NCBI GenBank assembly: GCA_947502635.1
Contig: CANNAN010000003.1
Coordinates: 496,001-560,000 of the forward strand
Source of the DNA: an uncultured Flavobacteriaceae bacterium
GTDB taxonomy: Bacteria > Bacteroidota > Bacteroidia > Flavobacteriales > Flavobacteriaceae
Length of the DNA stretch: 64,000 bases
Reading direction: 5' to 3'
In this document: in pieces, positions 1 through 64,000 of the stretch
Layout: every line of letters begins with the position of its first letter
How positions within the stretch are numbered: position 1 is the stretch's first letter
Notes under the pieces: generated by a model
The model's input: only the letters and a program-made list of their open reading frames with translations
The model's database searches: none
What the model was told of the DNA's origin: nothing
Program-made: the position numbers and the translations under genes

Positions 1-134
1 TCTTTAGCACTGCCACGTTTTAATATAAAATCACGAACAAACCCACCAATAACATAACTGTCTACATTTAACTCTTCAGCAGATTGAGATATAATTTTAA
101 AAATATTATGTTGTAATGCCTTTTTGTAATTCAT
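1..134 (-). CDS. cca: CCA tRNA nucleotidyltransferase, N-terminal fragment
   Basis: Only the first 44 codons are present; the gene runs off the left edge. The translation begins MNYKKALQHNIF and contains VIGGFVRD, the GGxVRD nucleotide-binding loop of the class II CCA-adding enzyme/poly(A) polymerase family. In that family the following DxD residues, here outside the window, bind the metal ions. The enzyme adds or repairs the 3' CCA of tRNAs. The ATG lies at 132-134 on the reverse strand, downstream of the tsaC-like gene on the same strand, so the two may be co-transcribed. A poly(A) polymerase of the same superfamily cannot be excluded from the N-terminus alone. Confidence 0.8.
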   Translation of the reverse strand, partial: MNYKKALQHNIFKIISQSAEELNVDSYVIGGFVRDFILKRGSAK

Positions 135-139
135 CAAGT

Positions 140-189
140 AAATTCCAATCGTTAAATTCCAAATTCCAAACCAGTTTCGATTGGAATTT
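140..189. repeat. 12-bp inverted repeat between tsaC and cca
   Basis: AAATTCCAATCG at 140-151 is exactly reverse-complementary to 178-189. The loop holds further AAATTCC copies. It sits in the 75-bp gap between two co-directional genes, so it may be a weak terminator, a processing hairpin or a small dispersed repeat. No clear T-run follows it. Confidence 0.45.
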
Positions 190-209
190 GGTACTTGAAA
201 TTTGAGTTT

Positions 210-779
210 TTATGTTCTTATAATCTTAACAATACCACTATTGCTCAATTTAATAATCGAAGATGGTTTATTGCAGATTTTTTCGCGTTGCAAATTTACA
301 ACATAGTCTACACCTTTTAAAACCTCTGGGGGTATTTCTTTAAACGATTTTGGAGTGGGGTGTCCACTTATATTCGCTGATGTAGAAACGATTGCACTAT
401 TAAGTTTTCTGGAGAGTTGATAACAAAATTCATCATCTGGAATTCTAATAGCTATGGTACCATCGTTAGCAATTAAGTTGGGAGCTAAATTTTGCGCGCC
501 ATCATAAATAATGGTTGTTGGTTTTTCAGAAATATCTATAATATTTAAGGCTGCTTCAGGTATTTTGTTTACATACTTTTTTAGCATTCTATCGTCTGTT
601 ACTAAACATATCAAAGCTTTACTGTCTTCTCGTTGCTTTAGTTCATAGATTTTTTTAACAGCAGTTTCATTTGTTGCATCACAACCAATCCCCCAAACGG
701 TGTCTGTTGGGTAGAGTACCAGCCCTCCATTTTTAAGCGTTTTTAGGGCATTATTTATTTCAGTTTGCATATTGTACAT
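210..779 (-). CDS. tsaC: L-threonylcarbamoyladenylate synthase (TsaC/Sua5/YrdC family)
   Basis: This 189-aa protein contains LYPTDTVWGIGCDA near residues 22-35, the hallmark of the YrdC fold, followed by KQREDSKAL, and STSANISG near residue 132. The family makes threonylcarbamoyl-AMP from threonine, bicarbonate and ATP, the first step in t6A37 modification of ANN-decoding tRNAs. The length fits the short TsaC form without the extra Sua5 domain. Two starts are possible: ATG at 779 (MYNMQTE) or ATG at 770 (MQTEINN). The second may be the true one. The neighbouring tRNA CCA-adding gene makes a small tRNA-maturation pair. Confidence 0.9.
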   Translation of the reverse strand: MYNMQTEINNALKTLKNGGLVLYPTDTVWGIGCDATNETAVKKIYELKQREDSKALICLVTDDRMLKKYVNKIPEAALNIIDISEKPTTIIYDGAQNLAPNLIANDGTIAIRIPDDEFCYQLSRKLNSAIVSTSANISGHPTPKSFKEIPPEVLKGVDYVVNLQREKICNKPSSIIKLSNSGIVKIIRT

Positions 780-1354
780 ACTTATTTTTTAATCAATAAA
801 ACTTGATAAATACCAATTAATATTTTCCAGTTCTTTTTTTGGATGTATTCTACAACGGTTTTACTTTTTCCACCAAACCCATATTTAAAAGACATAAAAG
901 GATATAACGATTTGAATTTTATTAAAATTTGAATACCATTTATGAATATATTTAGAAAAAATTAAGTTGCAAATTAAAGAAATACTTTTATAAATACTAT
1001 AAGAATGTTGTAGGATGAAGCCAAACTAAAAATGTTTTATTTTTAGAGATCAAGTTTATTGATTGCTAGAATAGAAAATGTTTGGTTATATAATAATGCT
1101 GTAAGTGATGCCTCTAAAAAAGTGGGGTGGGGTTATAGAAATCCTATTAATTCAGTGGTAGTAAAATAAAACCTGAAATTGATAAATACATATATAGATA
1201 TGGGGATTCTGATATTATTGAAGATGATGAACAGACAAAAATGAATAATTTGGATGATGTTTAAGGGATAATTATGGATATTGTGGACGTAGAATTTTAT
1301 ACGTTGCAAGTCATGCTAATACATTAAAGGAAGGCGAGTAAATCAAATAATATA
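780..1354. other. 575-bp stretch without an intact gene
   Basis: No intact reading frame of useful length is visible. The left part (780-1040) is simple AT-rich DNA. The right part (1047-1341) holds the coding-like remnant listed separately. The stretch sits at the border between the tRNA-maturation genes and the glycan region. Confidence 0.5.
1047..1341 (+). pseudogene. degraded ORF remnant, family unknown
   Basis: Protein-like sequence continues over three frames. Frame A (1047-1169) gives NAVSDASKKVGWGYRNPINS and then a stop. Frame B (from 1157) gives SKIKPEIDKYIYRYGDSD and stops at 1262-1264. Frame C (from about 1267) gives DNYGYCGRRILYVASHANTL and stops at 1339-1341. Joining them needs two frameshifts, as in a decaying gene. 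I do not recognise the family, and no start codon is clear. The composition is more protein-like than the flanks, but chance is not excluded. Confidence 0.3.
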
Positions 1355-2431
1355 TTATTTACCAAATAGAATCTCTCTATAAACTTTAATATATTCTAAT
1401 GCGGAGTCATTCCAGTTAAAGCTTTTAGCATGATTTATATAGCTTTGTGATAAGGTGTCTTTATTTTCATTGAAGGTATTTAGCCCATTTTTTAAAACAT
1501 CGGCCATGTAATTTGGATCATAATGGTTCCAATAAAAAGCAAGATCTCCTCCAATTTCAGGAAGTGAGGTGTTATTAGATAAGAATACGGGTTTCCCGAA
1601 GCGCATGGCTTCAATAGGAGGAATGCCAAAGCCTTCTCGTAATGAAGGGAAAACAAAAGCTTCACAATTTTGTAAATAATATTGCTTGTCTAATTCAGAT
1701 ATCTTACCAGTAATTAGCACTCGATTTTCTAAGCCTAACTGCTTTATTGTCTTTTGTAATGTATTACTAGCATAAGTGGTATTATTATTTCCAGAGAGAA
1801 TTAGATTGTATTCAGGCATAAATTTTAACATTTCAACTAGAGTGTGAAAGTTTTTACGTTCGGTAAACTCACCAATACTAAATAAAAATGGGCGCTTAGA
1901 TATTTGTTTTGGTGTGTAATTTTCTGGGATTTTAATATCTAAAATTGGGTTACCATTATAAATCACATATTCAGGAACGTCTGGAACTTTGAAATATTTA
2001 TGAGTTGAAGTTTTTGCATAATTCGATATATAGGTAATGGCTTGACTTCTGTTTAGTTTTTTTTGAAATCGAACATTACACTCATGAGACATGTTACTGG
2101 ATTGTTCTTCAATAAAATTAACATCATGTACTGTTAAAAGATAAGGAATATCATGGTAAGGTTCTATTTTGATATTTTGATTAAGACAATGCCATAAATC
2201 GTATTTTTTTCTAATTCGAAACATTGTTTGCCTTCTAAAGGAATAATATCTCTTGTAGTCAAAATATGAGCTATATTCAGATTTTAATGGTTGTGGGGTT
2301 TTTGCATGAAGAGTCATTTTAAAGTCTTTCACACGGGCGTTATATAAACCTTTAATTAAGTGGTAATTGAATTGACCAAAACCAAAATGTTGATTTTTAA
2401 TGTTGTGAGATTCTAAGAAAATTTGCTTCAT
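1355..2431 (-). CDS. GT4-family glycosyltransferase
   Basis: This is a GT-B fold retaining glycosyltransferase of about 358 aa, expected in the cytoplasm and acting on LPS core or surface polysaccharide. The C-terminal half shows FLFSIGEFTERKN, then a donor-binding segment with SLREGFGIPPIEAMRFGKPV, which carries the E-x7-E signature of GT4. A longer frame reaches 2518, but it begins with a hydrophobic AT-rich stretch and would overlap the start of the divergent kinase gene at 2517. The ATG at 2431 (MKQIFLESHNIKN) leaves an 85-bp divergent promoter region and is preferred. The sugar specificity is unknown. Confidence 0.85.
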   Translation of the reverse strand: MKQIFLESHNIKNQHFGFGQFNYHLIKGLYNARVKDFKMTLHAKTPQPLKSEYSSYFDYKRYYSFRRQTMFRIRKKYDLWHCLNQNIKIEPYHDIPYLLTVHDVNFIEEQSSNMSHECNVRFQKKLNRSQAITYISNYAKTSTHKYFKVPDVPEYVIYNGNPILDIKIPENYTPKQISKRPFLFSIGEFTERKNFHTLVEMLKFMPEYNLILSGNNNTTYASNTLQKTIKQLGLENRVLITGKISELDKQYYLQNCEAFVFPSLREGFGIPPIEAMRFGKPVFLSNNTSLPEIGGDLAFYWNHYDPNYMADVLKNGLNTFNENKDTLSQSYINHAKSFNWNDSALEYIKVYREILFGK

Positions 2432-2516
2432 AGTTCTTTTTGACAAAGTAACAAATTGATATAATATATCGATACAAAAATTTAAAAAAATAAAAAAGTA
2501 ATTGTAATATTGTTCC

Positions 2517-3281
2517 ATGAAGCGTTTAGAAATTAAAGCAGAATTTGATAGTTACAAATTAGTGCTTAATGACTTTATTAAAAATTTCAATACTGAGGGA
2601 GAGCCTTTTGGGAATCAGGATAGGAATTCATTAAAATTATTTAAATTAGATAAAAAAACGATAAATATTAAATCGTTTCGAGTTCCTAATTTTGTTAATC
2701 AAATAGCCTATAAGTTTTTTAGAAAAAGTAAAGCACAACGTTCTTTCGAGTATGCAAACAAGTTAACAGAATTAAATATAGGAACTCCGCAACCTATTGC
2801 TTATTACGAATTTGAAACACCATTTTTATTTAAGAAAAGTTACTATGTAAGTGAACAAATAAATGACGATTTAACTTATAGAGAATTAACTACGAATTTT
2901 GATTACCCTGATTATGAAAATATTCTTAGAGCATTTACCCGATTTACTTTTAATTTACATGAAAAAGGTATTCATTTTTTAGACCACTCCCCAGGTAATA
3001 CTTTGATAAAGAAAACAGATACTGGTTACAATTTCTTTTTGGTAGACTTAAATCGCATGGAATTTAAGTCACTTGATTTTGAAACGAGGATTAAGAATTT
3101 TTCAAAATTGACCATTCATAAATCTATGATAGAAATTATGAGTGATGAATATGCAAAATGTACAGGTGAAGACTACAATAGAATATTTAATTTAATGTGG
3201 AAAGAAACTGAAGATTTTCAAAACAGATACCATAGAAAAAGACGTCTTAAAAAGAAGCTAAAGTTTTGGAAAAAAAACTAA
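2517..3281 (+). CDS. Kdo/WaaP-like lipopolysaccharide kinase
   Basis: This 254-aa protein has a protein-kinase-like fold. Near residues 152-162, HFLDHSPGNTLI matches the catalytic HxDxxxxN loop, and FLVDLNRM supplies the metal-binding Asp. KdkA/WaaP enzymes phosphorylate Kdo or heptose of the LPS inner core from the cytoplasmic side. The very basic C-terminus (HRKRRLKKKLKFWKKN) may contact the membrane. The gene diverges from a GT4 gene and lies upstream of a GT2 gene, which fits an LPS-core role. Substrate and position of phosphorylation are inferred only from the family. Confidence 0.75.
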   Translation: MKRLEIKAEFDSYKLVLNDFIKNFNTEGEPFGNQDRNSLKLFKLDKKTINIKSFRVPNFVNQIAYKFFRKSKAQRSFEYANKLTELNIGTPQPIAYYEFETPFLFKKSYYVSEQINDDLTYRELTTNFDYPDYENILRAFTRFTFNLHEKGIHFLDHSPGNTLIKKTDTGYNFFLVDLNRMEFKSLDFETRIKNFSKLTIHKSMIEIMSDEYAKCTGEDYNRIFNLMWKETEDFQNRYHRKRRLKKKLKFWKKN

Positions 3282-3463
3282 TGTGATAGGTAAAAAGAGT
3301 AAATTTGTACAATTAAAATAGTAATTTATCTATTTTATGGAATTTGAAAACACCTACTTTCTCGTTTTAAAATTTCATTTTCTATTTTTTAAGAGTTTAT
3401 AATTGAATTTTTTGAACAACAAAAACATCAAAAATTTCTTTATGAACTATATTATTTTTAATA

Positions 3464-4285
3464 ATGAAATTGAAAAGTAAAAATCGCAATATTAAATCAG
3501 CTTTAATTATAACAACTTATAATTGGTCTGAATCTTTAGAATTGGTTTTGAAGAGTGTTAAAAATCAGGTAATACTTCCAACAGAGGTTGTAGTTGCAGA
3601 TGATGGCTCAACAAGTGAAACGAAACAATTAATTAAGCACATTCAAAGTAGTTTTCCCGTACCATTGAAGCATGTATGGCATGAAGATAACGGTTTTAGA
3701 AGGTCAACGATATTAAATTTGGCGATTTCTAAATCTGAATCAGATTACATTATTCATGTGGATGGAGACTGTATTCTTCATAAAAACTTTATTGGCGATC
3801 ATCTTAGATCGGTTGAAAAGGAAACTTACTTATATGGGCCTCGGGTAACGATTTTAGAGCCATTCTTAAATGATTTGTTCAAAAACAAAATTACTAAATT
3901 TTCTTTTTTTGCGAAAGAAATTAAAAGAAGTAATAAGAATATACGTATACCTCTTTTAGGAGAGGTGATTTATAAAAGAAAAGATGAACTATCCAGAAAA
4001 TTAAGAGGTTGTAATTTGTCGTATTGGAAGAAAGATTTTATAAAAGTAAATGGTTATAATGAAGATATAACGGGTTGGGGTAGAGAGGATTCTGAGCTTG
4101 TTATAAGAATGATGAATCAAGGAGTATTAGGTAAAAGGTTGCGGTTTAAAGCTATTGTTTATCATATTTGGCACAAAGAAAACTCAAAAGATAAATTTGA
4201 TGCAAATGATGCTATCCAAAACGATGCATTGAAAAATAAACTGACGCATTGCAAAAACGGCATAGATAAATATTTAGCGAAGTAA
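3464..4285 (+). CDS. GT2-family glycosyltransferase (intact copy)
   Basis: This 273-aa GT-A enzyme shows ALIITTYNW at the start, VVADDGS near residue 46 (nucleotide binding), HVDGDC near 98 (DxD metal site), and GWGREDSEL near 202, typical of the chondroitin-polymerase/GalNAc-transferase-like C-terminal part. It has no membrane segment. A closely related but broken copy lies at 9938-10751, and a more distant relative at 11566-12387. The intact and broken copies bracket the sugar cassette 4557-9703. The donor and acceptor sugars are unknown. Confidence 0.85.
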   Translation: MKLKSKNRNIKSALIITTYNWSESLELVLKSVKNQVILPTEVVVADDGSTSETKQLIKHIQSSFPVPLKHVWHEDNGFRRSTILNLAISKSESDYIIHVDGDCILHKNFIGDHLRSVEKETYLYGPRVTILEPFLNDLFKNKITKFSFFAKEIKRSNKNIRIPLLGEVIYKRKDELSRKLRGCNLSYWKKDFIKVNGYNEDITGWGREDSELVIRMMNQGVLGKRLRFKAIVYHIWHKENSKDKFDANDAIQNDALKNKLTHCKNGIDKYLAK

Positions 4286-4400
4286 TATCTCAAAAAAGTA
4301 TTAAATAGAATCTACAGGCGCAATCAATCATAAACTACATAACTCTACTTTTTTTACATAGAATAACTCTTTTTTCTATTAGAAAATTATATTGAAAAGG

Positions 4401-4439
4401 AAATTAAAAAGGTTCACCAAAAGGCAGCCTTTTTAATTT
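4401..4439 (+). terminator. hairpin terminator after GT2 gene
   Basis: AAATTAAAAAGG at 4401-4412 pairs perfectly with 4428-4439, with a 15-nt loop and a T-rich right arm. It lies about 115 bp after the GT2 stop codon and before the next promoter region. Confidence 0.6.
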
Positions 4440-4500
4440 TTCAAAATGCCTATATAATTTGGTATTAAGAAACAAATTCAAAAAAAATCAAAAACTTTGT

Positions 4501-4525
4501 AGGGTATTTTTATAGATAGCTGTTT
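4501..4525 (+). repeat. leader repeat A, upstream of the epimerase gene
   Basis: The 25-bp element beginning AGGGTATTTTTATAGATAGC matches 9869-9893 at 23 of 25 positions; both copies are preceded by an A-rich run. Copy A is 31 bp before the epimerase ATG. It could be a shared promoter or leader element, or a by-product of the duplication that also made the broken GT2 gene. Confidence 0.5.
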
Positions 4526-4556
4526 AAGTAACTTAAACAGTGATCTATTTAAATGA

Positions 4557-5537
4557 ATGAAATTTAAAAATAAGAATGTCCTGATTACTGGTGGATTGGG
4601 GTTTATTGGCTCTAATTTGGCAATTAAACTTGTAGAATTAGGAGCTAACGTTACAATTATTGATAGCGTCATTCCAGAATATGGTGGGAATTTAAAAAAT
4701 ATAGAGTCCATAAAAGATAAAATTAAAATAAATTATTCTGATGTTAGGGATGAGTTTTCTATAAAATATTTAATCAAGGATCAAGATTTTTTGTTTAACC
4801 TAGCAGGACAAACAAGTCATATTGACTCAATGACTAATCCTTTTCAGGATTTAGAAATAAATGCCAAATCTCAGCTATCTATTTTAGAGGCCTGTAGAAA
4901 AAATAATAAAAACATTAAAATTGTTTTTGCAAGTACACGTCAATTATATGGCAAACCACAATATTTGCCTGTAGATGAAAACCATCCAACCATTCCTGTT
5001 GATGTTAACGGAATAAATAAAATGTCTGGTGAAAATTATCACTTGCTTTATAATAATATTTATGGAATTAAAACCTGTGTGTTACGATTAACAAACACGT
5101 ATGGTCCTAGATTAAGAATAAAAGATGCCAGACAAACTTTTTTAGGAATTTGGATTAGAAATATTATAGAAGAAAAGCCTTTTCTAATTTTTGGAGATGG
5201 CTTACAAGTTAGAGACTATAATTATGTAGAAGATGTTGTAGATGCTTTTATTTTAACGGCACTTTCTAATAAAACGAATGGACAAATCTATAATTTAGGA
5301 GAACCTAATCCTATAACTCTTAACGAAACAGCCTCTTTACTAATTGAAGAAAATAAAGCTGGGGTTTATAATGTTATTCCGTTCCCCGAAGACAGAAAAA
5401 GTATTGATATTGGCAATTTCTATGCCGATTTTAGTAAGATTAATCAAGATTTAGGTTGGTATCCAAAAACTTCTTTTAGAAAAGGTATTAGTGAGACCTT
5501 AACTTATTATAAAAAAAACATAGTTAGCTACATTTAA
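4557..5537 (+). CDS. NAD-dependent sugar epimerase/dehydratase (extended SDR)
   Basis: This 326-aa extended SDR has a Rossmann motif [10 protein letters not shown] at residues 11-20 and is expected to act on a nucleotide sugar. In most relatives the active site is YxxxK. Here the equivalent stretch is NGINK at residues 151-155, so the catalytic Tyr position is Asn while Lys155 and the nearby S126/T127 remain. The gene is first in a tight run: one base separates it from the DegT aminotransferase. Together they should make an amino- or deoxy-sugar nucleotide. It is likely an epimerase, 4,6-dehydratase or decarboxylase, but the exact reaction is not readable. Confidence 0.85.
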
Positions 5538-5538
5538 T

Positions 5539-6624
5539 ATGATTCCTTTTAACAATTTTAAATTGCATTATCAAGACCTTAAATCTGTTACAGATAATGC
5601 CATAAATAGAGTAATGGATAGCGGATGGTATGTGCTAGGCAAAGAAGTTGAAGCTTTCGAAAATGAATTTGCACGATATCTTAATGTTAAATATTGTGTT
5701 GGAGTCGCTTCGGGTACAGAGGCTATTACACTTGCTTTAATGGCTAATAATATAGGTAGAGGTGATGAGGTAATAACCACAAATGTAACGGCATTTCCTA
5801 CTATTACAGGTATTGTACAGGCAGGAGCCAAACCTGTCGTTGTAGATGTTTTTGAAGAAGATGGCTTAATTGATTTTACAAAAATAATTTCTAAAATTAA
5901 TATAAGAACCAAAGGAATCGTTCCAGTTCATTTATATGGGCAGAGTTGCGATATGGATGCTATTATGAAAATAGCAAAACAATATAATCTGTGTGTCATA
6001 GAAGACTGTGCACAAGCAACAGGGGCTACATATAAAAATGAAAAATGTGGAACTATTGGGAATTGTGGTACTTTTTCTTTTTATCCAACAAAAAATTTAG
6101 GAGCGTATGGAGATGCAGGAGCTATAACAACAAATAGTGAAGAGACTTATGTTAAGTTACTTTCTCTAAGGAATTATGGTCAAACAAAAAAGTATCATCA
6201 TGATTTTAATGGTATAAATAGTAGATTGGACGAGCTTCAGGCAGCTATTTTAAGGGCAAAACTTCCTTTTATAGAGCATTGGAATAAAAAGAGAGCTCAA
6301 ATTGCTTCTTATTATAAAGAACATCTTAAAGGAGTTACATTTATAAAGGAAAATGAATATGGTCAATCTGTGCATCATCTATTCGTAATTAAAGTAGCGA
6401 ATAGAGATCATTTTTTAGAATATTTAAATAACAATGGCGTGGCCGCATTAATACATTATCCCATACCTGTTCATAAACAAAATGCCTTTTTATATCAGAA
6501 AAGCGAGAAATTATCAGCATCTGTAATCTTTACAAGTGATATTATAAGCTTACCTATCTACCCAGAGTTATCTGAAAAAAATCTTCAAAAAATAGTAGCA
6601 ACAATAAATAAATATGAGATATAA
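5539..6624 (+). CDS. DegT/DnrJ/EryC1/StrS-family sugar aminotransferase
   Basis: This 361-aa PLP-dependent enzyme transfers an amino group to a keto-sugar nucleotide. Seen motifs are [13 protein letters not shown] near residue 54 (cofactor phosphate binding), [11 protein letters not shown] near 154, and [16 protein letters not shown] near 181, whose Lys should form the Schiff base. RNYGQ and SRLDELQAA further support the family. It begins one base after the epimerase gene and overlaps the next gene by 11 bp, so the genes are translationally coupled. By position it plays the part ArnB plays in Arn-type operons. Confidence 0.92.
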
Positions 6625-7549
6625 AGAAGCTGTATCTATTGTAATACCAGTTTACAATGGCGCAAAATCTATAGCAAATTTAGTTGCAGACCTTATAGAT
6701 AGACTATCAATATCATATAAGCTAGAAATTGTATTGATTAATGATTGCTCTCTAGACAATTCTGAAGCTATTTGCATCTCTGTTTTTGAAAAACATAAAG
6801 ACATCGTTAAGTTTTTAAGCCTTTCAAAAAACGTAGGAGAACACAACGCCGTTATGGCAGGGTTAAATCAAATTACAGGGAATTTTACAGTAATTATGGA
6901 TGATGATTTTCAAAATCCAGTAATTGAGGTTGTTAAACTCATAGAGTTTGCAATGGCAACACAGCATGATGTCGTTTATACATATTATAATAAAAAAGAA
7001 CACTCTTTTTTTAGGAATTTAGGAAGTCGATTTAATGATAGAATAGCAACCGTTTTACTTAAGAAACCCAAAGATCTTTATTTGTCTAGTTTTAAGGTTA
7101 TGAATAAGTTTTTGGTAAAAGAGATCATTAAATATGATTTACCTTTTCCATATATAGATGGACTGATTTTAAGAACTACTAATAATATAGGAAAGCTTGA
7201 AGTAAGGCATGAGAAAAGAATAAATGGCCAATCGAATTATACTTTAAAAAAGCTCATATCCCTTTGGATGAACATGTTTACCAATTTCTCTGTTTTACCG
7301 CTCCGTTTTTCTATGGTTATTGGGTTTGTATTTTCATTATTTGGTTTTGGATATGGTTTGTTTTCTGTTATCGAAAAATTATATAACCCTAATTTACCCA
7401 TAGGTTACACAGCCCTAATAGTTTTAGTTTCTATTTTTTCAGGAATTCAATTAATGGCTTTGGGAATGGTAGGAGAATATTTAGGTAGAATGTTTATGTC
7501 TCAAAATAAAAAACCGCAATATTCAATAAGAAAAGTATATACCAATTAA
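6614..7549 (+). CDS. ArnC/DPM1-like polyprenyl-phosphate glycosyltransferase
   Basis: This 311-aa GT2 protein begins [13 protein letters not shown], has [13 protein letters not shown] near residue 75 and IMDDDFQNP near 95 (metal site), and ends with two membrane helices (about 230-255 and 262-290) followed by [10 protein letters not shown]. This closely follows the ArnC/GtrB layout: an enzyme that loads a sugar onto undecaprenyl phosphate at the inner membrane. It overlaps the aminotransferase by 11 bp and is followed by a methyltransferase and a GT39-type transferase, the likely user of its product. Confidence 0.88.
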
Positions 7550-7551
7550 TA

Positions 7552-8286
7552 ATGGAAAAGCAAGAGTATTCTAAAATGTATCAACAAGAAAATGGCTTTT
7601 GGTGGTATAAAATTTTACATCAAATTATTAGGCAATTTATTCTTAAAAATTCCTCAAAAATGAATTTGAAAATTTTTGATGCTGGGTGCGGTACAGGAAG
7701 AATGATGGAGGTTTTACAAAGGTATGGGGAAGTATCAGGTATGGATTTTTCATTTGATGCAGTCAAGTTTTCAAAGGAAAGAGGTTTAAAGAATATTTTT
7801 CAAGGAGATATTAATTCTTGGGAGTTTAAAGAAAATTATTATGATTTTATTATTTCTTTAGATGTTCTCTGCCATCAATCAATAAAAAATGAAGAAGCTA
7901 TTTTAGAGAATATGTATAATGGGTTAAAAGAAGATGGAATTTTAATTTTAAACTTACCAGCATTTAATTACTTAAGAAGAGAGCATGACATTTGCGTACA
8001 AACAAAAAAAAGATTTTCAAAAAGGGAGATAAATAAAACCTTAAACAAACTTAATTTTAAAATATTAAAATCTACTTATAGAATGCCATTACTCTTTATT
8101 GCCATTCTAATTTTAAAGTTAAAAAGGAAAATAATCAAGCCAAAACAGGTGCAATCAGATTTAAATATAATACCAAAACCCATTAATAGTTTTTTTACTT
8201 TTCTTGGTAGACTTGAGAATAAATATATTTTAAAAATTGGAAATATTCCTTTTGGTAGTTCATTGTTTATAGTTGCTAAAAAATAG
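7552..8286 (+). CDS. class I SAM-dependent methyltransferase
   Basis: This 244-aa protein has the SAM-binding motif IFDAGCGTGRM near residue 41, an acidic strand end at GMDFS near 63, and ISLDVLCH near 98, typical of Methyltransf_11/25 folds. It follows the ArnC-like gene by two bases and precedes the GT39-like gene by four, so it probably methylates the cassette's sugar or lipid-linked sugar. Whether it is an O- or N-methyltransferase cannot be told. The C-terminal third is basic and partly hydrophobic, which may bring it to the membrane. Confidence 0.8.
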   Translation: MEKQEYSKMYQQENGFWWYKILHQIIRQFILKNSSKMNLKIFDAGCGTGRMMEVLQRYGEVSGMDFSFDAVKFSKERGLKNIFQGDINSWEFKENYYDFIISLDVLCHQSIKNEEAILENMYNGLKEDGILILNLPAFNYLRREHDICVQTKKRFSKREINKTLNKLNFKILKSTYRMPLLFIAILILKLKRKIIKPKQVQSDLNIIPKPINSFFTFLGRLENKYILKIGNIPFGSSLFIVAKK

Positions 8287-8290
8287 AGCT

Positions 8291-9703
8291 ATGAAATTTA
8301 ATTTGTTTAACAACAATATTGTTTACTATGGTTTATTGTTCTTTTTTATAACAATAATAGGAGGGTATCTACGCATTGTTTATATGTATCCATCAATTTC
8401 TAATGATTCTGGATATTATTTAAAAATAGCTTATGATTTAGCGCATGGACTATCTTTTTTTAAAGAATTAAATTGTAGTTACTCTCCTTTGGGGATGTAT
8501 ATACTTTCTGCACCATTTTATTTTAATAATGATGTTGGATTAATATTTTTATTTACTTATTATTTTACAGTATTTCCTCTAATAAGCTTATTGTTTTTTC
8601 AAATACTAAAGTTCTTTAATAGTAGTAATAAAATATGCTTTTTTTTTACCGTTTTATTAATCACTGCAAATTTTGTTTTTGAGGGCTTTCATATTTTGTT
8701 AGAACCTTATGTGTTATTATTTCAATTAATGGCCTTATGGATATTGCTTAAATGGGCGTTAAAAAATAAAACTCTTATATGGGTTGGAGGCTTTGCTTTT
8801 TTAGCATTTTATGCTAAGCAATATGGGCTTTTTATATTACCAGCTATAGTTTTTTGGATATTTAAAGAAGCGAATGATCCAAAATTATTTTTTATTAAGA
8901 TGGGTTATTTGGTTTTAGGCTTTTTAATACCTATGCTATTAATAACATGCTATTTTTATTTTTATGAAAATATTCATGTTCTAGATTTTTTAGCTCGGTT
9001 GTTTGGTATAGACGCTTTGAAGGGTGACGAAGTGATGACAAGAATTAATTATTCAGAAATAAACCTTTTAAAAAAAATAGGACAGTTTATTATTGACTTT
9101 CCTTTTTTAGCATTAATTATATTTTTTCTTTTTAGTAAAAAAAGAAAGATTACATCACAAATCAATGGATTTTCTTTATTGCTCTTAATTGGGGCTTTTT
9201 GTACGCTATATTTTGCTTACTATTCTCATTATTTTCAGTTGATTATACCTTATGTCATCATCATAACGCTTACCATTCCTAAAAGTTTTTTCGAAAAAAA
9301 ATCTATCATAATATTTTTTTTAAGTATAGTGTTCTTAGTAGGAACTTCGCTTAAATTGAACAACAAATTTTTAGTAAAAAAGGAAGATTACAATGAACAG
9401 TTAGCTAACATATCAGTCTTAAAATCTAGGGTTGTTGATAGAAATGTTTATTTACATGGTGTCTCTCCAGCTTATTATTTTTTATGTAAATATGATTCAC
9501 CAAGTTATGCTGTTTTGGGGTATAAATTCCCAATTTCATTAACATTAAATACAATTGAAAGAGAACTTTCAAAGGGAGATTGTATTTTAATTGAACCAGA
9601 ATTTTTTGCACTAGAAATATTTCAGTCATATATAACTAAAAATGATTTCATTATTAAGGATGGAATAAAGCAAAAAAGAATACTTCTTTTAGAGAAGAAG
9701 TAA
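8291..9703 (+). CDS. ArnT/PMT-like membrane glycosyltransferase (GT39-type)
   Basis: This is a roughly 470-aa multi-spanning membrane protein with about ten hydrophobic helices. The periplasmic loop after helix 1 has SNDSGYYLKIAYDLAHG, whose Asp is where GT-C enzymes keep a catalytic acid. Such enzymes take a sugar from polyprenyl phosphate and place it on lipid A, a protein or a glycan outside the membrane. ATG at 8291 is preferred to a TTG at 8273 that would overlap the methyltransferase. As the last gene of the cassette it is the expected transferase for the ArnC-like product. The acceptor is unknown. Confidence 0.75.
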   Translation: MKFNLFNNNIVYYGLLFFFITIIGGYLRIVYMYPSISNDSGYYLKIAYDLAHGLSFFKELNCSYSPLGMYILSAPFYFNNDVGLIFLFTYYFTVFPLISLLFFQILKFFNSSNKICFFFTVLLITANFVFEGFHILLEPYVLLFQLMALWILLKWALKNKTLIWVGGFAFLAFYAKQYGLFILPAIVFWIFKEANDPKLFFIKMGYLVLGFLIPMLLITCYFYFYENIHVLDFLARLFGIDALKGDEVMTRINYSEINLLKKIGQFIIDFPFLALIIFFLFSKKRKITSQINGFSLLLLIGAFCTLYFAYYSHYFQLIIPYVIIITLTIPKSFFEKKSIIIFFLSIVFLVGTSLKLNNKFLVKKEDYNEQLANISVLKSRVVDRNVYLHGVSPAYYFLCKYDSPSYAVLGYKFPISLTLNTIERELSKGDCILIEPEFFALEIFQSYITKNDFIIKDGIKQKRILLLEKK

Positions 9704-9868
9704 CATTTTTTTCTTTGCCTCAATTTTATTCTTTAAAACTTTAATTTTTTATCTTTTATCAGTAAAATGGGTATTGAACTAATTACTATATAAGCATCTA
9801 AATTATTAAGTTTTTACAATAGAATTCTTCAAATAATTTAAACTCAAAAAAACATTTAAAAAATTTTG

Positions 9869-9893
9869 AGGGTATTTTTATGGATAACTGTTT
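9869..9893 (+). repeat. leader repeat B, upstream of the broken GT2 copy
   Basis: This 25-bp element matches 4501-4525 at 23 of 25 positions. It precedes the GT2 pseudogene by about 45 bp. The shared leader suggests that copy B once drove a functional gene. Confidence 0.5.
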
Positions 9894-9937
9894 GGTTATT
9901 TAAGAACATTTTTTTTATAACTAAACTTTGAAAAAAT

Positions 9938-10751
9938 TTGAAGAAAGATCATAATAAATCAACTTTAATCATAACAACTTACAATTGACCCGAAGCATTA
10001 GAATTGGTATTAGAAAGTGTTAAAAATCAGGTGATATATCCAACAGAGGTTATAGTTGCAGATGATGGGTCTACAAATGAGACAAAACAATTAATTGAAA
10101 GGTTTCAAAACAGTTTTCCTATGCCATCAAAACATATATGGCATAAAAATGGTAAGTTCTAGACGGTCTGCCATATTAAACTTAGCAATTTCAAAAACAG
10201 ATTCAGATTATATAATTCAGTTAGATGGCGATTGTATCGTTCATAAAAATTTTGTTAGCGATCATTTAAATGCAATCGAAAAAGGAACTTACTTATTTGG
10301 ATCTAGAGTTAATATTCAAGAGCCCTATTTAAATAATTGTTTCGAAAACAAAATAATTGCATTTTCTTATTTAGCAAAAGGGATTAAAAAACGCAATAGA
10401 AACATACATTTACCTCTTTTAGGGAATGTTCTTTATAAAAGGAATAATAAATTATCTAGAAAATTAAGAGGTTGTAATTTATCATATTGGAAAATAGATT
10501 TTTTAAAAGTGAACGATTATAATGAGGATATGACTGGTTGGGGAAGAGAGGATTCAGAACTCGTAGTAAGGATGTTAAATAATGGTGTGATGGGGAAACG
10601 CTTAAAGTATAAAGCCATCATTTATCATATTTGGCATAAAGAAAAATCAAAAGAAAAATTAAGTATTAACCACAACATTCAAGAACAAGCTATAAAAAAT
10701 AAATTATCATGGTGTGAAAATGGCATAGACAAGCATTTAATAGAAGTATAA
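9938..10751 (+). pseudogene. GT2 glycosyltransferase, broken paralogue of 3464-4285
   Basis: The reading frame parallels the intact GT2 protein from its start (STLIITTYN, VIVADDGST) to its end (NGIDKHL). It is broken twice: the Trp codon of ITTYNW has become TGA at 9986-9988, and a frame change near 10141-10160 leads to TAG at 10160-10162 before homology resumes as SRRSAILNLAISK. An open frame from 10095 to 10751 covers only the later part and lacks the ADDGS donor-binding motif in frame, so it is unlikely to work alone. DxD (QLDGDC) and GWGREDSEL survive. The natural start appears to be near TTG 9938. Confidence 0.85.
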
Positions 10752-10764
10752 AGAGATAAAATAA

Positions 10765-11520
10765 TTATTTATTTTTATGAAGCCTATAAAGCTTAATATA
10801 TTTAAAAAAAGTAACGTTAAAGGTTTGTACACAAATAACAAAGCCGTTTAGACCATCTAAAAAGCCTAATCTTAAAAAATAAGCTTTAAAAAAGGCCCAG
10901 GTTGGATTGAAAAGTATTTTCCAAATAGAAGATTTTTTTCCTAAATCAAAATAAGCTTGGGAGGCAATACTTGAAAAATTTTCAACCTTTAAATTATGTT
11001 CTTTATAATCTCTGTATATCCAATGTAATAAATCTCCCTTAAGCTTACCTGCTTTGAGTCCTTTCTTTAAGGTATAGCTATCATGAGGATTAATACCTTT
11101 CCATTCGCCGCTACCTTTTTTAAACAACCTTAGTTTTTTATCAGGATACCAATCTGAGTGTTTGATCCACTGTCCACAGTAATTATTTAATCGATTGCAA
11201 TAATAACCATCAAAACTCCAATTTTCTTTTGCTTTTATAATAGATTTTTTGAGCGTATCAGATAATGCTTCATCACCATCTAATGATAAAATATAATCGT
11301 GTGTTGCATGAGAGAGTGCATAGTTTTTTTGCTCGATATAACCTTCAAATTTATTTTGAATGAATAGAACGTTATATGCTTTACATATTTCAGGGGTTTT
11401 GTCTGTAGAAAAAGAATCTACAACAATAATTTCGTCTACAATACCTACCAACGATTTTAAGCATTTTTCTAAATGTTCTTCTTCATTAAAAGTAATTATG
11501 ACTCCAGATAATTTAATCAT
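10765..11520 (-). CDS. WaaE/KdtX-like GT2 glycosyltransferase
   Basis: This 251-aa protein opens with SGVIITFNEEEHLEKCLKSL, then DEIIVVDSFSTDKT near residue 33, and YILSLDGDEALSD near 88. This NEExxL...VVDSxSxDxT...DGDE pattern marks the WaaE/KdtX group that adds glucose to the LPS inner core. A hydrophobic C-terminus with aromatic residues may sit on the membrane. The gene is divergent from the GT2 gene at 11566, with only 45 bp between starts. LPS-core assembly is inferred from the family and the GT9 and kinase neighbours. Confidence 0.82.
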   Translation of the reverse strand: MIKLSGVIITFNEEEHLEKCLKSLVGIVDEIIVVDSFSTDKTPEICKAYNVLFIQNKFEGYIEQKNYALSHATHDYILSLDGDEALSDTLKKSIIKAKENWSFDGYYCNRLNNYCGQWIKHSDWYPDKKLRLFKKGSGEWKGINPHDSYTLKKGLKAGKLKGDLLHWIYRDYKEHNLKVENFSSIASQAYFDLGKKSSIWKILFNPTWAFFKAYFLRLGFLDGLNGFVICVQTFNVTFFKYIKLYRLHKNK

Positions 11521-11540
11521 TTGTATGTTAAAATAATTTT

Positions 11541-11562
11541 GGTAAAAATAACTATTTTTACC
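11541..11562. repeat. 10-bp perfect inverted repeat in the divergent gap
   Basis: GGTAAAAATA at 11541-11550 and its exact reverse complement at 11553-11562 are separated by AC. The dyad lies between two divergent GT2 genes whose starts are 45 bp apart. It could be an operator shared by both promoters or a hairpin in the 5' end of the rightward transcript. Confidence 0.5.
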
Positions 11563-11565
11563 AAC

Positions 11566-12387
11566 ATGAATAGACCTAAAGTTTCTGTAATTATTTCAAC
11601 TTATAACCAGCCATTGTGGTTAGAAAAAGTTCTTTGGAGTTATCAATACCAAACTTTTAAAGGTTTTGAAGTTTTGATAGCTGATGATGGTTCTGGTGAA
11701 GAAACAAAGTTTCTTTTAGATCGTGTAAAAAAAGAGGTAAGCTACCCTATTCAGCATGTATGGCATGAAGATAATGGATTTCAAAAGACAATTATTTTAA
11801 ATAAAGCCACCGTTTTATGTAAAGGTGATTATATTATTTATACAGATGGTGATTGTATAGCTAGGCAGGATTTTTTGCAAACACATATAAGTAACAGGGA
11901 AAAAGGTTACTTCTTATCTGGTGGATATTTCAAGTTACCCATGGATATCAGTAAATTGATTTCAAAACAAACTATTGAAAACCAAAAATGTTTTGATATT
12001 AAATGGTTAAAAAAGCAAGGTTTAAAACCATCTTTTAAGAATAGTAAAATAGTAGCTAAAGGTATTAAGGCTAAATTTCTCAATAAATTCACATTTACTA
12101 AAGCGACCTGGAATGGACACAATGTTTCTGGTTGGAAAGCGGATATTTTGGAGACAAATGGTTATGATGAACGTATGCAGTATGGGGGAGAAGATAGAGA
12201 ACTTGGTGAGCGTCTTTGTAATTTAGGAATCAAGTCAAAACAAATCCGCTATAGTGCAATTTGCTTGCATTTAGATCATGCCAGAGGGTATGTAAGTAAA
12301 GATATGATCGATAAAAATTTAAAGATTCGTATGGATACTAAAAAAAATAATTTAAAACGGACTTCCTTCGGAATTATAAAAACTTAG
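11566..12387 (+). CDS. GT2-family glycosyltransferase
   Basis: This 273-aa protein, from ATG 11566 (MNRPKVSVIISTYNQ), has LIADDGSGEET near residue 38, TDGDCIARQDF near 98 and YGGEDRELGERL near 205. It belongs to the same broad GT2 group as 3464-4285, sharing the HVWHEDNGF stretch, but it is clearly diverged. A longer TTG-start frame from 11521 would run through the inverted repeat and is less likely. It ends head-to-head against the GT9 gene with no gap, so the two transcripts converge. The sugar is unknown. Confidence 0.85.
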   Translation: MNRPKVSVIISTYNQPLWLEKVLWSYQYQTFKGFEVLIADDGSGEETKFLLDRVKKEVSYPIQHVWHEDNGFQKTIILNKATVLCKGDYIIYTDGDCIARQDFLQTHISNREKGYFLSGGYFKLPMDISKLISKQTIENQKCFDIKWLKKQGLKPSFKNSKIVAKGIKAKFLNKFTFTKATWNGHNVSGWKADILETNGYDERMQYGGEDRELGERLCNLGIKSKQIRYSAICLHLDHARGYVSKDMIDKNLKIRMDTKKNNLKRTSFGIIKT

Positions 12388-13449
12388 TCAAACTAATTTT
12401 TTTAGAAAACTCTTTAAATTTGGTAGCATATATTTAGGTGAGAAAATATCATAATAATCCTGAGTGTTCTTTTTAATACTTTTTAATTCTTTTCCTTTAT
12501 ATAATTGGGGTTTTACATCTTTTAAATGAATGGAAGTGTGAAGTCCACTATCTTCAAACATATTCCAGGCTTCTTTTAATATCCATGGAGAGAATATTGA
12601 AAATGTAGGGATATTTAATGCTTTTGCCATATTAATGGCACCACCTTCATTGCCGATAACAGCACTACAATGCTTTGTGATTGCTAAAAATTCTCTTAGA
12701 TTCTTTCCGTAAACTTCTAAGTAGATTTTTCTTTGCGTTGATTTTTTACATAAACTAAAAAGTTCTTCTATTTCTAATAATTGACTAGGGATGTAATTAA
12801 ATAAAACATATCCGTTTGTATAATTAACAATGGCATCAATAATATTTGCCATATAGGGCAAAGGATATGTTTTGTTTTTTGAACTTCCTAAAGCACTTAG
12901 CATGAATATAGGTTTAGATAAGTCTAATTTATAATGGTTAAGAAATTCTTTTGAAGCGACAATTTCTTTAGAAGTTAAATATATTTTAGGTTTTAATATT
13001 AGCGGTTTATTTTTTATAATAGGAGTTAAGAATTGCAACCTGTTTTCGATTGCTAAACCTGCTTCTGTTTTGGAAACTTTAGCTTCTTTAAAGGTGTGGG
13101 TATAAATAAAAGATGTGTACCATTTCTCTTTGGAAATTTTTGTTTTTGCTCCTGAGAATAATGTAATAAAATTACTAGAGAATTTAGAATAAACATCAAT
13201 AACGATATCATACTTTTTGTATTTAACAGTTTTGGCAAGCCTGTAAAGTGCTTTTTTACTAGATTCGATTTCTTTAGTAAAAAAGATGAAATTGTCTATA
13301 AACGGATTGTTTTCTACAACAGGGAAGGTGTGCTCGTTTATTAAATAGTCCAATTGAGCCTTTGGATATTTTAAGCGAAGTACTTCAAACAGAATACTGC
13401 TTGTAAGCACATCGCCTATCATTTTTTGTTGTATGATTAAGATTTTCAA
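12388..13449 (-). CDS. GT9-family (heptosyltransferase-like) glycosyltransferase
   Basis: This 353-aa protein begins MKILIIQQKMIGDVLTSSIL, the usual start of ADP-heptose:LPS heptosyltransferases, and has HCSAVIGNEGGAINMAKAL near residue 258, the GxxxGxxH-like acceptor/donor region (here N-E-G-G replaces the usual D-S-G). It probably adds a core sugar to LPS. The start is TTG at 13447-13449: an in-frame stop lies six bases upstream and no ATG precedes the conserved N-terminus. Whether the donor is truly ADP-heptose is not certain. Confidence 0.82.
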   Translation of the reverse strand: MKILIIQQKMIGDVLTSSILFEVLRLKYPKAQLDYLINEHTFPVVENNPFIDNFIFFTKEIESSKKALYRLAKTVKYKKYDIVIDVYSKFSSNFITLFSGAKTKISKEKWYTSFIYTHTFKEAKVSKTEAGLAIENRLQFLTPIIKNKPLILKPKIYLTSKEIVASKEFLNHYKLDLSKPIFMLSALGSSKNKTYPLPYMANIIDAIVNYTNGYVLFNYIPSQLLEIEELFSLCKKSTQRKIYLEVYGKNLREFLAITKHCSAVIGNEGGAINMAKALNIPTFSIFSPWILKEAWNMFEDSGLHTSIHLKDVKPQLYKGKELKSIKKNTQDYYDIFSPKYMLPNLKSFLKKLV

Positions 13450-13524
13450 AATTTACAACTTCTATTTTTTTGTGTTTTTGCAAACGCCTATATGCGGTCT
13501 ACTGCAATAGTCTACTGCACTAGT

Positions 13525-14340
13525 TTAAACAGCAACACTATGCTCTCTTAAAGCATCGTTAAGTGATGTTTTTTTGTTAGTGCTCTCTTTACGTTTACCA
13601 ATAATTAAAGCACAAGGCACATTGTAAGTTCCAGAAGGAAATTCTTTTGCATAGCTGCCAGGTATAACTACAGAACGGGCTGGTACCCTACCTTTATATT
13701 CAACAGGTTCGTCTCCAGTTACATCAATAATTTTTGTGCTCATTGTTAAAACAACACCTGCACCTAAAACAGCTTCAGTTTCAACATGCACACCTTCAAC
13801 AACGATACATCTAGAGCCAATAAAGGCATTGTCCTCTATAATTACTGGAGCGGCTTGTAAAGGCTCTAAAACACCACCAATACCTACACCACCAGACAAA
13901 TGCACATTTTTACCTATTTGTGCACAACTACCAACCGTAGCCCAAGTATCAACCATGGTACCTTCATCTACATAAGCACCAATATTTACATAACTTGGCA
14001 TTAATATCGTACCACTTGAGATATAAGCTCCATGTCTTGCAACCGCATGAGGTACTACACGAATTCCTTTTTCTGCATAACCGCGTTTTAATGGAATTTT
14101 ATCATGAAACTCTAAAGGTCCAGCTTCAATAGTTTCCATTTTCTGAATTGGAAAATATAATACAACAGCCTTTTTTACCCATTCGTTAACTTGCCAACCA
14201 TCTGTAATTGGTTCTGCTACTCTCAATTCCCCTTTATCTAATAAATCTATAACCTTTCTTATAGCTGAAGTTGTTGTTTCTTCTTTTAAAAGATCTCTGT
14301 TCTCCCAAGTCTTTTCTATGATTTGTTGTAATTCTGTCAT
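13525..14340 (-). CDS. dapD: 2,3,4,5-tetrahydropyridine-2,6-dicarboxylate N-succinyltransferase
   Basis: This 271-aa cytoplasmic trimeric enzyme of the succinylase branch of lysine/diaminopimelate synthesis succinylates tetrahydrodipicolinate. The middle (about residues 110-215) is a left-handed beta-helix of hexapeptide repeats, including IGAYVDEGTMVDTWATVG and GGVGIGGVLEP, which match DapD closely. Length is normal. The ATG is at 14338-14340. The gene is monocistronic here and divergent from a small secreted-protein gene, with a 310-bp gap between them. Confidence 0.95.
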   Translation of the reverse strand: MTELQQIIEKTWENRDLLKEETTTSAIRKVIDLLDKGELRVAEPITDGWQVNEWVKKAVVLYFPIQKMETIEAGPLEFHDKIPLKRGYAEKGIRVVPHAVARHGAYISSGTILMPSYVNIGAYVDEGTMVDTWATVGSCAQIGKNVHLSGGVGIGGVLEPLQAAPVIIEDNAFIGSRCIVVEGVHVETEAVLGAGVVLTMSTKIIDVTGDEPVEYKGRVPARSVVIPGSYAKEFPSGTYNVPCALIIGKRKESTNKKTSLNDALREHSVAV

Positions 14341-14650
14341 TGATATTTAAGTTTTGGGCAAATATAATAGGTATCATTTAAAAAATAGAATGAAAAAGCC
14401 ATTATATCCATTATGAAGTCCCTCAAACTTTTTGTCGATTGATGCTATGTTTAATCTAAATCAATGTCTGTTTTTCCTTTGAAACAAAAAAAATAATCGA
14501 TGAAATACATTTTTGGTGTATTTCATCTTGTTGATCATGCTTTTCATCTGTTCGTCGATAAAAATTTGTAGCTCCACTACTAATCGAAAATTCACTGGCT
14601 TATAACTAATTTATTGTGTTTAAGCCTAGGTATGGGTATATATTTGGAAT
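14341..14650. other. 310-bp divergent gap with a perfect hairpin
   Basis: No gene is visible. GATGAAATACA at 14499-14509 pairs perfectly with 14517-14527 around a 7-nt loop. It lies upstream of both dapD (leftward) and the small secreted protein (rightward), so it is more likely regulatory or a small dispersed repeat than a terminator. Confidence 0.45.
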
Positions 14651-14986
14651 ATGCAAACGATGATAAACAGAATGAAAAAAAATATTTACATACTACTAAT
14701 TTTATTACTTTCTTTTTCTTTCGGAGTTGCTCAAAGCAATACTGAAAAGAATACGATTGAAGCTAATAAAGTTATTTCAGTTTCTGTGAATGATGAAGAC
14801 GAAAAAGTTGCCATAAATAATACTATTGAAATTATTAAAGAAAACGATACATTGTTAATCGATCCTGCCGAATTAAAAGAGTCTATTGCTCGTACTAGTG
14901 ATATTAGACTTTATCTTAATCGAGTAAGAAATGTTGAAAATATTACAGTGTTATTTCCAAAAATAAATAAGCCAGTAAAGGTTTAA
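14651..14986 (+). CDS. small secreted protein, unknown function
   Basis: This protein of up to 111 aa has a clear signal peptide (KKNIYILLILLLSFSFGVAQ) with likely cleavage after VAQ. The mature part is about 80 residues, acidic, with NDEDEKVAINNTIEIIKEND and a C-terminal RVRNVENITVLFPKINKP. I recognise no domain. The ATGs at 14651, 14660 and 14672 are all possible; the last gives the most typical signal peptide (MKKN). A strong terminator follows. It is expected in the periplasm. Confidence 0.7.
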   Translation: MQTMINRMKKNIYILLILLLSFSFGVAQSNTEKNTIEANKVISVSVNDEDEKVAINNTIEIIKENDTLLIDPAELKESIARTSDIRLYLNRVRNVENITVLFPKINKPVKV

Positions 14987-15029
14987 TAGCAAAGTTTAAA
15001 TATATTAGTAAGGTTAAACCGTTTAAGTT

Positions 15030-15059
15030 AAGAAGACTGTCTGAAAAGACAGTCTTCTT
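15030..15059 (+). terminator. strong hairpin terminator
   Basis: AAGAAGACTGTCT at 15030-15042 pairs perfectly with 15047-15059 around GAAA, followed by TATTTTATT. It ends the small secreted-protein transcript before ruvX. Confidence 0.9.
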
Positions 15060-15093
15060 ATTTTATTAAACTATTTTTGCAGAAAATAAATAT

Positions 15094-15504
15094 ATGGCTC
15101 GCATTTTAGCAATAGATTTTGGTACTAAAAGAACTGGTATAGCAGTAACCGACACGTTACAAATTATAGCCTCTGGGCTTACTACTGTTAATACAAAAGA
15201 GCTTTTAAAGTTTTTAAAAGATTATACTTCTAAAGAACAGGTTGAATTATTTTTAGTTGGAGCGCCAAAACAAATGGATAATACGGTTTCAGAGAGTGAA
15301 ATTCATATTCTTCCATTTATAGATAATTTAAAAAAGGAATGTCCTAATATTCCAATTCAAAGAGTAGACGAGCGGTTTACTTCTAAAATGGCTTTTCAAA
15401 CGATGATTGATAGCGGATTAAAAAAAAATCAACGTAAAAATAAAGCACTAATAGATGAAATTAGCGCCACCCTTATTTTACAGAGTTATTTATACTCTAA
15501 ATAA
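15094..15504 (+). CDS. ruvX: putative Holliday junction resolvase RuvX/YqgF
   Basis: This 136-aa RNase H-fold protein begins MARILAIDFGTKRTGIAVTD, the first catalytic Asp strand of the YqgF family. FLVGAPKQMDNTVSE near residue 54 and VDERFTSKMA near 91 follow, with DEISATLILQSYL near the end. Family members are linked to 16S rRNA 5'-end maturation and to Holliday junction processing. The next gene is peptide deformylase, on the same strand, a pairing with translation-related genes. Length is normal. Confidence 0.92.
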   Translation: MARILAIDFGTKRTGIAVTDTLQIIASGLTTVNTKELLKFLKDYTSKEQVELFLVGAPKQMDNTVSESEIHILPFIDNLKKECPNIPIQRVDERFTSKMAFQTMIDSGLKKNQRKNKALIDEISATLILQSYLYSK

Positions 15505-15597
15505 GCAAAATCGTATTAACAATAAATTTCGTGTAAAGTAGGACTAGAAAATTTATATAGTATTATTACTTTTGCAAATATAAATACTAAGCAAATA

Positions 15598-16188
15598 ATG
15601 ATTTTACCAATAGTAGCCTTTGGCGATCCAGTCTTAAAAAAGAAAGGAACAAACATAACTAAAGAATATCCAAATTTTGATGCACTTCTAAATAATATGT
15701 TTGAAACCATGTATAATGCTTGTGGAGTTGGTTTGGCGGCACCACAAATAGGATTACCAATTAGACTTTTTTTGGTTGATACATCTCCTTTTGCAGAAGA
15801 TGAAGACTTAACTGCTGAAGAACAAAAAACATTAAAAGACTTTAGACGTGTTTTTATTAATGCCAAAATAACCAAGGAAGAAGGTGATGAGTGGGCTTTT
15901 AATGAAGGTTGTTTAAGTATTCCAGACGTTAGAGAAGATGTTTTTAGGCAACCGAAAATAACAGTCGAGTATGTTGACGAAAATTTTGAACCACATACAG
16001 AAACCTTTGATGGATTGATAGCTAGAGTTATTCAACATGAATATGATCATATAGAAGGTATTTTATTTACAGATAAACTTTCTAGCTTGAAAAAACGTTT
16101 GATAAAAGGGAAATTAACTAATATATCTAAGGGCAAGATTAATGTTGATTATAGAATGCGTTTTCCTGATCAAAAAAAGAAGCGATAA
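15598..16188 (+). CDS. def: peptide deformylase
   Basis: This 196-aa metalloenzyme removes the formyl group from new proteins. All three signature motifs are present: GVGLAAPQ at residues 43-50, EGCLS at 103-107 and HEYDH at 147-151, giving the Cys and two His metal ligands and the catalytic Glu region (here D within HEYDH is preceded by the usual HE). An insertion around 62-85 (PFAEDEDLTAEEQ) is seen in Bacteroidota enzymes. It follows ruvX and precedes a DUF5606 gene on the same strand. Confidence 0.95.
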   Translation: MILPIVAFGDPVLKKKGTNITKEYPNFDALLNNMFETMYNACGVGLAAPQIGLPIRLFLVDTSPFAEDEDLTAEEQKTLKDFRRVFINAKITKEEGDEWAFNEGCLSIPDVREDVFRQPKITVEYVDENFEPHTETFDGLIARVIQHEYDHIEGILFTDKLSSLKKRLIKGKLTNISKGKINVDYRMRFPDQKKKR

Positions 16189-16241
16189 TATTTGCAAGCA
16201 ACCAATAAACAGTTGATATTTGCCCCTTTTAAAAAATAATT

Positions 16242-16676
16242 ATGAGTTTAGATAAAGTATTATCAATAGGAGGAAAGCCAGGATTATATAAGTTAATCGC
16301 GCAAACACGAGGTGGTTTTGTAGCCGAATCGTTAATAGATAACAAACGTATATCTGTAAGTGTGCAGAATAACATTAGTATTCTAAGCGAAATTGCAATT
16401 TATACTTTAACAGAAGAAATACCATTAAAACAAGTTCTTGAAAATATAAAGAAAAAAGAAAATGGGGAACAAGCTTCTGTAAAACCTAAAGATAGTAAAG
16501 ATAAATTAGAAGAGTATTTCTTTGGTGTATTACCAGATTATGATGAAGATAGGGTATATGCAAGTGATATAAAAAAAGTGATACAGTGGTATAATTTATT
16601 ACAGAAACACGATATGCTAGATTTTTCAGATCCTGAAGAGGCAAGTAGCGATACAGTATCCGATGAAGAAGAATAA
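16242..16676 (+). CDS. DUF5606 family protein
   Basis: This 144-aa cytoplasmic protein starts MSLDKVLSIGGKPGLYKLIAQTRGGFVAE, typical of the Bacteroidota-specific DUF5606 family. The N-terminal half resembles a small beta barrel and the second half is helical and acidic, ending SDTVSDEEE. No function is known. It follows def by 53 bp and ends at a good terminator, so it may share the ruvX-def transcript. Confidence 0.85.
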   Translation: MSLDKVLSIGGKPGLYKLIAQTRGGFVAESLIDNKRISVSVQNNISILSEIAIYTLTEEIPLKQVLENIKKKENGEQASVKPKDSKDKLEEYFFGVLPDYDEDRVYASDIKKVIQWYNLLQKHDMLDFSDPEEASSDTVSDEEE

Positions 16677-16681
16677 AATGA

Positions 16682-16705
16682 AAAACCTCCAAATGCGGAG
16701 GTTTT
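16682..16705 (+). terminator. hairpin terminator after DUF5606 gene
   Basis: AAAACCTCC pairs with GGAGGTTTT around AAATGC, followed directly by a run of T. It starts five bases after the stop codon. Confidence 0.9.
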
Positions 16706-16776
16706 TTTATGCCTTTTTGTAAGCTTATTAGGTATATTTCGACTTTAAAGTGAGTTAACCCAAAAAGAAGAAATTA

Positions 16777-17448
16777 ATGAAAACACTTTGGTTTTTTGAT
16801 GACGTCAATCTTTTCAAGGTGCTTTGTCCCCACAAATTTAAAGCTTACAAAACAAATCACGACTTTGATGCCTACAAAAAGAAAGACTATATATACTTTG
16901 AAGAAGACTCTGCAAATAAGGTATACCTTATAGAAAGAGGAAAAGTTAAAATAGGTTATTACAGTGAAGAAGGAGATGAGGTTGTTAAGGCAATTTTAAC
17001 CCGTGGAGAGTTATTTGGTGAAACGGCTATTCTTGGAGAGTCTAAGCGAGAAGAGTTTGCTCAATCTATTGATAATGCGACGAGTATTTGCCCTATAGGT
17101 GTAGATACGATGCATGATTTAATGCGAAATAATCAAACTTTCAGTTTTAAGATCTACAAAGTCATTGGCTTCAAATTAAAAAAATTAGAAAGGCGTTTAC
17201 AATTACTACTGTTTAAAGACGCCAAAACGCGCCTTGTTGAGTTTTTAGACGAGCTATGTTCAGATTATGGATACGATTGTGAAAAAACAGGAGATAAAGT
17301 AATTCATCATCCTTATACCCAGAAGGACATAGCTAGTTTAATAGGAACCTCCAGACCTACATTGAATATACTTTTAAACGAATTAAAGGAGGAAAAAGTA
17401 CTCCAATTTAGCAGAAAAGAAATAAGAATTTACAAAAATATTGCCTAA
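16777..17448 (+). CDS. Crp/Fnr-family transcription regulator
   Basis: This 223-aa regulator has an N-terminal cyclic-nucleotide-binding fold (about residues 20-135; VYLIERGKVKIGYYSEEGDEV, GELFGETAILGE) and a C-terminal helix-turn-helix (about 150-220; TQKDIASLIGTSRPTLNILL). The GELFGE stretch resembles the phosphate-binding cassette, but the usual RS/RT pair after it is replaced by SKREEF, so true cAMP binding is uncertain. It has no Fnr-type N-terminal Cys cluster. An inverted repeat with Crp-family geometry overlaps its stop codon. The same window encodes a class III adenylate cyclase. Confidence 0.88.
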   Translation: MKTLWFFDDVNLFKVLCPHKFKAYKTNHDFDAYKKKDYIYFEEDSANKVYLIERGKVKIGYYSEEGDEVVKAILTRGELFGETAILGESKREEFAQSIDNATSICPIGVDTMHDLMRNNQTFSFKIYKVIGFKLKKLERRLQLLLFKDAKTRLVEFLDELCSDYGYDCEKTGDKVIHHPYTQKDIASLIGTSRPTLNILLNELKEEKVLQFSRKEIRIYKNIA

Positions 17449-17466
17449 TGTTAGATGGCTAACATT
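17447..17466. promoter_or_regulatory. inverted repeat with Crp-family geometry, or short terminator
   Basis: AATGTTAG at 17447-17454 and CTAACATT at 17459-17466 are exact inverse repeats. Read as TGTTA-N6-TAACA it has the spacing of Crp/Fnr-family operators. It overlaps the stop codon of the Crp-family gene and lies upstream of TAATTTTG (17486-17493), a -7 box for the lipoprotein gene. A TTTTAT run follows the right arm, so it may instead be a terminator. Confidence 0.45.
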
Positions 17467-17521
17467 TTATAAAATCGGTGTGCTTTAATTTTGAAGTATT
17501 AAAAACTTTAAAAAAAATACA

Positions 17522-18415
17522 ATGATTAAAAAAATGTTTATAGTTACAGTATTAGCAATAGGATTTTTAGCTAGTTCATGTAGCAATGATGATGATAATG
17601 CCCCATCTACAGCTAGTTTAACTTTAGAATTAGATGGTTTAGAAGCTTTAGGTAGCGATTATGTTTACGAAGGTTGGATAATTGTAAATGGCGCACCAGT
17701 TTCAACAGGAACGTTTACTTCGGTTACATTTCCACAATCTTTCATGGTAGATGCTACACAATTAGAAAGTGCAACACGTTTTGTATTATCAATTGAGCCT
17801 GCTGGAGAAACAGGAACTGCCGCAGCAACACCCGCAGATACAAAAATTTTAGTAGGTGATTTTTCAGGAGATAGAGCGCCTGTTAATACAGCTATTGTAG
17901 GTGATTTTAGTGGATCTTGGGGAGTATCTTTTTTAAGAACTCCAACAGATGAAGTACCAGGGAATGGTAATAATGGTAATGATGAAAATGGAATTTGGTT
18001 CGGAACACCACAAATGACAGGCCCACCAACAGCAGGTTTAGGATTACCTGTATTGCCTGCAGGATGGAAATATGAAGGTTGGGTCGTAGTAGATGGTGTT
18101 GGTCCATTAACAACAGGAACGTTTACCAGTTTTACAGCTGTAGATGATTCTAATGATTTTAGCGGAACAGAAAATAATGCTGGCCCTCCAGTACCAGGCG
18201 AAGATTTCTTTAACAATGCACCAGCAGGATTTACATTTCCTTTAGATGTAAGAGGACGTACTGCGGTTATCTCTGTAGAACCAGACCCAGATAACTCTCC
18301 GGCACCTTTTACTTTAAAGCCATTAGTTGGTACAGTAGGGCAAGAAACGGCTCCTACAACTCACGATCTTACTTATAGTTCTGATTCTTTCCCTACAGGA
18401 TGGGCTATTAGATAA
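17522..18415 (+). CDS. two-repeat secreted lipoprotein, unknown function
   Basis: This 297-aa protein has a lipobox (FLASSC) with Cys at residue 20, followed by an acidic SNDDDDNAP linker. The mature part is two related halves: YEGWIIVNGAPVSTGTFTS near residue 49 and YEGWVVVDGVGPLTTGTFTS near 183, each followed by a VLSIEP/VISVEP stretch. The repeat resembles the YxGWxVVDGxPxxxGxF pattern of anti-sigma-K-type C-terminal domains, but there is no membrane or sigma-binding part, so the role is open. It is the next gene after the Crp-family regulator. Confidence 0.8.
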   Translation: MIKKMFIVTVLAIGFLASSCSNDDDNAPSTASLTLELDGLEALGSDYVYEGWIIVNGAPVSTGTFTSVTFPQSFMVDATQLESATRFVLSIEPAGETGTAAATPADTKILVGDFSGDRAPVNTAIVGDFSGSWGVSFLRTPTDEVPGNGNNGNDENGIWFGTPQMTGPPTAGLGLPVLPAGWKYEGWVVVDGVGPLTTGTFTSFTAVDDSNDFSGTENNAGPPVPGEDFFNNAPAGFTFPLDVRGRTAVISVEPDPDNSPAPFTLKPLVGTVGQETAPTTHDLTYSSDSFPTGWAIR

Positions 18416-18443
18416 ATAATAAATTTTAGTTTTTGTTAGATTT

Positions 18444-18475
18444 AAGGCATGGTTTCGACAGAGAAACTGTGCCTT
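18444..18475 (+). terminator. hairpin terminator after lipoprotein gene
   Basis: AAGGCA at 18444-18449 pairs with TGCCTT at 18470-18475, with an inner GGTTTC/GAAAC pairing. A T-rich end follows. It lies between the lipoprotein and thioredoxin genes. Confidence 0.7.
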
Positions 18476-18488
18476 TTAATTAATACCT

Positions 18489-19046
18489 ATGTTAAGAAGA
18501 AAATTTAATTTAAAAAATATCATATTTTTAATTGCAATTGCAGTTTTAATTATTCCGCAAATGCGGCAGCCTATACAGGTATTACTACATAAGGGGTTTG
18601 CTCTTTTTGGGCCTTCAGTAATTAAGGATGCTAAACAGGTAAGTTTAACAGATTATAATTGGAAGCTTAAAGACGGGCAAGATGTTTTTGATTTTGAAGC
18701 AATAAAAGGTAAAGTGGTTTTAATAAATTTTTGGGCCACATGGTGTCCGCCTTGTATTGCCGAAATGCCTAGTATGCAAGCACTTTATAATGATTATAAG
18801 AATGATATCGAATTTGTTTTTGTCTCTAATGAAGAAAATGAGGCAATCAACCAGTTTTTAAGTAAAAATAATTATACATTTAAAGTGTATACCCCTTTAA
18901 CCAAGTATCCCGAGTCTTTTGATGTTACAAGTATTCCTCGAACTTTTTTAATAGATAAGCAAGGTCATATAGTTATTGATAAAAATGGCGCAGCAAATTG
19001 GAATAGTAGTACAGTTAGAAAAACTATTGACGATTTGTTGAAATAA
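18489..19046 (+). CDS. TlpA/ResA-like membrane-anchored thioredoxin
   Basis: This 185-aa protein has an uncleaved N-terminal helix (about residues 10-30) and a periplasmic thioredoxin fold with FWATWCPPCIAEMPS near residue 80, which contains the redox CPPC pair. The cis-Pro region (SIPRTFLIDKQGHI) is also present. TlpA-like proteins reduce cytochrome c apoproteins or other periplasmic disulfides. No cytochrome maturation genes are nearby. The last 23 bp overlap the 3' end of the convergent lycopene cyclase gene. Confidence 0.88.
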   Translation: MLRRKFNLKNIIFLIAIAVLIIPQMRQPIQVLLHKGFALFGPSVIKDAKQVSLTDYNWKLKDGQDVFDFEAIKGKVVLINFWATWCPPCIAEMPSMQALYNDYKNDIEFVFVSNEENEAINQFLSKNNYTFKVYTPLTKYPESFDVTSIPRTFLIDKQGHIVIDKNGAANWNSSTVRKTIDDLLK

Positions 19047-19734
19047 TAAGGTGCCTTTTAGATTCTAAACGAACCATAATAAATAAATTCAAGAGAATCA
19101 GTGTAAAAGCATACACCATGTCTTCAATTGGAATCGTAAATAATCTCATATTTAAATTTTCCAAATTATTATACCAAACAACTTCTTCTCTAATAAAACT
19201 ACCAGTTAATATACCATTTACTATAAAAAAAGGAATGAGCATGACTAAAAACGTTAAAAAGAAACGACTTAATAAATTAGGACTCTTTTTAATAACAATG
19301 CTAATTAAAACGGTCGCTAATATAAAATTTATGAATGTATACCATTTGGAACTATTATAAATTGAAAGTATTATTAGTAACAGTATAAGCAGGTAGCTAA
19401 TTGTTTTGGTTACTGCCAATGATAATTTTAGGTTTGGAAAATAATACAATAGTGCATAGTGTGTAAAAACACAGGCATAGGGAATGCATATAAAAAAGAG
19501 CCATTCCTCAATAGGTAAAGAAAACAACTTGATGCCTAAAAAATAATCTTCATTAAATCCCCAAATACCATTCATTGTAAAAATAATATCCCAAGGAATA
19601 AATATGAGCATACTAATTAATATACTTATAAGTAAATATTCCCAACGTTTATAAAATTTTAGTCTCGGATGAAAACTAAATAAAAAGGGAACAAATACAG
19701 ATCCTAAATTTAGTAACAGATATAAATAATCCAT
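19024..19734 (-). CDS. crtYcd: lycopene beta-cyclase, fused CrtYc-CrtYd type
   Basis: This 236-aa integral membrane protein has about six to seven helices and two related halves, each with a Pro-Ile-Glu-Glu-like motif: LPIEEWLFF near residue 75 and IPIEDMVYAF near 206. This is the fused form of the CrtYc/CrtYd (CarR-type) cyclase found in Flavobacteria; it closes the ends of lycopene to give beta-carotene. The gene follows crtZ by three bases in the crt operon. It converges with the thioredoxin gene. Confidence 0.88.
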   Translation of the reverse strand: MDYLYLLLNLGSVFVPFLFSFHPRLKFYKRWEYLLISILISMLIFIPWDIIFTMNGIWGFNEDYFLGIKLFSLPIEEWLFFICIPYACVFTHYALLYYFPNLKLSLAVTKTISYLLILLLIILSIYNSSKWYTFINFILATVLISIVIKKSPNLLSRFFLTFLVMLIPFFIVNGILTGSFIREEVVWYNNLENLNMRLFTIPIEDMVYAFTLILLNLFIMVRLESKRHLIISTNRQ

Positions 19735-19737
19735 CTG

Positions 19738-20187
19738 TTACTTTTTGAAGTATTTAAAAGGAACAAATAGCATCCCGAAGCACTCTCCATCTTCTTTGTT
19801 AGTATGTTTATGATGCATTTTGTGGGCACGTCTTACACCTTTAGCATACCAATTATTGGCATTTCTAAATAATTTAAAACGCTGGTGTATAAAAATATCG
19901 TGAACCATAAAATAGGAAAGCCCATAAGCAAATATGCCTATGCCTATTGGTAAGCCAGCCCAAAAACTAGTATGTTTCCATAGTAAGAAAAAAATAATGC
20001 TAACAATCGCATAAAAAATGAAGAAAGCGTCATTCCGTTCAAACCAGCTGTCATGGTCCTTTTTGTGATGATCTTTATGTAAAGACCATAAAAAGCCATG
20101 CATAACATATTTATGCGTGAACCATGCCATGAACTCCATAAAACAATAAGTTCCTAAAAAAATCAATATCCAAAAGAAGGTATGCAT
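19738..20187 (-). CDS. crtZ: beta-carotene hydroxylase
   Basis: This 149-aa membrane di-iron enzyme of the fatty-acid-hydroxylase superfamily carries the expected His clusters: HKYVMH near residue 25, HKDHH near 38, HDIFIH near 97 and HKMHH near 120. It hydroxylates both rings of beta-carotene to give zeaxanthin. Size is typical of bacterial CrtZ. It lies between crtB and the cyclase in a compact operon. No ketolase (crtW) is seen in the window. Confidence 0.92.
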   Translation of the reverse strand: MHTFFWILIFLGTYCFMEFMAWFTHKYVMHGFLWSLHKDHHKKDHDSWFERNDAFFIFYAIVSIIFFLLWKHTSFWAGLPIGIGIFAYGLSYFMVHDIFIHQRFKLFRNANNWYAKGVRRAHKMHHKHTNKEDGECFGMLFVPFKYFKK

Positions 20188-20197
20188 GTCTTCAAAA

Positions 20198-21037
20198 TTA
20201 TATTAAATTTAATTGATATTTTACATAACTACGCATTAAAAGCTCTATTTTTTTAGGATTGGAAACTCGTATTCGGGTATTTTTTATTTGAAGAGCAGGT
20301 GTCTTTTTTAACTTTTTTAGTAGTTGGTGGTAGTACCTGTAAGCAATAAATACACCAAACTTAGCTTCAATAGGTAGTTTTTTGATGCCACTAAGACCTT
20401 TTTCAAAATCTGCTTCAATGTCATTTATAATGTTTTGTTTTGAAGCTTCATCTAAATTATTTAAATCCGTTTTAGGAAAATAAGTTCTATTTAAATCATC
20501 AAAATCCGCTTTCAAATCTCTTAAAAAGTTTACTTTTTGAAATGCCGAGCCTAACGACATGGCAGTGTCTTTAAGCGCTTCGTATTTAATACGGTCACCT
20601 TTTACAAAAACTTTTAGACACATAAGACCAACCACATCAGCAGATCCATAAATATAAGTTTTGTATTCTTCTTCAGTAAGATACTGAGTTTTGTGTAAAT
20701 CTAAACGCATACTTTTCATAAAAGCATCTACCAAACTTTTATCTAAATGATATTTATGAAATGTATGTTGAAATGAATTGAGAATGGGGTTTAGGCTAAT
20801 TTTATCCTTTAAAGCAAGCTCTAAATCATCAGAAAACTTATTAAAGAGTTGCTCTTTGTCATAATCATGAAAAGAATCAACAATCTCGTCAGCAAAACGG
20901 ACAAACCCGTAAATGTTGTAAATATCCATTCTAATAGATTTAGAGAGCATTTTCGTCGCTAATGAAAATGATGTACTGTAAGTCTTCGTAACAAGCTTAC
21001 TGCAATTATAAGAAACTGTGTCAAATAATGATTTCAT
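20198..21037 (-). CDS. crtB: phytoene synthase
   Basis: This 279-aa member of the squalene/phytoene synthase family joins two geranylgeranyl diphosphates head to head. The two Asp-rich motifs are visible: VRFADEIVD near residue 47 and NFLRDLKADFDD near 168. YIYGSADVVGLMCL matches the family's central motif. It starts one base after the crtI stop codon, so translation is probably coupled. No GGPP synthase is present in the window. Confidence 0.93.
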   Translation of the reverse strand: MKSLFDTVSYNCSKLVTKTYSTSFSLATKMLSKSIRMDIYNIYGFVRFADEIVDSFHDYDKEQLFNKFSDDLELALKDKISLNPILNSFQHTFHKYHLDKSLVDAFMKSMRLDLHKTQYLTEEEYKTYIYGSADVVGLMCLKVFVKGDRIKYEALKDTAMSLGSAFQKVNFLRDLKADFDDLNRTYFPKTDLNNLDEASKQNIINDIEADFEKGLSGIKKLPIEAKFGVFIAYRYYHQLLKKLKKTPALQIKNTRIRVSNPKKIELLMRSYVKYQLNLI

Positions 21038-21038
21038 A

Positions 21039-22502
21039 CTAATGATGGTATTTTGTTACTAAATCTGCTACTAGTTTTCCTGATATTAATGAAGGAGGAA
21101 CTCCAGGACCAGGTACCGTTAATTGTCCAGTAAAAAACAAGTTTTTTACTTTTTTGCTTTTTAATTTTGGTCTTAAAAACGCGGTTTGCGTTAATGTATT
21201 TGCCATCCCATATGCATTTCCTTTATACGAATTGTAATCATTAATAAAATCGTTGATACAAAAACTTTCTTTAAAGATAATGTGTTTTTTTATATCTTGT
21301 GAGGTTAAACTCTCAAATCGCTGAATGATTTTATTAAAATATGTTTCCCTTAACTCAGGAGTATCTTCTAATCCAGGAGCTAACGGAATTAAAAATATCC
21401 CTGCTTCTTTTCCTTGTGGAGCAGAGTTACTATCTGTTTTACTTGGAAAACTAGCATAGAACAATGGGTTTTCTGGCCATTTCGGGTTGTCATAAATAGC
21501 TTCGGCATGTATATCAAAGTCTACATCAAAAAATAAGGTATGATGATTTACATTTTTTAATTTTTTATCAAAACCGACATAAAACAGGAGTGAAGAAGGA
21601 GCAAATGTTTTTTTGCTCCAATAATTTTCAGAGTACTGCCTATATGGTTTTTCTAAAAGTGATTCTGTATGATGATAGTCGGCACCACTCACAACAATGT
21701 CAGATTCATATGTTTCTCCACAAGAAATAACTCCTTTATAGGCGCCATTCTCGACAACAATTTTTTCTATTGGTGCATTGGTTTTAATAGTTACACCTAA
21801 CTCTTTTGCTAGATTTTCAATAGCCAAAATCACTTGATACATGCCCTTTTTGGGATGAAATGTGCCTAGACCAAAATCGGCATAATTCATAAAATTATAG
21901 AAAGAAGGCGTATCACTCGGTTTTGCTCCTAAAAACAAAACAGGAAACTCAAGAATTTTAACAAGTCTTTCATTTTTAAACGCTTTTCTAACATCTCTTT
22001 TTATGTTACTAAAAAACTGATTTAGCTTTTTAATTGTAGCAGGAGTAACTAATTCTAATGGAGAAACCCCTGGATTATAAACGAGGTCTTTAATGGCTAT
22101 ATTATAATTATTTTCTGCCTGTTTAATAAACTTTTTAAGTTTTTTAGAACTACCAGTTTCTTCTTTTTCAAAAGCAGTTGCTATTTTTTCCAAGGTATCC
22201 TCTATAGTTATAAAGTCATCTTTTCCAAAATACACGCTATAAGCAGGATTTAATTTCTCTAAAGTATAATAGTCTTGAGAGGATTTGTTAAAATCTGAAA
22301 AAAAGCGCTCGAATACATCTGGCATCCAATACCAAGTAGGTCCAATATCAAAAGTAAATCCATCCTTAACAAGTTGTCTTGCTCTGCCACCTATGGTTTC
22401 ATTTTTTTCGAAAATAGTGACATCATATCCAGCTTTGGCTAAGTAGCAAGAAGCTGCCAAAGATGAAAATCCTGAACCAATTATATTTATAGTTAATTTC
22501 AT
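21039..22502 (-). CDS. crtI: phytoene desaturase
   Basis: This 487-aa FAD-dependent enzyme desaturates phytoene to lycopene. The N-terminus has the dinucleotide-binding motif IIGSGFSSLAASCYLAKAGYDV, followed by FEKNETIGGRARQ. The C-terminus has FTGQLTVPGPGVPPSLISGK, the conserved carotenoid-oxidoreductase ending. ATG at 22502 is used; a TTG at 22514 falls inside the regulatory dyad. It is the first of four crt genes, and its promoter carries a site also found before the regulator gene. The TAnnTTTG box is so close to ATG that the mRNA may be almost leaderless. Confidence 0.93.
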   Translation of the reverse strand: MKLTINIIGSGFSSLAASCYLAKAGYDVTIFEKNETIGGRARQLVKDGFTFDIGPTWYWMPDVFERFFSDFNKSSQDYYTLEKLNPAYSVYFGKDDFITIEDTLEKIATAFEKEETGSSKKLKKFIKQAENNYNIAIKDLVYNPGVSPLELVTPATIKKLNQFFSNIKRDVRKAFKNERLVKILEFPVLFLGAKPSDTPSFYNFMNYADFGLGTFHPKKGMYQVILAIENLAKELGVTIKTNAPIEKIVVENGAYKGVISCGETYESDIVVSGADYHHTESLLEKPYRQYSENYWSKKTFAPSSLLFYVGFDKKLKNVNHHTLFFDVDFDIHAEAIYDNPKWPENPLFYASFPSKTDSNSAPQGKEAGIFLIPLAPGLEDTPELRETYFNKIIQRFESLTSQDIKKHIIFKESFCINDFINDYNSYKGNAYGMANTLTQTAFLRPKLKSKKVKNLFFTGQLTVPGPGVPPSLISGKLVADLVTKYHH

Positions 22503-22503
22503 A

Positions 22504-22519
22504 TTGTTTAACAAATATA
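22504..22519 (-). promoter_or_regulatory. crtI promoter with candidate CarH-like operator
   Basis: On the reverse strand TATATTTG (22512-22519) matches the Bacteroidota -7 box TAnnTTTG, and it runs directly into the near-palindrome TTGTTAAACAA (22504-22514). The same arrangement occurs before the regulator gene. A bound regulator would cover the -7 box. Confidence 0.55.
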
Positions 22520-22546
22520 GTCAAAAGTTAAACAAAATAAAAACGT

Positions 22547-23446
22547 TTATATATCTTTAATTAAGTTTTCAATAGAATTAAAGATGTTTACTTTTTGAGG
22601 AAGGTTTGTAAGATTTAAATCAGAGAGTTTTTTACCTAATAATAAGAGGTTTATATTTTCTTTGTTTAATAATACTTCATTAAATTTATTAATGTAGTCA
22701 GGAATGTCTTGTTCTGGAGGGTAGACAGTGAAGTAAGATATAAAAGTTATTTCTTCAAAAAAGTCCAGTAAGTCAGTAAGTGATTCCATAGGAACACTTT
22801 CACCAAGAAAAATAGTATGATAACCTTTACTTCTTAATTGGTAATTAATGAACAAAAGTCCAATATCATGAATTTCATTTTCAGGTAAAAATAAAACATA
22901 GGTTTTGGAAATAGGTTTAGGTTCTAAAATTTGTAGCCTTTCAGTATTTATAAGGATCTTTTGTTTAATATGAATGGATAAAAAATGCTCATGAGCAGGC
23001 GTAATAGTATTGGTTTGCCATAAAAGACCTATTTCATTTAATAGCGGTAAAAAAACGGTATAGAAAATTTCACTGAAAGATTTGGTTTCCAGTAAATTGT
23101 TATAAGTGCTGTAAAACAGTACTTGGTCAAAGTTTATCATGGCCATTTTTAAAGCATTCATGGCATGGTCTTCAACTTTAGCCCTCGAAGCTATTTCTCT
23201 TACTTTAATAGGGATTTCTTCTTCTTTAAGGTTTGCAACTTTTGAGATTTTTAATCCATTATTGTTTAAATAAGATATATTTAATAGTTTTTGAAGACTG
23301 GCTAAACTATAATTTCTAATGTTTGTATCCGATCGATTTGGGCTTAATAGGTTGTAGCGTTTTTCCCATATTCGTATGGTGTGTGCTTTGATTCCTGTAA
23401 GATTTTCTAAATCTTTAATACTAAAGTTAGCTTTAATATTGTTCAT
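22547..23446 (-). CDS. CarH/LitR-like MerR regulator with B12-binding domain
   Basis: This 299-aa regulator has an N-terminal MerR helix-turn-helix (about residues 8-75; SIKDLENLTGIKAHTIRIWEKRY) and a C-terminal cobalamin-binding part. The adenosylcobalamin signature W-x9-EH is present as W143...E153-H154, and the B12-binding ExHxxG as E191-I-H193-D-I-G196. CarH-type proteins repress carotenoid genes in the dark and release DNA when light breaks the cofactor. ATG 23446 is chosen over a TTG at 23470 lying inside the operator-like dyad. It lies immediately upstream of crtI, so it may be co-transcribed with it. Confidence 0.88.
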   Translation of the reverse strand: MNNIKANFSIKDLENLTGIKAHTIRIWEKRYNLLSPNRSDTNIRNYSLASLQKLLNISYLNNNGLKISKVANLKEEEIPIKVREIASRAKVEDHAMNALKMAMINFDQVLFYSTYNNLLETKSFSEIFYTVFLPLLNEIGLLWQTNTITPAHEHFLSIHIKQKILINTERLQILEPKPISKTYVLFLPENEIHDIGLLFINYQLRSKGYHTIFLGESVPMESLTDLLDFFEEITFISYFTVYPPEQDIPDYINKFNEVLLNKENINLLLLGKKLSDLNLTNLPQKVNIFNSIENLIKDI

Positions 23447-23459
23447 TGATACTTGATTT

Positions 23460-23475
23460 TTGTTAAACAAAATTA
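23460..23475 (-). promoter_or_regulatory. regulator promoter with the same candidate operator
   Basis: On the reverse strand TAATTTTG (23468-23475) is a TAnnTTTG -7 box that runs into TTGTTTAACAA (23460-23470). Position and sequence match the crtI promoter site, which suggests auto-repression. Confidence 0.55.
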
Positions 23476-23564
23476 AGTAAATTAATCGATAAACAGCAGG
23501 AAAAGAGATAAAACTATTTAAATATTAACAAAAAAACTATAATAAATTTAAGACCATGAAAACA

Positions 23565-23596
23565 ATAGTGACCTGATTTAAAACTCAAATCACTAT
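23565..23596 (-). terminator. weak hairpin after cupin gene
   Basis: ATAGTGA at 23565-23571 pairs with TCACTAT at 23590-23596, followed on the reverse strand by a T-rich TTGTTTTC. It lies about 20 bp past the cupin gene stop codon. Confidence 0.4.
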
Positions 23597-23615
23597 CATT
23601 AGTCTTTGTTTCTTT

Positions 23616-24128
23616 TTAGTTTCTTATTGGAATCATATTAGAGGTATCTACAGGAAAACTATCATATTTGTTATATAATTTTAAATACTTTTCTGGATCA
23701 ATAGGCACTTCATTTAAAGTCTCGTATAAGCCTTTAAAAAAGCCTTCACGTTTTTGAGATGGATTGAAAATTAATGTCAGTTTTACCGTTTCATCGGTAT
23801 CATTTTTAAATCCATGGGGCGTGAATCTGGGTACATAAGCAACTGTACCAGGTTCTGCTAAATATTCTTTATCGGCAACTTGTACTGTCAAAATACCTTC
23901 ATTTACTATAAAGGTTTCATCCATAAACCTGTGATAGTGTAATTTTGCACCAATGGCCATAGGCGGAAGCGAAATTTCATAAATACCTAATTGGTCGTTA
24001 GACATTTCACTAGTAACTTTAAATGTTATTGAAATGGTGTTTAATTCTATTTTTTCACCTTCGTTTGCTTTGATTATAGACGCATTATTTTCTAAGGCGT
24101 CTTCAAAATAATTTTCTTTTGAAGTCAT
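23616..24128 (-). CDS. cupin-domain protein
   Basis: This 170-aa cytoplasmic protein has a single cupin barrel. Motif 1 is seen as KLHYHRFMDETFIVNEG near residue 62, with two His and a Glu for metal binding, and motif 2 as PGTVAYVPRFTPHGF near 92. Such proteins may be dioxygenases, isomerases or binding proteins; none is identifiable here. It lies 13 bp after the azoreductase gene on the same strand, and an ECF41 sigma gene is next upstream, a common grouping with quinone or reactive-carbonyl detoxification. Confidence 0.82.
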   Translation of the reverse strand: MTSKENYFEDALENNASIIKANEGEKIELNTISITFKVTSEMSNDQLGIYEISLPPMAIGAKLHYHRFMDETFIVNEGILTVQVADKEYLAEPGTVAYVPRFTPHGFKNDTDETVKLTLIFNPSQKREGFFKGLYETLNEVPIDPEKYLKLYNKYDSFPVDTSNMIPIRN

Positions 24129-24141
24129 AGTCTTAAATTTA

Positions 24142-24750
24142 TTACTTGAACGATAAATTAATGGTATTTTCTACTAAGATTTTGTTTTGTTCTAAGGTTT
24201 GTTGGTCACTAGCCCCTTCAAGTGAAAACAACCCTTTAACTTTAATCCCCATATGCCCTAGAATAGCCTTTAAATAGGGTTCTTGAAAATCATATGCTTC
24301 CATAAAAGTATCTTTGTAAACACCACCTTTAGCTGTGACTAAATAAGCTGACTTTCCTTCTAATAAACCATAATAACCATTCTCATTAATGTTAAATGTA
24401 TGTCCTATTCTTACTGTTTGGTCCAGATAGGCCTTGAGGTTAGATGGAATGTTTAAATTATACAAAGGAGTGCTAATTAGGAGGTCATCGGCAGATTTTA
24501 GTTCTGCAATTAATGCATCCGATAAAGCCGTTGCCTTTTTGCTTTCAGAAGACATGTGCTCTAAAGGTGTATAAAAGCCTTCAATGGTATCGTTTTGAAT
24601 GTGTGGCAATTGGTGTTTTGCCAAATCTCTGTAAATAATGATGCCTTTTGGGTTTGCAGCTTTCCAATTTTGCTCAAAATAATCAGCTAATGCTCTAGAA
24701 TGTGAACCTTCAGTTCTGGAACTACAATCTATTCTTAATAATGTTTTCAT
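24142..24750 (-). CDS. azoR: FMN-dependent NADH:quinone/azo oxidoreductase
   Basis: This 202-aa flavodoxin-like protein shows LRIDCSSRTEGSHSRALADYF at the start (FMN phosphate loop) and TPLYNLNIPSNLKAYLDQTVR near residue 93, the signature of AzoR. LVTAKGGVY near 135 is the second flavin loop. The enzyme reduces quinones and azo dyes with NADH by two-electron transfer, which guards against quinone stress. It lies just upstream of the cupin gene and downstream of the ECF41 sigma gene, which may control both. Confidence 0.9.
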   Translation of the reverse strand: MKTLLRIDCSSRTEGSHSRALADYFEQNWKAANPKGIIIYRDLAKHQLPHIQNDTIEGFYTPLEHMSSESKKATALSDALIAELKSADDLLISTPLYNLNIPSNLKAYLDQTVRIGHTFNINENGYYGLLEGKSAYLVTAKGGVYKDTFMEAYDFQEPYLKAILGHMGIKVKGLFSLEGASDQQTLEQNKILVENTINLSFK

Positions 24751-24807
24751 GTATTGATTTTTTAATTACAATAACATGACAAAACAGATAAAGAAAACGT
24801 GACAGAT

Positions 24808-25641
24808 TTATAGAGAAAGTGATTTTAATTTATTGGGATCGACAATAGAAAATATACTTTTAACTTTATTGTCTTCAAAATCAAACACCTGACAATTTAT
24901 GAGCGTATCTTCATTATAAAACAACAAAGCTGGTTGATGATTTATTTGTGTGATCTTGATGGATAATAATTCCAGATAAGTTTTAAATACATAAAATAAT
25001 AATTTCAAAGAAGCAAATTTTCCAATAGTTAACTCCCTTACTACTTTAATGTTCTCACCACCATCTGCATGTAATGAAATGTCTTTGGAAAGCATTTCCT
25101 CTAAGCGTTTTACATCACCGTTTTTAATAGTTTGAACGTAATTTTCCATATAAGAAGACGGAGGGAGGGAATTGTTGCTATAGTTTGTTGTTTTGTAGTT
25201 GACTAGCTTGGTTTTACCTCTACTTAACAGTTTTCGGGAGTTTTCAATAGTGATACCAATGGTTTTTGCAATGTCTTTATGCGAATAATCAAAGGCTTCT
25301 TTTAAGATAAAAACGGCACGCTCTTGTGCTGTTAATTTTTCAAGAAGTACGAGTATAGAATATGATATAATTTCATTGCGATCCATATTGGCATCAGCCT
25401 TTTCTGTAGATAAAGGTTCAGGTAACCACATGCTGTTTACGGTCGTTTTGCTGTTTCTTTTTTTAGTGTTAATAGATTGGTTTATAACCGATTTTATTAA
25501 ATAGCTAATATCATTTTTTATATGATTCTTCTCAATAGAAAGGTGTTTGGTTAAAACATCCTGAATAGCATCTTTCGCATCGTCAACAGAGCCTAAGATG
25601 TTATAAGCGTAAGGAAATAATATGTTTTGATAGTTTTTCAA
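24808..25641 (-). CDS. ECF41-type RNA polymerase sigma factor (SigJ-like)
   Basis: This 277-aa protein has sigma region 2 (about 1-60; NILGSVDDAKDAIQDVL), region 4 (about 85-135; LTAQERAVFILKEAFDYSHKDIA) and a C-terminal SnoaL-like domain. The linker has WLPEPL at residues 72-77, and DPNKL near 268-272 resembles the ECF41 motif NPDKL; DGGEN stands where relatives have DGGGK/R. In ECF41 factors the SnoaL part replaces an anti-sigma factor. The start is TTG at 25639-25641, since an in-frame stop lies just upstream. Likely targets are the azoreductase and cupin genes next door. Confidence 0.88.
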   Translation of the reverse strand: MKNYQNILFPYAYNILGSVDDAKDAIQDVLTKHLSIEKNHIKNDISYLIKSVINQSINTKKRNSKTTVNSMWLPEPLSTEKADANMDRNEIISYSILVLLEKLTAQERAVFILKEAFDYSHKDIAKTIGITIENSRKLLSRGKTKLVNYKTTNYSNNSLPPSSYMENYVQTIKNGDVKRLEEMLSKDISLHADGGENIKVVRELTIGKFASLKLLFYVFKTYLELLSIKITQINHQPALLFYNEDTLINCQVFDFEDNKVKSIFSIVDPNKLKSLSL

Positions 25642-25726
25642 TTGTATATTTTTTAAGTTCTATAGAGTATGACAAATGACATGATAAAAACGTGACATTT
25701 TTAAATAAATCATAGCCTTAAATCGA

Positions 25727-26197
25727 TTATTCTTTGTTAAAAAGGGTTTGATTATTATCAGATTGATTTTTTAATTCAATCAAGGTTGTTTGAGAAGCAG
25801 CACAAAGTTTTTCTATCCCATTTTGTCTAATAAATACATCGGATCTACAAATAGTTAATGTGCGTCCATTTTTTAAAACATGAGCTTTGGCAATTAATAG
25901 GTCGCCATCACCAGGAGACATCAGGTTTAATTTAAATTCGACAGTTAAGACAGAAGAACGTTCTTCCATTAATGAAAAACCAGCATAACCAGCTGCATTA
26001 TCTGCTATGGTGCTTATAATACCAGCATGAAAAAAACCATGTTGTTGTGTTAAAGTTGAATGATATGGTATTTGGATCTCACAATAACCTGGTTTTACAT
26101 CAATTAATTTAGCATGAATTAATTCCATAAACTTTTGTCTTTGAAAGCTTGCTTCAATTTTCTTTCTATAATCTGTAAATTTTGGTTTAAAATTCAT
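25727..26197 (-). CDS. PaaI-like hotdog-fold thioesterase
   Basis: This 156-aa protein has a single hotdog domain. HGFFHAGIISTIADNAAGYAG near residue 52 is the helix with the catalytic Asp region of the PaaI group, and VEFKLNLMSPG follows near 84. Such enzymes hydrolyse acyl-CoA thioesters in the cytoplasm. It lies on the same strand as the ECF41 gene but 85 bp upstream, so its link to that group is loose. The substrate is unknown. Confidence 0.82.
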   Translation of the reverse strand: MNFKPKFTDYRKKIEASFQRQKFMELIHAKLIDVKPGYCEIQIPYHSTLTQQHGFFHAGIISTIADNAAGYAGFSLMEERSSVLTVEFKLNLMSPGDGDLLIAKAHVLKNGRTLTICRSDVFIRQNGIEKLCAASQTTLIELKNQSDNNQTLFNKE

Positions 26198-26485
26198 TTT
26201 TATAAATTAGTATTAATTCCATGCTTAAAACGAAGATACGAAAAGTGAAAAGCAATAGGGGTAGGATTAATTAGTAGTTGTAAAAACCAATAACACTGGT
26301 TTTACTTAAAATTGTTAAGGCTATAAAGGTACTGTATTTAAGATTTCTTGTATTTGCTCTTTTATATTAAATGTTCTTTTAATTATTTGTTAATCATTTG
26401 ATTATAAAAAATACTTTCAAGAAATTCTTTGGGATTATAGAATAAAATATAAAAGTAGTATTTTTATAGAAAAATAAACTTCTCT
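26198..26485. other. 288-bp divergent gap
   Basis: This lies between the thioesterase (leftward) and the efflux operon (rightward). The only structure I see is a 7-bp dyad, AAAACCA at 26283-26289 with its complement at 26297-26303. No recognisable binding site for a TetR or MarR regulator is evident. Confidence 0.3.
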
Positions 26486-28816
26486 ATGAAAAAATCCCTC
26501 ATATTTTTCTTTGCACTTATTTTTCAATTAAACTATTCTCAATCCGTAACAATAGGACTACTTACAGATAAAGATACACCAGAAGTACAGCCTTTATTAG
26601 AGCAATTAAAAACTGAAATTAGCGCTGTTTTAGGTCAAGATAAGACAGTAAGCTTTAAAGAGGTACTTTCAAACAACTACAATTTAGAAACGGCAAGGGC
26701 TAACTACCAATCATTGGTTCATAGTGATGCCGATATTATTTTGGCTTTTGGGGTTATGGATAATATCGTTTTGAGTCAACAGGAAAGTTACACCAAGCCT
26801 GTTATTGTTTTTGGTTCCATTAATTCAGATTTTATAAATCTTCAGCCAGAACAAAGAACATCAGGGATTAACAACATCACATATATCATTGCGCCATTAT
26901 CTTATAAGAAAGATTTGGAAGCTTTTAAAACCATATATGACTATAGGAATATCGGTATTCTTATAGATGATTATGTTATAGATGCACTGCCATTGGAAAC
27001 TATATTTGATCCCTATTTTCAGAAAGAAGGAAAACAGTACCGTTTAATTCCATTATCTAAAAATGGTATCAGCCCTTCAGATTTAGAAGGTATCGATGCC
27101 GTATACCTTGCTGGTGGTTTTGAGTTTAGTAATACGCAATTTGAGAAACTAACTTCAATAATTAACACTAAAAAGTTACCGTCATTTTCGGCTAACAGAG
27201 TTAAGGATGTAGAGCGAGGCATATTAGCAACTAACCAGCCGCAAACGAATTTAGATCAGTTTTTTAGACGTATCGCTTTAAATATAGAAGCAATTTCTAC
27301 TGGTACAAATGCTTCAGAATTACCATTGTTATTAGAGTATAAAAATAAACTTACTATTAATTTTGATACCGCAAAGCGTATTGATTTCCCATTGCGGTAT
27401 GCCATGTTAGGTTCGGCAGATTTTATTGGAAGCACTACAAAACCTAAAACAGAAAATGCATTATCTATTTTAGATATCATGCGTGGTGTTTTAGACCAAA
27501 ACTTAGGCTTATCTTCAAGTAAAAAAAGTATTGAGTTAAGTAGCCAAGATGTTAAAATTGCTAAAAGTGGTTATTTGCCAAATGTAACGGCTGGTGTTAG
27601 TGGTGTTTACCTAGACCCTAGAGTCGCAGAAATTTCAAATGGTGCAAATCCAGAAATATCAACATCTGGAAATGTTGTTTTAGAGCAATTAATTTACTCT
27701 GAAAGTGCTTCAGCAAATATTGATATTAAAGATGAATTACAAAAAGCAGAACAGGAAAATTATAACGCCAATGAATTGGACGCACTGTTAAATGCTTCAG
27801 TGGCTTATTTTAATGCCTTAATACTCAAAACAAACACAAATATTCAGAATCAAAACTTACAAACGACTAAACGTAATTTAGAATTGGCAGAACAAAATTT
27901 TGAAGGAGGTGCCTCAGGGAAATCCGATGTATTGCGTTTTAGGAGCCAGTTAGCACAAAATACACAAAACCTTATTGATGCTGGTAATCAATTACGACAA
28001 GCCTATTTTACGATTAATCAATTAATGAATATGCCCATCAATAAGGATATAGATATTGATGATGCAGTGCTTTCTGAAGGTGTGTTTAAAAATTATAAAT
28101 ACGAAGACTTTTATATAATTTTAGACGATCCAAAATTACAGCCCGCTTTAATTGAGTTTTTAATACAGGAGGCTAAAAAAAATGCCCCAGAATTAAAAAG
28201 TATAGATTACAATTTAAACGTTACTAAACGCACTTATGATTTAAATGATTATGGTCGTTTTATCCCTACAGTTGCTTTACAAGGTCAATATAATTTGGCA
28301 ATCTCACAATCGGGAAAAGGGGCTACTGTGCCAGCTAGTTTTCCAGTGACTCCAGACGGAACATATAATGTAGGACTTAATATATCCTTACCAATATTTA
28401 ATCAAAATCAAAGAAATATAAACCGTCAAACGGCGCTAATTCAGCAAGAACAATTAGGTTTTGAAAAGGAAAACGTTCAATTAAGTATAGAAAAGAATGT
28501 CAACGATATTATTTTAAATTTAATACGTGAAATAGCAAATATTGAAATCTCTAAAGTCTCTGAAGAAACTGCCAAAGAAAGTTTAGAGCTTACACAAAAT
28601 GCATACAAACAAGGCGCGGTACCAATTATTCAATTAATAGATGCACAAACAAATTACCTGCAAACTCAGTTAGCTAGATCTACAGCAAATTATAATTATT
28701 TAATTGCTTCCATGCAACTAGAGCGTGCTATAGGGTATTTCTTTTTAACCCATAGTGAAGCCGAAAATCAAGAATTCATTCAAAGAGCCAATCAATATAT
28801 ATTGAGTAAAAATTAA
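26486..28816 (+). CDS. fusion of periplasmic binding-like domain with TolC outer-membrane efflux protein
   Basis: This 776-aa exported protein has a signal peptide (KKSLIFFFALIFQLNYSQ). Residues about 20-310 resemble an ABC-type periplasmic binding protein of the TrpX/BMP-like kind (VTIGLLTDKDTPEVQ, ADIILAFG, PVIVFGSIN, VYLAGGFEF). Residues about 325-770 are a TolC-type outer-membrane factor with two long helical repeats (NASVAYFNALILKTNTNIQ, KQGAVPIIQLIDAQTNYLQ). A TolC usually lacks the first part, so the periplasmic extension is unusual. It starts the efflux operon, 11 bp before the adaptor gene. Confidence 0.85.
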   Translation: MKKSLIFFFALIFQLNYSQSVTIGLLTDKDTPEVQPLLEQLKTEISAVLGQDKTVSFKEVLSNNYNLETARANYQSLVHSDADIILAFGVMDNIVLSQQESYTKPVIVFGSINSDFINLQPEQRTSGINNITYIIAPLSYKKDLEAFKTIYDYRNIGILIDDYVIDALPLETIFDPYFQKEGKQYRLIPLSKNGISPSDLEGIDAVYLAGGFEFSNTQFEKLTSIINTKKLPSFSANRVKDVERGILATNQPQTNLDQFFRRIALNIEAISTGTNASELPLLLEYKNKLTINFDTAKRIDFPLRYAMLGSADFIGSTTKPKTENALSILDIMRGVLDQNLGLSSSKKSIELSSQDVKIAKSGYLPNVTAGVSGVYLDPRVAEISNGANPEISTSGNVVLEQLIYSESASANIDIKDELQKAEQENYNANELDALLNASVAYFNALILKTNTNIQNQNLQTTKRNLELAEQNFEGGASGKSDVLRFRSQLAQNTQNLIDAGNQLRQAYFTINQLMNMPINKDIDIDDAVLSEGVFKNYKYEDFYIILDDPKLQPALIEFLIQEAKKNAPELKSIDYNLNVTKRTYDLNDYGRFIPTVALQGQYNLAISQSGKGATVPASFPVTPDGTYNVGLNISLPIFNQNQRNINRQTALIQQEQLGFEKENVQLSIEKNVNDIILNLIREIANIEISKVSEETAKESLELTQNAYKQGAVPIIQLIDAQTNYLQTQLARSTANYNYLIASMQLERAIGYFFLTHSEAENQEFIQRANQYILSKN

Positions 28817-28827
28817 CAACCTGTATT

Positions 28828-29922
28828 ATGAAGATTAAAAAATATACCCTGATAACCATCTTAAGTTTAATAGCCTTTGTGTCTTGTAAAGAAAAAAAGG
28901 AAGTTAAAGAAACCGTTTTAAGACCCGTAAAATATGTAGTAGTTGGAGATGTTGATACTCAAAAAATAAGAACGTTTAGTGGAACTGCTAAAGCAGGAGA
29001 TGCTATTAATTTAAGTTTTAGAAGTGGCGGTATTATTACTAAGGTAAATCATTGGAAAGGTTCAGAAGTAAAAAAAGGGGATGTTATAGCTAGATTAGAT
29101 AATGTGGAAGCTAGTTTAGCTTATGAGCAAAGTATCTCTGCATTAAAAAGTGCAGCGTCTTCTATGAACACTTCTAAATCTAATTTAAATCGTGTAAAAT
29201 CTTTATACGAAAAAGGAAGTAATTCATTAAGTGATTATGAAGCGGCAAAGAATTCTTATCAAACCGCTTTAGACCAATATGAATCGGCAAAACGCAATAA
29301 AAGTATTCAAGCAACACAGTTAAGTTATGGTGTTATTAAAGCACCAAAAGACGGTTTGATTGCAAATACAGATGGCGGTGTTGGAGAACGCGTAGCAGCT
29401 GGACATGTATTTGCTATTCTCAATGCGGGTAAAGATTTAAAAATAGAAGTAGGTTTACCTGAAAACGTTGTAAATAAAGTAGCAGTAGGTATGAAAACTA
29501 AATTAGAGTTTTCTGCCATTGCGGGTAAAGTGTTTGATGGTACTGTAACCGAGGTTGCACCAATTATTAACCCTGAAGCTGCAACCTATAGTACTTCTAT
29601 TTTTTTAGATACACCAATTTCAGAGATTAAACCTGGCATGGCAGCAAGTGTCACTTTTGATTTCTCTGAAACATCAGATAACACCTCGAATACATCATTA
29701 ATTATTCCTGTAAAGGCGGTTGGTGAAGATGGAAAAGGACGTTTCGTTTTTTTAATTACATCTAAGGATGATGGAACGGGAACTGTTAACAAGCATTATT
29801 TAGAATTAGGCGATTTAACAGCAGATGGCTTTGAGGTCAAAAAAGGATTAGTATCTGGAGATAAAATAGCGACTGCAGGCTTACAAACCTTATTAGACGG
29901 ACAAGACGTAAGATTAAAATAA
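28828..29922 (+). CDS. RND efflux membrane-fusion (adaptor) lipoprotein
   Basis: This 364-aa AcrA/MexA-like adaptor has a lipobox (IAFVSCKE) that anchors it to the inner membrane. The order is: lipoyl half 1 (INLSFRSGGIITKVNHWKGSEVKKGDVIARLD, about 50-90), a helical hairpin (about 95-160), lipoyl half 2 (GVIKAPKDGLIANTDGGVGERV), then beta-barrel and membrane-proximal domains. It links the pump to the outer-membrane factor. It lies between the TolC fusion and the RND pump with short gaps, so the three genes should be one transcript. Confidence 0.93.
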   Translation: MKIKKYTLITILSLIAFVSCKEKKEVKETVLRPVKYVVVGDVDTQKIRTFSGTAKAGDAINLSFRSGGIITKVNHWKGSEVKKGDVIARLDNVEASLAYEQSISALKSAASSMNTSKSNLNRVKSLYEKGSNSLSDYEAAKNSYQTALDQYESAKRNKSIQATQLSYGVIKAPKDGLIANTDGGVGERVAAGHVFAILNAGKDLKIEVGLPENVVNKVAVGMKTKLEFSAIAGKVFDGTVTEVAPIINPEAATYSTSIFLDTPISEIKPGMAASVTFDFSETSDNTSNTSLIIPVKAVGEDGKGRFVFLITSKDDGTGTVNKHYLELGDLTADGFEVKKGLVSGDKIATAGLQTLLDGQDVRLK

Positions 29923-29946
29923 TAATAGCTAACCAAACCATTAATT

Positions 29947-32900
29947 ATGAATCTTACAGAATTTTCAATAAACCGTAATCGAGTAGTTTTAAGTATCCTA
30001 GCTGTTGTTATGGTTATGGGTATGTTGTTTTATGCCAGCCTTTCAAGAGATAGTATGCCGCCATATACCATTAGGGTAGCATCGGTAGTATCATCATTTC
30101 CTGGAGCAAGTCCAGAACGTGTAGAAGAACTGGTTAGTGATAAAATTGAAAAAGTAGCTCAGGAATTACCCGAATTAAAAGTGGTGAAGAGTACATCGCG
30201 TACTGGGCTTTCGGTTGTTCAGGTAGAACTTAAAATGGAAGTTTCACCTGAAGAATTACAGCCTGTTTGGGATCGTTTACGCCGAAAATTAAGCACCATT
30301 CAAGGCTTGCCTAGTAATGTGCAACCTCAATTGCAAGATGATGGTATTGGCGAAGTATTCGGTATTGCTATTGGTTTAATTTCTGATGGTTATGACTATG
30401 CTGAAATGAAAAACTATGCAGATGATTTACGAGATGATTTAATAAAACTTGAAGATGCTGCAAAAGTTGAATTGAATGGCGCACAGGAAGAACGTGTTTT
30501 TGTTGAGTTTGAAAACACCAGATTGAAAGCTTACGGACTAACCTCTAGCAGGTTAAAAAATATTATAGGGAGTACTAATATATTAAGTTCTGGAGGCACT
30601 ATTAACGTTGAAGCCGAACGTATTATTTTGGAACCAACAGGGAATTTCAATGATTTAAAGTCGATACAGGACATGTTGATTCCAGTTGGAGAAAATGGAC
30701 AAGTTATTGCTCTTAAGGATATCACTAATGTTAAAAAAGGGTATATCAATCCACCAAAACAAAAAGTGCGTATTAATGGAAAAGATGCTATTTCATTACA
30801 TGTCTCCTTAAAAGAAGGTGCAAATATCATTAAATTAGGTGAAGAAATTGATTTATTACTAGGGGAGTGGCAAGATAAATTACCAGTAGGCTTAGAAGTA
30901 TCTCGTTTAGCGTCAATCGATAAATACATCGATTTAAAAATTAGTGATTTTATTGGTAACCTGTTACAAGCCATTGCCATTGTATTAGCAGTCATGTTAT
31001 TCTTTTTAGGAGTAAGGACAGGCTTGGTTATAGCAAGTTTAATTCCTATTGTAACCATCACCACACTCATGGTTATGGGGTTAATAGATGTTGGGCTCAA
31101 TCAAATTTCTTTGGCCGCTTTAATCATGGCGTTAGGGATGATGGTAGATAATGCTATTGTTGTAGCAGAATCGGTCATGGTAAAAATGGAAGCTGGTATT
31201 CCCGTTAAAAAGGCAGCCATAGATTCGTGTTCAGAATTATTTACACCATTATTAATTTCAACATTAACAACATCTGCGGCGTTTTTAGCCTTCTTTATGG
31301 CAGAATCGGTCATGGGAGATATTATGGGACCTATTTTCGTGGTTATAACAATAGCCCTTTTGTCTTCTTGGATTATTGCACTAAGTATTATCACTTTATT
31401 TTGTGTGTTTTTCCTTAAGGTAAAACCAAAAGAGGTTGGAAAAGAAAGCTTCTTAGATAGATTGATTAATGGATTAAAACGCAGATATAAAGACTTGATT
31501 TTAGTAGCTTTAAGTTGGAAGAAATCTGTGTTAGTACTTATTGTTTTTATGTTCTTTTTAGCCATTTTTGGATTTGGTCTTTTAGGTTTTGTATTCTTTC
31601 CAGATAGTGATCGTAATATGATAACGGTTGATGTTAATTTACCAGAAAATACAAAAATAGAAAGCACCACAGCTGTTATTTTGGCGCTTGAGGACTTTAT
31701 GGAAAAAGAACTAAAAGTAACAGAAGATAAACCAGATGGTATTATAGATTGGTCGGCTTATATAGGTGAAGGCCCCTCAGCTTATGATTTAGGATATAAT
31801 GCAGATGAAGCGAATTCTAATTACGCCCATATTTTAATTAATACGTCTTCTTTTTTGGTGAATAATGACATGATTGAAAAACTAGATGCCTTCAGTTTCG
31901 AAAATTTTCCTAATGCCGATATTAAAGTTGGTTTGTTGGGTTCTGGTGGCGGTGGTACTCCTGTAGAAATTGAAGTGTCAGGAGACGATCCAGATAAATT
32001 AGCAAGTATTGCCGAAGAAATTAAAGCGAAGTTGTTTACGATTTCGGGAACAAAAAATATTAAAGATGATTGGGGCCCAAAAGGGAAGAAATTTGTTATA
32101 GATATAGACCCGAGTAAAGCACAAACAGCAGGCGTTACAAATCAAGATATTGCGACGTCTCTGCAAACTGTTTTAGATGGTTTTCAAGCAGGAGAGTACC
32201 GTGAAGGGGATAAGTCCATTCCTATAATAATGAAGAGCAATCAAAGCAAACAACAATCATTATCGTCGTTAGAAACCTTAAATATATATGCGCAAAGTTC
32301 AGGGAAAAGTGTGCCTTTGTTACAGGTAGCCACTATTGTTCCCGAGTGGCAATACTCTAAAATAAAGCGTGTTGATTTAACAAGAACCATTAAAATATCA
32401 AGTGAATTAACAACTACAGGTAATGCTTCTGAAGTCACTCAAGCGATTACGCCTTGGCTAGAAGAACAAAATGAGATTTGGGGAAAAGCATATATGTATG
32501 AATTGGGTGGTGATGCAAAGAGTTCGGCAGAAAACATGGGAGCCGTAGCAAAATATTTACCACTTTCAGCGTTTATAATTGTCATGTTATTAATCATACA
32601 ATTTAATTCATTTAGAAAAATGGTGATGATCGTTTGTACCATTCCTTTAGGTGTTATTGGTATGGTTTTAGGTTTATTAATATTTGGTGTGCCATTCGGG
32701 TTTATGGCGTTTTTAGGCGTTATTTCTCTTGCTGGTATTGTTATTAATAATGCTATTGTTTTAGTAGATAGAATTGAAATTGAAGAAGCAGAATTAAAGC
32801 GTAAACCACAAGATGCCATTATTGCAGCTTGTTTACAAAGATTTAGACCCATTTTATTAGCAACCTTTACAACCGTTTTAGGCTTGGTGCCTTTATATCT

Positions 32901-33057
32901 AGGCGGCGGTGAAATGTGGGAACCTATGGCGGTAACGATTATGGTTGGTTTATTGTTTGGAACTGTAATTACATTATTATTTATTCCAGCATTTTATAGT
33001 GTGATGTATAAAGTGAATTATAAAGGGTATGAGTTTAATGATGATCTTTTAGATTAA
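29947..33057 (+). CDS. RND-family efflux transporter (AcrB/HAE1 type)
   Basis: This 1036-aa inner-membrane pump has twelve expected helices: one at about 12-30, a cluster near 330-500, one near 530, and a cluster near 850-1020. Large periplasmic loops lie at about 35-330 and 550-850. The helix 4 segment ALIMALGMMVDNAIVVAE carries the proton-relay Asp, and the later GVISLAGIVINNAIVLVD matches helix 10. It is normal in length for drug/hydrophobe RND pumps. The substrate is unknown. It ends two bases before the K+ channel gene. Confidence 0.93.
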   Translation: MNLTEFSINRNRVVLSILAVVMVMGMLFYASLSRDSMPPYTIRVASVVSSFPGASPERVEELVSDKIEKVAQELPELKVVKSTSRTGLSVVQVELKMEVSPEELQPVWDRLRRKLSTIQGLPSNVQPQLQDDGIGEVFGIAIGLISDGYDYAEMKNYADDLRDDLIKLEDAAKVELNGAQEERVFVEFENTRLKAYGLTSSRLKNIIGSTNILSSGGTINVEAERIILEPTGNFNDLKSIQDMLIPVGENGQVIALKDITNVKKGYINPPKQKVRINGKDAISLHVSLKEGANIIKLGEEIDLLLGEWQDKLPVGLEVSRLASIDKYIDLKISDFIGNLLQAIAIVLAVMLFFLGVRTGLVIASLIPIVTITTLMVMGLIDVGLNQISLAALIMALGMMVDNAIVVAESVMVKMEAGIPVKKAAIDSCSELFTPLLISTLTTSAAFLAFFMAESVMGDIMGPIFVVITIALLSSWIIALSIITLFCVFFLKVKPKEVGKESFLDRLINGLKRRYKDLILVALSWKKSVLVLIVFMFFLAIFGFGLLGFVFFPDSDRNMITVDVNLPENTKIESTTAVILALEDFMEKELKVTEDKPDGIIDWSAYIGEGPSAYDLGYNADEANSNYAHILINTSSFLVNNDMIEKLDAFSFENFPNADIKVGLLGSGGGGTPVEIEVSGDDPDKLASIAEEIKAKLFTISGTKNIKDDWGPKGKKFVIDIDPSKAQTAGVTNQDIATSLQTVLDGFQAGEYREGDKSIPIIMKSNQSKQQSLSSLETLNIYAQSSGKSVPLLQVATIVPEWQYSKIKRVDLTRTIKISSELTTTGNASEVTQAITPWLEEQNEIWGKAYMYELGGDAKSSAENMGAVAKYLPLSAFIIVMLLIIQFNSFRKMVMIVCTIPLGVIGMVLGLLIFGVPFGFMAFLGVISLAGIVINNAIVLVDRIEIEEAELKRKPQDAIIAACLQRFRPILLATFTTVLGLVPLYLGGGEMWEPMAVTIMVGLLFGTVITLLFIPAFYSVMYKVNYKGYEFNDDLLD

Positions 33058-33059
33058 AA

Positions 33060-33728
33060 ATGTTAAAGCGTTTATATCCATATCGTTTTGAGATATTCTT
33101 TTTTAGTCAGATAGCTATTTTGTTTGGGTCGCTCATTGTACCATCAATTATCTTTGAAACATTTTTGTCTCCTGTACTATTTTTATTGAATCTATTGGCA
33201 GGCATAGTGCTTTTATTGAAGCAAAAAAAGACCATGTGGCTTTTAGTTCTATTACTTGTTATTAGTACTTTATTATTGGGTTCAAATTTAATAGAAACGA
33301 CTAATGACGCTTTAATTAATCTTATAAAAATGGGTACCTATTTCTTGTTTTACGTTGTAGTGACTTCAGAGATTATAAAGCAAGTTTGGCAAGCAAAAAC
33401 AGTAAGCAAAAATGTCATATTTGGCTTGGTAAGCGGGTACATATCACTTGGTTTAATTGGCTTTTTTATCTGTTTAAGTATAGAAATGGCATACCCCAAT
33501 TCATTTTCAGGGTTAATAGGAGGTATTTCAATTACAGAAAACTTAATGTACTACAGTTATATTACATTATTAACTATTGGTTATGGAGATATTTTACCTA
33601 TCACTGCTTTAGCACATAAAGCAGCCATTTTAATTGGTTTAATGGGGCAAATTTATTTAGTTGTTATAACAGCCATTGTCGTTGGAAAATACATAAACCA
33701 ATTACCCTTAAAGAATGATAAACATTGA
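33060..33728 (+). CDS. two-pore-type potassium channel subunit
   Basis: This 222-aa membrane protein has about six hydrophobic segments and a pore loop with the selectivity filter TIGYGD at residues 172-177, followed by a final helix. That is the Ion_trans_2/KcsA-like pore, selective for K+. The N-terminal half adds three or four extra helices. No RCK or cyclic-nucleotide domain is attached. It starts two bases after the RND pump, so both should be co-transcribed, an unusual pairing that may link efflux to membrane potential. Confidence 0.85.
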   Translation: MLKRLYPYRFEIFFFSQIAILFGSLIVPSIIFETFLSPVLFLLNLLAGIVLLLKQKKTMWLLVLLLVISTLLLGSNLIETTNDALINLIKMGTYFLFYVVVTSEIIKQVWQAKTVSKNVIFGLVSGYISLGLIGFFICLSIEMAYPNSFSGLIGGISITENLMYYSYITLLTIGYGDILPITALAHKAAILIGLMGQIYLVVITAIVVGKYINQLPLKNDKH

Positions 33729-33812
33729 TAATAAAGAGAAATAGTTTTATCTTTAAACTTTTAAAAATTGTGATGTTTTTATAACAAAAAAAGAAAGTAT
33801 TAAAATTATAGA

Positions 33813-34490
33813 ATGAAGAAATTAAACAAAATTATTGCCTTAGTAATATTAAGTAGTGTGTTATCAAACTGTGCGTCGACTAAACTTACAGAAACATGGT
33901 CTTCAAAAGATTTCGATGATACAAAATCGAAAAAGCTTTTAGTCGTTGCTAGGTCTAATGATTTAGAGGTTCGTAAAGTGTATGAAGACGAATTGGTTTC
34001 TAAATTAAAGACGCAAGGTGTAGATGCAGTGGCAGCCAATGTAATCTTTCCTAACCTTAAAGAAGATAAAGACCGCTCTCAAGAAGAAATTGAGACCATT
34101 TTATCTATGTTTAATAAGAATGGTATTAAGAGTATCATGCTTACTGCATTAAAAGATACCAAAGTAAAAAAGTCTTCAACAGAAAATACAGCAGATTATA
34201 GTTCGACTTCAATGAAGGGCAAATACGGAATAAGTTTTACAGATTATTATAATGTGCATTCTATTGAATATATTAGTAGAAATTTAAAGCCTGTAGATAC
34301 TAATACAAACGAAAGTGTTGTGAATTTATCCTCAACGACTTATATTTTAGAGGCCGTTATTTATGATTTAACATTAGATAGTGACAAGCAACTTGTTGGT
34401 GTTTATGAAATAGAAGCAACAGACCCATCATCGGCAAAACAAGTACTAAATAAATTTACTACAATTATTACAAAACAATTTAAACATTAA
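33813..34490 (+). CDS. lipoprotein, paralogue of 44330-44983
   Basis: This 225-aa lipoprotein has a lipobox (SVLSNC) with Cys near residue 20 followed by ASTKLTETWSSKDF. The ST-x5-TW start and the later KKLLVVARSNDLEVRKVYEDEL stretch recur in the 217-aa protein at 44330-44983, so the two are paralogues. The pattern loosely resembles DUF4136-type lipoproteins, but this is not certain. It lies four bases before a small exported protein in a three-gene run (33813-35354). No promoter like that of its paralogue is seen upstream. Confidence 0.75.
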   Translation: MKKLNKIIALVILSSVLSNCASTKLTETWSSKDFDDTKSKKLLVVARSNDLEVRKVYEDELVSKLKTQGVDAVAANVIFPNLKEDKDRSQEEIETILSMFNKNGIKSIMLTALKDTKVKKSSTENTADYSSTSMKGKYGISFTDYYNVHSIEYISRNLKPVDTNTNESVVNLSSTTYILEAVIYDLTLDSDKQLVGVYEIEATDPSSAKQVLNKFTTIITKQFKH

Positions 34491-34493
34491 GCT

Positions 34494-34919
34494 ATGACCC
34501 CATTTAAAATAGTATTAACATTTAGCCTTATTTTAGTAACTACATTAGGATTTTCTCAGAAAATGTCTCAAAAACAAAAAGAAAGAGAACAAAATAAAGT
34601 CAATATACATACTTCCAAAGAGAATGATAACTTGCAACGTTTCTATGCAGAAGAAGTTGATAAAATGAGGCTTTCTGATGAAAAAAGAGAGGAATACTAT
34701 AATATTCTTTTATCTCATACTTATGATATGTCTAGGCTTGATGATAAAGACAAAGATTATACCGAAACAGAGATTACTGAAAAATTCAATGCGGTTATTG
34801 ATAAAATGAATATTAAAATGAAAGAGTTGCTTACACCAGAACAATATGTAATGCACCTTGAAACGTTTAGTAAAATAATATATAGTGTCAATAGAAAAAG
34901 GGCGTTGAATAAAAATTAA
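34494..34919 (+). CDS. small exported protein, unknown function
   Basis: This 141-aa protein has a signal peptide (PFKIVLTFSLILVTTLGFSQ) and a charged, mainly helical mature part (KMSQKQKEREQNKVNI, EKREEYYNILLSHTYDMSRL, MKELLTPEQYVMHLETF). LLTPEQ and the helical pattern recall small Spy/CpxP-like or LTXXQ-type proteins, but this is weak. It is four bases after the lipoprotein and 15 bp before the next gene, so probably co-expressed. Confidence 0.65.
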   Translation: MTPFKIVLTFSLILVTTLGFSQKMSQKQKEREQNKVNIHTSKENDNLQRFYAEEVDKMRLSDEKREEYYNILLSHTYDMSRLDDKDKDYTETEITEKFNAVIDKMNIKMKELLTPEQYVMHLETFSKIIYSVNRKRALNKN

Positions 34920-34934
34920 AAATCGATTTTAATT

Positions 34935-35354
34935 ATGGAAGCATCTAGAAGTCAATATTATAATGCTTATGCAGCCATTATGAAAATTACTTTACGAGAT
35001 GGAGATGCAACAGCGGAAGAAAAGGATTTTCTTCAAAGTTTTGGGAAAAAATTAGGAATTTCGAGTTCTGAATATTTTGAATTAGTTGATACCTATATGG
35101 AATACGTAATAACAGCTCCATATACTTATAATGAACGTTTGGAAAGTTTATTTAAGTTGTCAGAAATCGTTGATGGTGATGATAGACTAAATATAAAATA
35201 TAAGGAAAAGTGGTTAAAAAGAATAGCTATTGCTATTGGTTTCGATCCCAGTAATGTTAAATATATAGTCGCTAAATCTCTTGATTTATTTAAGGGCTCA
35301 AAAAATTTAGATATGGAGACTTACAAAGAAGGAATTAAAAATATAATGTATTAA
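34935..35354 (+). CDS. TerB-like small helical protein
   Basis: This 139-aa all-helical cytoplasmic protein shows YNAYAAIMKITLRDGDATAEEKDFLQSF near the start and YNERLESLFKLSEIVDGDD in the middle. The paired 'activity in an acid-rich helix' pattern (DGDATAEE, IVDGDD) is seen in TerB/DnaJ-like domains, which bind metals in some proteins. No clear function is readable. It is the last gene in the run from 33813. The family call is tentative. Confidence 0.55.
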   Translation: MEASRSQYYNAYAAIMKITLRDGDATAEEKDFLQSFGKKLGISSSEYFELVDTYMEYVITAPYTYNERLESLFKLSEIVDGDDRLNIKYKEKWLKRIAIAIGFDPSNVKYIVAKSLDLFKGSKNLDMETYKEGIKNIMY

Positions 35355-35383
35355 GAGCTTTGTTAAAGCAAAAGTAATAGTTT

Positions 35384-36499
35384 TTAAAAAGCTTCATTAA
35401 TACCAAAATAAAAACCACTATTACCATTCACTCCAGAACCTATATCTAAACGTAACCAGGTGTCTTTATCCTTGAATATTTTATAGCGACCGCCAATTCC
35501 TATGCTGGGCTTAATATTCTTTATGTTAAAAAAGTCTTCAGGTTCATTAGCTACTTCTCCAGCTAATGCAAATGCTGCTAGAGTCCATCGAGGCTTAATT
35601 CGCCAACGGTATTCGGTTTGAGACACATACATTTGTTTGTCAATATAACGTCCATAAAAATAACCTCTAGCCCTAGACCCCCCTCCATAACTAGCCAGTG
35701 CTTGAAAAGGAACGTCTCCAAAATTGTTTTCAGAATATAATTGAAAGGCCAAAAGGCTGTTTTTACTTATCGGTAAATACTCCCTTAAGTCAAGAATAAA
35801 TTTATTAAACCCTTGAGTGGCACCAAAAATTTCACTTGAAAATTGAGCTTTAGCTTGATAATAAAAACCTTTATTAGGAGAGCCAACATTATCTCGTGTA
35901 TCATAATTAAAGACAGCTCCTAATCCAGCTACAACAGTTCTTCTATTACCTATAATATCTTGAGTATCCAAAATACCGCCTTCTTGTACTTCTGTGATTT
36001 CATGATTTTTAAACACAAATTGAAATCCAAAATTAAGGTCTGGAGGTAAACGCTTTAAGAATGAAATATTTAAAGCATGTGTAGTCTGGTTATATATTTC
36101 TTCATTGGAGTCTGGTGTATTATTTCCAATACCCCAAAACGAGTTAGGGTATATTTCCAATAGGTAATGAGCATCAATAAAATAGTTGCCTCCTCCAAAA
36201 TAAATTTGCGGAGTCACTTCAAAAATGAGCTGCTCATTTAAGGTGTAAATACCACTAAATATGACATTAGACAATCGGTTCTTGAATGTGTTTTCTTTTT
36301 TCAAGAAAAATAATTGTCCACCACCACCAAAGCCAAAGCCAGTTTCTGGTGTAAAAAAAGCGATAGGAATTGCAATGAGTTGATAGTTCTTATTACTAGA
36401 AATGGTGTCTGTTTTAATAACATTGTTTTCATCTTTCCTTTGACTGAATGAAGAAAAAGAAACAAATAATAAACAGGTATATATGAGTAGTTTTTTCAT
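35384..36499 (-). CDS. Omp85/BamA-like outer-membrane barrel protein
   Basis: This 371-aa protein has a signal peptide (KKLLIYTCLLFVSFSSFSQ) and then a beta barrel with alternating hydrophobic strands, ending in the usual C-terminal Phe (GFYFGINEAF). ALASYGGGSRARGYFYGRYID near residue 265 resembles the loop-6 RGY motif of D15/Omp85 barrels, and there are no POTRA domains. Such proteins insert or secrete substrates or act as channels. It follows the next gene (36500-37147) without a gap on the same strand, and an HtrA protease is next, so this is an envelope operon. Confidence 0.8.
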   Translation of the reverse strand: MKKLLIYTCLLFVSFSSFSQRKDENNVIKTDTISSNKNYQLIAIPIAFFTPETGFGFGGGGQLFFLKKENTFKNRLSNVIFSGIYTLNEQLIFEVTPQIYFGGGNYFIDAHYLLEIYPNSFWGIGNNTPDSNEEIYNQTTHALNISFLKRLPPDLNFGFQFVFKNHEITEVQEGGILDTQDIIGNRRTVVAGLGAVFNYDTRDNVGSPNKGFYYQAKAQFSSEIFGATQGFNKFILDLREYLPISKNSLLAFQLYSENNFGDVPFQALASYGGGSRARGYFYGRYIDKQMYVSQTEYRWRIKPRWTLAAFALAGEVANEPEDFFNIKNIKPSIGIGGRYKIFKDKDTWLRLDIGSGVNGNSGFYFGINEAF

Positions 36500-37147
36500 C
36501 TAAAAAAAGAAATCGTCAAGTATGATATTAAAACCAAAAGAAAAAGAAATGTCATTTGAAGCTATACTTGTATTAGTAATAGTTTGACTTGGTAAAGATT
36601 CTTGCTCGATATTAACCCAAAACAAATTAACATTTAGGCCTAAATCAAAAGCTATAAAATCGTTTATAGTGTATGAATACCCTAAACCAAGTATAGCACC
36701 AAGTCCGCCGCCTTCACCATTTTCTTGAATTAATTGTAGTTGTGTTTCGTCTTTATATCTAACATAACCCAATGAAGCAGTGGCAAAAAGTGACCCTGTT
36801 TTATTGTTGGTTAAATAATAGTTGGAAAAAGGCCCTATATAAAATGTTTCTGTAGTTCTTTCTACACTACCACTTGTACTACTTTGGTTAGCTTGAAATC
36901 GACCTCCAAGAAGAAAACGGTCTTTAATAAATTTTCCTGTTTCTATATTAATGCCATAATTATTAGATGTACTCTTAAAATCAGCAGTTTTCACTTCTGT
37001 TGTCGTTGAACTAATAGTACCAGATAAACCAGTTAACCATCTACCTTTTCTAAAAGCTGTTTCTAAAGTATCTACATTTTGTGATGTAACATTGTAACTT
37101 AAAAACAATGTTGTTATTATGAGCAGATAATATTTTTTTTGATTCAA
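36500..37147 (-). CDS. outer-membrane beta-barrel protein
   Basis: This 215-aa protein has a signal peptide and eight or so amphipathic strands (ETFYIGPFSNYYLTNNKTGSLFATASLGYVRY), ending with FGFNIILDDFFF. This fits the small OmpA/OmpW-like barrel fold of Bacteroidota. The start is TTG at 37145-37147, because an in-frame stop lies just upstream and no ATG precedes the signal peptide. It is eight bases from the protease gene and adjoins the Omp85-like gene. Its function is not known. Confidence 0.7.
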   Translation of the reverse strand: MNQKKYYLLIITTLFLSYNVTSQNVDTLETAFRKGRWLTGLSGTISSTTTEVKTADFKSTSNNYGINIETGKFIKDRFLLGGRFQANQSSTSGSVERTTETFYIGPFSNYYLTNNKTGSLFATASLGYVRYKDETQLQLIQENGEGGGLGAILGLGYSYTINDFIAFDLGLNVNLFWVNIEQESLPSQTITNTSIASNDISFSFGFNIILDDFFF

Positions 37148-37155
37148 AAGATGCG

Positions 37156-38178
37156 TTATTTAGATTGCAATGTAATAATTTTTCCTTCACGTAAAACGGT
37201 TAGTTTAAATTTAGGGGCCTTTTCTAAACTATTAGCAAAATCAGCAATCCTCAATAACGTATAGTCAGTAACTTCATATTTTATATCATTAAACGCCAAT
37301 ATAATATCACCGCCCAAAATTAGTTTTTTATTACCAACAGTTACCTCAGTATCCCCTTCTTTTACGCCCATTTTATCAAATAAAGAAGCCGAAGCAATAC
37401 GTTGCACTAATAAACCACTTGTTTGAGGCAGATTAAACAGTTTAGCTTCTTTTTCAGATAAGGAATATAACTCAGCACCAAACCAAGGCATTTTATTATT
37501 TAAAAGGAGTTTGGCAGCTAAATTAGACGTTGAGGCATAACCAATACCATCTGAACCACCTGATAATGATTTTATATGACTTACAATACCAATAACATCA
37601 CCTTCCAAGTTAAACATAGGTCCTCCAGAATTGCCCTGATTTATAGCGGCATCTGTTTGAATAAACTCCGTATTAGTAAAAGGGTTTCTCCCTAAAAATT
37701 GTTTTTTAAAAGCACTAATATAACCTGAAGATAGAGATAAACCAACACCAAGTGGCACACCAATAATAAATACTCGTTGTCCAACTTTCATTCGGTCTGA
37801 ATCGCCGAACCTTAAAACGGTAGCATTTATTTTTTGTCTTGATAATTCTAATAAAGCAATGTCTGCACCATCGTAGGAAGTAATTACTTTGGCTGGTATA
37901 GTTTCTCCATCTGAAAATTGTACAACTAAAGTATCAGGTACTTTTACAACATGAGCTGCAGTTATAACTAATTTATTAGATATCATAAAACCTGAGCCTA
38001 ACCCTGAATTTGTAACCGTTTGGGAAACATTATTTTGAGAGGTCGCTATATTACTTTCTTGAGTGTAAATAGCAACAACTGCAGGACTTACTCTTTCATA
38101 AATAGAAGATAGGTCTTGAGCTTTAGTATAATTTATAGCAAATAAACATATTAGAATTAATATAATTATTTTTTTCAT
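37156..38178 (-). CDS. HtrA/DegP-like periplasmic serine protease
   Basis: This 340-aa exported protease has a signal peptide (KKIIILILICLFAINYTKAQ). The S1C catalytic triad is H76 (ITAAHVV), D106 (DGADIALLEL) and S184 (NQGNSGGP). A C-terminal PDZ domain follows (about 255-338; LVQRIASASLFDKMGVKEGD). Such enzymes degrade misfolded envelope proteins. Length fits a one-PDZ family member. It is the first gene of a run with two outer-membrane barrels, the likely clients. Confidence 0.92.
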   Translation of the reverse strand: MKKIIILILICLFAINYTKAQDLSSIYERVSPAVVAIYTQESNIATSQNNVSQTVTNSGLGSGFMISNKLVITAAHVVKVPDTLVVQFSDGETIPAKVITSYDGADIALLELSRQKINATVLRFGDSDRMKVGQRVFIIGVPLGVGLSLSSGYISAFKKQFLGRNPFTNTEFIQTDAAINQGNSGGPMFNLEGDVIGIVSHIKSLSGGSDGIGYASTSNLAAKLLLNNKMPWFGAELYSLSEKEAKLFNLPQTSGLLVQRIASASLFDKMGVKEGDTEVTVGNKKLILGGDIILAFNDIKYEVTDYTLLRIADFANSLEKAPKFKLTVLREGKIITLQSK

Positions 38179-38254
38179 AACTAGTAATGATATATTAATT
38201 GTTAAAAATAAGTTTTAAAATATTAATAGTAGATTTCAAGAAATAAATCTTGAA

Positions 38255-40093
38255 TCAAAATGGCCAAATCAAAGGCACTAAAATCAAAGACAAAATAAAA
38301 AACAATAAGAGTAAAGGCGCACCAACTTTTACATAATCCATAAATTTATAATCGCCTGCAGCCATAATCATGGCATTGGTAGTGGTGCCAACGGGGGTTA
38401 AAAAAGCAGTAGATGCACTAATGGCAACAACAATCATAAATGGCTCGGGTGAAATATTTAAAGACGTGGCAGCTAATATGGCAATTGGCGCCATTAAAAC
38501 AGCAGTTGCTGAGTTATTAATGGCTTGACTAAAACCAGTAGTCAGCAAAAAGATACCACCTAATAAAACAATAGGGTGGATGCTGCCTAAGTTAGTAACC
38601 AAGCTATTAGCAGCAAGTTCTGCAACACCCGTTTTTTGAAGCGCAATCCCCATAGGAATCATTGCTGCAATCATTACGACACTTATCCAACTAATCCCTT
38701 TATACGCTTTTGCTATGGGCACACATCCCGTTAATAAAATAACACCCGCAGCAATCATAGCAGCAATGGCTCCAGGAACAACTTTAAATACAAGTAATGC
38801 AATCATTAGTAAAAGCATTGCTAATGAAATGTACGATTTATAGGTTAACGTATTTACATCCTTAGACATGCTTTCTGGGTTTCCAGAAATCACTAAATTT
38901 TTATAAACACTTTTTAAATGTTCTATACGCTCCCAAGTGCCTCTAATAATAAAGGCATCTCCAGCTTTTACGGCTACGTTTTTATCTTTTAAAGGTTTGT
39001 TATTTCTTGAAGCAGCTAATAATTGAATGCCTGCTTGTTCCAAATACAATCCCATAGGTATGTTGTGTCCTAAAAAAAGCGATTTGGGTGTCACAATCAT
39101 TTCTGCCATACCTACTTCTTGATTTATAAACTCATCCTTTAGCTCATCATTATTATTTTTAAAAGGAATCAAATTGAGTTTAAACTTCAAAATCATTTTA
39201 TCTACATCTTCAGTGTTTCCTTTTACAGTAATAATGTCATGGTATTGTAAAATGGTATCTGGCGTTGGAAATTCAACATATGGTTTTACGCCTTTTATAA
39301 CATTTGGAAATCGTCTTCTTAATCTAATTATTGAAACATTGTATTTATTATCAAAATCCCATTCACCAATAGTAGTATTTAATAGAGGAGACATTGAACG
39401 TACTCTTAAGCGGTAAATATTTTCATCAATACTATAATTTTCAATCCATTGATGCATTTCAGAATCTATATTTATTGGCTGATTTTCAGAGGTATTTTTT
39501 GGCAATAATTTATAACCAATAAAACGGAAATATAAAATTGAAATCAGTAGTAATGGCAAGCCAATGAGGGCAAATTCAAAAAATGAAAAGGATTCGAACC
39601 CATTTTCTGCTAAAGCATTACTAGCAATAATATTTGGAGGTGTACCCGTTAATGTCAATAAACCTCCCGTATTTGATCCAAAAGCAACAGGCATTAATAA
39701 TTTTGAAGGCAATGTGCCCATTTTATATGCGGCAGATACAGTAACTGGTAATAATGTAGCAACAGTTCCAGTATTGCTTACAAAACCAGACAAAATACCA
39801 GAGCCTAAGGTGACTAATACTAATAGTTTGGGGATACTTTTACCAGCCCATTTTACAAATTTCTGTCCTGCTAATGCTGTCCATCCTGTTTGAGACAAAC
39901 CTTCTCCAATAATAAATAACGAAGCAATCATAATTACTGTTGGGTTACTAAACCCGCTAAGTGTTTCAGAAAGATCTAAAATACCAAATAAAAACAGGCT
40001 TAACATAGACATAAGGGCCACAATATCTGGCGTGAATTTACCCCAAACAAAGAGTCCTATTGTAATACCCAAAATAATTAAAAGTGTAAGCAT
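38255..40093 (-). CDS. SLC13/DASS-family transporter with two TrkA-C domains
   Basis: This 612-aa membrane protein has helices in two groups (about 1-195 and 420-610) separated by two TrkA-C/RCK_C domains (about 215-400). SNTGTVATLLPVTVSAAY and SNTGGLLTLTGTPPNIIAS in the first half, and INNSATAVLMAPI and TPVGTTTNAMIMAAG in the second, are the SNT/SxxTAxx-like motifs of DASS carriers. Its TrkA-C domains may bind a ligand and regulate the carrier. Sulfate, dicarboxylate or other anions are possible; none can be chosen. Confidence 0.85.
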   Translation of the reverse strand: MLTLLIILGITIGLFVWGKFTPDIVALMSMLSLFLFGILDLSETLSGFSNPTVIMIASLFIIGEGLSQTGWTALAGQKFVKWAGKSIPKLLVLVTLGSGILSGFVSNTGTVATLLPVTVSAAYKMGTLPSKLLMPVAFGSNTGGLLTLTGTPPNIIASNALAENGFESFSFFEFALIGLPLLLISILYFRFIGYKLLPKNTSENQPINIDSEMHQWIENYSIDENIYRLRVRSMSPLLNTTIGEWDFDNKYNVSIIRLRRRFPNVIKGVKPYVEFPTPDTILQYHDIITVKGNTEDVDKMILKFKLNLIPFKNNNDELKDEFINQEVGMAEMIVTPKSLFLGHNIPMGLYLEQAGIQLLAASRNNKPLKDKNVAVKAGDAFIIRGTWERIEHLKSVYKNLVISGNPESMSKDVNTLTYKSYISLAMLLLMIALLVFKVVPGAIAAMIAAGVILLTGCVPIAKAYKGISWISVVMIAAMIPMGIALQKTGVAELAANSLVTNLGSIHPIVLLGGIFLLTTGFSQAINNSATAVLMAPIAILAATSLNISPEPFMIVVAISASTAFLTPVGTTTNAMIMAAGDYKFMDYVKVGAPLLLLFFILSLILVPLIWPF

Positions 40094-40151
40094 AGATTAT
40101 AAAAAGAAATTAGTTGGACTAAAATAGTTAAAACTAAAGTCTATTCAAATG

Positions 40152-40186
40152 AAAAGAGGTGCGTTTCACATTTTCACACCTCTTTT
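40152..40186 (-). terminator. hairpin terminator after lipoprotein gene
   Basis: AAAAGAGGTG at 40152-40161 pairs perfectly with CACCTCTTTT at 40177-40186 and sits between the lipoprotein stop codon (40200) and the SLC13 gene. T-runs on both sides mean it could work in either direction. Confidence 0.8.
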
Positions 40187-40199
40187 TAAGCTCTGTTTT

Positions 40200-40676
40200 T
40201 TATTCAAATATAACATCACTTGTTTTTAAATTTTCAATATCCTTTTGATTTCTAGTGTTAACAGGAACCTCAATAGTTAAGAAGGTATCTTTTCCATCAG
40301 AATCTTCACCTTGATAAAATTTAAAAACATAAGTTTCTTTCTGTAACGCTTTTACTGGTATTGAAAATGTTGTTTCAGTAATAACTTCATTACAACCAAT
40401 ACCATCATCTACATGTACTATGGGGTAAATAAGCCTTGTTGGTCCATCATAAATGTAATCAAACTGGTCATAGTAAAAATAGCAACTATTGGGTAGCGAT
40501 ATGGTTATATTAATTTGGTAAGTACTCCCGTAATTAAATTCATCAGGAAGTTCTGCGTTTATAACACCTGAATACTCTAAGTGGTAGTCGTGGTCGTTAT
40601 CGTTGTCGCTGCTGCATGATAATACAGATATAGAAAGAGCAACGATTGTAATTAATAAATACTTAAATCTTTTCAT
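40200..40676 (-). CDS. secreted lipoprotein, unknown function
   Basis: This 158-aa protein has a lipobox (ISVLSC) with Cys at residue 21 and an acidic SSDNDNDHD linker. The rest is beta-rich, with FYYDQFDYIYDG, YPIVHVDDGIGCNEV and FKFYQGEDSDGKDTFLTIEV, which hints at an Ig-like or jelly-roll fold. I recognise no family. It stands alone with its own terminator. Confidence 0.7.
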   Translation of the reverse strand: MKRFKYLLITIVALSISVLSCSSDNDNDHDYHLEYSGVINAELPDEFNYGSTYQINITISLPNSCYFYYDQFDYIYDGPTRLIYPIVHVDDGIGCNEVITETTFSIPVKALQKETYVFKFYQGEDSDGKDTFLTIEVPVNTRNQKDIENLKTSDVIFE

Positions 40677-40751
40677 CTTGTTTTATTTTTAATTCTATTC
40701 AAATGTACCCGCACTTTACATTTTTAATGGATTTATTTGAAGTGTTTAATG

Positions 40752-40859
40752 TTAATAATGATTTTTTTTTACTCTTATTTTAGTGTATCCAAAAACTCCT
40801 ATTTGAATTAATGCCGACACTAATACTATGATTTTCACGTATTCTAATAAAATAGTCAT
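40752..40859 (-). CDS. 35-aa single-helix membrane peptide
   Basis: The ORF runs ATG 40859 to TAA 40752. The product begins MTILLEYVKIIVLVSALIQIG, with one hydrophobic helix, and ends in a basic tail (KIRVKKNHY). It lies 12 bp after the 62-aa gene on the same strand, so it should share the transcript started at the 41092-41181 promoter. Small membrane peptides of this kind often modulate partner membrane proteins; here that is inference only. Confidence 0.55.
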   Translation of the reverse strand: MTILLEYVKIIVLVSALIQIGVFGYTKIRVKKNHY

Positions 40860-40871
40860 AACTTCTAGTGT

Positions 40872-41060
40872 TTAGTGTCTCATAGCTACTCCTGCAGCTG
40901 TTCCATATTCTTCTAGCGTTTTGACAAACCCTTTGATAGTGTTTTTGAAAGCTATTTTAACTTTTTCAAATGTTGTATATGTTGGTATTTCTCCTATTAT
41001 GGGTCTATAAAAATTCTTGTTGAATTGAGTGTTGTTAATTGTTGTGCTTTGAGTTCTCAT
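40872..41060 (-). CDS. 62-aa protein under the LytTR-type promoter
   Basis: This small protein has an N-terminal Thr/Asn-rich part (MRTQSTTINNTQFNKNFYRP) and a helical C-terminal part (FEKVKIAFKNTIKGFVKTLE). No signal peptide or membrane helix is clear. I recognise no family. Its ATG is 31 bp after the TACATTTG box of the promoter with the 21-bp repeats, and it is followed by the 35-aa membrane peptide. Confidence 0.65.
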   Translation of the reverse strand: MRTQSTTINNTQFNKNFYRPIIGEIPTYTTFEKVKIAFKNTIKGFVKTLEEYGTAAGVAMRH

Positions 41061-41091
41061 ATCTATTTGTGTTTAATGATTATTTATAGTA

Positions 41092-41181
41092 CAAATGTAG
41101 CCTGAAGCAACAGAGGAAATCGGAGCTATTTAAGTGAAGTGACCAAATAATTAGGTGAAGTGATTCTACTTGAAAGTGAAC
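41092..41181 (-). promoter_or_regulatory. regulated promoter 1 with 21-bp direct repeats
   Basis: On the reverse strand a TACATTTG -7 box is at 41092-41099. There is no TTTG at -33; GATT lies 18 bp upstream (41118-41121). Two copies of TCACTTCAC lie at 41134-41142 and 41155-41163, with starts 21 bp apart, and a third, partial copy is at 41172-41181. The promoter at 45160-45249 has the same elements at the same distances. Confidence 0.7.
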
Positions 41182-41269
41182 TTAAAATGTTAGTATGAGG
41201 TAAGTGATAAGAATTGAAGAAAAGGGCTTGTTTTGATGGGCTAACTATAATGATAAGAATTCAAAAATG

Positions 41270-42340
41270 CTACTCATATTGAAGCGTATCCTCAATACGT
41301 GTTACGGAATAGATATTTATTGTTCCTTGTTTACCTTCTAGAAGCACATCGCCTTCAAGTACAGATGTTGTCCATGAGTCAATTTCAACGACTTTTAACA
41401 GTTTTTCTGAAATAAGTAAATCAAAACCTAATCGATTGCATTGGTTTTGGATTCTTGAAGCTGTATTTATAGTATCACCATGATATGCAATTTCACGTTT
41501 GTATTCCCCAACTTCTGCAACAGTTATGGTACCACAATTCATACCTGCTTTAAATTCTGGTACTAAATCATAAGTTTTTAGATAGTAATCTGTTCTACTA
41601 TTAATTTGGTCTTTAAAAGCATAAAAAGCGCGAATACTTTTAGCGTTTTTAAGACCTTCCTTATAAGACCAAGTTAATACCGCTTCGTCTCCCACATATT
41701 GGTAAATAGAAGCTTTGTATTTATTAACTATGGCTAAATCATAAAAACAGTCTTGGAGGAGTTTACTATATTTTATATGGCCTAATTTTTCAGCAATTGT
41801 AGTAGAACTTCTAAGATCTAAAAACATGAAAATAAGCTCTTTTTCTTTTGGAGTATAGAATTTTCCTGAAATGAATTTAATCAAATTGCCTTCACCCAGC
41901 ATTAAATTGACATTGAGAAAAAGACTTATAAAGAAGTTAACTACTATAGTATAGATAAAGCTTACCCAAATGACAGGTAATTGAATAAACTCTGATATTT
42001 TAAAAGTAGTGTCTACAAATATTTCAATCTTAACAAATAAATAAAATATAAATACATAAAACCCAGTAGCAGATATAATTTGTAGTATAAGTGCAAATAC
42101 CAATAACTTAGATAATGGAATACGTTTTCTAACCAATTTTTCAAGGAAAATATAAAGTGTACCGTAAAGTAACCCTTGGGTTATCCATGCTATAATGAAT
42201 ATAAAAAGTATATTGGAGAGAGAGTCCTCCATATAAGTGATATTCACGTCTTGAGATCCTCGAAGCAGTTGCCAGACAAGGCTAGCAATTAACCAACCAA
42301 TAATATAATCCCGTAATATTTTATAATGTCTAGATTTCAA
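41270..42340 (-). CDS. membrane-bound class III adenylate/guanylate cyclase
   Basis: This 356-aa protein has four N-terminal membrane helices (about 10-145) and a C-terminal class III catalytic domain (about 165-350). FMFLDLRSSTTIAEKLG contains the first metal-binding Asp, YVGDEAVLTW the second, and HGDTINTASRIQNQC the nucleotide/transition-state Asn and Arg region. It would make cAMP or cGMP. The start is TTG at 42338-42340, since TGA lies six bases upstream. It follows the LytTR gene by 36 bp and probably ends the three-gene operon. Confidence 0.85.
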   Translation of the reverse strand: MKSRHYKILRDYIIGWLIASLVWQLLRGSQDVNITYMEDSLSNILFIFIIAWITQGLLYGTLYIFLEKLVRKRIPLSKLLVFALILQIISATGFYVFIFYLFVKIEIFVDTTFKISEFIQLPVIWVSFIYTIVVNFFISLFLNVNLMLGEGNLIKFISGKFYTPKEKELIFMFLDLRSSTTIAEKLGHIKYSKLLQDCFYDLAIVNKYKASIYQYVGDEAVLTWSYKEGLKNAKSIRAFYAFKDQINSRTDYYLKTYDLVPEFKAGMNCGTITVAEVGEYKREIAYHGDTINTASRIQNQCNRLGFDLLISEKLLKVVEIDSWTTSVLEGDVLLEGKQGTINIYSVTRIEDTLQYE

Positions 42341-42376
42341 ATTAAATCATTGATAGTTAAGCGTATTTTTATGAGT

Positions 42377-43138
42377 CTAATTATTTATCCATGTTTTTAT
42401 TTCTGATGATTTCGCTTTACTTATTGTAATACGCTCTTTAGATGGCGGATTTACATTGATAATTAGTTTTCCGTTAAAGTAGAATTTAATACTCTGTATC
42501 GCATTTCTATTCAGTATAAATTGTCTGTTTGCTCTGTGGAAATTATAGGGGTCTAGTTCTTTTTCTAAATCTTCCAATTTTTTCTCTATTACAAAAGCTT
42601 GATTTTTAAAAGTAATTGCTTTTACAATACTATTTTCTATATAAAAATAAGCAATATCTTCTGTTTTAACAGGAATTAATTCATCTCTTTGATGTACTAA
42701 AAATGTGGTTCTGAAAACCTGATTTTTAGATTGCATTAATTGTACTAATTGTTGGATGTTATCATAAGACATTGTGTCAATTTTAGCATTAGTTTTAAAC
42801 TTTTTAATAGAGCTACTTAATTCTTCTTCATTAATTGGCTTTAAAAGATAGTCAATGCTATTTACCTTAAATGCTTTTAAAGCATATTGATCATAAGCTG
42901 TTGTAAATATTATTGGAATGTTGATAGTTACTTTTTTAAAAATTTCAAATGAAATACCATCAGAAAGATGTATGTCCATAAAAATTAAAACAGCTTCACT
43001 TGGATTAGAGAAATAATCGATAGCCGATTTTACAGAATCCAGAACAGTGAGTATCTCTATGCTAGAGTCTATCTTATTTATTAAGTAAGTGAGTTGTTCA
43101 CTTGCTGCTAATTCATCTTCTACAATAACTACTTTCAT
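42377..43138 (-). CDS. LytTR-family response regulator
   Basis: This 253-aa regulator has a receiver domain (about 1-120) with VIVEDE at the start, the phospho-acceptor D55 (LIFMDIHLSDG) and YLLKPI near 105, then a LytTR DNA-binding domain (about 145-250; RDELIPVKTEDIAYFYIEN, NFHRANRQFILNRNAI). LytTR proteins bind pairs of direct repeats about 21-22 bp apart, which matches the repeats at 41134-41163 and 45202-45231. It lies four bases after the sensor gene. It is the best candidate for control of both promoters. Confidence 0.92.
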   Translation of the reverse strand: MKVVIVEDELAASEQLTYLINKIDSSIEILTVLDSVKSAIDYFSNPSEAVLIFMDIHLSDGISFEIFKKVTINIPIIFTTAYDQYALKAFKVNSIDYLLKPINEEELSSSIKKFKTNAKIDTMSYDNIQQLVQLMQSKNQVFRTTFLVHQRDELIPVKTEDIAYFYIENSIVKAITFKNQAFVIEKKLEDLEKELDPYNFHRANRQFILNRNAIQSIKFYFNGKLIINVNPPSKERITISKAKSSEIKTWINN

Positions 43139-43142
43139 GGTA

Positions 43143-44198
43143 TCAATTTAAAGAAAGTTTGACTTTAAAGGTATTATTTTTATTACTTATTGATATATGC
43201 TTCTTTTTTAGAGCATAATACCGCTTATTAAGGTTTGATAGTCCGTTTCCTGTTCCAGCAACGAAACCTTTTCTCGGTCTTATTTCATTTTCAATAATTA
43301 TAAACTCATCTTCAGAATATATATTAACTTGAAGTGGGTTCTCTTCTGATATTTCATTGTGTTTAATGGCATTTTCAACTAACAATTGAAGCGCTAAAAC
43401 GGGCACTTCTTTTTTTAGCCATTTTTCATGAATATTATAAGTGATGTTAAAACGATTACGATATCTTGTTTTTATTAAATGTATATAACTATCTAAAAAC
43501 TGAAGCTCTTCTTCTATAGATACCAAGTCTCGTTCACTACTTTGTAGTATATAACGGTACATGGAAGAGAGTTTGTTTATAAAGTTAGTAGCATCTTTGT
43601 TTTCTTTGACTAAAGCGCTTAATGAGTTTAGTGAATTGAATAAAAAGTGGGGGTTAACTTGATTTTTTAATGCCATCAATTCATTTTGTAAGCTTTGTTG
43701 TTTTAAAGCTTCTTGCTCTATCAATTTTTCTTTTAAGCTCATTTGATACCTTAAAATTCTAGCGATAAATATGATTATTATTGCTACGATAAAATATACG
43801 AAGTAGGTTAACCCTTGTTCTTCTGAGACCATTGATTCTCCTACTAATCTTGGGTACAAAAAGAAGAATAAATGTAATAAAGCTAAGTATAAAGCAATAT
43901 TAATTATGATGGTTGTTGCCCCCCTTAGAACACTTTGAAATTTTGAATAAAAATATTTGGTGTTTGCATTAAATTCTAATAATAACCATGAAAAGAACAT
44001 AAACCATAAAAACCGAAAAACGATATCTTTTAAGGAAGCAGAAGTGAAGGCTGTTGATAAGTCATCTACAATATCAAATATAATTAAGATCCTGGGAGAG
44101 GTTAAGAGTATTGATATTATAAATGCTATAGCTAGTAAAACTTTTTGCTTTATAAATTTGGTAGTCAAAATGGTTATAGTATTATTGATGAAGAACAT
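43143..44198 (-). CDS. LytS/YehU-like sensor histidine kinase
   Basis: This 351-aa protein has four to five membrane helices (about 15-150), a short coiled part, and a His_kinase domain with LKNQVNPHFLFNSLNSL, where H184 is the phosphorylation site. The ATPase domain has LLVENAIKHN near residue 267 (N box) and GTGNGLSNLNKRY near 318 (G box). There is no large periplasmic sensor domain, so the stimulus may be sensed in the membrane. It is the first gene of the operon with the LytTR regulator and the cyclase. Confidence 0.92.
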   Translation of the reverse strand: MFFINNTITILTTKFIKQKVLLAIAFIISILLTSPRILIIFDIVDDLSTAFTSASLKDIVFRFLWFMFFSWLLLEFNANTKYFYSKFQSVLRGATTIIINIALYLALLHLFFFLYPRLVGESMVSEEQGLTYFVYFIVAIIIIFIARILRYQMSLKEKLIEQEALKQQSLQNELMALKNQVNPHFLFNSLNSLSALVKENKDATNFINKLSSMYRYILQSSERDLVSIEEELQFLDSYIHLIKTRYRNRFNITYNIHEKWLKKEVPVLALQLLVENAIKHNEISEENPLQVNIYSEDEFIIIENEIRPRKGFVAGTGNGLSNLNKRYYALKKKHISISNKNNTFKVKLSLN

Positions 44199-44258
44199 AA
44201 CTAATATAGTTAAAATTAATATAAGTTAATTGTATAGTTTAAGAATGAGGTTAAAAAA

Positions 44259-44300
44259 CTGCCAGAGAATTTTGAAATGTGTTTCAATGACCTCTGGCAG
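44259..44300 (-). terminator. long hairpin terminator after lipoprotein 44330
   Basis: CTGCCAGAG at 44259-44267 pairs with 44292-44300, with an inner TTGAAA/TTTCAA pairing. On the reverse strand TTTTTT follows the stem. It separates the lipoprotein transcript from the sensor-kinase operon. Confidence 0.85.
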
Positions 44301-44329
44301 TCAAACTAACCAAACCAACTAAATGAAAA

Positions 44330-44983
44330 TTAATTAACTAATTGTTTCACTATCTTTTTTGAAAAATCTGACGATATAACATCTAACGATTTTGGGCTAT
44401 CAATCTCTGTTGTTATTACTAATATTAATTGATCGTTATCAGTTTTTGTTAAATCGTAGATTACTGTTTCAAGAATATATTTTTTTCCTGTATACGTTAT
44501 GGTGCTTTCGGGCTCAGAATTTACATGAATACTACTGTAGTAACGATAAAATGTCCCGCTGGGTCCTCTAAAGTATGTGGGAAAATAAAGTGCTGAGTAG
44601 CCGCCACCAGTTGTTTCTGTTCTTGAATATTCTTGAGTCTCTTTTAAAGTGTTAAGTATAATGATATCTACGCCTTTATTTTTCAAATCCTCTACGATTT
44701 TTTGCACTTCATTTTCATTAAGTCTTACCTCTGTATCAATTTTTGGAAAAATGCTTAAGCTTTCCATAGAATTGAGGTCGTATTCTCTTAACTTGTTTAC
44801 AAGGTCATTCTCAAACTGACTTCTAACAACGTTGTCGTCCGTTTTACTTATTACCATGATACGTTTATCATTTAAATTGAGTTCTTCTGAATTGTTCCAG
44901 GTATTAACAACCCTTACTGTTGAGCAACTTGTAACCATTACAATTAGTGTTAATATGCCTAATATTTTGCTTATTATTTTCAT
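44330..44983 (-). CDS. lipoprotein, paralogue of 33813-34490
   Basis: This 217-aa lipoprotein has a lipobox (VMVTSC) with Cys near residue 20 followed by STVRVVNTW. KRIMVISKTDDNVVRSQFENDL and VDIIILNTLKETQEYS resemble the paralogue at 33813-34490. A Gly/Ser/Tyr-rich middle (GGGYSALYFPTYFRGPSG) is specific to this copy. It lies 14 bp after a 45-aa ORF and is expected on the transcript from 45160-45249, so it is a likely target of the LytTR regulator next door. Confidence 0.75.
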   Translation of the reverse strand: MKIISKILGILTLIVMVTSCSTVRVVNTWNNSEELNLNDKRIMVISKTDDNVVRSQFENDLVNKLREYDLNSMESLSIFPKIDTEVRLNENEVQKIVEDLKNKGVDIIILNTLKETQEYSRTETTGGGYSALYFPTYFRGPSGTFYRYYSSIHVNSEPESTITYTGKKYILETVIYDLTKTDNDQLILVITTEIDSPKSLDVISSDFSKKIVKQLVN

Positions 44984-44997
44984 GATTTCTAGTGTAT

Positions 44998-45135
44998 TTA
45001 TATAAACATATGGATGTCATTAGTATCTCTGTTGATTAAATTTAATCTTGTTGAGGTATCATTTTTAGAGTGTTTTATGTCTGAAAAACGTTTTAAAAAG
45101 CTCCATTTTTTGAGAATTGATTTTAAATTTTTCAT
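44998..45135 (-). CDS. 45-aa peptide under the second LytTR-type promoter
   Basis: The ORF runs ATG 45135 to TAA 44998. The product begins MKNLKSILKKWSFLKRFSDI, basic and amphipathic, with a polar Asn/Thr/Asp-rich tail and no clear membrane helix. It starts 24 bp after the TACATTTG box and precedes the lipoprotein by 14 bp. I recognise no family. Its position matches that of the 62-aa gene behind the sister promoter. Confidence 0.5.
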   Translation of the reverse strand: MKNLKSILKKWSFLKRFSDIKHSKNDTSTRLNLINRDTNDIHMFI

Positions 45136-45159
45136 GACGTTAATGTTTTTATTCTTGTA

Positions 45160-45249
45160 CAAATGTATGCCACGATTAAAGTCTGAATCTTAACTTTTTA
45201 AGTGAAGTGACTAAAATCTAAAGTGAAGTGTTCTGTGTTGAAAGTGAAC
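45160..45249 (-). promoter_or_regulatory. regulated promoter 2 with 21-bp direct repeats
   Basis: On the reverse strand a TACATTTG box is at 45160-45167, with GATT 18 bp upstream (45186-45189) in place of TTTG. TCACTTCAC-type copies lie at 45202-45210 and 45223-45231, with starts 21 bp apart, and a third partial copy is at 45240-45249. Every distance is the same as in 41092-41181. Confidence 0.7.
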
Positions 45250-45733
45250 TATGTTCAAAGTATAAATAGCCCATTTATAATTTTAAAAGAAAGGTAGAAA
45301 CCTGAAGAATAGGTATGAGTTAGTAAAGAGAAAAAGCTCTCTTTTGGTAATATGTTAACACAGACACAATAATAACTACAACAATTAAATCATAAATAAA
45401 TGTCGGTATTGGAAGAGAGGCATCAGTGCGTGACTATGTAGTCCATACAAATAAATAGTTTACACCAAACAAGTTATTACAATAACCACAAACCAATTAC
45501 TACAGCAATAAAAAACTACAGTTGCCCTCTATCTTGCGGACTTTTTATTCAGATTAACTAGAATTTTTGCCTAAACACAACTTTTGAGCATGATCCCTAA
45601 AAAATTCAATTTGAAGTTAATTTGAAAATTAATTTAAAGAGGTTAAGATAGATTAACAAAGTAAAAAAAGGGGTGAAATAAAATAACAAACCATATATTG
45701 TGTTGATATACAGTTTGTTGTGAAAATTAGTTG
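45250..45733. other. 484-bp gap upstream of regulated promoter 2
   Basis: I see no gene, repeat or clear promoter here. The longest ATG frame is about 13 codons. It lies between the tRNA-Leu gene and the promoter of the 45-aa gene. Confidence 0.4.
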
Positions 45734-45819
45734 TGCGCACGAGAAGATTCGAACTTCCACATCCTAAAACGGATACTGGCCCCTCAAGCCAGCGCGTCTA
45801 CCAATTCCGCCACGTGCGC
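45734..45819 (-). tRNA. tRNA-Leu (anticodon GAG)
   Basis: The 86-nt gene folds as a class II tRNA with a long variable arm. The acceptor stem GCGCACG pairs with CGTGCGC, the discriminator is A, and the anticodon loop TTGAGGG gives GAG, reading CUC/CUU Leu codons. CCA is not encoded, so the CCA-adding enzyme is needed. It lies downstream of tRNA-Lys on the same strand with a terminator hairpin between them. Confidence 0.93.
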
Positions 45820-45840
45820 ATAAATAAACTGTGTAAAAAT

Positions 45841-45874
45841 AGAAAAAGTTAAGCAATATCGCTTAACTTTTTCT
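45841..45874 (-). terminator. hairpin between tRNA-Lys and tRNA-Leu
   Basis: AGAAAAAGTTAAGC at 45841-45854 pairs perfectly with 45861-45874 around AATATC. On the reverse strand a T-rich tail follows. It would end the tRNA-Lys transcript, which suggests tRNA-Leu has its own promoter or is read through. Confidence 0.75.
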
Positions 45875-45876
45875 TG

Positions 45877-45949
45877 TGACCGGGCTGGGGCTCGAACCCA
45901 GGACCCTCTCCTTAAAAGGGAGATGCTCTACCAACTGAGCTACCAGGTC
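45877..45949 (-). tRNA. tRNA-Lys (anticodon TTT)
   Basis: The 73-nt gene has D-arm GCTCAGTTGGTAGAGC, anticodon loop CTTTTAA (anticodon TTT) and T-arm GGGTTCGAGCCCC. The acceptor stem is GACCTGG against CCCGGTC, with one T5-C68 mismatch; the discriminator is A. CCA is not encoded. Confidence 0.93.
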
Positions 45950-46090
45950 ATTATTTCAATAACTAACGTTGTTGTTAGCGGGTGCAAATATAAAATGTTT
46001 TATTAATAAAACAAGACTTTTTTTAAAGATTTTTTTGTTTTTTTGCATCACTTAAACGTATGTTTTTAATAATCAATTTATAGCGAGAAA

Positions 46091-46612
46091 ATGAATGTAG
46101 TTTTAATTGGGTATATGGCTTCAGGAAAGTCGACTTTAGGAAGGATTTTGGCAAAAAAAATAAACTATGATTTTATTGACCTAGATGATTATATAGAAGA
46201 AAAGGAAAAACGTTCTGTAAGTGATATTTTTAAGTCTAAAGGAGAAATATATTTTAGAAAGATGGAAACATTATATCTAAAGGAGCTTTTAAATAATAAA
46301 ACTAAATTGGTTTTATCGCTTGGAGGGGGGACACCATGCTATAGTAATAACATGGATTTTATTAGAAATATAACTAATGTAAAGAGTATTTATCTAAAAG
46401 CTTCTATACCTACTTTAGTAGCAAGGCTAAAAAAAGAAAAAAGCAAACGTCCTCTAATTGCCCATATTGAAACAGACGAGTTACTTACTGAATTTATTGG
46501 AAAACATCTTTTCGAACGTTCTCATTTTTATAACTTATCCGAAATTACCATAACAAGTGATAATAAAACAGAAGACGATATTATAGAAGAATTAGTTTTA
46601 CAGCTATTCTAA
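46091..46612 (+). CDS. aroK: shikimate kinase
   Basis: This 173-aa cytoplasmic enzyme phosphorylates shikimate in aromatic amino acid synthesis. The P-loop MASGKSTLG is near residue 10, and IDLDDYIEEKEKRSVSDIF near 33 carries the shikimate-binding DxD region. LSLGGGTPCY near 78 gives the Walker-B-like GGG motif and KRPLI near 117 the lid Arg. Length is normal. The last nine bases overlap the convergent phosphoribosyltransferase gene. Confidence 0.95.
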   Translation: MNVVLIGYMASGKSTLGRILAKKINYDFIDLDDYIEEKEKRSVSDIFKSKGEIYFRKMETLYLKELLNNKTKLVLSLGGGTPCYSNNMDFIRNITNVKSIYLKASIPTLVARLKKEKSKRPLIAHIETDELLTEFIGKHLFERSHFYNLSEITITSDNKTEDDIIEELVLQLF

Positions 46613-47107
46613 AACAGCTTCGAATGTCTTACCTTCTAAAACGACATGCACATGTTCATGTAAGGAAGTAGATAAAGAAATACCTTTAAAATCTGCTTTT
46701 ACAGGGTATTTTTTATGATTTCTATTCACTAGAACTGCTGTTTTAAACTGTTTTAGGGGGACGTTTAAAAAATGCCTGACACCATAAATTAAAGTAGTAC
46801 CAGAATTTAAAACATCATCAACAAGTACCAAAGATTTATTTTTATAATCGTCTGATGTGATAGAGGTCTTAATATCAGCATAAGGATTCTTTTTATCAAT
46901 AGTAACTTTACAGAGGATAGGATTTATGTCAGATATTTTTTGAAGAGCTGTTTTTAATTTTTTTGCGAATACATAACCGTTTTTATCTATACCAGCAAGA
47001 ATGACTTCTTTTTCATTGACATTGTTTTCATATATCTGAAAAGCAATACGTCTTATTTTATGATTGATTTCGTTATGATTAAGGATTATATTGTTCTTAA
47101 CAGCCAT
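46604..47107 (-). CDS. type I phosphoribosyltransferase (PyrR/hpt-like)
   Basis: This 167-aa protein has the PRPP-binding loop LVLVDDVLNSGTTLIYG near residues 85-101, and ILAGIDKNGYVFAKKL near 38 supplies the second loop of the type I PRTase fold. The length fits PyrR, hypoxanthine or general salvage PRTases, and the base specificity cannot be read. It lies between aroK (convergent) and the S4-domain gene (same strand, 109 bp upstream). Confidence 0.82.
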   Translation of the reverse strand: MAVKNNIILNHNEINHKIRRIAFQIYENNVNEKEVILAGIDKNGYVFAKKLKTALQKISDINPILCKVTIDKKNPYADIKTSITSDDYKNKSLVLVDDVLNSGTTLIYGVRHFLNVPLKQFKTAVLVNRNHKKYPVKADFKGISLSTSLHEHVHVVLEGKTFEAVLE

Positions 47108-47216
47108 AATAAATAGTTAATTCTAAAATTAAAAGATAAAATTACTCATTTTTATCTGTTTATTTTGTTTTTTTCAAAGGTTAGATTTAACATCCATAAA
47201 AACATTTTGAATACAA

Positions 47217-47588
47217 TTAAACGGTTTCTTCTGTAAAATCATCAATATCTCTTCTATCTTTTTTTGTCGGTCTTCCCACACCTTTTTTTCTATAATAATC
47301 TTTAGAATATTTTAAGAGCTCTTGTGCTTCAAATTGTTCTTTAGGCGTAATGTCTGTTCTGTATATATCCACGAGTTTAGCACCAACTCTGCTTTCTGGA
47401 ATGTCATTTACAGTAAGTTTATAGTTTATTTGATTCTTTCTTAATTCAATAGTATCCAATGGATAAACTTCTCTACTAGGTTTAACGACTTCCTGATTGA
47501 CTCTCACCTGACCTTTTTTACAAGCCGTTGTAGCAAGAGTTCTTGTTTTATAATACCTAACACACCATAAATACTTATCAATTCGCAT
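47217..47588 (-). CDS. hslR: S4-domain RNA-binding protein (Hsp15-like)
   Basis: This 123-aa protein begins with an S4 domain (MRIDKYLWCVRYYKTRTLATTACKKGQVRVNQ), then a charged C-terminal tail (YRKKGVGRPTKKDRRDIDDF) typical of Hsp15/HslR. Hsp15 binds 50S subunits carrying nascent chains and helps recycle them after stress. It is monocistronic here as far as can be seen. The call rests on the S4 domain and length. Confidence 0.85.
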   Translation of the reverse strand: MRIDKYLWCVRYYKTRTLATTACKKGQVRVNQEVVKPSREVYPLDTIELRKNQINYKLTVNDIPESRVGAKLVDIYRTDITPKEQFEAQELLKYSKDYYRKKGVGRPTKKDRRDIDDFTEETV

Positions 47589-47786
47589 ACAATTATTCTA
47601 AAAACTACGTTAATGTTCTTGTGCAAAATTATTTTTAAATTGTATCTTGCGCATCAAAAATAAGCAATAATGAAACATTCAGAGGCTTAAAATTTAAATT
47701 TGAAAGCTATTTTATAAAATGAATGTAACACTCGTGTTCGGCACATTGTAAGAGAGGTCGTTCAAAATAGTAAATAAAAAAGGAAT

Positions 47787-48737
47787 ATGAAATTTAGAAA
47801 AATAGCTTTAGTGGCATGTTTAGCTACATGTTTTTTATCTTGTAATAAAGATGATGATGGAGGAACAGTAGAGGCTCCAGTGGTTAGGGATAGAGGAGAA
47901 CAACAAGTTACAGATAAAGCTGCATTGTTGGACTATTTCGCAACACATTATTATAATTCTGAAGAATTTGAAGCCATTACAAATCCAACCATTCAAGATT
48001 TAAAAATCACTAAGCTTGTTGAAGGAACAGACGTTCCTGTTGGAGGCACATTGCTTGAAAAATTATTTGAAGAGAACTCACCTATAAAGTTAGAAACTAA
48101 AAAGTTTACTTTTGCAGAAACAGTTTATGAGTATTACATACTTAGATTAAAACAAGGGAGTGGTGTTGAGTCGCCTACATTTGCAGATAATGTTGTAGCT
48201 ACTTATGAGGGGTTTACTTTAGATGATACCGTTTTTGATAGTGGAATTAATCCTGTAGGTTTTGATTTAACAAGCGTTATTATAGGCTGGAGTCAAGTAT
48301 TTCCTCAATTTAATGTAGCAGAAAGTTTTATTGAAAATGGAGATGGTACTATTAATTTTGTAAATCAAGGTATGGGAGTTATGTTTTTACCTTCTGGTTT
48401 AGGATATTTTGAAAGATCTCAGACTGGAATCCCTGCTTACTCTCCATTAATTTTTAAGTTTGAATTATTACAAACGTCACAAAATGATCATGATAATGAT
48501 GGAATTCCTTCTTATTTAGAAGATGTAGACGGAGATGGATTGGTGTTTGATAATACTGATGAAGATTTTAGTTCTACTACGGGGCTTCCAATATATAATT
48601 ATTTAGACTCAGATGACGATGGAGATGGCATTTTAACGATTAATGAAGATATAGATAAGGATGGCGATCCAACAAATGATATTGGAAAAAATAATATTCC
48701 AAAATATTTAGATCCTGAAGAGACAGAAACAAAATAA
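47787..48737 (+). CDS. FKBP-type prolyl isomerase lipoprotein with calcium-type repeats
   Basis: This 316-aa lipoprotein has a lipobox (ATCFLSC) with Cys near residue 19. An FKBP domain spans about 115-232 (ADNVVATYEGFTLDDTVFDSG, VIIGWSQVF, PSGLGYFER, YSPLIFKFELL). The C-terminal tail (about 233-310) is a run of Asp-rich repeats (HDNDGIPSYLEDVDGDG, LDSDDDGDGILTINED), like thrombospondin type-3 calcium-binding repeats. It should fold proteins at the outer membrane or cell surface. Gliding-protein GldI-type FKBPs lack this tail. The gene ends in a strong terminator. Confidence 0.85.
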   Translation: MKFRKIALVACLATCFLSCNKDDDGGTVEAPVVRDRGEQQVTDKAALLDYFATHYYNSEEFEAITNPTIQDLKITKLVEGTDVPVGGTLLEKLFEENSPIKLETKKFTFAETVYEYYILRLKQGSGVESPTFADNVVATYEGFTLDDTVFDSGINPVGFDLTSVIIGWSQVFPQFNVAESFIENGDGTINFVNQGMGVMFLPSGLGYFERSQTGIPAYSPLIFKFELLQTSQNDHDNDGIPSYLEDVDGDGLVFDNTDEDFSSTTGLPIYNYLDSDDDGDGILTINEDIDKDGDPTNDIGKNNIPKYLDPEETETK

Positions 48738-48816
48738 TAATATTTATAAGTTTTGACCACGTATTAATTCAAAAATTTTGACTGGTTAATTTGTAGTAAA
48801 TTAGTATTAATGATTA

Positions 48817-48844
48817 AACCATCAAGATCTAGATCTTGATGGTT
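48817..48844 (+). terminator. 28-bp perfect palindrome terminator
   Basis: AACCATCAAGATCT at 48817-48830 is exactly reverse-complementary to 48831-48844, and TTCTTTTT follows. It ends the FKBP lipoprotein transcript. Confidence 0.85.
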
Positions 48845-49024
48845 TTCTTTTTAAGTTTTGTAATGATTATTCAGAGTGTCACATTTCATTTATATTAATT
48901 CAGTCTAAAAAGTAAAGCACTAATAATCCTTCTAATACAAATATTATTACTTCAAATGTAATTTTTTTCTCATAAATTTATGGTGTTGATAAATAATTAT
49001 TAATAAATAAAACCTACTTATTTT

Positions 49025-49684
49025 ATGTTAAAAAAAATTTCAAAAATACTATTATTAACATTATTAGTATTATCACTGTCTTGTGAATCAAATAATGACG
49101 TCTTAGAATTAGAGAATAATATAGAAAACTCTGATGAAACTGTTGAATTAAAAAAAGAATCATCTAAAGAATTAGCTTCTATAGAAAGCATGTATAATGT
49201 TAATATAAGGCTTGTTGATTATTTCCCTTTGCCAGGACCAAATCCTAGTCCAGATCCAGATCTAGGAGTGAAATTTTTAAGTACAACTAGAAAGGGAGAC
49301 ATTGTTGATTTGTATCCTATTGATGATAATTCTGGAAGACAAAAATGGAATATAATTAAAAAAATGGATTTTGGAGTTCCCTATTACCACATAATGATTT
49401 CTGGTGGAGTAAGAGGAAGCAAAAGATATTTAAGTTCTACAAATAATGGAGGGAAAATTGATTTACATAATCGTGATGATGGTTCTGGTAGACAAAGATG
49501 GATTATAACTAATGGAGAGGCTGGAACGAAAATAATTAAAATTTTTGCAGGAATAACTCCCGCCAATAAAAGGCTTTTAGTAAGACATAGGGTTGGAAAT
49601 AATCATACAAATCATGTAGAATTAAATGGAGACTTTGGAGTAGGTCGTTATTATACATGGCTTTTTCTTCCAACATTTAATTAA
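49025..49684 (+). CDS. beta-trefoil-like lipoprotein, copy 1 of 3
   Basis: This 219-aa lipoprotein has a lipobox (VLSLSC) with Cys20 and a polar linker. The rest is three repeats of about 50 residues. Two carry Q-x-W (SGRQKW and SGRQRW) after FLSTTRKGDIVDLYPIDD and YLSSTNNGGKIDLHNRDD; the third ends YTWLF without Q. This QxW three-repeat pattern is that of a ricin-type beta trefoil, so carbohydrate binding is likely but unproved. It is the first of three tandem paralogues, which share the leader AAAACCTACTTAT before copies 1 and 2. Confidence 0.75.
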   Translation: MLKKISKILLLTLLVLSLSCESNNDVLELENNIENSDETVELKKESSKELASIESMYNVNIRLVDYFPLPGPNPSPDPDLGVKFLSTTRKGDIVDLYPIDDNSGRQKWNIIKKMDFGVPYYHIMISGGVRGSKRYLSSTNNGGKIDLHNRDDGSGRQRWIITNGEAGTKIIKIFAGITPANKRLLVRHRVGNNHTNHVELNGDFGVGRYYTWLFLPTFN

Positions 49685-49804
49685 TAAAATTAACCAACTC
49701 ATACTCCCTTTAAATTAAGTTTATATCCATTGGAAGTAAATTTTATCCACCAACTTATGTCATTAATAAAAATAATTATTTCAAAATTAAAACCTACTTA
49801 TCTT

Positions 49805-50497
49805 ATGTTGAAAAAAATTTCAAAATTATTGTTTGTATTATCATTGTTTGTATTGTCACTATCCTGTGAGTTAAATAACGAAGTACTAGAATCAGGGAAT
49901 AATGTAGAAAACCTTAAGCAGGCTGCTGTTGAGTCTAAAAAAGAATCCCCATCTAAAAAAACACAATCTATTAAATCATCTTCTATTCTAAGTATACAGG
50001 GGGGGTATATAAAACTTAATAATTTTTTCAGTACGCCTGGTCATAACCCTAGCCCTGATTTTTCCCCTTTTGAAGAAAAGTATTTAAGTTCCACAAGGAG
50101 TGGGGATATTGTTGATTTGTATCCAATTGATGATAATTCTGGAAGGCAAAAATGGAATATAGTTCGAAACTATGAACCTAATGGAGATTATTATTATTAT
50201 CATATAATAATTTCGGGAGGAGTAGGTGGGAGGAGAAAATATTTGAGTTCTACAAGTAATGGTGGAAAAATAGACCTGTATCATTACGATGATGGCTCAG
50301 GTAGGCAAAGATGGATTATAACCGATGGACTTGACGGGGCATATTTCATTAGAGTTCTTAAAGGAATAATACCTGAAAATAAAAGATTTCTTGTAAGACA
50401 TAGAGTTGGACAACAGCATACTCAACATGTTGATTTGCGGGCAAATAGAAGGGGCGTTTACGATACCTGGCTTATCGTTTCTTCATCAAATAATTGA
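49805..50497 (+). CDS. beta-trefoil-like lipoprotein, copy 2 of 3
   Basis: This 230-aa protein starts at ATG 49805 (MLKKISKLLF); a TTG-start frame from 49730 would add a non-conserved part and is rejected. The lipobox VLSLSC has Cys21. The trefoil repeats are YLSSTRSGDIVDLYPIDD with RQKW, YLSSTSNGGKIDLYHYDD with RQRW, and a third with YDTW. It is most like copy 3 in the second repeat (DLYHYDDGSGRQRW). The 120-bp gap before it holds a leader like that of copy 1. Confidence 0.75.
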   Translation: MLKKISKLLFVLSLFVLSLSCELNNEVLESGNNVENLKQAAVESKKESPSKKTQSIKSSSILSIQGGYIKLNNFFSTPGHNPSPDFSPFEEKYLSSTRSGDIVDLYPIDDNSGRQKWNIVRNYEPNGDYYYYHIIISGGVGGRRKYLSSTSNGGKIDLYHYDDGSGRQRWIITDGLDGAYFIRVLKGIIPENKRFLVRHRVGQQHTQHVDLRANRRGVYDTWLIVSSSNN

Positions 50498-50604
50498 TAA
50501 TAATTTTGTCTTGATAAAGTAATCCCTCTCGTACAAAATTAAATCCTTAAAAGGCAAGTTTTATTCTTCATATTTGGAGTATTAATAATTAAAATAAATT
50601 ATTT

Positions 50605-51297
50605 ATGTTAAAAAAAAAATTAAAAGTATCGCTGTTACTATTATTTGTTTTTGCGATATCATGTGAATCAAATAATGATTTTATTGAAAAAGAGAACACC
50701 ATAGAAAATTCTGAGCAAGCCTTAGATTTGGTGAAAAAATCATCGTCTAAGGAGCTGTCATCAATTCAATTAGGTCCTCTTCCGAGTATGCAGGGAGTTC
50801 ATATAAAGCTCAATGATTATTTTTCCATCCCTGGATCTAATCCTAATCCAGAGTTCCCTTTTGGACAGAAGTTTTTAAGTAGCACAAGAAATGGAGATAT
50901 TGTAGATTTATATCCAGTTGATGATAATTCTGGAAGGCAAAAATGGAACTTAGTTCGGCATTACGAAAATAATGGAGGTTACAATTATTATCATATAATA
51001 ATTTCTGGAGGTGTAAGAGGAGGAAAAAAATATTTGAGTTCTACGAGTGATGGAGGGAAAATTGACTTATACCATTATGATGATGGTTCAGGTAGACAAA
51101 GATGGATTATAGAGGATTTACCTTTTACACCAGAAGGAGTATATAGGATTAGTATTCTTGGAGGAATAACTCCTTCACTTAAAAAGAGATTGGTTAGGCA
51201 TAAGGCTAGAGGACATCATACTCAACACGTCGAGTTGAAACAGTATTTAGCAGGTGTTTATGATACCTGGAATATCCACCTAGCTCCTAATAATTAA
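50605..51297 (+). CDS. beta-trefoil-like lipoprotein, copy 3 of 3
   Basis: This 230-aa lipoprotein has Cys20 in FAISC. The QxW positions are Q112-K-W114 and Q165-R-W167, with the third repeat ending in T221-W222; the spacing of 53-55 residues fits beta-trefoil repeats. RRLVRHK-type basic stretches and TQHVEL occur in the third repeat of all three copies. The copies differ mainly in the linker and loops. The leader repeat is less clear here than before copies 1 and 2. A 150-bp repeat follows it. Confidence 0.75.
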   Translation: MLKKKLKVSLLLLFVFAISCESNNDFIEKENTIENSEQALDLVKKSSSKELSSIQLGPLPSMQGVHIKLNDYFSIPGSNPNPEFPFGQKFLSSTRNGDIVDLYPVDDNSGRQKWNLVRHYENNGGYNYYHIIISGGVRGGKKYLSSTSDGGKIDLYHYDDGSGRQRWIIEDLPFTPEGVYRISILGGITPSLKKRLVRHKARGHHTQHVELKQYLAGVYDTWNIHLAPNN

Positions 51298-51300
51298 TAA

Positions 51301-51450
51301 AAAAGGCTGTCTAAAAAGTTCTCATGTTTTGAGTTATAGATTGAGTATTTCAACTACTTTAGAGTAGGGTTTGTCGAAACCGATATTGATTTAAAAATAT
51401 ATTTCGATAAGCTCAATGTGGATACTGAACTTACTTTTAGGCAGCCTTTT
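51301..51450. repeat. MITE-like element with inverted ends
   Basis: AAAAGGCTGTCTAAAAAGT at the left end resembles the reverse complement of the right end (ACTTTTAGGCAGCCTTTT), with two small differences. The inside has TTTCGATAAGCTCAATG, a stretch often seen in dispersed Bacteroidota intergenic repeats. It lies between two convergent genes, so it also serves as a possible terminator. It has no ORF. Confidence 0.55.
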
Positions 51451-51479
51451 ATGTTTTTATTTTAATGAAGTATCAAGTC

Positions 51480-52073
51480 TTATAAAATAACAGACAAACT
51501 CAAAATCAATTGATCGGGTCTAGTATCTAATCTACTAGTATCAACATTGTTATTATTTAAGAATGAAGCTTCATTTTTACTAAACCCTCTTTCATAACGT
51601 ACATCTACACCAATATTTTTAAAGTTAGCTCCGATACCAAAATTAAGACCGACAGAGAAATCACTTTTTATATTATTAACATTAATACCATTAAACTCAG
51701 AATCTAAAATGTATTGGAGAGAAGGTCCGCCAAATACACTAAAAGGTCCTATTATTCTTGTACCAACTAATAAAGGAGCATCAAGTTTTTGCATTTTAAA
51801 GTTATCATCAGTATAATCACTTTTAGTAGCTGTATAAACTAATTCTGGTTTAAAATAAAGTCTGCTGTTTCCAATTTTGCCAAATAAACCAATGTGGTAG
51901 CCAATATTTCTATCTGGATTATCAGCATTCGTGTTAATAGATTCAAAATACTTACCATTAGCATTGTAGTTTAGACCTGCTTTAATTCCCATACCAGTTA
52001 CCATTTGTGTTTGGGACATAGTGGCAGATGGAATGATTAAGGCAATAGCCAAAATAAAAAATAGATTTTTCAT
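51480..52073 (-). CDS. outer-membrane beta-barrel protein (PorT-like)
   Basis: This 197-aa protein has a signal peptide (KNLFFILAIALIIPSATMSQ) and a barrel of about eight strands (GMGIKAGLNYNANG, RLYFKPELVYTATKSDY, VGLNFGIGANFKNIGVDVRYERG), ending LILSLSVIL. It resembles the outer-membrane protein beta-barrel/PorT family of Bacteroidota, some of which help type IX secretion. Its role here is not shown. It stands alone. Confidence 0.75.
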   Translation of the reverse strand: MKNLFFILAIALIIPSATMSQTQMVTGMGIKAGLNYNANGKYFESINTNADNPDRNIGYHIGLFGKIGNSRLYFKPELVYTATKSDYTDDNFKMQKLDAPLLVGTRIIGPFSVFGGPSLQYILDSEFNGINVNNIKSDFSVGLNFGIGANFKNIGVDVRYERGFSKNEASFLNNNNVDTSRLDTRPDQLILSLSVIL

Positions 52074-52276
52074 AATATTCGTTTTTTAGATTTGATACTT
52101 TATATCAAAAACGTTGCCAAAAGCATATTATTTCCTTTTTATAATTATTACTATAGATTTATCTTTGCTTCCATTTTTATTTCAATAAATAGTAGTTAGA
52201 GAATCTATATTAATTTGATAAAACTAATTTAAAATTAAAAAAATATGTAGGTTTGCCAACTTATAATGATGTAGTG

Positions 52277-53407
52277 ATGAAATTCGAATTAAAAGCAAAA
52301 GACGCACAAAGTAAGGCTAGAGCAGGTAAAATAACTACCGATCATGGCATTATTGAAACACCTATTTTTATGCCAGTTGGTACGGTTGCAACTGTAAAAG
52401 GAGTACACCAACGTGAGTTAAAAGAGGATATAAATCCCGACATTATTTTAGGTAATACTTACCATCTTTATTTACGACCTCAAACAAATATCATTGAAAA
52501 AGCAGGCGGACTCCATAAATTTATGAATTGGGATAGAAATATCTTAACAGATTCGGGTGGGTATCAAGTATATTCTTTGTCAGCTAATAGAAAAATTAAA
52601 GAGGAAGGTGTCAAGTTTAAATCCCATATAGATGGGAGTTACCATACTTTTACGCCAGAAAATGTTATGGAAATTCAACGAAGCATCGGAGCCGATATTA
52701 TTATGGCTTTTGATGAGTGTACGCCATATCCATGTGATTATAACTATGCGAAACGTTCTATGCACATGACGCACCGTTGGTTGGATAGATGTATCAATCA
52801 TTTAGAAAAAACACCTTTAAAATACGATTATAATCAAGCATTTTTTCCAATAGTACAAGGGAGTACTTATAAAGACTTACGAATGCAATCGGCAGAATAT
52901 ATAGCGAATGCTGGCGCCGTTGGTAATGCTATTGGCGGTTTGTCTGTAGGAGAACCAGCAGAAGAAATGTATGCTATGACAGATGTCGTTTGCGCTATTT
53001 TACCAGAAGAAAAACCTCGTTATTTAATGGGAGTAGGCACACCAACCAATATTTTAGAAAATATTGCGTTAGGAGTAGATATGTTTGATTGTGTTATGCC
53101 AACTAGGAATGCCAGAAATGGTATGCTATTTACAGCACATGGCACTATTAATATTAAGAATTTGAAATGGGCAGACGATTTTTCGCCTATTGATGATATG
53201 GGAATAACATTTGTAGATACCGAATACAGTAAAGCCTATTTAAGACATTTATTTACAGTTAATGAGCTGCTAGGTAAGCAAATAGCAACTATACATAATT
53301 TAGGATTTTATTTGTGGTTGGTTCGAGAAGCAAGAAAACATATATTAGCAGGAGATTTTAAAACATGGAAAGATAAAATGGTAAAACAAATGGATAACCG
53401 TTTATAG
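52277..53407 (+). CDS. tgt: tRNA-guanine transglycosylase
   Basis: This 376-aa enzyme exchanges guanine-34 for a queuosine precursor in Tyr, His, Asn and Asp tRNAs. TDSGGYQVYSL near residue 93 (nucleophile region), GGLSVGEP near 218 and DCVMPTRNARNG near 268 are intact. The zinc site, usually CxCx2C then His, is altered: the matching positions read G309, T311 and D314, while H340 (TIHN) remains. ATG 52277 (MKFELKAKD) is chosen over a TTG at 52253. It sits six bases before an LptF/G-like gene. Confidence 0.93.
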   Translation: MKFELKAKDAQSKARAGKITTDHGIIETPIFMPVGTVATVKGVHQRELKEDINPDIILGNTYHLYLRPQTNIIEKAGGLHKFMNWDRNILTDSGGYQVYSLSANRKIKEEGVKFKSHIDGSYHTFTPENVMEIQRSIGADIIMAFDECTPYPCDYNYAKRSMHMTHRWLDRCINHLEKTPLKYDYNQAFFPIVQGSTYKDLRMQSAEYIANAGAVGNAIGGLSVGEPAEEMYAMTDVVCAILPEEKPRYLMGVGTPTNILENIALGVDMFDCVMPTRNARNGMLFTAHGTINIKNLKWADDFSPIDDMGITFVDTEYSKAYLRHLFTVNELLGKQIATIHNLGFYLWLVREARKHILAGDFKTWKDKMVKQMDNRL

Positions 53408-53412
53408 TATTT

Positions 53413-54489
53413 ATGAAAATTCTTGATTGGTATATAATAAAACGCTATTTGTTTACATTTTTAATGATGTTACTTCTGTTTATTCCTATTGGAATTACAG
53501 TACATTTAGCTGAGAAAATTGGTAAAATATTAGAAAATGAAGTGCCTTTTGTCGAAGTCATGATTTACTTTTTAGATTTTACAATTTATTTTGCCCATTT
53601 ACTTTTTCCATTATTTTTATTCTTATCTGTTATTTGGTTTACATCTAAGCTTGCTAATAATACAGAAGTTATTGCTTTTTTAAGTTCAGGTGTTTCATTC
53701 ACACGTTTTTTAAGACCCTATATTATAGGTGCTTCTGTAGTTGCTGTATTAGCAATTGTTCTAGGACTCTTTTTAGCACCCAAAGCTAGTGAGGGCTTCA
53801 ATAACTTTAGTTATAAATATTTAAAAAAGCATAAAAGTGCTGTTGATAATATAAATGTATTCAGACAAATAAATGATAATGAGATTATTTATGTGAGTAG
53901 TTTTGATGGAAAAAATAATGAAGGAAGAAACTTTACGTTAGAACATTTTGAAGACAACAAACTTCTTTATAAAATATCTGCCGATAAAATAAAGTATATA
54001 GAGAAAGATACCACATACGAATTAACTAATTATCTTAAAAGAGATATAGGAGAAACAAATGATGTTATAGAAAAAGTCAAGAAAAAAGATACGCTTTTTT
54101 CTTTTCATGTAGATGATCTTATTCCTGTAATATATGCAGCAGAAACTAAAATGTACGGTGATTTAAAACGTTTTATAGCTAAAGAAGAAGCTCGTGGATC
54201 ATCTAATGTAGGTCGTTTTCAATTGGTTTTATATAGAAAATGGAGTTTGCCAGTTTCAGTATTTATTTTAACCATTATAGCAGTGGCAGTTTCTTCAATA
54301 AAAAGACGAGGAGGCATGGGCGTGAATTTAGCAGTTGGTATTTGCATTGCAATGGTTTTTGTGTTTTTTGATAAGATTTTTGGTGTTATGGCAGAACAGT
54401 CCGATTTCCCACCACTAATTGCGGTGTGGTTTCCTAATATTATTTTCGGTTTTTTAGCTGCTTATCTTTTGTACAAAGCCAAACGCTAG
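53413..54489 (+). CDS. LptF/LptG-family LPS-export permease
   Basis: This 358-aa inner-membrane protein has three helices near the start (about 12-115) and three near the end (about 275-355), with a periplasmic beta domain between them, the LptF/LptG (YjgP/YjgQ) plan. NTEVIAFLSSGVSFTRFLRP near residue 78 is the conserved cytoplasmic coupling helix. In the Lpt complex it works with LptB to extract LPS. It starts six bases after tgt, a pairing that is common in Bacteroidota. Whether it is LptF or LptG is not decided. Confidence 0.9.
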   Translation: MKILDWYIIKRYLFTFLMMLLLFIPIGITVHLAEKIGKILENEVPFVEVMIYFLDFTIYFAHLLFPLFLFLSVIWFTSKLANNTEVIAFLSSGVSFTRFLRPYIIGASVVAVLAIVLGLFLAPKASEGFNNFSYKYLKKHKSAVDNINVFRQINDNEIIYVSSFDGKNNEGRNFTLEHFEDNKLLYKISADKIKYIEKDTTYELTNYLKRDIGETNDVIEKVKKKDTLFSFHVDDLIPVIYAAETKMYGDLKRFIAKEEARGSSNVGRFQLVLYRKWSLPVSVFILTIIAVAVSSIKRRGGMGVNLAVGICIAMVFVFFDKIFGVMAEQSDFPPLIAVWFPNIIFGFLAAYLLYKAKR

Positions 54490-54618
54490 GATTTGTTATG
54501 AAATAAAATGTACAAAATTGACAATGTTATTTTGTGTAGCGACAAAGCAAAAATGTAACTATAACCTTTGCTAAATTGAGACTTTTGGCAAAGTTAATGT
54601 GCAAAAGAGTAAGCCAAA

Positions 54619-55530
54619 ATGTCTAGACTATTTCATAATAAACCTCAATTAAAAAATTATCTACACCTTCATTTTTTAGTTTTTATAGCAGGTTTTACGG
54701 CTATTCTTGGAGAATTAATTACAATTAAAGCGATTTCTTTAGTTTGGTATAGAATGGTCATAGCGGCTATTTTAATGTTTATTTTTATTAAAATAACCAA
54801 AGTTAAATTAAAAATCACTCTTAAATTCCTTCTAAGACTTTCTATAGGTGGAATCATAATAGCATTACATTGGATTACTTTTTTTGGAGCTATAGATGCA
54901 TCTAATATATCTATAACGTTGGCCATGTTTTCAACAGGCGCCTTTTTTGCGTCTTTTATAGAGCCTATAATTTATAAGCGAACTATTATTTGGTATGAAA
55001 TATTTTTTGGAATTATAGTAATAATAGGTGTTTTTATAATTACCCAAAGTGAGATAAAATATCTTAAAGGCATTCTCCTGGGTATTTCTTCAGCATTTTT
55101 TTCTTCGCTATTTACAGTATTAAATGGGAAGTTTTTAAGACAGCATACTGCAACAGCTATTTCATTTTATGAATTTTTAAGTGGCGTATTATTCATTTCT
55201 ATTTATATTTTGTTTTTCGGTGATGGATTTTCTTTACCTTTTTTCAATTTAAGCACTTCAGATTTTGGGTATCTTTTTATATTAGCATCTATTTGTACGG
55301 CCTATGCTTTTATTGCATCCGTTTATATTATGAAACTTATTAGTCCTTATACACTTGTGTTAACTTATAATTTAGAGCCTATTTATGGAATCATCTTAGC
55401 TATTATATTGTTTCCAGAAAAAGAACAAATGAGTACTTCATTTTATTATGGAGCTATATTGATTATAGGTATAGTCCTTTTAAATGGTATTTTAAAAAGC
55501 ACAAGAAAATTAAAAAGAAAGCAGACTTAA
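54619..55530 (+). CDS. EamA/DMT-family transporter
   Basis: This 303-aa membrane protein has ten hydrophobic helices in two related halves, each with the EamA pattern. It includes ITLAMFSTGAFFASFIEPIIY in the first half and LILTYNLEPIYGIILAIILFPE-like sequence in the second (PYTLVLTYNLEPIYGI). Such carriers export or import amino acids, nucleotides or drugs; the substrate is not readable. It is separated by 129 bp from the LptF/G gene. Confidence 0.87.
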   Translation: MSRLFHNKPQLKNYLHLHFLVFIAGFTAILGELITIKAISLVWYRMVIAAILMFIFIKITKVKLKITLKFLLRLSIGGIIIALHWITFFGAIDASNISITLAMFSTGAFFASFIEPIIYKRTIIWYEIFFGIIVIIGVFIITQSEIKYLKGILLGISSAFFSSLFTVLNGKFLRQHTATAISFYEFLSGVLFISIYILFFGDGFSLPFFNLSTSDFGYLFILASICTAYAFIASVYIMKLISPYTLVLTYNLEPIYGIILAIILFPEKEQMSTSFYYGAILIIGIVLLNGILKSTRKLKRKQT

Positions 55531-55600
55531 CAGTTTAAGAAAATTAAAGTTTTTATATTTGTACGCTAACCTAAAAATTAAATAGCTAAACAAAATTCTT

Positions 55601-56554
55601 ATGGAATATTTAGAATTTGAACTCCCTATAAAAGAGCTAGAAGATCAACTACAAAAATGTAGAGTGATCGGAGAAGAAAGTGAAGTAGATGTTACCGAAA
55701 CTTGTTCTCAAATTGAAAAAAAGCTAAAAGAAGCAAAAAAGGATATTTATAAAAATCTATCGCCTTGGCAACGTGTACAGTTGTCCCGTCATCCAAACAG
55801 GCCTTATACATTAGATCATATAAAAGCGATCTGTGGTGATTCATTTTTAGAATTACATGGAGACCGTAATATAAAAGATGATAAAGCAATGATAGGTGGC
55901 TTAGGAAAAATAGGCGACCAAAGTTTTATGTTTATAGGTCAACAAAAAGGCTTTAACACTAAAACAAGACAATATAGGAATTTCGGAATGGCCAACCCAG
56001 AAGGGTATCGTAAAGCTTTACGTTTAATGAAATCTGCCGAGAAATTTGGAATCCCTGTTGTTACTTTAATTGATACACCAGGTGCATATCCTGGTTTAGA
56101 AGCAGAAGAACGTGGACAAGGAGAAGCTATTGCAAGAAATATTTTAGAAATGACACGCTTAAAAGTTCCTATTATTGCTATAGTTATTGGTGAAGGAGCA
56201 TCAGGAGGTGCCTTAGGTATCGGTGTTGGAGATAATGTTTTGATGTTAGAAAATTCTTGGTATTCGGTAATCTCACCAGAAAACTGCTCTTCAATTCTAT
56301 GGCGTAGTTGGGAATATAAAGAACAAGCAGCAGAGGCTCTAAAGTTAACCGCTACAGATGCTATGAAGATAAAAGTAGTAGATGGTGTTATTAAAGAACC
56401 GTTAGGAGGAGCACATAGAGATCGTGAAACAACATTTTTAGCAGTAAGTAATGCTATAGTAAAATCTTATGAGGCGCTAAAAAACTTATCACCAACAGAT
56501 TTGATATCCCAACGAATGGAAAAATATGCTAATATGGGAGTGTATAAAGGTTAA
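55601..56554 (+). CDS. accA: acetyl-CoA carboxylase carboxyltransferase, alpha subunit
   Basis: This 317-aa subunit transfers carboxyl from biotin to acetyl-CoA in the first step of fatty acid synthesis. An N-terminal helix precedes [34 protein letters not shown]-like sequence, [19 protein letters not shown] near 162 and [13 protein letters not shown] near 197 are carboxyltransferase motifs. Length fits the split bacterial form. It has its own terminator. Confidence 0.95.
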
Positions 56555-56577
56555 GCCTTTTAAAACCATAGCATGAT

Positions 56578-56606
56578 AAAATCTGAAACTTATAGTTTTG
56601 GATTTT
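56578..56606 (+). terminator. hairpin terminator after accA
   Basis: AAAATCTGAAACT at 56578-56590 pairs with 56594-56606 with two G-U pairs around a TAT loop, followed by a T-run. Confidence 0.75.
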
Positions 56607-56722
56607 TTTATGCTTATTAACAATATTTTTAAGTTGTTAACAGTTAAATTGTTAATGACCAGTTAGTAATCCAAATTCATTTTCTGTTTTAAAAATCTAT
56701 CTTTTTAATTACCTTCGTATAT

Positions 56723-58264
56723 ATGAAACAACCTAACCAAGTTCAAGGATATAAAGTCGATAAGAGCACTATTATTAGCCTTGAAAAAGGTAAAATACCC
56801 CCGCAAGCACTTGATTTAGAGGAGGTTGTGCTAGGAGCGATGATGATTGACAAAAAAGGAGTCGATGAAGTTATCGATATTTTAAGCCCTGAGGCATTTT
56901 ATAAAGAAGCGCATCAATATATTTTTGAAGCTATTTTCCAGTTATTCGAAAATAGTGAACCTGTTGACTTATTAACCGTTTCCACACAATTAAAGAAGAG
57001 TTCAAAACTAGAACTTTCTGGAGGTGATTTTTATCTTATTTCGTTAACGCAAAAAGTATCTTCTTCTGCCCATATTGAGTTTCATGCCCGTATTATTTTA
57101 CAGAAATTTATACAACGTAGTTTAATTAGGATCTCTAACGAAATTATTGAGGATTCATATGATGAAACTAAAGACGTGTTTGATTTATTAGATAAGGCAG
57201 AATCAAAATTATACGAAGTTACTCAAGGAAATATTAAGAAATCGAGTGAAACGGCTCAGGATTTGGTAATACAAGCCAAAAAGAAAATTGAAGAAATTTC
57301 GAATAAAGAAGGACTTAGTGGTATTCCAACAGGTTTTAATAAACTAGATAAACTGACGTCAGGTTGGCAACCATCCGATTTAATTATTGTAGCAGCACGT
57401 CCAGGGATGGGGAAAACAGCTTTAACACTTTCTATGGCGAGAAATATAGCGGTAGATCAAAATATACCTGTGGCATTCTTTTCTTTGGAAATGGCATCAG
57501 TACAATTAATTACCCGTTTAATTTCTAGTGAAACAGGTTTGTCTTCTGAAAAATTACGTACAGGTAAGCTAGAGAAACATGAATGGGAGCAACTTAATGT
57601 AAAAGTAAAAGGATTAGAAAAAGCACCACTATTTATTGATGATACACCGTCGCTTTCAATTTTTGATTTAAGAGCAAAAGCACGTCGTTTGTCATCACAG
57701 CATGGTATTAAGTTAATCATGATTGATTATTTGCAGTTGATGACTGGGGGACCTAGTCATGGCGGAAATCGTGAGCAGGAAATATCTATGATTTCCAGGA
57801 ACTTAAAAGCATTAGCTAAAGAATTAATGGTACCAGTAATAGCTTTATCACAGTTATCACGTGCAGTTGAAACTCGTGGAGGCAGTAAACGTCCTTTATT
57901 ATCTGATTTACGTGAATCTGGTGCTATTGAGCAAGATGCCGATATTGTGTCGTTTATTTACAGACCAGAATATTATAAAATAGAGGAATGGGATGATGAT
58001 GAACGTTCACCAACTGAAGGGCAGGCAGAGTTTATTATAGCGAAGCATAGAAATGGTGGTTTAGAAAACATACGATTAAAATTCCTTGGCCATTTAGGTA
58101 AGTTTGATAATTTAGATGATTTTGATTCACCTTTTGAGTTTCATTCTAAAATGAATGCTGCAGCAAATGATGATACTTTTAAAGCAGATGATTTTAAAGC
58201 AAGCCCAGACCAAGCTTTCGGAAGTTCATTTAATGACGACGATGACAATGATGTACCGTTTTAA
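56723..58264 (+). CDS. dnaB: replicative DNA helicase DnaB
   Basis: This 513-aa hexameric helicase unwinds DNA at replication forks. The N-terminal domain (about 25-130; PPQALDLEEVVLGAMM) is followed by a RecA-type ATPase domain: Walker A AARPGMGKTALTL near residue 226, Walker B KLIMIDYLQLM near 327, and SRNLKALAKELMVPVIALSQLSR. An acidic Asp-rich tail (FNDDDDNDVPF) is usual for Bacteroidota. No intein is present. It is monocistronic with an upstream gap of 168 bp. Confidence 0.96.
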   Translation: MKQPNQVQGYKVDKSTIISLEKGKIPPQALDLEEVVLGAMMIDKKGVDEVIDILSPEAFYKEAHQYIFEAIFQLFENSEPVDLLTVSTQLKKSSKLELSGGDFYLISLTQKVSSSAHIEFHARIILQKFIQRSLIRISNEIIEDSYDETKDVFDLLDKAESKLYEVTQGNIKKSSETAQDLVIQAKKKIEEISNKEGLSGIPTGFNKLDKLTSGWQPSDLIIVAARPGMGKTALTLSMARNIAVDQNIPVAFFSLEMASVQLITRLISSETGLSSEKLRTGKLEKHEWEQLNVKVKGLEKAPLFIDDTPSLSIFDLRAKARRLSSQHGIKLIMIDYLQLMTGGPSHGGNREQEISMISRNLKALAKELMVPVIALSQLSRAVETRGGSKRPLLSDLRESGAIEQDADIVSFIYRPEYYKIEEWDDDERSPTEGQAEFIIAKHRNGGLENIRLKFLGHLGKFDNLDDFDSPFEFHSKMNAAANDDTFKADDFKASPDQAFGSSFNDDDDNDVPF

Positions 58265-58398
58265 TAATTAATCTTCTGTTAAACATATTCATAAAGAAGA
58301 AAATTTAAGTATCTTTCAATTTGAAATTGAGTCATAGTTAAAAGTCTATATTCTAAAATGAAATGGTCTTAAATTCTTTGTTCTAAACAAATCTATTT

Positions 58399-59658
58399 TT
58401 GAAAAAGTTATTTATAAGTTTACTCTTTATTTTAATTGGTATTAATACCTACGCCTCTTACATTCTTATACCCATGGATGCTGAAAGTCAAAAAAATCAC
58501 CTAAAAGCATATGGTATTACCTATTGGACGCTTAGTAAAGAATTAAAAGTAAAATGGCTTTTAAATTATAAAGGGGGGGCTTTTTTATTACCTGATACAG
58601 CTGAAATACAACGTGAATGCCAAATTCGAGGCATTTCCTTTGAAGTGATTTCGAATTCGAAAGTAGAAAGTATTTTAGAAGAAATAAGTAGTCCCAGTAA
58701 AAATATGGAAGCAGTAATTTTAGAAAAAGCACCTAAAATTGCTGTATATACACCTAAAGGAAAATTACCTTGGGATGATGCTGTTACGATGGTATTAAAA
58801 TACGCAGAAATTCCTTACGAAACAGTTTATGACGAAGAAGTACTAAATGACGGTTTGCTGCTGTTTGATTGGTTACACTTACATCACGAGGATTTTACAG
58901 GACAATACGGTAAATTTTATGGCGCTTACAGAGCAGCCTCTTGGTATATTCAAGAAAAAAAAGCAGCCGAATCTTTAGCAGCAAAACTAGGTTATAGTAA
59001 AGTATCTCAAGAAAAATCGGATGTCGCTTTAAAAATTAGAGATTATGTTATAGGAGGTGGTTTTATGTTTGCTATGTGTAGTGCCACAGACAGTTTTGAT
59101 ATAGCTTTATCTGCTGAAGGCATAGATATTTGTGAACCTATGTTTGATGGTGATGGTAGTGATCCTGCCTATCAAAATAAAATTGACTATAATAAAACCT
59201 TTGCATTTTCTAATTTCACGTTAGAACGAAGCCCAATTATATATGAGTTTTCTTCAATAGATATGACCCGTAAACGTAGGGTGCCTAAAACAATAGATTA
59301 TTTTTCTTTAATGGAATTTTCAGCAAAGTGGGATCCCATTCCAACGATGCTGTGTCAAAACCATACGGCTTTAGTGAAAGGTTTTATGGGGCAAACAACC
59401 TCTTTTACTAGAGATGAAATAAAATCAAATGTTTTGGTTCTGGGAGAAACAAAATCGAATGGAGAAGCTAAGTACATACATGGTATAAAAGGTAAAGGTT
59501 TCTTTACTTTTTATGGCGGACATGATCCCGAAGATTATCAGCATAGAGTAGGGGATGCCAAAACAGAGTTAGATTTGCATCCAACATCCCCTGGATATAG
59601 GCTTATTTTAAATAACGTATTATTTCCAGCTGCTAGGAAAAAGAAACAGAAGACTTAA
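58399..59658 (+). CDS. secreted conserved protein of unknown function
   Basis: This 419-aa protein has a signal peptide (KKLFISLLFILIGINTYA). The start is TTG at 58399-58401: a stop lies 15 bp upstream in frame and no ATG precedes the signal. Mature features include VAVYTPKGKLPWDDAVTMVL-like and GGGFMFAMCSATDSFDIALS. Related Flavobacteriaceae proteins are often labelled asparagine synthetase B, but no N-terminal Cys nucleophile or ATP-pyrophosphatase motif is visible, so I do not adopt that name. KGFFTFYGGHDPEDYQHRVGD near the end recalls class I amidotransferase-like folds. The substrate is unknown. Confidence 0.7.
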   Translation: MKKLFISLLFILIGINTYASYILIPMDAESQKNHLKAYGITYWTLSKELKVKWLLNYKGGAFLLPDTAEIQRECQIRGISFEVISNSKVESILEEISSPSKNMEAVILEKAPKIAVYTPKGKLPWDDAVTMVLKYAEIPYETVYDEEVLNDGLLLFDWLHLHHEDFTGQYGKFYGAYRAASWYIQEKKAAESLAAKLGYSKVSQEKSDVALKIRDYVIGGGFMFAMCSATDSFDIALSAEGIDICEPMFDGDGSDPAYQNKIDYNKTFAFSNFTLERSPIIYEFSSIDMTRKRRVPKTIDYFSLMEFSAKWDPIPTMLCQNHTALVKGFMGQTTSFTRDEIKSNVLVLGETKSNGEAKYIHGIKGKGFFTFYGGHDPEDYQHRVGDAKTELDLHPTSPGYRLILNNVLFPAARKKKQKT

Positions 59659-59677
59659 TTAATTGTGTTATTAAATA

Positions 59678-60118
59678 CTAATTCACAATTTCTTCGGTCT
59701 TTTCAAATGTATATATATAACCATCTGCACCGCTTCCTTGAGATAAGTCATTCTGATCTATAACAAGTTTATTGGCTGTAACTACAAACCTTCCAAATTC
59801 ATTACCAGTAATACTGAGGTACGTTTTACCATTAGCATTTGTTACAGAATAAGGGTACGTTCCAGAGGTTAGAGCATCTTCTTTTGTGTCATCTGCGTTA
59901 TTGTTTGTAACTGTAAGTTTTAAATCTATTTCATTAAAATCCCAAACGATGGTTTCTAAAGGAAATGTATGGTCAGCACCAACAACACCACCAGTGACTT
60001 CAACCAAATTCCAATGGACAATTATAATTTGAGGATCAGGAAGCTGCGTGTCGTTTTTTACGGAACAACTAGTTAATATTATAACACTAAATAATACAGT
60101 TAGAAAATGCTTTCTCAT
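59678..60118 (-). CDS. lipocalin-like lipoprotein
   Basis: This 146-aa lipoprotein has a lipobox (IILTSC) with Cys near residue 18. The mature part begins WNLVEVTGGVVGADHTF and is beta-rich, ending YIYTFEKTEEIVN, the pattern of small lipocalin-like proteins in Bacteroidota (WxLxxxxGG start). Function is unknown. It converges with the 419-aa secreted-protein gene. Confidence 0.72.
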   Translation of the reverse strand: MRKHFLTVLFSVIILTSCSVKNDTQLPDPQIIIVHWNLVEVTGGVVGADHTFPLETIVWDFNEIDLKLTVTNNNADDTKEDALTSGTYPYSVTNANGKTYLSITGNEFGRFVVTANKLVIDQNDLSQGSGADGYIYTFEKTEEIVN

Positions 60119-60235
60119 GATTTTAAATTTAGGATGTATTTATAAGATGAAAAAAAATTGAAATGGTTGCGCTATAATTTTAATAAAAGTGTAATAATAT
60201 ATAATTTGGCTATTGGTAAATTATATATTATTAAT

Positions 60236-60658
60236 ATGAAATTTTTTCAAAAGGAAATAAAATTACAATCTTATCCAAGAGGTTTTCATTTAATTACAAA
60301 TAGCATTCTAGATGCTATTCCAGATATGAAGTCAATAAATATTGGACAAGCACAAGTTTTTATTAAGCATACATCCGCTAGTTTAACCATAAATGAAAAT
60401 GCAGATGCAACTGTGAGAACAGATTTTGAATCCCATTTTAATATGATGGTTCCAGAAAATGCATCTTATTACAAGCATACTTATGAAGGTTCAGATGATA
60501 TGCCAGCACACATTAAAGCATCATTACTTGGAACATCTGTAAATATACCTATAACAAATGGGGAATTAAACTTGGGAATTTGGCAAGGTATTTACTTATG
60601 TGAACATAGAGATTATGGAGGCTCAAGAAATATTGTTATTACTGCTTTTGGCGTATAA
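60236..60658 (+). CDS. yjbQ: YjbQ/UPF0047-family protein
   Basis: This is a 140-aa protein from ATG 60236 (MKFFQKEIKLQSYPRG); a TTG-start frame from 60158 would add a hydrophobic, non-family stretch. FIKHTSASLTINENAD near residue 42, then HFNMMVPENASYYKHTYEGSDDMPAHIKA with conserved His residues, and QGIYLCEHRDYGGSRNI near the end are family hallmarks. Some members have thiamin-phosphate-synthase activity in vitro; the main cellular role is not settled. A strong bidirectional terminator follows. Confidence 0.9.
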   Translation: MKFFQKEIKLQSYPRGFHLITNSILDAIPDMKSINIGQAQVFIKHTSASLTINENADATVRTDFESHFNMMVPENASYYKHTYEGSDDMPAHIKASLLGTSVNIPITNGELNLGIWQGIYLCEHRDYGGSRNIVITAFGV

Positions 60659-60690
60659 AAAAAGTCCGATTCGAAAGAATCGGACTTTTT
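60659..60690. terminator. bidirectional terminator between yjbQ and rplT
   Basis: AAAGTCCGATTC pairs perfectly with GAATCGGACTTT around GAAA, with A- and T-runs on the two sides. It serves yjbQ (rightward) and the thrS-rplT operon (leftward). Confidence 0.9.
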
Positions 60691-60729
60691 ATTAAGCGAA
60701 TAATATGTTTTACAATAGGCAAAAGCGCC

Positions 60730-61074
60730 TTATTTTACTTTCTCTATAACAGCTTTAAAAGCCTCAGGATTATTCATAGCTAAATCTGCTAAAACCTTAC
60801 GGTTTAATTCGATATCATTAGCTTTTAATTTTCCCATAAATTGAGAATAAGATAAACCATGTTCTCTGGCTCCTGCGTTAATACGCGTAATCCATAAAGC
60901 ACGGAATGTTCTCTTTTTGTTTCTACGGTCTCTATACGAATATTGCATCGCTTTGTCAACCGCATTTTTTGCTACTGTCCAAACGTTTTTACGTCTTCCA
61001 AAGTAACCTTTTGCTTGTTTTAGAACCTTTTTTCTTCTGGCTCTTTTTGCTACAGAATTTACTGATCTTGGCAT
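60730..61074 (-). CDS. rplT: 50S ribosomal protein L20
   Basis: This 114-aa protein starts at ATG 61074 with the canonical [18 protein letters not shown]; a longer frame to 61116 is not supported by the family. The sequence [21 protein letters not shown] and [20 protein letters not shown] is typical L20. L20 binds 23S rRNA and helps assembly. It is the last gene of thrS-infC-rpmI-rplT and in other bacteria represses its own operon. Confidence 0.97.
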
Positions 61075-61216
61075 AATTTTAATTGTTTTTTGTAGTAGGC
61101 GGTCGATAATCGACACTTTTTTATTTCTTAACTCGTAAATCTAAAATTTACAAAAGCTAATCAATTGAGCCTAACTCCAGGGTTTATAAATAAATTTGTT
61201 TAACCGTAAAACAATA

Positions 61217-61414
61217 TTACTTTAAACGTAACATTGTTTTAATATTATTCTCATCTGCCTTATGTACTAAAGTATCATGAGTCAGAGCAAGTTTACGCTT
61301 TTTAGACTTCTTTGTTAAGATGTGACTTTTAAAAGCGTGCTTTCTTTTAATCTTTCCAGTACCCGTTAACTTAAAACGTTTCTTGGCACTAGATTTTGTT
61401 TTCATTTTAGGCAT
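61217..61414 (-). CDS. rpmI: 50S ribosomal protein L35
   Basis: This 65-aa basic protein ([36 protein letters not shown]) is a standard L35. It lies between infC and rplT in the conserved operon, with 142 bp before rplT. Confidence 0.97.
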
Positions 61415-61501
61415 TTTCTTTTCCTAGTTTTAATTATTTCGCTTAATTCCTTTTAATGCTGAACTTATTTCAGCATCTTAATCTTTGATAATATGTTCTT
61501 G

Positions 61502-62050
61502 TTATTTTTTTGGAGCAATAAACATGGTCATACGTTTACCTTCTAAACGTGGCATTTGCTCTACCTTACCAAGCTCTTCCAGATCTTGTGCTAAACGTAG
61601 CAATAAAATCTGACCTTGCTCCTTAAATATAATCGATCGTCCTTTAAAAAACACAAAAGCTTTAAGCTTTGCACCTTCTTTTAAGAATTTCTCGGCATGT
61701 TTCTTTTTAAATTCATAATCGTGATCATCTGTTTGAGGACCAAAACGAATTTCTTTAATGATAACTTTAGTAGCTTTAGATTTTAAAGCCTTATCACGTT
61801 TCTTCTGCTCATAAAGAAACTTCTTATAATCCATAACCTTACAAACAGGAGGGTCAGCATTAGGAGAAATTTCTACAAGATCTAACCCTTGCTCATCAGC
61901 TATTTTTAAAGCATCTCTAGTAGAGTAAACACCTATTTCAACGTTATCTCCAACAAGACGTACGTTTGGTGCTGTAATCTTAGAGTTTATTTTATGTTTA
62001 TCCTCTTGTATAACCCTTCTATTGGGTTGATTTCTTCTTCGAATTGCTAT
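61502..62050 (-). CDS. infC: translation initiation factor IF-3 with a non-AUG start
   Basis: IF-3 binds the 30S subunit and proofreads initiator codons. The conserved N-domain reads [14 protein letters not shown], then [21 protein letters not shown] and [20 protein letters not shown]; the C-domain follows ([20 protein letters not shown]). The only in-frame ATG, at 61834, would remove the whole N-domain. No ATG lies upstream before a stop at about 62060, so the start is a rare codon: ATA at 62048-62050 (giving about 182 aa), or ATT at 62042-62044. It lies 29 bp after thrS. Confidence 0.9.
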
Positions 62051-62079
62051 GACGTTATGGTTTTAAATTAAACTTTATT

Positions 62080-64000
62080 TTAGAACGATTTTAACGTTTT
62101 ATTTATTTCTTCTTTTATAATTTCAGAGAATCTTTCAATGGAAATCATTCCTAAATCTTCTCCACCATGCTTACGCACAGTTATTTTGTTTTCTTTCTCT
62201 TCCTGCTCCCCAATAATGATCATATAAGGGTGTTTTTGCATTTCGGCTTCCCGAATTTTTTTCCCTATAGTCTCATTTCTATGATCTACAAGGGCGCGAA
62301 TTTCGTCATTTTCTAGCAAATTTAAAACTTTTTCAGAGTATTTTTCATATTTCTCGCTAATTGATAATATAATAGCCTGTGTTGGCATCAACCAAAGCGG
62401 GAAATTACCAGCTGTATGCTCTAGTAAAATAGCAATAAATCGCTCCATACTTCCAAAAGGAGCACGGTGTATCATTATAGGTCTGTGTAATTCATTATCA
62501 CTGCCTTTGTATGTTAAGTCGAAACGTTCAGGTAGCGTATAATCTACTTGAATAGTACCAAGTTGCCAACGTCTTCCCAAAGCATCTTTTACCATAAAGT
62601 CTAACTTAGGGCCATAAAATGCAGCCTCACCAGTTTCAACAACGTAATTTAATCCTTTATCAATAGCGGCATTTAGTATGGCTTGTTCTGCTTTTTCCCA
62701 GTTTTCATTACTACCAATATATTTTTCTAAATTTTCAGGATCTCTTAATGAAACCTGAGCAGTAAAATTTTCGAAACCTAAAGACCCAAAAACATAAAGT
62801 ACTAAATCTATAACATCTTTAAATTCTTTATCTAATTGATCTGGTGTACAGAATAAATGCGCATCATCTTGTGTAAAACCTCTTACACGAGTTAAGCCAT
62901 GTAATTCACCACTTTGTTCATATCTATATACGGTACCAAATTCAGCATAACGCTTAGGTAAATCTTTATAACTCCATTGCGAGCTATTGTATATTTCACA
63001 GTGGTGCGGGCAGTTCATTGGTTTCAATAAAAACTCTTCATCCTCTTTAGGAGTATGTATTGGTTGAAAACTATCTTCACCATACTTGGCATAATGACCA
63101 GAAGTAACATATAATTCTTTCTGTCCAATATGCGGGGTAACAACCATTTCGTAACCAGCTTTCTTTTGGGCAGCTTTTAAAAAGTTTTCTAAGCGCTCAC
63201 GTAATGCAGCACCTTTTGGTAACCATAACGGTAAACCTTGTCCAACTTTTTTAGAGAATGTAAATAATTCTAATTCCTTTCCTAATTTTCTATGATCACG
63301 TTTTTTAGCCTCTTCTAATAGTTCTAAATGAGCAGTAAGTTCTTTTTGTTTTGGAAATGATATTCCATAAACACGAGTTAATTGCGGGTTCTTTTCATTA
63401 CCTCTCCAGTAAGCTCCAGCAACCGATAGGATTTTTACAGCCTTAATAATACCCGTATTAGGGATATGACCTCCGCGGCATAAATCTGTAAAAGTAGAAT
63501 GATCGCAAAAAGTAATTGTGCCATCTTCCAAGTTTTCTATCAGTTCAGTTTTAAATTCATTACCACGATATAATTCTAAAGCCTCAGCTTTTGTCGCAGA
63601 ACGCATTTTGAAATCATGTTTCCCACGTGCTATTTCTAACATTTTGGTTTCAATAGCCTTAAAGTCTTTTTCTGAAACTGGATGTTCTCCAAAATCTACA
63701 TCATAATAAAACCCATTTTCAATGGCAGGACCAATCGTTAGTTTTGCGCCAGAGTATAATTCCTCTATGGCTTGTGCTAATACGTGTGCAGAAGAGTGCC
63801 AAAAAGCTGTTTTACCCTCATCATTATTCCAGGTGTATAAAACTAAAGAGCCATTAGAGGTTAAAGGAGTTACAGTTTCAACAGCAGTACCGTTAAAACT
63901 AGCCGAAATGACATTTCTTGCAAATCCTTCACTAATACTTTTAGCAACATCCATAGGTGTAGCATTTTTTTCAAATTGCTTTACACTTCCATCGGGTAAT
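62080..64000 (-). CDS. thrS: threonyl-tRNA synthetase, 5' end missing
   Basis: The gene runs off the right edge; about 640 codons are visible. From the N-terminus: TGS domain ([19 protein letters not shown]), second additional domain with [15 protein letters not shown] and [15 protein letters not shown] (His/Cys zinc and editing site), then class II core motifs [15 protein letters not shown] (zinc Cys), [23 protein letters not shown] and [14 protein letters not shown], and the anticodon-binding domain. It charges tRNA-Thr and edits Ser. It heads the conserved operon with infC, rpmI and rplT. An ATG at 63954 is internal. Confidence 0.97.

Follow-up and report, generated by a model that had tools for sequence, protein, structure and literature searches.

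Two promoters of the same layout flank a LytTR two-component operon

In an uncultured member of the Flavobacteriaceae, a LytTR two-component system very probably activates both promoters that flank its operon; these would drive genes for small, probably envelope-related products and would derive from a split ancestral operon. The system lies in a stretch of 64,000 nucleotides, referred to below as the window. The two promoters, P1 (41092–41184) and P2 (45160–45252), are both on the minus strand. In P1, the -7 box TACATTTG (41092..41099) is preceded by the proximal half-site 1 (TCACTTCAC, 41134..41142), half-site 2 (TCACTTCAC, 41155..41163), 21 bp from the first, and the distal half-site 3 (TAAGTTCAC, 41176..41184, core TTCAC), 21 bp from the second. 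P2 repeats this arrangement with the -7 box TACATTTG (45160..45167), the proximal half-site 1 (TCACTTCAC, 45202..45210), half-site 2 (ACACTTCAC, 45223..45231), and the distal half-site 3 (ATAGTTCAC, 45244..45252), which has the core TTCAC and stands in exact 21-bp register. The coordinates read from the sequence thus agree with the first-pass annotation, which had reported a shared -7 box and 21-bp direct repeats at both promoters. Its third copy 17 bp further on was an error; this placement was dropped in favor of the 21-bp register on the basis of the register statistics given below. Its offset of 42 bp between repeat and -7 box is indeed the same in both promoters and is the distance from left edge to left edge in plus-strand coordinates; along the transcribed strand, the two starts are 43 bp apart.

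The proximal repeat is separated from the -33 position by 12 bp and from the -7 box by 34 bp. As in LytTR operators, the direct repeats are of ~9 bp, have a period of ~21–22 bp, and stand directly upstream of the -35/-33 position. A GATT 18 bp upstream of the -7 box, also part of the earlier description, is present at P1 (41118–41121) and P2 (45186–45189). As a candidate -33 element it was retained at P1 of several relatives and absent at P2 of two related loci (L047 and L050), and because of this absence we do not count it as a promoter element.

Taken singly, the parts of the promoters were near chance in the window, and the spaced pair alone stood out. TACATTTG was found 9 times (5.16 expected; 4 of 100 shuffles reached 9) and TCACTTCAC with 1 mismatch 10 times (9.8 expected). 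A 34-bp spaced-pair pattern with up to 3 mismatches matched P1 and P2, the former also in the register shifted to its third copy, and no further place in the 5.44-Mb genome of the organism. The same pattern backwards gave 2 matches in that genome; as a control it partly coincides with the motif and is weak because TCACTTCACT is nearly identical when reversed. Patterns of 71–72 bp that include the -7 box found P1 and P2 only (control, 0).

The operon between the promoters, all on the minus strand, had been annotated as sensor kinase, LytTR regulator, and cyclase, which the Pfam domain scan confirmed. The sensor kinase (43143..44198) was assigned to His_kinase (PF06580, 87.9 bits), the only Pfam family found in it; simple hydropathy analysis gave three hydrophobic N-terminal segments, to be compared with the LytS-type multi-pass receptor domain of the pyruvate sensors YpdAB and BtsSR. 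The regulator (42377..43138), the proposed binder of all six half-sites, combines a receiver domain (Response_reg, 42.5 bits; cut-off 30.2) with a LytTR DNA-binding domain (70.3 bits; cut-off 22.6), and its D55 was invariant in 21 aligned rows. Together with the adjacent kinase it has the composition of a LytTR-type two-component system, and relatives of the kinase were located directly upstream of the LytTR gene in the related loci inspected. The last gene of the operon (41270..42340) encodes a class III adenylate/guanylate cyclase, which also contains hydrophobic segments.

Between the lipoprotein gene behind P2 (lipo217, described below) and the kinase gene, a terminator-like hairpin was found (CTGCCAGAG...CTCTGGCAG-T6; 44253..44300, minus strand; -30 kcal/mol, z -4.9) with a T-tract. 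It was recognized by eye in 7 loci, including 6 close relatives, and was not listed by a simple terminator scan. Autoregulation by read-through from P2 was considered and is weakened by this hairpin. Within the window, the 34-bp and 71–72 bp pattern scans revealed no half-site pair upstream of the kinase gene. Since the hairpin precedes the kinase gene and a site does not, direct autoregulation is not supported in the window; in some other genera (loci L051 and L161), a site does precede the kinase gene.

Spacing and geometry are conserved across related loci

Pairs of the half-site TCRYTTCAC, with at most 2 mismatches in all, were counted around LytTR orthologues. Spacing 21 gave 42 pairs in 24 of 39 loci and, in a second set of which 2 of the 17 loci come from genomes also present in the first, 18 pairs in 10 loci. 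In both sets, spacings 17–20 and 22–25 gave 0 or 1 pair (0 at 20 and 22), and six shuffled half-sites gave 0–3 pairs at spacing 21. The shuffled half-sites replaced a reversed-motif control (34 pairs at 21 against 33), which was invalid because TCACTTCACT backwards is nearly identical to itself. Around less related LytTR genes (63 loci), the peak at 21 was weaker, with 12 pairs in 9 loci vs. 0–5 for shuffled half-sites; the half-site is therefore possibly common to other regulators.

The position of the -7 box is also conserved. In a count with unselected distances, 42 loci contained 34 pairs at 21 bp, and a TAnnTTTG box started 43 bp downstream in 20 cases and 64 bp downstream in 9; the cases at 64 include distal pairs from triple sites, in which the proximal pair enters the count at 43. 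Of 46 distinct sites, 27 had the TTCA core of a third copy at offset 21, compared with 10 for the best rival offset (9–39). Repeats with the 21-bp period and the 43-bp offset were found beside the LytTR orthologue in 35 of 58 loci from the same genus and from other genera; the remaining 23 had no site within the stretch read. The repeats at orthologous loci, the absence of which had been named as a point against the proposal, thus recur in the genus and beyond, though in this part of the loci only. In both the 58-locus survey and the 46-site register statistics, the offsets 42, 43, 63, and 64 were selected by the script.

Recent copying of a single promoter, with functionless repeats, would also make P1 and P2 alike in layout. 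This is hardly conceivable: the spacers of P1 and P2 differ while the half-sites, spacing, and -7 box agree, and the elements persist in other genera, where the LytTR proteins are 52–72% identical to that of the window. The pair-spacing peak and the third-copy register across loci already weigh against it.

If the repeats are bound by the LytTR protein, the binding could repress, with the kinase relieving the repression. We regard this as very unlikely, since the half-sites are located upstream of -33 and keep a constant distance to the -7 box, and since no TTG-type -33 was found among 30 aligned offset-43 sites (ATT occupied the -33 position in 60–70% of these, in a sample rich in close relatives). 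In addition, repeats at the equivalent position in Streptococcus mutans are described as required for activation (PMC6193735). Activation by the LytTR regulator is the preferred reading.

Sites co-occur with the LytTR orthologue

Sites are far commoner in genomes that carry the LytTR orthologue. Among 40 genomes with the orthologue, 27 contained sites and 13 had none at the threshold used; the corresponding number was 7 of 40 comparison genomes without it, which were chosen by the analyst (Fisher p 6e-6). The backwards pattern was found in 3 of 40 and 4 of 40 genomes, respectively. A separate comparison gave sites in 13 of 36 orthologue genomes vs. 8 of 361 others (Fisher p 4e-10); 2 of these 8 matches, in G024 and G118, are accounted for by simple CACTT repeats. 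Both p-values overstate independence because the genomes are related. Of the 52 sites in all, 33, from 23 of the 40 genomes, were no more than 7.5 kb away from the LytTR gene.

The operators may be real and yet belong to a paralogous LytTR regulator, the neighboring one not being cognate. The organism's own genome encodes 17 protein matches to the regulator at E <= 0.001 (the LytTR domain was not checked in each), the smaller peak at 21 bp around more distant LytTR genes points in the same direction, in one genome (G349) the LytTR gene ~4 kb from two good sites shows only 35% identity, and G003 and G004 match the pattern without having the orthologue. We nevertheless consider this unlikely, since across genomes the sites track this orthologue and cluster near it, and since G003, G004, G006, G007, and G011, which are of the same genus and whose best match is paralogue-grade, lack both lipo217 (E <= 1e-15) and the small protein p62. 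The orthologue encoded between P1 and P2 is accordingly retained as the probable binder.

Small proteins and a lipoprotein behind the sites

The predicted genes behind both promoters are on the minus strand. P1 is followed by p62 (62 aa, 40872..41060), a member of a cross-genus small-protein family with the C-terminus YGTAAGVAMRH, and by p35 (35 aa, 40752..40859), which has one hydrophobic segment. P2 is followed by p45 (45 aa, 44998..45135), which ends with NDIHMFI and belongs to a family with a variable body and a fixed -[ML]FI end, and by the lipoprotein gene lipo217 (44330..44983). No Pfam or NCBIfam model matched p62 or p45. From their sequences, they represent two new families of predicted tiny proteins with fixed C-termini, -[ML]FI and -AAGxA[MI]R-like. 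In coding tests, 99 of 312 differing codon pairs of p45 were synonymous (0.32 vs. 0.18 expected), indicating mildly purifying selection; the values were 18 of 95 for p62 in five close genomes (0.19 vs. 0.21) and 7 of 31 for p35 (0.23 vs. 0.23).

The AlphaFold model of lipo217 (pLDDT 75, moderate) resembles outer-membrane lipoproteins of the PelC/CsgG type. The best match in the PDB was PelC (E 4e-7; TM 0.46 by query and 0.62 by target), and CsgG scored lower. The modelled fold is similar, whereas identity is only ~11% and the rmsd is large (12.8). No pel or curli family was found among ten window proteins scanned with Pfam. For these reasons, together with the moderate quality of the model, the function of PelC/CsgG is not transferable to lipo217.

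In the Aquimarina locus L150, a single site precedes all the small genes, in the order site, p62-like gene, FI-type ORF, lipo217, and kinase, and the P1/P2 pair of the window therefore looks like a split operon. Loci L151 and L153 have the small genes in the same order, with no site at the threshold.

Comparison with known systems

AgrA, ComE, and VirR are LytTR regulators that bind two direct repeats upstream of their target promoters; their half-sites are unlike those of the window in sequence. The signals of the Agr and Com systems are peptide pheromones. A close likeness is to Escherichia coli YpdA/YpdB (LytS/LytTR), described as pyruvate-responsive. The YpdB operator of yhjX is the direct repeat GGCATTTCAT-N11-GGCATTTCAT with a 21-bp period, bound by the LytTR regulator (PMC4847170); its core is nearly identical to CA[CT]TTCA of the window and the spacing is the same. 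YpdB uses two half-sites and the window promoters two to three, and the window differs further in having small proteins and a lipoprotein as putative targets and a bacteroidotal -7 box.

The LytTR systems termed LRS, as described, combine a LytTR regulator with a membrane protein that inhibits it, and they drive their own operon from direct repeats of ~9 bp that are spaced 12 bp apart immediately ahead of the -35 (PMC6193735). In S. mutans and Bacteroides the repeats are given as 9–11 bp, separated by 11–12 bp, ~10 bp upstream of the -35; in B. thetaiotaomicron the repeat stands 11 bp before TGTA-19 bp-TATCTTTG, which places its end 34 bp from the -7 (PMC6193735). This last distance is the same in the Bacteroides LRS-like operon and in the window promoters. 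The window system differs from LRS, which lack a kinase, in its histidine kinase and receiver-domain regulator, and in what lies upstream of the kinase gene, a hairpin and no site, where LRS carry repeats at their own operon.

Proposed circuit

We infer that the regulator, once phosphorylated, occupies two to three half-sites in tandem (consensus gGTC[AG][CT]TTCACtT), 21 bp or two helical turns apart on one face of the DNA. The distance to a TAnnTTTG -7 box, which has no good -33, is a constant 43 bp (in some cases 42, or 63–64 with one more period), and the regulator would recruit RNA polymerase there. P2 would then express p45 and the PelC/CsgG-like lipoprotein, and P1 would express p62 and the membrane peptide. 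An envelope role for these products is probable, and P1 and P2 would have arisen by the splitting of a single ancestral operon.

We found no operator for a LytTR two-component system of Flavobacteriaceae in the open-licence literature searched. The operator with its fixed promoter geometry offers a candidate binding site and could be used to catalogue regulon members across further genomes, and its conservation also exposes microproteins with fixed C-termini. One conceivable, rather doubtful reading of their sequences is that the LytTR regulon microproteins (~40–76 aa) have freely variable bodies and that the fixed C-terminus, either an acidic stretch ending in [ML]FI or LExxG[AST]AAGxA[MI]Rx, is the working part. 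It could serve in docking, as a degron, as an arrest sequence for ribosomes about to reach the lipoprotein gene, or as a peptide signal that feeds back on the kinase. If this is true, the system would be an envelope-sensing circuit run by microproteins.

Promoters and genes of the kinase locus

Two minus-strand promoters, P1 and P2, flank an operon encoding a sensor kinase (43143–44198, Pfam His_kinase), a LytTR response regulator (42377–43138, Response_reg and LytTR) and a class III adenylate/guanylate cyclase (41270–42340, Guanylate_cyc); the Pfam matches bear out the gene assignment of the first-pass annotation. The sequence also agrees with its description of two like promoters, each with a -7 box TACATTTG (P1, 41092–41099; P2, 45160–45167) and two half-sites, direct repeats of about 9 bp with a TTCAC core (P1, 41134–41142 and 41155–41163; P2, 45202–45210 and 45223–45231). 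A third copy had been placed 17 bp further; in P1 and P2 alike it was found instead in exact 21-bp register, with the core TTCAC (41176–41184 and 45244–45252). Taken singly, the promoter parts occur at a frequency near chance, but the spaced half-site pair does not. On a scan of the whole 5.44-Mb genome, a 34-bp pattern allowing up to 3 mismatches matched only at P1 and P2, and longer patterns including the -7 box recovered exactly these two. A further TACATTTG lies at 40700–40707 (minus strand), about 24 bp ahead of the start of a lipoprotein gene (40200–40676), which may therefore be transcribed from a promoter of its own, independently of P1.

The short proteins behind P1 (p62 and p35) and behind P2 (p45) had no matches in Pfam or NCBIfam, and the lipoprotein behind P2, lipo217, had only sub-threshold matches. 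The AlphaFold model of lipo217 (mean pLDDT 75, built on 8 sequences) resembles the outer-membrane lipoprotein PelC and, less so, CsgG, also an outer-membrane lipoprotein. A second lipo217 relative (29% identical) is encoded at 33813–34481 on the plus strand; similar copies were present in genomes G001, G005, G010 and G069.

Conservation of the half-site pairs

With a cut-off of E ≤ 1e-70, orthologues of the LytTR regulator were found in 36 of 397 family genomes; four more genomes of the same genus brought the total to 40. We read the stretches around all 40 orthologues and around the LytTR gene of genome G009 (52% identical), as well as 17 named relatives, among them Aquimarina, Kordia, Arenibacter, Maribacter, Poritiphilus and Winogradskyella. 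Within the genus, G001, G002 and G010 hold both promoters with half-sites and a 43-bp offset from half-site start to -7 box start (3 mismatches in P1 of G002); the contig of G005 stops short of P2, and G008 has P2 only.

Pairs of TCRYTTCAC (up to 2 mismatches) at spacing 21 numbered 42 in 39 unnamed loci and 18 in the 17 named loci, the two sets overlapping by two genomes. The repeats proposed as LytTR-bound are thus present at many, though not all, orthologous loci, with spacing 21 dominant. In the unnamed set, spacings of 17–20 and 22–25 gave 0 or 1 pair; we attribute the other bumps (16 pairs at 42, 12 at 16 and 6 at 26) to pairing of the first copy with the third and to overlap within the half-site itself. 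As a control, six shuffled versions of the half-site yielded 0–3 pairs at spacing 21. Around less related LytTR genes (63 loci), 12 pairs at spacing 21 were detected in 9 loci (shuffled half-sites, 0–5), which suggests that the half-site is not entirely private to the orthologue group. One locus of genome G349 (L144) has two good sites (positions 5699 and 6366, both at offset 43), and the LytTR gene about 4 kb away shares only 35% identity with that of the window; this half-site may also serve further LytTR subgroups.

Sites also co-occurred with the regulator. The longer pattern (up to 3 mismatches) was found in 13 of 36 orthologue genomes vs. 8 of 361 others, and its backwards control matched 8 of 397 genomes. 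For the degenerate half-site the counts were 27/40 with the orthologue vs. 7/40 without (backwards control, 3/40 vs. 4/40). Among the seven were G009, with a site about 1.5 kb from its 52% identical LytTR gene, and G070, with a 1-mismatch site. Within orthologue genomes, 33 of 52 sites, spread over 23 of the 40 genomes, lay no more than 7.5 kb from the LytTR gene. Relatives of lipo217 (E ≤ 1e-15) were present in 30/40 orthologue genomes vs. 9/40 others. An extra site of common sequence occurs away from the kinase operon at G002:C1:2885197, G360:C4:71382 and G003:C1:214908; G003 has no orthologue.

Promoter geometry and known LytTR operators

Distances of 20–89 bp from the downstream half-site start were scanned for 34 pairs in 42 loci. 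The TAnnTTTG box began at 43 bp in 20 cases, at 64 in 9, at 63 in 2, and at 42 and 38 in 1 each; 64 equals 43 plus one 21-bp period, and some of these cases come from triple sites, as their distal pair. The third copy was examined in 46 distinct sites (33 loci), preselected for an offset of 42, 43, 63 or 64; its TTCA core stood at offset 21 in 27 (any other offset, 10 or fewer). The consensus of 30 offset-43 sites was t..a.TTCACTtT.aa.ta.aG.CAcTTCACTtt..atTTTgGTCgcTTCACtTAAAAA......Att..a.c.....t..c....TAcATTTG, in which no TTG-type -33 was seen.

Escherichia coli YpdB binds the direct repeat GGCATTTCAT, whose two copies are spaced by 21 bp in the published oligonucleotide, and the core CA[CT]TTCA is common to that repeat and the half-sites described here (PMC4847170). 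In LytTR regulatory systems the repeats are for the most part separated by 12 bp and strongly favour a position 10 bp before the -35; a Bacteroides table row places them 11 bp before TGTA-19 bp-TATCTTTG, so that the repeat ends 34 bp from the -7 box, equal to the spacing here (PMC6193735). The sigma-A -7 consensus given for F. psychrophilum is TAnnTTTG (PMC9723704). We therefore read the sites as candidate LytTR operators serving activation. The prediction of a conserved LytTR operator system is well supported.

Gene order in relatives

Three Aquimarina loci (L150, L151 and L153) have the gene order p62-like gene, short ORF with an LFI end, lipo217. In L150 a site lies ahead of these small genes and the kinase gene after them; L151 and L153 had no sites at the threshold used. 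The window has these small genes on either side of the kinase operon, each side with its own putative operator, and we infer that this split arrangement is the derived state. A hairpin with a T-tract between lipo217 and the kinase gene was noted by eye in 7 loci. In other genera (L112, L113, L119, L120, L122, L124, L126, L128, L129 and L135), a site upstream of the kinase gene is followed by the gene for an exported protein (about 125–200 aa), with an acidic stretch like 'ELEEEVKLGFDT' where printed far enough.

Small proteins with fixed C-termini

The loci read contain 35 lipo217-like ORFs (one genome counted twice), of which 18 had an ORF of 40–76 aa ending FI within 450 bp upstream, at 13–29 bp in 16 cases. 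Of 2252 ORFs of 30–95 aa in these loci, 43 end FI and 26 end [ML]FI; by eye, the 26 look like members of one FI-tail family. Its proteins (about 40–76 aa) have variable bodies and a mostly acidic C-terminus followed by [ML]FI, and are often encoded right before lipo217; members are 44998–45135 in the window and ORFs in L052, L053, L112, L113, L115, L117, L118, L120–L122, L133, L142 and L150–L154. The tail codons vary synonymously, so the constraint acts at the protein level. Another set of 30 lipo217 loci, overlapping the first, had FI ORFs in 14 of the 29 that could be parsed; each of the 14 belongs to a genome with the LytTR orthologue, and genomes without the orthologue gave 0/4.

The p62 family (40872–41060 in the window; L047, L111, L121, L149–L153 and L266) has a C-terminus like G[AST]AAGxA[MI]R, extended to LExxG[AST]AAGxA[MI]R in most of 10 aligned rows, from which L149 and L151 depart. 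A profile search found p62 in 9/40 LytTR-orthologue genomes vs. 0/40 others. In genome G153, whose p62 was outside the search profile, p62 and the LytTR gene are about 12 kb apart, and a site (4 mismatches, offset 43) lies 86 bp upstream of p62. The fixed ends may serve for docking, as a degron, as an arrest sequence or as a signal. This unusual microprotein content alongside candidate LytTR operators deserves work.
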